DNA from: Sphingomonadales bacterium | GTDB lineage: Bacteria; Pseudomonadota; Alphaproteobacteria; Sphingomonadales; Sphingomonadaceae | NCBI GenBank assembly: GCA_013298745.1 | Contig: JAAFIT010000018.1 | Coordinates: forward strand, 1 to 13,756 | DNA length: 13,756 nt | Direction of reading: 5' to 3' | Part shown: positions 1 through 13,756 of the stretch, piece by piece | Layout: every line of letters starts with the position of its first letter | Position numbering within the stretch: the first letter of the stretch is position 1 | Translations under genes and position numbers: made by a program | The notes under the pieces: generated by a model | The model's database searches: none | What the model saw: the letters and a program-made list of their open reading frames with translations, nothing else | Told to the model about the DNA's origin: nothing

Positions 1-165
1 GACAAGAAGCCGGTCAAGAATGCCGATCTTTGGCAGGCGCTGCTGACGGCGGCGGCACGCCACAAGGTCGAATGGCGCTGGGTCAAGGGACATGCCGGCG
101 ATCCGGACAATGAACGCGCCGATGCGCTGGCCAATGCGGCGATCGCTACCTTGCGCAATGGGTGA
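1..165 (+). CDS. rnhA: Ribonuclease HI, C-terminal part
   Basis: Frame 1 is open from the window edge to TGA at 163-165 and encodes the last 54 residues of a type 1 RNase H, which cuts the RNA strand of RNA/DNA hybrids (removal of primers and R-loops) in the cytoplasm. The visible peptide begins [14 protein letters not shown] and contains [19 protein letters not shown]. This matches the family's handle region followed by the loop with the mobile catalytic His (WVKGHAG) and the last metal-binding Asp (NERAD). The N-terminal catalytic residues lie left of the window. It is unrelated in function to the signalling locus 90 bp downstream. The family call is secure; the partial length is only due to the window edge. 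Confidence 0.93.
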
Positions 166-255
166 TCGCCCTCAGACTAAGTATCACCACCTAGACGTCG
201 TTTCAGATGCTGCTAGCGCTGGCGGGCGCGACTTTTTGGGTTTACCGCAGATCCC

Positions 256-3200
256 GTGACATCGCGCTCGTTCACTCGAATTGCCACGTCGACAATTGCC
301 GTGGTCGTCATGCTGCTGTTTCTGGCGGCGGCGCCCGTGGTGTTTTTCCTGGTCAAGACCCAGAGCGAAACCCAGGCGCTGGCAGTGCTCGACGCCCATG
401 GCCGGACGGTGGCTGCCGACCAGCAGCACCGCTTCGACAAGATTGCTGCCGTCGAAACCGCAGCGATCGCAAATATGAAGATGCTCCTCGCCGCACCGCG
501 GACCGAAGCGAGAGCGAGCTTTGATCGGGATTTTCCGCTGCAAGCCGATGGGTCGCGGCGCAGCAGCCCGGCCTTGTTCGACGGCGAAGTCCGGCCAGAT
601 GGTGCGGTCATCAAGGATTTCGCCGGCTTCATCCCGAATGGTGCGGCGATGCCGGACAACCGGGTTCGCACATTGCTTGCCAGTTTCGATGCAATCCGTT
701 CAGTCGGCGGCGGTATGGCACCGGACCTCAGCAGCCTCTATTTCTTCTCGACCGACAATGATGTGATCATCCACGCGCTCAATCGGCCCGACAAATTGGG
801 CTTTTATCGCCAGACAGCGCCGGCGTCGTTCGATTTTCAGGATACCAACGTCGCCGAGATCATGAAGCCTGCCAACAACCCGCAGCGCGTGATGCGTTGC
901 ACCGATCTGGAGCCGGCAGCTTTTGATCCAAGCGGCAAGACCTGGACGACAGGGTGCATGACTCCAATCGATCTCGGCGGCCGTCACGTCGGCAGCTTCG
1001 GGGTCAGCCTGTTGCTCAATGAACTGCTGTCCGAAAACATGCCGACGGCGCCGCCGGACGCCGTGACGATGATTGTCGCGCGCGATGGCCGCTTAATCTA
1101 TGATCCAGCCCACACGCGTCAGCGGGACGCAGGGACGGCGCGCTTTCTCGATCTCACCAAAACCGATGATGCCCGGCTGCGCGCCGTCTGGCAGTTTTTG
1201 CAAAGCCAGGGCCAGACGAAGCACTATGCCGGCTATGTTCCTGGCCTTGCCGCCTATGTCACGCTCAATCCGGTGCCGACCCCCGGCTGGCAAGTGATCA
1301 CCTATTTCCCGCGCAATGTCGTGCTGGCGCAATCAGTGCGCGCCGCACTGGCGCTGCTTGTCACCGGCGCCATCATCGCCTTTGCGGCCATCGCACTGCT
1401 TTGGCATTTCATGCGTCGTACCGTCGGCCGACCGATGACCGCGCTGGCCAGCCGGGCCGAGGCGATTGCGACGCTATCGGGTGGCGCCCGCAGCGAAGCC
1501 GCAATCAATCCGGCGCTTCCCGAAGAAATCGCGCGGCTCAATGCCAGTTTCGATGTCATGGAAGCCGCCATTGCCGCCGAACGCGAACGCCTGACCCAGA
1601 CCTTCGAGGTTCTCGCCCAATCGGTCGAAAACCATGCGATTTACATGGTCGATGGCGACGGACGCATCACCAACTGGAACCGCGGCGCCGAGGCGATGAC
1701 AGGCTATGCCGCTGACGCCGCCATTGGCCAGCAGGTAACGCTCTTCACCGCGCCTGATGCCACGCCTGAAGAGGCCGCAGACCCGTTTGCCTTGCAGGCG
1801 CAAGCGCGCAAGGACGGCCGCGCCACGGCAGAAGGCTGGCGCCAACGCCGTGATGGCACCCGCTTCTGGGCCTCGGTCGTCACCGAAGCCATTCTCGATC
1901 CCGATGACAAGCTGATCGGCTTTGCCGAGATCATGCGCGATACCACCGACGAGCGGCAACGCCAGTTGCGTCTCGCCGAAAGTCTGCGACTACTCACGCT
2001 CGCCGAGGACATGGCGCAAATCGGCCATTGGCGGATGGAGTTGCCGGCTGGAACCGTAACATGGTCACCGGGCATGTACCGAATGCACGCGCTTGATCCC
2101 GGCCTGACGATCACCAGAGAGCTTGCCTTGAGTTTCTTTGATGCGGAGTCAGGTGCCGAGATCGAAGCCATGGTGACGCGCGCCATCAACAGCGGCAAAG
2201 GCGAGGCTCGGACGACGACTTTGCGACGCGCCGATGGCGTGTCTCGCCACATCGCCCTGCGCACCGTTCCCGAACTCGGCCCGACAGGACAGGTCGCGGC
2301 CATTTTCGGTGTCATGCGCGACGTGACCGAGGAAACCGAGGCTGCTGAGAAACTGATTGCGGCCCGTGAAGCCGCCGACGCTGCCGCCGAAGAGCGCACC
2401 ATGCTGCTGGCGACGATGAGCCATGAAATCCGCACGCCGATGACCGGGATCATCGGCATGCTCGACATGTTGCACGAAGGCGGTGGCAGCCTGCCACGCG
2501 GCATGTCGATCGGTAGCATCGCGCAATCGGCACGGACATTGATGGTGATTCTGGACGATGTGCTGGAACACAGCCGGATCGAAAGCGGCACGCTCCGGCT
2601 TGAAAATCTGGTCTTCGATCTTCCCGAACTGATGGAACAGACGGCACAGATGTTCCGGCCGCTTGCCAACGGCAAGAGCATAGCGATCACAGTCGAAGCC
2701 AGCGCGACGGGCAGCGGCGGCAATGGGCTGGTATCGGGCGACCCCTACCGTATTCAGCAGATCCTCTCCAACTTCGTCGGCAATGCCGTAAAGTTCACCG
2801 ATCGCGGCACGGTTCAGCTTCGCTGTCACTGGCCTGCGGCCGACAGCAGCGACACCATGGTCCGACTGGAAGTGCGGGACAGTGGCATCGGCATCGCCAA
2901 TTCCGTGCTGCCGACATTGTTCGAAACCTTCCGGCAGGCAGATACGACCATCGCACGCTCGCATGGCGGCAGTGGGTTGGGCCTTTCGATCTGCCGACGG
3001 CTGGCCACCGCCATGGGTGGCCAGATCGGTGCCGCCAGCACGATTGGCGAAGGCAGCAGTTTCTGGGTGGAACTGCCGCTGTCGCGCGCGCGCGAGGCCG
3101 ACCGCCCCGCAGCGCCAACAACTGTGTTGACTCGCGGCGGCGAGACACCGCGAGTCCTTGTCGTCGAAGACACGGAAACGACGCGAGCTTTGACGGCAGC

Positions 3201-3879
3201 GCAACTGACAGCGCTGGGATGCCGTGTCTCGACTGCCATCGACGGCATGTCCGCACTCGAATTTCTTGCGCGCCATCCCTTTGATGCCGTGATGCTCGAT
3301 CATCAGATGCCCGACATGAACGGTGCGACGACAGCGCGCCTCGTGCGTCTGCTGCCCGGGCCAGCAGGTCACGTACCGATGATCGGCTTTACTGCGGGCA
3401 CCAAGGACACAGCCCAAAAGATGCGCGATGCCGGCATCGACGACATTCTGATCAAACCCTTCGACCGCATCCGCCTTGCCGAACGGCTGCGGGCATCGCT
3501 CGAACGGCCTGTCTCCTCTGCCGACCGCGATCCCATCGAAACCATGAAGGATGTACTCGATGGCGTGCCGGCGGCAGCGCGGCAGCGCCTCGCAGGAAGC
3601 ATCGCATCCGATCTCGCACAGCAGTCCGCGGCACTCACCAAAGCACTGGAAGATACTGACGGCAAGGCGGCTGCCGCAGCTCTGCATGCGCTGGCAGGAG
3701 TCGCGATGACGATCGGACACAATGTTCTCGCTGACCGCTGCCGCTTCGCCGAAGCTGTGCTGGAGCAGTCCACGCCCGATCGTTGCGCTTGGTTGGCACC
3801 CATGATCGACGCCGCCATTGCGGCCGCACAATTGCAAATCGCCGCAGTGACCTCTGCCAGCGAAGGTGCCGCGTCATGA
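256..3879 (+). CDS. Membrane hybrid sensor histidine kinase (Cache-like, HAMP, PAS-PAS, HisKA, HATPase, REC, HPt)
   Basis: A 1207-residue hybrid kinase from a GTG start; an in-frame TAG at 214-216 limits the start, and GTG 256 keeps the first membrane helix (about 13-33) intact. A large extracytoplasmic region (about 35-358) resembles double-Cache sensors. It is followed by TM2 (about 363-386), HAMP (386-440), PAS1 (about 450-570, ending in a DTTDERQ hinge) and PAS2 (about 580-693). The HisKA motif MSHEIRTPM has H723. The HATPase has N843 in the N box, DSGIG at 875-879 and GGSGLGLS at 904-911. The receiver has E971/D972, phospho-acceptor D1015 (MLDHQMPDMNG), T1046 and K1067. The C-terminal HPt domain has H1144 in LHALAGVAMTIG, where the family's usual Lys after HxL is Ala. 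All parts needed for an internal His-Asp-His relay are present. It overlaps the next gene by ATGA, so the two are probably co-translated. The ligand is unknown; a link to the downstream H-NOX is inferred from context. Confidence 0.93.
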   Translation: MTSRSFTRIATSTIAVVVMLLFLAAAPVVFFLVKTQSETQALAVLDAHGRTVAADQQHRFDKIAAVETAAIANMKMLLAAPRTEARASFDRDFPLQADGSRRSSPALFDGEVRPDGAVIKDFAGFIPNGAAMPDNRVRTLLASFDAIRSVGGGMAPDLSSLYFFSTDNDVIIHALNRPDKLGFYRQTAPASFDFQDTNVAEIMKPANNPQRVMRCTDLEPAAFDPSGKTWTTGCMTPIDLGGRHVGSFGVSLLLNELLSENMPTAPPDAVTMIVARDGRLIYDPAHTRQRDAGTARFLDLTKTDDARLRAVWQFLQSQGQTKHYAGYVPGLAAYVTLNPVPTPGWQVITYFPRNVVLAQSVRAALALLVTGAIIAFAAIALLWHFMRRTVGRPMTALASRAEAIATLSGGARSEAAINPALPEEIARLNASFDVMEAAIAAERERLTQTFEVLAQSVENHAIYMVDGDGRITNWNRGAEAMTGYAADAAIGQQVTLFTAPDATPEEAADPFALQAQARKDGRATAEGWRQRRDGTRFWASVVTEAILDPDDKLIGFAEIMRDTTDERQRQLRLAESLRLLTLAEDMAQIGHWRMELPAGTVTWSPGMYRMHALDPGLTITRELALSFFDAESGAEIEAMVTRAINSGKGEARTTTLRRADGVSRHIALRTVPELGPTGQVAAIFGVMRDVTEETEAAEKLIAAREAADAAAEERTMLLATMSHEIRTPMTGIIGMLDMLHEGGGSLPRGMSIGSIAQSARTLMVILDDVLEHSRIESGTLRLENLVFDLPELMEQTAQMFRPLANGKSIAITVEASATGSGGNGLVSGDPYRIQQILSNFVGNAVKFTDRGTVQLRCHWPAADSSDTMVRLEVRDSGIGIANSVLPTLFETFRQADTTIARSHGGSGLGLSICRRLATAMGGQIGAASTIGEGSSFWVELPLSRAREADRPAAPTTVLTRGGETPRVLVVEDTETTRALTAAQLTALGCRVSTAIDGMSALEFLARHPFDAVMLDHQMPDMNGATTARLVRLLPGPAGHVPMIGFTAGTKDTAQKMRDAGIDDILIKPFDRIRLAERLRASLERPVSSADRDPIETMKDVLDGVPAAARQRLAGSIASDLAQQSAALTKALEDTDGKAAAAALHALAGVAMTIGHNVLADRCRFAEAVLEQSTPDRCAWLAPMIDAAIAAAQLQIAAVTSASEGAAS

Positions 3880-5537
3880 CTCCGATCAATGACACGCCTG
3901 ATCCGCAATTGGCCTTGTTGGAACGCCGGTTGCGCCGCGCCGAAGCCGCTCGTCTGGAAGCGGAGAGACTGTTGGAATGGCGTTCGCGTGAACTGGACCG
4001 CTCCAATCGCGAATTGCGCCAGCGCGAGAATGAACTTGTGGCCCGGCTTGATGTCGGGAACCGCAATCTGCTGGAAGCCCAACGCCTGGCCGGTATGGCG
4101 ACATTTTACGGCATCGTCGGTGACAGTTTTCGCGCCTCGCCTGCCATGGCGGCGTTGTTCGGACGACCGGATGGCGATGTGCCCACCATCGGCGATGTTG
4201 CCGCCGCGCTGCATCCGCTCGATCGCGAGCGCATCATTGCTGTACAGCAGCGCTTTTTCAGCCAGGCCCCGCCAGGTGCCGAACAAAGCCATGAATGTCG
4301 TATCATCCGCACTGATGGTGCCGTCCGCTGGCTCCGCTGGTATGCGCGCCGCGATGCCAGTGCGGATGCCGGCCCGGGACCGATTTCGGGAACCGTGCAG
4401 GACATTACCGAGCAACGCCGCACCGAACGCCGGGCCCGCGCCCTGCAACTGATCAGCGAGCGCAACCTTGCGCGCTTGCGGCACACCGAGGCGGCGTTGG
4501 CCGAACGGGTCGTTGAACTCGAACGCGCTGCCACGGCGCTGGCAGCCAGCCACACCCGCACTGAGGCTGCACAACGTGCCAAATCGCGTTTTTTGTCGCA
4601 AATGAGTCACAACATCCGCACCCCCATGAACGGCGTGCTTGGCATGATGACCGCGTTGGCACGGACCACGCTCGACACCAGCCAGGCCGACATGCTGGCG
4701 CGCGCGCGGCGGGCCGGTGACGAATTGCGTGCACTTGTCGACAATATCATCGACATTGCCGATGAAGGCATTGCCACCGTGGCAACGGGCGAAGCCGCTG
4801 CCTCGCCGCTGTCAACGTCGGAAATTCGCGTCGATGGCCGGCGGCCGAGGATCCTTGTCGCCGAGGACATCGAAACCAATCAGATTGTCATCTGCTCGAT
4901 GCTGGATACCTTGGGTTGTGATCACAGCGTCGTCGGCAATGGCGCTTTGGCCGTCGAAGCCGTGCAGACCGAAAGCTTCGACGCGGTCCTCATGGATATC
5001 CAAATGCCGGTGATGGACGGCACCGCTGCGACGCGGGCCATTCGTGCCCTGCCGGGGCCGGTGGCACGGCTGCCGATTATCGGCATCACCGCCCAGGCCG
5101 TCGCTGCCGAGCGGGAAGTGCTGAAGATGGCAGGGATGAATCTGTGCCTCGCCAAACCGATTTCAGTGGCGATGCTGGCGGCGGCTCTGCATGAATCGCT
5201 CCCGGCCGAGGCCATGCTCGACGGTCCGGTGTTCGATAGTGCCATCAACGCGCTGCCCGTTGCACGGCGTCCCGCCCTGATCGACCAGATTGCCCGCGAT
5301 CTGGCGGCCTTGTCCGCCGCGCTCACCGCCGCCACTGTCGCCGATGATCCGGACGCCGTGCGGCGCGCGCGCCACAGCCTTGATGGGATCGCCAGCAATT
5401 TCGGTGCCATCGCGCTGATGGAATGGCTTGGCGCCAGCCGCGCCTCGCCGGTGCCCGCAGCAGACACCCTGCCCCGGCTCGAAGCGATCGTCGCGGCAAC
5501 GATCGCCGAAGCGCGGACGCGTCTGAAGCACGGCTGA
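3876..5537 (+). CDS. Soluble PAS-DHp-REC-HPt phosphorelay protein without an ATPase domain
   Basis: 553 residues from the ATG that overlaps the preceding kinase stop (ATGA); AAGG at 3863-3866 can serve as ribosome site. No membrane helix or signal peptide. Order: N-terminal coiled coil rich in Arg/Glu/Leu (about 10-75), a PAS domain (about 85-190, ending GTVQDITEQRR), a second coiled coil (about 190-240), and a HisKA-like DHp segment with H245 in MSHNIRTPMNG. The receiver has E330/D331, phospho-acceptor D374 (LMDIQMPVMDG) and K427. The C-terminal HPt domain has H500 in RHSLDGIASNFG, with the usual Lys replaced by Asp. Only about 75 residues separate H245 from the receiver and no N, G1 or G2 box is present, so the HATPase domain is missing. 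The acidic residue normally following the DHp His is Asn246. It is therefore probably a phosphotransfer hub or pseudokinase that works with the upstream kinase and perhaps with the H-NOX protein. Confidence 0.88.
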   Translation: MTPINDTPDPQLALLERRLRRAEAARLEAERLLEWRSRELDRSNRELRQRENELVARLDVGNRNLLEAQRLAGMATFYGIVGDSFRASPAMAALFGRPDGDVPTIGDVAAALHPLDRERIIAVQQRFFSQAPPGAEQSHECRIIRTDGAVRWLRWYARRDASADAGPGPISGTVQDITEQRRTERRARALQLISERNLARLRHTEAALAERVVELERAATALAASHTRTEAAQRAKSRFLSQMSHNIRTPMNGVLGMMTALARTTLDTSQADMLARARRAGDELRALVDNIIDIADEGIATVATGEAAASPLSTSEIRVDGRRPRILVAEDIETNQIVICSMLDTLGCDHSVVGNGALAVEAVQTESFDAVLMDIQMPVMDGTAATRAIRALPGPVARLPIIGITAQAVAAEREVLKMAGMNLCLAKPISVAMLAAALHESLPAEAMLDGPVFDSAINALPVARRPALIDQIARDLAALSAALTAATVADDPDAVRRARHSLDGIASNFGAIALMEWLGASRASPVPAADTLPRLEAIVAATIAEARTRLKHG

Positions 5538-5553
5538 CCGCCTGCCCGCGGCG

Positions 5554-5566
5554 TTGCGAAATGCTT
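5554..5566 (+). promoter_or_regulatory. LuxO-like operator repeat, copy 1 (degenerate)
   Basis: TTGCGAAATGCTT resembles the TTGCA-N3-TGCAA form of the two better copies. It has the G instead of A in the left arm and TT instead of AA at the right end. Its centre is 21 bp (two helical turns) from copy 2. It overlaps a candidate terminator stem, so it is the least certain copy. Confidence 0.35.
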
Positions 5567-5576
5567 CGCTTTTTTT
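5556..5576 (+). terminator. Possible Rho-independent terminator of the kinase operon
   Basis: GCGAA-ATGC-TTCGC (5556-5569) can fold into a 5 bp stem with a 4 nt loop, directly followed by seven T (5570-5576), 18 bp after the stop of the phosphorelay gene. The stem is short, and the same bases form the weakest of the three operator-like repeats, so either role is possible. Confidence 0.4.
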
Positions 5577-5587
5577 GCAAAATGCGA
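5575..5587 (+). promoter_or_regulatory. LuxO-like operator repeat, copy 2
   Basis: TTGCAAAATGCGA matches TTGCA-N3-TGCAA at all but one of the ten arm positions. Its centre (5581) is about 85 bp upstream of the transcription start expected from the sigma54 element, a usual enhancer distance. Confidence 0.55.
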
Positions 5588-5591
5588 TAAT

Positions 5592-5604
5592 TTGCAGAAT
5601 GCAA
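5592..5604 (+). promoter_or_regulatory. LuxO-like operator repeat, copy 3 (perfect palindrome)
   Basis: TTGCAGAATGCAA is a perfect 5-3-5 inverted repeat and agrees with the TTGCA-N3-TGCAA operator known for Vibrio LuxO. Its centre is 17 bp from copy 2 and about 68 bp upstream of the predicted start of transcription. The activator encoded in the controlled operon is LuxO-like, so it is the natural candidate to bind here. Confidence 0.62.
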
Positions 5605-5638
5605 TCGCGCTTTCGCCTCGGATCTGCTTGTGGGTCGC

Positions 5639-5656
5639 TTGGCACGCCTCTTGCTT
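5639..5656 (+). promoter_or_regulatory. Sigma54 (RpoN) -24/-12 promoter of the hnoX operon
   Basis: TTGGCACGCCTCTTGCTT agrees with the sigma54 consensus TTGGCACG-N4-TTGCW throughout. The invariant GG (5641-5642) and GC (5653-5654) are separated by the required 10 bp. Transcription should begin near 5666, leaving a leader of about 24 nt that holds the AAAGGAAG ribosome site of hnoX. The operon it drives encodes a sigma54-type activator. Confidence 0.85.
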
Positions 5657-5689
5657 GGCAGTGCTGCGTGCCGAGTTCAAAGGAAGCTG

Positions 5690-6229
5690 ATGAAGGGTGT
5701 CATTTTCACCGAACTGGTGAGCTATATGGAAACCGTGCACGGCGTGGCGTTCGCCGATGCCGTGATTTCCGAAAGCCGGCTCCCCAACGATGGAGCCTTC
5801 ACCAGCGTCGGCAATTATCCCAGTCAGCAAGCGCTGACGATGGTCGAGGTCGCAGCACGGCTCAGCGGCACCGACGGCGCTGTTCTGTGCGAGGACTATG
5901 GCGCCTGGCTGTTCGGCCGCTTTGGCGTGTTGTTCCCGACCATCATGGCGAAGTATCCCACGGCGGAATCGCTGCTGATGCACGTTGGCAGCCACATCCA
6001 TGAAGAGGTGCGCATTCTCTATCCTGATGCACGCCCGCCGGAAATCACGGCTGAAAACGCCGGTGACACGATGATCGTGCGCTATCGCTCACACCGTCCG
6101 ATGGCGCATATTGCGTATGGCCTCATCCGCCAGTGCCTGGTCGATTATGGTGAACCCCGAATTGTACGCTGGCATGGGAGCGGTCGCGCCGACGAAGCCA
6201 CATTCATCATCGCAGCTTCGGACGCATAG
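5690..6229 (+). CDS. hnoX: H-NOX (HNOB) heme nitric oxide sensor
   Basis: A stand-alone heme-NO/oxygen-binding protein of 179 residues, the usual length for bacterial H-NOX. The start ATG is preceded by AAAGGAAG (5679-5686), and the N-terminus MKGVIFTEL is typical of the family. The proximal heme ligand is H104 in SHIHEEVRILYP, followed by the conserved Pro of DARPPE (P116/P117). The heme-propionate motif YxSxR is Y132-R-S134-H-R136. By alignment in the head with the Thermoanaerobacter (Caldanaerobacter) H-NOX, the O2-stabilising pocket residues Trp9, Asn74 and Tyr140 correspond to Leu9, Leu74 and Ile141. This predicts a protein that binds NO (and CO) but not O2. It is cytoplasmic, with no signal peptide. 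Bacterial H-NOX proteins of this type usually sit next to a histidine kinase and control its activity; here kinases lie upstream and a response regulator 2 bp downstream. It is probably transcribed from the sigma54 promoter. Confidence 0.92.
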   Translation: MKGVIFTELVSYMETVHGVAFADAVISESRLPNDGAFTSVGNYPSQQALTMVEVAARLSGTDGAVLCEDYGAWLFGRFGVLFPTIMAKYPTAESLLMHVGSHIHEEVRILYPDARPPEITAENAGDTMIVRYRSHRPMAHIAYGLIRQCLVDYGEPRIVRWHGSGRADEATFIIAASDA

Positions 6230-6231
6230 CC

Positions 6232-7644
6232 ATGTCCACCATCGCCCGCATCCTGGTTGTCGAAGATATTGCTTCGCTGGCGATGACCTATGCGGCGCAG
6301 CTGGAAGCGATTGGTCATAAGGTCGACATTGCCGATTGCGGTACTGCCGCCTCGGCGGCGATCGCTGCAGCCGACACGCAGCCCTATGATGTCATGCTGC
6401 TCGATCTACAGTTGCCGGATTGCGATGGCCTCGATTGGCTGGCGGCAGCCGAGGGCTTGCTTGCCAAGACCAGTGTCATCGTCGTTACCGCCGATGGCTC
6501 GGTGTCGCGCGCCATCGAAGCGATGCGGCTTGGCGCCTATGATTTTCTCGTCAAGCCGCTTGCCGCCGAACGGTTGACGACCACGGTGCGCAACGCTGTC
6601 GAGCGCCGGCGGCTCGAACGCGAAGTCGAAGCCGGCCGCAAACTGGTGGCGCGCGACCGTTTCCAGGGCTTTGTCGGCCGCAGCAACTTGATGCAGACCG
6701 TGTACCGGACGATCGAGAGCGTGGCCGATTCACGTGCGACAGTCTTCATCACGGGCGAAAGCGGCACCGGCAAGGAAGTCGCCGCCGAAGCGATCCATCA
6801 ATGCAGTCGCCGCAAGACCGGGCGTTTTGTGGCGATCAATTGCGGCGCAATCCCGGAGAATCTGCTCGAATCGGAACTCTTCGGCCATTTGAAAGGCGCT
6901 TTCACCGGCGCTATCGAAAATCGTATCGGAGCCGCTGCCGAAGCTGATGGCGGCACGCTGTTTCTCGATGAAATCTGCGAGATGGAACTGAAGCTTCAGG
7001 TCAAGCTGCTGCGCTTCCTGCAAACGGGCATGATCCAGCGGGTCGGCAGCAGCCGCGCCGAACCAGTCGATGTCCGCGTCATCTGCGCCACCAATCGCGA
7101 CCCGGCTGCCGAAGTTGCCGCCGGCCGTTTCCGTGAGGACCTGTATTACCGCCTTGCCGTCATCCCGCTCGAACTCCCCCCCTTGCGTGATCGCGGCGAC
7201 GACGTGCTGCTGCTCGCCCAGGATTTTCTCGATCGGTTCGCCGAACAGGAAAACAAGCACTTCAACCCGCTTGATGAAACGGTCGCGAACGCATTGATGG
7301 CCAGCAACTGGCCGGGAAATGTTCGCGAGTTGCAAAACGTCATCCGGCGCGCTGTCGTGATGAACCCAGGGCCAGCATTGAGCGTCACGGCTTTTGCCAC
7401 GCCCTCGGCCACGCCCGCGCAACCCGGGATGACGATCGCGGGTGAAGCGGCCGGGCATGAAACATCGCCCCTCCTCGCCGACGCGCTTGCCGGAATGACC
7501 CTCGATGCCATCGAGCGTTGGGCAATCGAAGCCGCGATCGCCCGTTCGGGTGGCAACATGCGCAAGGCCGCGCACACCCTGGGTCTCAGCCCGTCAACAC
7601 TCTATCGCAAGCGCGAGCGCTGGGCCGATACGCTGACACAATAG
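6232..7644 (+). CDS. LuxO/NtrC-type sigma54-dependent response regulator
   Basis: 470 residues, starting 2 bp after the hnoX stop, so translation is probably coupled. The N-terminal receiver (about 5-118) has E12/D13 (VVEDI), phospho-acceptor D58 (LLDLQLPDCDG) and K108 (FLVKPL). The central AAA+ domain (about 145-375) has Walker A GESGTGKE (175-182), the sigma54-contacting GAFTGA loop (222-227), Walker B TLFLDE (D246/E247) and the WPGNVRELQN sensor-2 region. The C-terminal Fis-type helix-turn-helix (about 424-465) reads GGNMRKAAHTLGLSPSTLYR, very close to LuxO. It should open sigma54 promoters when phosphorylated by the HPt domains of the upstream proteins. The sigma54 promoter and LuxO-type sites ahead of hnoX suggest positive autoregulation. 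Other targets are not visible in the window. LuxO itself is a Vibrio quorum-sensing regulator; orthology is inferred only. Confidence 0.92.
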   Translation: MSTIARILVVEDIASLAMTYAAQLEAIGHKVDIADCGTAASAAIAAADTQPYDVMLLDLQLPDCDGLDWLAAAEGLLAKTSVIVVTADGSVSRAIEAMRLGAYDFLVKPLAAERLTTTVRNAVERRRLEREVEAGRKLVARDRFQGFVGRSNLMQTVYRTIESVADSRATVFITGESGTGKEVAAEAIHQCSRRKTGRFVAINCGAIPENLLESELFGHLKGAFTGAIENRIGAAAEADGGTLFLDEICEMELKLQVKLLRFLQTGMIQRVGSSRAEPVDVRVICATNRDPAAEVAAGRFREDLYYRLAVIPLELPPLRDRGDDVLLLAQDFLDRFAEQENKHFNPLDETVANALMASNWPGNVRELQNVIRRAVVMNPGPALSVTAFATPSATPAQPGMTIAGEAAGHETSPLLADALAGMTLDAIERWAIEAAIARSGGNMRKAAHTLGLSPSTLYRKRERWADTLTQ

Positions 7645-7982
7645 CGCCCGCAATATTGCCGCACGGTCGTTGGCACCGCGTCTCTTGTCCTCAATCAGCC
7701 ATGCCGACACGCCGTCAACGTCGATGACGGCCCCAACCAAGCCGCCCCAATACGCGCGCTTCGGGACGTGGGAACAATGAAAACCAATTGCCTTCTCAGG
7801 AGCGTTGGCCAAGACTATTGTTCCGACGCCTCCGGCAACGTCGTGCAGCCTAAAGCAGCATTCCAATGCGAAACTGCACGGGCATGACCAGGAAAAGAGA
7901 ACAGCGTCACGGCGGCTGGTCAGGCGGCAACCGACTGTTGCATTGATTGCGGGTGGCACGATGGTTGGAGAGGGGCAGGCCA
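7645..7982. other. Gene-poor gap after the activator gene
   Basis: 338 bases without a convincing gene. The palindrome GCAATATTGC sits at 7650-7659 without a T-run. A minus-strand frame reading into the end of the activator gene encodes a protein-like stretch (complement of about 7650-7825, for example HVPKRAYWGGLVGAVIDVDG), but upstream of it the frame turns into low-quality Ser/Cys-rich sequence, so at most it is a decayed gene end. TGGCACGATGGTTGG at 7954-7968 resembles sigma54 DNA but lacks the -12 GC. Confidence 0.4.
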
Positions 7983-8987
7983 ATGAAACAGACGGCAGAC
8001 TGGAGCTGGAGTCCGGCGATCGGTCGCTGGACCCCAAGTCATGGTCTTCCGAGCCTTGCGACGCGAGTCGACGTATCGACAAAGAACATTCACCCGGCTG
8101 ATGCCTTTGGCTGGTGGCGGGATACAGCTTGTTACGAATGGACGCCGAACCAACCGGAGCTTGGCAGCCCCTTCTCTGCCGTCGCTACCGGCATTATCGC
8201 GCGTGATGCTGAGTTCTATCAATATGGCATCAGTGCGCTTGATGGCGAACGCAGCCGTTCGCAATTGCTATCTGATGGCCATGCCAACCTGAGTATAGGC
8301 GTGGTGTGCAGTGGCGTGCGCTGTGCCGTGTCGAATGGCGACCAGTCTGTTCGAGCGCGTCGTGGCGAGGTTTTTGTCCATGATGCGGGGCGACCTTCCC
8401 AGCTTTCCTGGAGCGACGGTGGCGGTGTTCATCTGATGGTACGGCGCCATGTCGCCGAAAGCATCTTCGGTCCGGCGCTGCCGCCGCCATCGCAACTCGC
8501 AGCAATGGTGATGGCCAATCCGCTCTTCGGACACTGGCGCAGGCAGATGATGCTGCTTGGCCGAATACCGGCCTCTGCCGGTTCCGCAGACCTTGGCTTT
8601 GCGCTCGATCAACTGGCTGGACTGACCCGGTTCCTGCTGAACCAGGCCAATCCGGGGCGAAGGCCCTTGCGCGCCGCTGCAATGGCCATGATCGAAACCA
8701 ATCTTTCCAATCCGCGATTGTCGCCGCGCTGGCTGGCCGGTCAGCTGGGTTGCTCGCGTGCGAGCCTCTACCGTGCTTTCGCCGACGATGCCGGCGGGGT
8801 AGCGCAGATCATCGCGGATCTGCGCTATGCCGAGGCGTGGCGACGGCTGGCCGGCAACCGCGATGCTCGTGTTGCGGACGTCGCAGTGGCCTGTGGCTTG
8901 TTCGATACCGTGAATTTCAGTCGCGCCTTCCGGCAGCGGTTCGGTATCACTCCCACCGATGCCCGCATGCTGCTGCGCGCGCGTTGA
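7983..8987 (+). CDS. AraC-family transcriptional regulator
   Basis: 334 residues from ATG 7983, preceded by GAGAGGGGCAGG; a TTG at 7947 would add 12 residues. The N-terminal half (about 25-190) resembles the AraC-binding-like (cupin-type) sensor domain found in FeaR-like regulators. The C-terminal third carries the double helix-turn-helix of the family: LAGQLGCSRASLYRAFADD from residue 251, and VADVAVACGLFDTVNFSRAF from 297, followed by FGITPTDAR. It is a one-component DNA-binding regulator; the inducer cannot be told. The divergence from known members is too great to assign targets, but the next gene, in the same direction and with direct repeats in its upstream region, is a candidate. Confidence 0.88.
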   Translation: MKQTADWSWSPAIGRWTPSHGLPSLATRVDVSTKNIHPADAFGWWRDTACYEWTPNQPELGSPFSAVATGIIARDAEFYQYGISALDGERSRSQLLSDGHANLSIGVVCSGVRCAVSNGDQSVRARRGEVFVHDAGRPSQLSWSDGGGVHLMVRRHVAESIFGPALPPPSQLAAMVMANPLFGHWRRQMMLLGRIPASAGSADLGFALDQLAGLTRFLLNQANPGRRPLRAAAMAMIETNLSNPRLSPRWLAGQLGCSRASLYRAFADDAGGVAQIIADLRYAEAWRRLAGNRDARVADVAVACGLFDTVNFSRAFRQRFGITPTDARMLLRAR

Positions 8988-9006
8988 GACGCAATGAAGA
9001 ACCGGC

Positions 9007-9035
9007 TGCGACAGCGTAACTAACGGGTTGCGACA
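9007..9035 (+). promoter_or_regulatory. Direct repeat TGCGACA, 22 bp apart: possible AraC-type operator
   Basis: TGCGACA occurs at 9007-9013 and 9029-9035 with similar flanks (GGCTGCGACAGCGT and GGTTGCGACACCCT). Direct repeats about two helical turns apart are the usual binding geometry of AraC-family proteins. They lie between the AraC-type gene and the PEP-CTERM gene, roughly 95-125 bp before the latter's start codon. Binding is inferred only. Confidence 0.35.
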
Positions 9036-9069
9036 CCCTGTGCCATTCTCCCCCCAATAACAGACTTGG

Positions 9070-9081
9070 CCCTTCGAAGGG
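9070..9081. repeat. 12-bp perfect palindrome CCCTTCGAAGGG
   Basis: A perfect 12 bp inverted repeat about 50 bp upstream of the PEP-CTERM gene start. No T-run follows, so it is more likely a protein-binding site or chance than a terminator. Confidence 0.3.
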
Positions 9082-9129
9082 GGTCGAAGGCTGCTGCTGA
9101 ATCGGGGCAATAAGCGCAGGAGAACATCA

Positions 9130-9816
9130 ATGAAGTATTCCTTTATCATCGCTACTGCGATGGCTGGCAGTCTTTCGGTTACATCGCACGCAGCAACTTA
9201 TTACGGATCGATTCGTGTCGACCACCCTTTCAATGCCACAGTAATATTTTCACAGACGCAGACAACAGGGCCACTGAACTTTGCTGCCTCTGCCGGCACG
9301 GTCTCGGCTTTTGTCGCGTCGAACGACGCCAACAACGGCACCGTCGTCGCATCGGCAACGTCCACGTCGAACCCGTTTTACGTTGAGGCAATTTACACGG
9401 CACCCTTGCTTTTTACCGGGCCTGCCGGTTCCTCGGCGCGGGTCAGCATGAGGGCGATCGGTCAGATCGCCGCGATGGGAAGGGCCCATGCAAATGCGCT
9501 TTTCAGGGTCCAGAATGGTTCGACCGAAATCTTCAGAGCCTTTCGTGGCATCGATCCGGACGCAGCGAGCCGGATAGCGACGATCAACTGGTCGACCAGC
9601 TTTACGCTGCCGGCCAATACGCCCTTCACCTACACCCTCAACGCTTGGACACGCTCTGCCGGCTCGATGGCTTCGGGCTATGCGTTTCTTGATCCGATCA
9701 TCACCTTCTCGCCGTCGTCGGCTGTGCCGGAACCTGGTTCATGGGCGATGCTGATCGTTGGCTTTGGCCTTGTCGGCGCCACCATAAGGCGCAAAGCGGG
9801 CGCTGCGGCCGCCTAG
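9130..9816 (+). CDS. Secreted PEP-CTERM sorting-domain protein
   Basis: 228 residues with a good ribosome site AGGAGA at 9118-9123. Residues 1-22 form a signal peptide (MKYSFIIATAMAGSLSVTSHA, cut probably after SHA). The body (about 23-195) is rich in Ser, Thr, Ala and Asn, predicted to be beta-rich, and resembles no enzyme I know. The C-terminus has the tripartite sorting signal: PEP at 200-202, a hydrophobic helix WAMLIVGFGLVGA (205-217) and the basic tail RRK (220-222). In bacteria with exosortase and extracellular polysaccharide, such proteins are processed at the PEP motif and delivered to the cell surface or matrix. The WAMLIxGFGLVG form is characteristic of sphingomonads. Function of the mature part is unknown; the exosortase is not in the window. 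Confidence 0.88.
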   Translation: MKYSFIIATAMAGSLSVTSHAATYYGSIRVDHPFNATVIFSQTQTTGPLNFAASAGTVSAFVASNDANNGTVVASATSTSNPFYVEAIYTAPLLFTGPAGSSARVSMRAIGQIAAMGRAHANALFRVQNGSTEIFRAFRGIDPDAASRIATINWSTSFTLPANTPFTYTLNAWTRSAGSMASGYAFLDPIITFSPSSAVPEPGSWAMLIVGFGLVGATIRRKAGAAAA

Positions 9817-9926
9817 CTGGCACTTGCGTTGCCGCTGGCGCCACGACAACGGCGCCACCGCCAGCAGCCACACAGGTTCAGCGCTCGGCTGATGCATTTA
9901 CGGTCCTTTGAGCTGGCAAGTGCCAG
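9817..9926. repeat. Long-range inverted repeat CTGGCACTTGC / GCAAGTGCCAG
   Basis: CTGGCACTTGC (9817-9827, directly after the PEP-CTERM stop) has its exact 11 bp reverse complement at 9916-9926. The second arm is itself part of the perfect palindrome CTGGCA-AG-TGCCAG (9913-9926). The pair brackets the smaller GC-rich hairpin, so the RNA could form a compound stem-loop protecting or ending the message. Confidence 0.4.
9836..9857 (+). terminator. Hairpin after the PEP-CTERM gene, weak terminator candidate
   Basis: TGGCGCC (9836-9842) pairs with GGCGCCA (9851-9857) across the 8 nt loop ACGACAAC, a GC-rich 7 bp stem 20 bp after the stop codon. There is no T-run, so intrinsic termination is not assured. 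Confidence 0.4.
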
Positions 9927-10233
9927 TTCTATCTCTCCAGCGCTAGGCCAACTGGTTGTTGACGCAGATCGAGGTGCTTGACCGAGAGCGGGTCCAAAAG
10001 CACCATCGCATGCGAAAAAATTAATTTTGCGTATTATTTCCGTATGGGATCGATACGTGATAAAAATTTGCTGACACGATTATTGCAAACCCAGAAAATC
10101 GGCCGGGCAGATAGCGCTGTGCCGCACTCGTGATCGATCGTCATGACGTCCTCAAGAGCCTTGCTGCCATTAAAATTTCGTGGTCGAATGATAAATCACT
10201 GACTGCTTAGAGCTTAGGCAAGGGGAGGCGCGA

Positions 10234-10785
10234 TTGATTGGCGAAGCTTTGCGCCTGATTGTTCGCGAACTCGATTCTGCGCTGCAACGGCAAGCGCCTG
10301 GAGCCGGCAACGTTGCCGTGCTCACCAACCTTGTCGACGCCAATGGCGCGGCGGTGCCGGAGGCTGCTGAAAAGGTTGCGGTGTTTGTCGTGGATATCTC
10401 GCAGGAGAACATCCCGACGCGGTTACCGCGTGTTTTGCCGGGCAATGGGCAGAATTTCACGCAGCAACAACCGCCGGTGCATCTCAGCCTGCAGGTCATG
10501 TGCGCCGCCAACTTCAGCGGATCGACCTATGATGAAGCCCTGACGCGCATTTCCGGTACTGTTGCGTTCTTTCAGGGCTGCCCGTTGTTCACCGCGCAGA
10601 ATACACCGGGGCTTCCGGATGGAATCGCGCAACTGACGATGACGATCGAAAACCTCAATGCAGTCGATCTGAGCCATATCTGGTCGATCCACGGCGGCCG
10701 CTATCTGCCTTCGGTGCTATATCGCATGCGTGTGCTCAGCATCGATGCTGGCCGCATCGAGGCGCAGCCACGTGCCGTAGAGTGA
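10234..10785 (+). CDS. DUF4255 / Pvc16-like tail terminator protein
   Basis: 183 residues from a TTG start with a strong ribosome site AGGGGAGG (10221-10228), 5 bp upstream; the resulting MIGEALRLIVRELD fits the family's N-terminus. Recognisable family features are PPVHLSLQVMCAANF in the middle, YDEAL (99-103) followed by GTVAFFQGCPLFTAQN, and the closing block RYLPSVLYRMRVLSID (156-171). DUF4255 (Pvc16 N-terminal domain) proteins cap the tube and sheath of extracellular contractile injection systems such as the Photorhabdus virulence cassette, ending tail growth. They are normally found beside sheath, tube, LysM and baseplate genes. Here only the next gene accompanies it, so it may be a remnant or act with structural genes elsewhere. 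Family call is confident; the role in this genome is inferred. Confidence 0.82.
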   Translation: MIGEALRLIVRELDSALQRQAPGAGNVAVLTNLVDANGAAVPEAAEKVAVFVVDISQENIPTRLPRVLPGNGQNFTQQQPPVHLSLQVMCAANFSGSTYDEALTRISGTVAFFQGCPLFTAQNTPGLPDGIAQLTMTIENLNAVDLSHIWSIHGGRYLPSVLYRMRVLSIDAGRIEAQPRAVE

Positions 10786-10813
10786 ACGGTTGTCGACACG
10801 GCGGGTCAGCGGC

Positions 10814-11677
10814 ATGAGAAGCGGTTTCGCTCTGGTCGCAGAACTGGCCGTTGTGCATGGTTATTTCGCCGATCCGGCGACGACTGATTGGCACTTTGCG
10901 CCCGATGCGGCATCGGCACAGTTACTGTCGCGCACGGGCATCGTGTTGCTCGCCGACAGGAATCATGTGCGTCTGTTCGCTGAAACCGCAGCCGATGGCA
11001 GTTTTCGCCTTGTTCGCCCCGACCGACCGATTTCGCTGCGGCTCAACGTCGGAGCCCCGGGCATCGGGCAGGTGTCGGCCCCGCTTGAACCGCTACCGCC
11101 GTTGCCGGCTGACCATCACGACAGCCCATTGTCACTGGCTTTCGACAGCCGGATGGCGACGCCGGTTCAAGACGTCGCGGCGAAAGGTGATGGGACCAGC
11201 AAGGTCTGGCACGAAATGACCGCGAGCGCCTTTGCGCCAGCGTCCGATGGGGCACGGCCGCGCAGCCTCGCCGATGGATTCAGCGTGACACTCAATCTCG
11301 ACGGCGCCCTGCCCGCGCCCCGCTTCCGCATCGTGCTGGCTGCACGCGCCGTGCCCTGGCGCTATGTCCTCATTGGTGACTGGCCGGGCCAATCGCCGAA
11401 GGTCAACGACCCCAACCCCAACGATGCCGAGCGGATCAGCTTTGTTAAACTGGCGGCGCCTTATGTTCTCGCCAAAGGCGCCAGCGCCATCGCGTGGCAG
11501 TCCCAATCCGCGATTGCCCTCAGCGACCACAACGGCCCGCGTTTCGAGTTGTGCGATGGCGACAATGACAATGCCGTGCTGATCAAGGCCTTGCCGCGCG
11601 CCAGCCCGGCGAATCTCGTCTTGGCGCCATCCGGCGCGCCTTCGTCCCTTGTCTGCGAGATTTTTGTCCTCGCTTAA
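10814..11677 (+). CDS. Unidentified protein paired with the DUF4255 gene
   Basis: 287 residues from ATG 10814; an in-frame TTG at 10790, only 4 bp after the previous stop, would add 8 residues and is a real alternative. No signal peptide or membrane helix. The N-terminal part (GFALVAELAVVHGYFADP, then SRTGIVLLADRNHVRLFA) reads like a small beta-rich domain. From memory, similar proteins accompany DUF4255 genes in injection-system-like loci, but I cannot name a characterised member. A run of Pro and Leu (about 90-105) separates it from a second beta-rich part, which contains PRFRIVLAARAVPWRYVLIG and ends LVCEIFVLA. It is transcribed with the DUF4255 gene, so a joint role is likely. It could be a structural or accessory component; no enzymatic motif is seen. 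Confidence 0.7.
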   Translation: MRSGFALVAELAVVHGYFADPATTDWHFAPDAASAQLLSRTGIVLLADRNHVRLFAETAADGSFRLVRPDRPISLRLNVGAPGIGQVSAPLEPLPPLPADHHDSPLSLAFDSRMATPVQDVAAKGDGTSKVWHEMTASAFAPASDGARPRSLADGFSVTLNLDGALPAPRFRIVLAARAVPWRYVLIGDWPGQSPKVNDPNPNDAERISFVKLAAPYVLAKGASAIAWQSQSAIALSDHNGPRFELCDGDNDNAVLIKALPRASPANLVLAPSGAPSSLVCEIFVLA

Positions 11678-11706
11678 GCAAGCCATCGCAGTCGATGTGC
11701 TCGCTG

Positions 11707-11733
11707 GCGATGGCGCCACTCTCCCATCGCTTT
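11707..11733 (+). terminator. Weak terminator candidate after the DUF4255 pair
   Basis: GCGATGG (11707-11713) pairs with CCATCGC (11724-11730) across a 10 nt loop, followed only by TTT. It lies 30 bp after the stop codon. The long loop and short T-run make it weak. Confidence 0.35.
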
Positions 11734-11857
11734 ACGCGCGGATTTATGGCGATACACGTTATTGTCCAGCGATGGCGCGGCACACCGGTCACGTCAATTG
11801 CCGCTTGTCATTCGAAGGAATTTTTCAACCTTCAGCGACGCCTGGCGAACAGTTCGT

Positions 11858-11911
11858 TGGTGCCCCTGGCCGGACTCGAACCAGCACGGATTTCTCCACT
11901 CGATTTTGAGT
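11858..11911 (-). tRNA. 3' half of tRNA-Leu(CAA): probable attachment site of an integrated element
   Basis: On the minus strand this reads the end of a leucine tRNA. It has the anticodon loop CTCAAAA (anticodon CAA at 11908-11906), the 3' stem strand TCGAG and a long variable arm. Next come a T arm GCTGG-TTCGAGT-CCGGC, the acceptor strand CAGGGGC, discriminator A and an encoded CCA. The 5' half (a GCCCCTG acceptor strand, D arm and a CTCGA stem strand) is absent: identity stops at 11911, inside the anticodon loop, and unrelated DNA follows. It cannot be a working tRNA. A tRNA 3' half of this kind is what tyrosine-integrase elements leave at one end. Its orientation places the old chromosome to the left and the element to the right. 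Confidence 0.8.
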
Positions 11912-11972
11912 GCCCCACGTCTAAGTTAAGTGTTTGTATTTATTCAAAAAAGTATCAACCGCCGGATTTTTT

Positions 11973-12010
11973 GTGTAAGACTTTGTGTAAGCGTGTAAGA
12001 CTTGTGTAAG
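11973..12010 (+). repeat. Four GTGTAAG direct repeats beside the attachment site
   Basis: GTGTAAG starts at 11973, 11985, 11993 and 12004, two copies extended as TTGTGTAAGACTT. Clusters of short direct repeats close to an att core are typical arm-type binding sites for tyrosine integrases. They lie about 60-100 bp inside the inferred element end. No integrase gene is visible, so this role is inferred. Confidence 0.6.
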
Positions 12011-12102
12011 GCATCTTTGAAAAAATCTGACGCGGCTACGAATCTATCGCAGAACGTGATTCCAGTGTCCAGAAAACATGGTGGGTGGTCCACACCGAAT
12101 CG

Positions 12103-12597
12103 CTAGCGGGCAGATGCAGATTTTGAGACATCGACGAGGTGAAGCTCCTGCTTAGCCTCCCCCTCGCCCAGCACAATTTGCCACCTCGTGAAGCAAGCGT
12201 CACTGCGTTCAGCACATTTCGGGAGGCCGGAAAGGATGGGCAGCCTTGTGCCGCCGCGCCCCATCGTCTGACCGTCAGGTCGAACATGGATGAAGAGCTT
12301 ATCGTCGCTTCGTACCATCGATCCCAGCGGTGGAAAAAAGCCATCAATGTTGGTGAGGCTGGTTTCATCCAGTTCGAATTCGATGCCCGGCACGTGCACA
12401 CCGTTCCAGTGCTCGTTGGACTCGCATTCGAACGCCATAAACATTTCGCGGTCGATGCCATCAAGACAGACAGCGTGTTTCTTGCCGTCGGCAACGACGA
12501 TCAATGACCGATGCTCATATTGAGTACGCGGCAGAATGAGCGACGTAGTTTTTGCGTCCGAAATTGGCCCGGCGAAACACTCTGAAGGCTTTAGCAT
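12103..12597 (-). CDS. Orphan protein downstream of the TIR gene
   Basis: 164 residues. It starts 9 bp after the TIR gene stop; the stop TAA overlaps the ribosome site AAGGAG, and 5 bp separate GGAG from the ATG, so translation is probably coupled. No signal peptide, membrane helix or known motif. The middle part alternates hydrophobic and charged residues (RSLIVVADGKKHAVCLDGI, then a FMAFECESNEHWNG stretch), suggesting a small beta-rich fold. The C-terminal end is Ser/Ala/Arg-rich. A parallel frame on the same strand is Ser/Arg-rich and looks like a shadow. Tight coupling to a TIR protein suggests a partner, regulator or immunity-type protein, but I do not recognise the family. Confidence 0.75.
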   Translation of the reverse strand: MLKPSECFAGPISDAKTTSLILPRTQYEHRSLIVVADGKKHAVCLDGIDREMFMAFECESNEHWNGVHVPGIEFELDETSLTNIDGFFPPLGSMVRSDDKLFIHVRPDGQTMGRGGTRLPILSGLPKCAERSDACFTRWQIVLGEGEAKQELHLVDVSKSASAR

Positions 12598-12606
12598 GAT
12601 GGCTCC

Positions 12607-13569
12607 TTATTGGCGTTGTAGCGGCTCGATCAGCATGCCCCAATACATCTCTGCCGCGCCTTCCTGGGATAGCTTTTCTTCGTCGCTTCGTCCTTGAAAA
12701 CGAGCCATGCCCATGCTGCGCAGGAACAGCATCTGATCGTCAGCATTGATACTGAGGCATTCATTGAACGAATTGCTCTCGCTGGTCTCGTTGGAAGTGT
12801 AAGCGATCCCGTTGACGAACGACCGTGAGCCAATGAAGATCGTACAGCGCGCAACAGATTTGCCATTTCGGTAGACGACGGCGCTGAAGCGGTTGGCGTC
12901 AATCCGCCGGCAAGTCGTCTCGATTCCCGCGTTTCTGGCCTCAAGTTCGCCAAGCGAGTTCTCAAAAAACCGGGCGATGAAGTCGAAGGTTTCGAGCTTG
13001 AAGGCGTCTTTGTCGCGCTCGGTGAATTGCTTCGTCATGCGCAGATTGCTTGATCGCGGCGCAACGGCTGCGGCGACGGGAACCGCCCGTGGCTTTGCCG
13101 CAGCAGCCGGTGCCGATGGCGCACTCACCTTTTGGAGGCGCTCAGCTGCCCCCCGAATGGACTTGGCCACCTCTAGGAATGCTTGATCGCGGTCGGGCCA
13201 TTGGGTCACCGGACGACCATCGGTCGGGCTGGCAAGCAACTTGCCGAAGGGTGCGTGATGCCAATCGCAAGCCCTCAGGATGACCGGTATAACGATGGCG
13301 TTCTTCGCCTCATGGCGTTCCATCGCGCGGGTCATTTCTCGCTCATAGCAATAGTCAGAGGCGATGAAGTCCGGACTGACAAGCAACAGAATGATGTCCG
13401 CCGCCTCCATGTTGGTGGCGATGGCCTGGTCGATTTCCTGACCTCCGCCAATTCGGCGGTCATGCCATGTCGTAATGACCCCTTGCCGCTTCAGCATGGC
13501 GAGCTGCTTTTCTAGCTGATCGCGCAACGCTTCGTCAGCATGGGAGTAAGAAAAAAACAGCGCAATCAC
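12607..13569 (-). CDS. TIR-domain protein with an uncharacterised C-terminal domain
   Basis: 320 residues from GTG 13569, chosen because GAGAGG (13581-13576) lies 6 bp upstream and the result, MIALFFSYSHADE, is a usual TIR start; a TTG at 13599 would add 10 residues. The TIR_2-type domain (about 1-130) shows FFSYSHADE, WHDRRIGGG, ILLLVSPDFIASDYC and IPVILRACDW. Glu78 in SDYCYEREM sits where NAD-cleaving TIR domains carry their catalytic Glu. An Ala/Pro-rich linker (about 146-175) leads to a C-terminal domain (about 180-320) that I cannot identify, with FFENSLGELEARN and NEDQ-type polar stretches. Bacterial TIR proteins of this plan often deplete NAD+ in anti-phage defence, with the second domain sensing the trigger. 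It lies between an unidentified gene end and a coupled orphan gene on what looks like an integrated element. Defence is inferred, not shown. Confidence 0.87.
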   Translation of the reverse strand: MIALFFSYSHADEALRDQLEKQLAMLKRQGVITTWHDRRIGGGQEIDQAIATNMEAADIILLLVSPDFIASDYCYEREMTRAMERHEAKNAIVIPVILRACDWHHAPFGKLLASPTDGRPVTQWPDRDQAFLEVAKSIRGAAERLQKVSAPSAPAAAAKPRAVPVAAAVAPRSSNLRMTKQFTERDKDAFKLETFDFIARFFENSLGELEARNAGIETTCRRIDANRFSAVVYRNGKSVARCTIFIGSRSFVNGIAYTSNETSESNSFNECLSINADDQMLFLRSMGMARFQGRSDEEKLSQEGAAEMYWGMLIEPLQRQ

Positions 13570-13588
13570 GGGCGACCTCTCGTCAAAT

Positions 13589-13756
13589 TCAAATGCCAAC
13601 TGGCTCTTTAGTACTTTGTCTCAACATAGAAGCCATGCCTTCCACTACACTGGTATTGGCGTAAGCAGCCGGCACGGCGGGCATTACCCCACCGACGAGC
13701 CAATCAAAGAATGCGGGCAACTCATTCCAGAAAGCGTCAACCGATGGCAAAGCTGG
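13589..13756 (-). CDS. C-terminal end of an unidentified gene upstream of the TIR gene
   Basis: A minus-strand frame open from the window edge to TGA at 13591-13589 encodes 55 residues, including SVDAFWNELPAFFDWLVGG and ending STKEPVGI. The composition is protein-like, and the stop lies 19 bp before the GTG start of the TIR gene, where the TIR ribosome site also lies. This arrangement fits an operon of which this is the first or an earlier gene. I do not recognise the family from this fragment. Confidence 0.6.
   Translation of the reverse strand, partial: PALPSVDAFWNELPAFFDWLVGGVMPAVPAAYANTSVVEGMASMLRQSTKEPVGI

Follow-up and report, generated by a model that had tools for sequence, protein, structure and literature searches.

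In Vibrio harveyi and Vibrio parahaemolyticus, H-NOX and the kinase HqsK are described as acting through LuxU on LuxO (PMC3759921, PMC8738867), and the consensus of the Vibrio LuxO box is given as TTGCA-N3-TGCAA (PMC3352281). In V. fischeri, the cited accounts lead from HnoX and HahK through the HPt domain of SypF to SypG and the syp polysaccharide (PMC12369376, PMC10162802). In Shewanella, which possesses H-NOX and HnoK, the regulator HnoC is reported to feed back on the hno regulon (PMC8738867). We analyzed a window of 13,756 nucleotides, which is an entire contig (C90) of the genome of a Sphingomonadales bacterium (G000). In this window, a hybrid kinase (P1), a kinase derivative (P2), H-NOX and a LuxO-like sigma54 activator are encoded in this order on one strand. 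Our best reading is that the locus resembles the HqsK/LuxU/LuxO and HahK/SypF/SypG systems of Vibrio in a new arrangement.

With the V. fischeri system, as far as the cited accounts describe it, the locus shares an NO sensor acting on a hybrid kinase, the HPt of a second hybrid kinase, an activator that is a LuxO paralogue and a polysaccharide output; the gene arrangement differs, and Zur, rather than SypG, is named in those accounts as the controller of hnoX transcription (PMC12369376, PMC10162802). The predicted feedback of the regulator on its own regulon is shared with Shewanella, but HnoC is described as a repressor relieved by phosphorylation, whereas a sigma54 activator is predicted here (PMC8738867). 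Common to the locus and the described parts of the HqsK pathway are H-NOX, a hybrid kinase, an HPt domain, a LuxO-type sigma54 regulator and TTGCA-N3-TGCAA boxes (PMC3759921, PMC8738867, PMC3352281). In that pathway the targets of LuxO are the qrr RNAs of quorum sensing, and a separate protein, LuxU, supplies the HPt, whereas here the regulator lies beside H-NOX under LuxO-type boxes and, in relatives, near matrix genes, and the putative relay is ATPase-less. SypF of V. fischeri is not known to be ATPase-less. In RcsC-RcsD-RcsB, as here, a live hybrid kinase is paired with a neighbouring degenerate kinase bearing an HPt. RcsD is not known to have a receiver or a DHp histidine, both of which P2 retains, and the output and sensor are unrelated.

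Domain searches confirmed the set that a first-pass annotation had named from the sequence (a hybrid kinase, an ATPase-less DHp-REC-HPt protein, H-NOX and a LuxO-like regulator in a row), and a residue check showed that the residues named with it were correct (H723 and H1144 of P1, H500 of P2 and D58 of the regulator). The tight spacing that it described holds everywhere except at the P2/H-NOX gap of 152 bp. Because this gap contains a sigma54 promoter and LuxO boxes, the locus may be transcribed from two starts. As the window is an entire contig, the known sequence 5' of P1 is only 255 bp. P2, H-NOX and residues 1-217 of the regulator recur, with 86% DNA identity to the window, on another contig of the same assembly (C353, 3.1 kb). 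The contamination of the assembly is 5.34%; the C353 copy may therefore come from a second species.

The regulator (6232..7644, forward strand) has a REC-AAA-Fis HTH architecture with the phospho-accepting D58, a Walker A motif at residue 175, GAFTGA at 222 and the HTH motif SPSTLYRK. Among 112 NCBIfam models LuxO scored best, with 532 bits; as this is lower than the LuxO equivalog cut-off of 800, we call the regulator LuxO-like rather than LuxO. The PEP-CTERM regulator PrsR (TIGR02915) scored 408.2 bits, under its own cut-off of 502.6 and under the LuxO score, and we rejected this identity for the regulator. The top sequence match in PDB was LuxO of V. angustum (386.7 bits), and the next protein was an NtrC-family regulator (300 bits). 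H-NOX (5690..6229, forward strand, most likely starting at the ATG at 5690) is a predicted NO/heme sensor whose HNOB domain (PF07700) scored 88.1 bits against a cut-off of 25.5. Its candidate proximal histidine, H104, aligns with the histidine of the Shewanella-type chain 6bde; it carries Y132/S134/R136 (YxSxR) and no tyrosine at R+5. Among 41 related H-NOX proteins, the proximal histidine is kept in 40 and the Y/S/R residues in all.

Upstream of H-NOX we found a perfect sigma54 promoter, TGGCACGCCTCTTGCT (5640..5655, forward strand), 50 bp 5' of the ATG. It is preceded by a LuxO box that matches TTGCA-N3-TGCAA perfectly, TTGCAGAATGCAA (5592..5604), one with a single mismatch, TTGCAAAATGCGA (5575..5587), and a weak third LuxO-like box with three mismatches that was found by eye, TTGCGAAATGCTT (5554..5566). 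When the upstream regions of the 41 related H-NOX genes were searched (each genome taken once, with contigs L328/L333 and L329/L167 judged identical from their lengths), the box with at most one mismatch gave 70 matches in 37 regions, mostly spaced 17-23 bp apart. Each of 59 other palindromes of the same half-site letters gave at most two matches, and spacers of 0-8 other than 3 gave at most eight. A sigma54 element (at most two mismatches) was present in 34 of the regions, 47-95 bp 5' of the start; none was recognisable in G013 and G017, the former also having no box. The regulator gene directly adjoins 36 of the 41 H-NOX genes, lies within 5 kb of three and at 13 kb in G009, and was not seen on the short contig L172. 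Neither box nor sigma54 element was present in the 300 bp upstream of three H-NOX genes that have no LuxO-like neighbour. A joint scan for box and promoter gave no match in 2.17 Mb (strand-bases) of loci of unrelated, mostly low-GC taxa, nor in Markov-resampled stretches of sphingomonads and Halomonas totalling 1.44 Mb; cassette-free genomes of the genus (0.34 Mb) gave one weak match. On this sequence evidence, the TTGCA-N3-TGCAA sites are specific, and the regulator probably binds them. The Vibrio LuxO box thus occurs outside Vibrio, at H-NOX genes, and with the DNA sites named the regulon becomes testable.

The four-gene order is present in four of the 24 genus genomes (G000, G013, G017 and G018), and a fifth (G023) has it interrupted by a single glycosyltransferase gene. 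Since several genomes share it, the objection that it might be unique to one genome fails. The regulator occurs in 8 of the 24, every one among the nine with H-NOX. Across the order, 83 genomes out of 396 have it at E<=1e-110. H-NOX lies directly 5' of it in 26 of the best 30 loci of the order, that of the window included. The earlier proposal that H-NOX, relay and LuxO-type sigma54 output share one sphingomonad locus is supported, with the correction that a LuxO-like regulator beside H-NOX is nothing unusual in the order. The H-NOX/regulator pair usually adjoins exopolysaccharide genes, in Halomonas and Salinicola as well (12 stretches compared for cluster content, one contig being repeated among them). 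Because of these neighbours in relatives and of box-plus-promoter targets elsewhere, the locus is not truly self-contained, as had been suggested. The locus links H-NOX with exopolysaccharide and with surface proteins of the exosortase type across a large environmental family.

P1 (256..3879, forward strand, GTG start, 1207 aa) consists, by Pfam domains and residue check, of an N-terminal sensor region with a weak dCache, two PAS stretches, a DHp with H723, an intact HATPase, a receiver with D1015 and an HPt with H1144. Its PAS, HisKA, HATPase_c and REC domains exceed the Pfam cut-offs; dCache and HPt fall under them, the HPt rising above the cut-off (27.1 bits) in a one-genome scan. P2 (3876..5537, forward strand, 553 aa) most likely starts at the ATG at 3876, overlapping the P1 stop, and is composed of a coiled coil, PAS, DHp (H245, then Asn), REC (D374) and HPt (H500). 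Pfam recognised PAS_3, HisKA and REC, with the HPt under its cut-off; a HATPase domain (N, G1, F and G2 motifs) was absent from the P2 of the window by Pfam and motif check. In the AlphaFold model (mean pLDDT 79.8, pTM 0.33), which supports the domains but not their mutual arrangement, the DHp hairpin is complete and a low-confidence linker (299-324) occupies the expected place of the ATPase domain. The 50 Foldseek matches listed were to receiver, PAS and LOV-kinase structures.

Among 18 P2 relatives, the ATPase domain is missing or broken in 11 and intact in seven. None of the 11 has lost either phospho-histidine or the receiver aspartate. P2 is not a clean dead kinase in all relatives: the G017 form retains a damaged ATPase domain that Pfam still recognises (36.9 bits, cut-off 26.4), with N, G1 and G2 altered and the F motif absent. 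In the P2 tree, the forms with no domain make up one clade (100/99), and the broken-domain forms do not group as one; the domain may have been lost once or several times. These proteins form a natural series from a live kinase through a broken ATPase domain to none, useful for asking how H-NOX might act without a kinase partner. The dN/dS between P2 and its C353 copy is 0.10, for the whole protein and the DHp alike; P2 is therefore under purifying selection and not a pseudogene. Nor is the P1-P2 pair private to the genus, as it is present in N. beihaiensis and Halomonas, and Salinicola has P2 with no P1 adjoining.

On balance, we consider it probable that the locus encodes a phosphorelay that responds to NO, and that its LuxO-type output activates itself and controls genes of the extracellular matrix. 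P1 would spend ATP and supply the phosphoryl group, and P2 would be the relay and most likely the docking protein of H-NOX, accepting phosphate from P1 and handing it on via H500 to D58 of the regulator. The phosphorylated regulator would occupy the tandem boxes and activate sigma54 promoters, both that of the H-NOX-regulator operon to which it belongs and those of polysaccharide or PEP-CTERM genes. If the circuit behaves as in Vibrio, H-NOX with bound NO is expected to reduce phosphate flow and hence matrix expression. More tentatively, as one possible history, NO sensing in this lineage may have passed from a live kinase to a dead one, the kinase domain of P2 having decayed after a second kinase arrived alongside. 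H-NOX would then control an ATPase-less relay that gates phosphate from an unrelated membrane kinase to the LuxO-type activator, an AND gate of outside signal and NO for the exopolysaccharide and PEP-CTERM matrix.

Since P1 carries its own HPt, P2 is possibly dispensable as a relay. H-NOX could act on P1, whose kinase, receiver and HPt are intact and whose HPt would feed the regulator, leaving P2 as a side branch, that is, a phosphate sink or phosphatase acting via its receiver and HPt. P2 retains the Thr of the H-x-x-R-T motif, which serves phosphatase activity, and in the four forms that have no ATPase domain at all, the DHp histidine is followed by Asn or Lys. We regard this route as rather unlikely: the P1 partners in N. 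beihaiensis and Halomonas have no Pfam HPt and end in a tail of ~100 residues without the HPt histidine motif, so that P2 supplies the sole HPt observed in these pairs, and kinases of the P2 family without an adjoining P1 are intact in seven of eight cases, some within H-NOX clusters. An improbable arrangement is a mixed dimer tuned by H-NOX, in which the ATPase domain of P1 phosphorylates the DHp histidine of P2 in trans. The retention of this histidine in all 11 proteins with a missing or broken ATPase domain would fit it, as would the predicted full hairpin and linker of the model. It is opposed by the P2 of Salinicola, which has no P1 beside it, and by the loss of the acidic residue following the histidine, which is required for phosphorylation of that histidine, in the P2 forms of the window, C353, G008, G015 and Salinicola. 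That four regulatory genes from unrelated pathways became adjacent by accident is hardly credible, even with the P1-P2 and H-NOX-regulator pairs of G008 and G015 on separate contigs, given the order common to several genomes, the strict co-occurrence in the genus, the shared cluster in Halomonas and Salinicola and the regulator-type boxes at the H-NOX promoter.

For the favoured phosphorelay, candidate targets were found in relatives, where box and sigma54 element lie 5' of WecG/Bac_transf, Poly_export and ATP-grasp genes and of the regulator itself; boxes also precede some PEP-CTERM genes in relatives of the window. No WecG-type gene (E<=1e-60) was found in G000 (78.8% complete), G013, G017, G018 or G023, and the PEP-CTERM gene at 9130 of the window has no such sigma54 promoter. 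PEP-CTERM genes of cassette-free genomes also have sigma54 promoters. Among the sites listed in these genomes, covering all promoter kinds, the box was present at up to one mismatch in 0 of 46 promoters and at up to two in seven (~4.7 expected). As such promoters exist there without boxes, another activator serves PEP-CTERM genes too, and we rejected the idea that the regulator simply controls the PEP-CTERM genes as one sigma54 regulon, keeping this reading for boxed genes only. Among the scored PEP-CTERM promoters listed for cassette-bearing genomes, the box was present at up to one mismatch in 3 of 22 (0.45 expected) and at up to two in 6 of 22 (3.2 expected); these counts cover 80 regions, exclude promoters with less than 150 bp upstream and under-sample G013 and several cassette-free genomes.

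In cassette-free genomes no tandem-box match occurred on both strands, and we disregarded these matches. Both-strand matches occurred in the cassette-bearing G000, G008, G009, G013 and G017; those of G017 had no promoter within the stretches examined and may be unrelated. A second candidate target in the genome of the window, on contig C350, shares 53% identity across 264 aa with an olfactomedin-like PEP-CTERM protein of G018 whose gene is boxed.

By its sequence the window H-NOX protein qualifies as an H-NOX, with no Tyr at the 'R+5' position to which the distal-Tyr rule refers. Its most likely start was the ATG at 5690, and only two bases separated its stop codon from the ATG of the regulator, which was LuxO-like yet fell below the LuxO equivalog cut-off. 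Upstream, the hybrid kinase P1 (256-3879) possessed every ATP motif, a receiver and an HPt domain. The most likely start of the second protein, P2 (ATG at 3876), lay within the P1 stop codon; P2 comprised a coiled coil, PAS, DHp, receiver and HPt domains without an ATPase domain. The system resembles in its working both HahK/SypF/SypG and HqsK/LuxU/LuxO of Vibrio, and P2 was also compared with RcsD. The window is one entire contig of a draft sphingomonad assembly (G000; completeness 78.8%, contamination 5.34%). A second P2-H-NOX-regulator copy, 86% identical and cut within the regulator, was present on another contig of this assembly (C353, L026) and possibly comes from a contaminating relative.

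When 18 P2 relatives were aligned and scored for motifs N, G1, F and G2, these motifs were intact in seven and missing or broken in 11 (the window, C353, the genus genomes G008, G013, G015, G017, G018 and G023, N. beihaiensis, Halomonas and Salinicola). The whole ATPase domain was gone in four of the 11 (the window, C353, G008 and G015), and Pfam detected no HATPase in 10, while still detecting it in G017. All 11 retained the DHp histidine and the receiver aspartate; the HPt histidine was found by motif in 10 and by reading the protein tail in N. beihaiensis. In the AlphaFold model of P2, a full DHp hairpin was followed by a low-confidence linker (residues 299-324) in the place of the ATPase domain, and then by the receiver and HPt. 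By its sequence, the window P2 is not a kinase. An acidic residue after the DHp histidine has a role in phosphorylation of that histidine, and the Thr of the histidine motif in phosphatase activity. The residue following the histidine was Asp in G013, G017, G018, G023, N. beihaiensis and Halomonas, Asn in the window, C353 and Salinicola, and Lys in G008 and G015. P1 was directly upstream of P2 in nine of the 11 degenerate cases; Salinicola had no P1, and the C353 contig stopped short of that place. Seven of the eight relatives seen without an adjacent P1 had intact ATPase motifs. The P1 proteins of N. beihaiensis and Halomonas possessed HATPase and receiver domains, with HPt absent.

The 152 bp separating P2 from H-NOX contained a perfect sigma54 element (5640-5655) and, 5' of it, two LuxO boxes (TTGCA-N3-TGCAA), one perfect and one with a single mismatch; the consensus sequences were taken from PMC3352281 and PMC10162802. 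A similar layout preceded H-NOX in the C353 copy, G008, G015 and G009. We examined 41 H-NOX upstream regions, 26 drawn from the 30 best regulator loci and 15 others. The regulator directly adjoined H-NOX in 36 (that of C353 being truncated by the contig end) and lay 3-5 kb away in L173-L175 and 13 kb away in G009; on the 7.9-kb contig L172, no regulator was seen. A LuxO box (≤1 mismatch) was present in 37 of the 41 regions, giving 70 boxes, 31 of them perfect. Each of the other 59 palindromes built from the same half-site letters gave at most two matches in these regions, and among spacers of 0-8, spacer 3 alone stood out. A sigma54 element (≤2 mismatches) was detected in 34 of the 41 and was absent within the 130-bp limit in seven (L297, L306, L037 of G023, L039 of G017, L040 of G013, L325 and L327). 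Two-mismatch elements were nevertheless found ahead of an inserted glycosyltransferase gene in G023 and, with three boxes, just past the limit in L325 (Halomonas).

Scanning for box and sigma54 promoter together (joint sites) gave no match in 2.17 Mb (strand-bases) from 69 loci of other taxa, many of lower G+C, or in first-order Markov resamplings (1.44 Mb) of the twelve 20-kb stretches considered below. Among genus genomes lacking the H-NOX-regulator cassette (72 loci, 0.34 Mb), there was one match, with the lowest passing score, at a PEP-CTERM promoter of G014 (L160). In three cases where H-NOX lacked a LuxO-like gene inside its 1.5-kb flanks (L027, L288 and L289), the 300 bp upstream contained neither box nor element; L288 and L289 had a stray lone box or element farther away. 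The later controls (resampled stretches, cassette-free genomes and H-NOX genes without a LuxO-like neighbour) agreed with the earlier ones; as the Pfam match in G017 belongs to a relative, the odds of the readings stayed as they were.

H-NOX was found in nine of 24 genus genomes, the regulator (E≤1e-100) in eight of these nine, and P1-P2 pairs in seven of these eight. The order P1-P2-H-NOX-regulator was observed in G000, G013, G017 and G018, and also in G023 apart from a GT2 gene inserted between P2 and H-NOX. In G008 and G015, the P1-P2 and H-NOX-regulator parts were on two separate contigs. G009 carried H-NOX beside an intact kinase and a separate HPt, 13 kb from the regulator, and G016 a solitary divergent H-NOX. 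Across the order, the regulator (E≤1e-110) was present in 83 of 396 genomes, representing 33 of 84 genera. Among the 30 best loci (window included), H-NOX was directly upstream of the regulator in 26, of which 21 had a joint match, and a polysaccharide-export-type gene lay inside the 1.5-kb flanks in 25 of the 30.

The 20-kb stretches of Halomonas litopenaei, Salinicola aestuarinus, N. beihaiensis, Aurantiacibacter marinus and an uncultured Sphingomonadaceae shared one cluster: a P2-family kinase, a WecG/bacterial-sugar-transferase fusion, GT2-type genes, a Wzc-like gene (our own label; no Pfam family was found for it), a polysaccharide-export gene, and then H-NOX and the regulator. P1 was upstream of the P2-family kinase in Halomonas and N. 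beihaiensis. Over 12 stretches we found 13 joint sites, eight ahead of H-NOX, four ahead of the WecG-type gene and one near the end of L336; L333 duplicates L328, so 12 sites are distinct, seven of them ahead of H-NOX. In L173/L174, joint sites also stood ahead of the regulator itself, of an ATP-grasp gene and of a Poly_export gene; G009 had boxes common to its regulator and a Poly_export-like gene. The compact window locus has the appearance of this cluster with its two regulatory ends joined, in which case the GT2 gene of G023 would be a remnant. Of the genus genomes, only G008, G009 and G015 yielded a WecG-type gene (E≤1e-60); none turned up in the 78.8% complete genome of the window. Open-licence literature searches on H-NOX in Sphingomonas or Novosphingobium, on H-NOX, exopolysaccharide and Halomonas, and on RpoN and polysaccharide returned no title on this system. 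No open-licence paper joined three of heme NO-binding, LuxO, exopolysaccharide and Sphingomonadaceae, or H-NOX with PEP-CTERM.

Boxes with at most one mismatch, lying no more than 200 bp from a perfect sigma54 site, occurred at three of 22 PEP-CTERM promoters of cassette-bearing genomes, at none of their 15 flagellar and glnK promoters, and at none of 46 promoters of all kinds from cassette-free genomes. Boxed PEP-CTERM genes were present in G013, G018 and G023; in addition, L110, an unfinished reading frame carrying the PEP-CTERM motif, was boxed, as were the second L114 promoter and L116, whose genes are unnamed. In G000 (contig C350), boxes with 1-2 mismatches were followed by TGGCACAAATCATGCA (one mismatch to the pattern used) and a secreted-protein gene cut by the contig end. 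Its product was 53% identical over 264 aa to a boxed G018 PEP-CTERM protein; an olfactomedin-like domain exceeded the Pfam cut-off in the G018 protein only. Sigma54 promoters of PEP-CTERM-type genes were common throughout the genus, in cassette-bearing and cassette-free genomes alike, and an RpoN-dependent PEP-CTERM gene was already known (PMC9850573). In L047/L286 (G000, contig C297), L098 and L106, adjacent PEP-CTERM-type genes each had their own sigma54 promoter. Two PEP-CTERM promoters of cassette-free G014 (L159/L160) shared TTACACTTTGC-like sites at -57/-58, to which a different activator may bind.

Downstream of the window regulator were an AraC-type regulator gene (7947-8987) and, two genes after the LuxO-like gene, a PEPxxWA-CTERM surface protein gene (9130-9816; PF07589, 31.9 bits), ahead of which no sigma54/LuxO-box promoter was seen. 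Further along, 10234-10785 encoded a protein with a Pvc16_N domain (99 bits), a family known from contractile-injection or phage-tail-like particles, and 12607-13599 (minus strand) a TIR-domain protein (TIR_2, 58 bits) possibly linked to defence.
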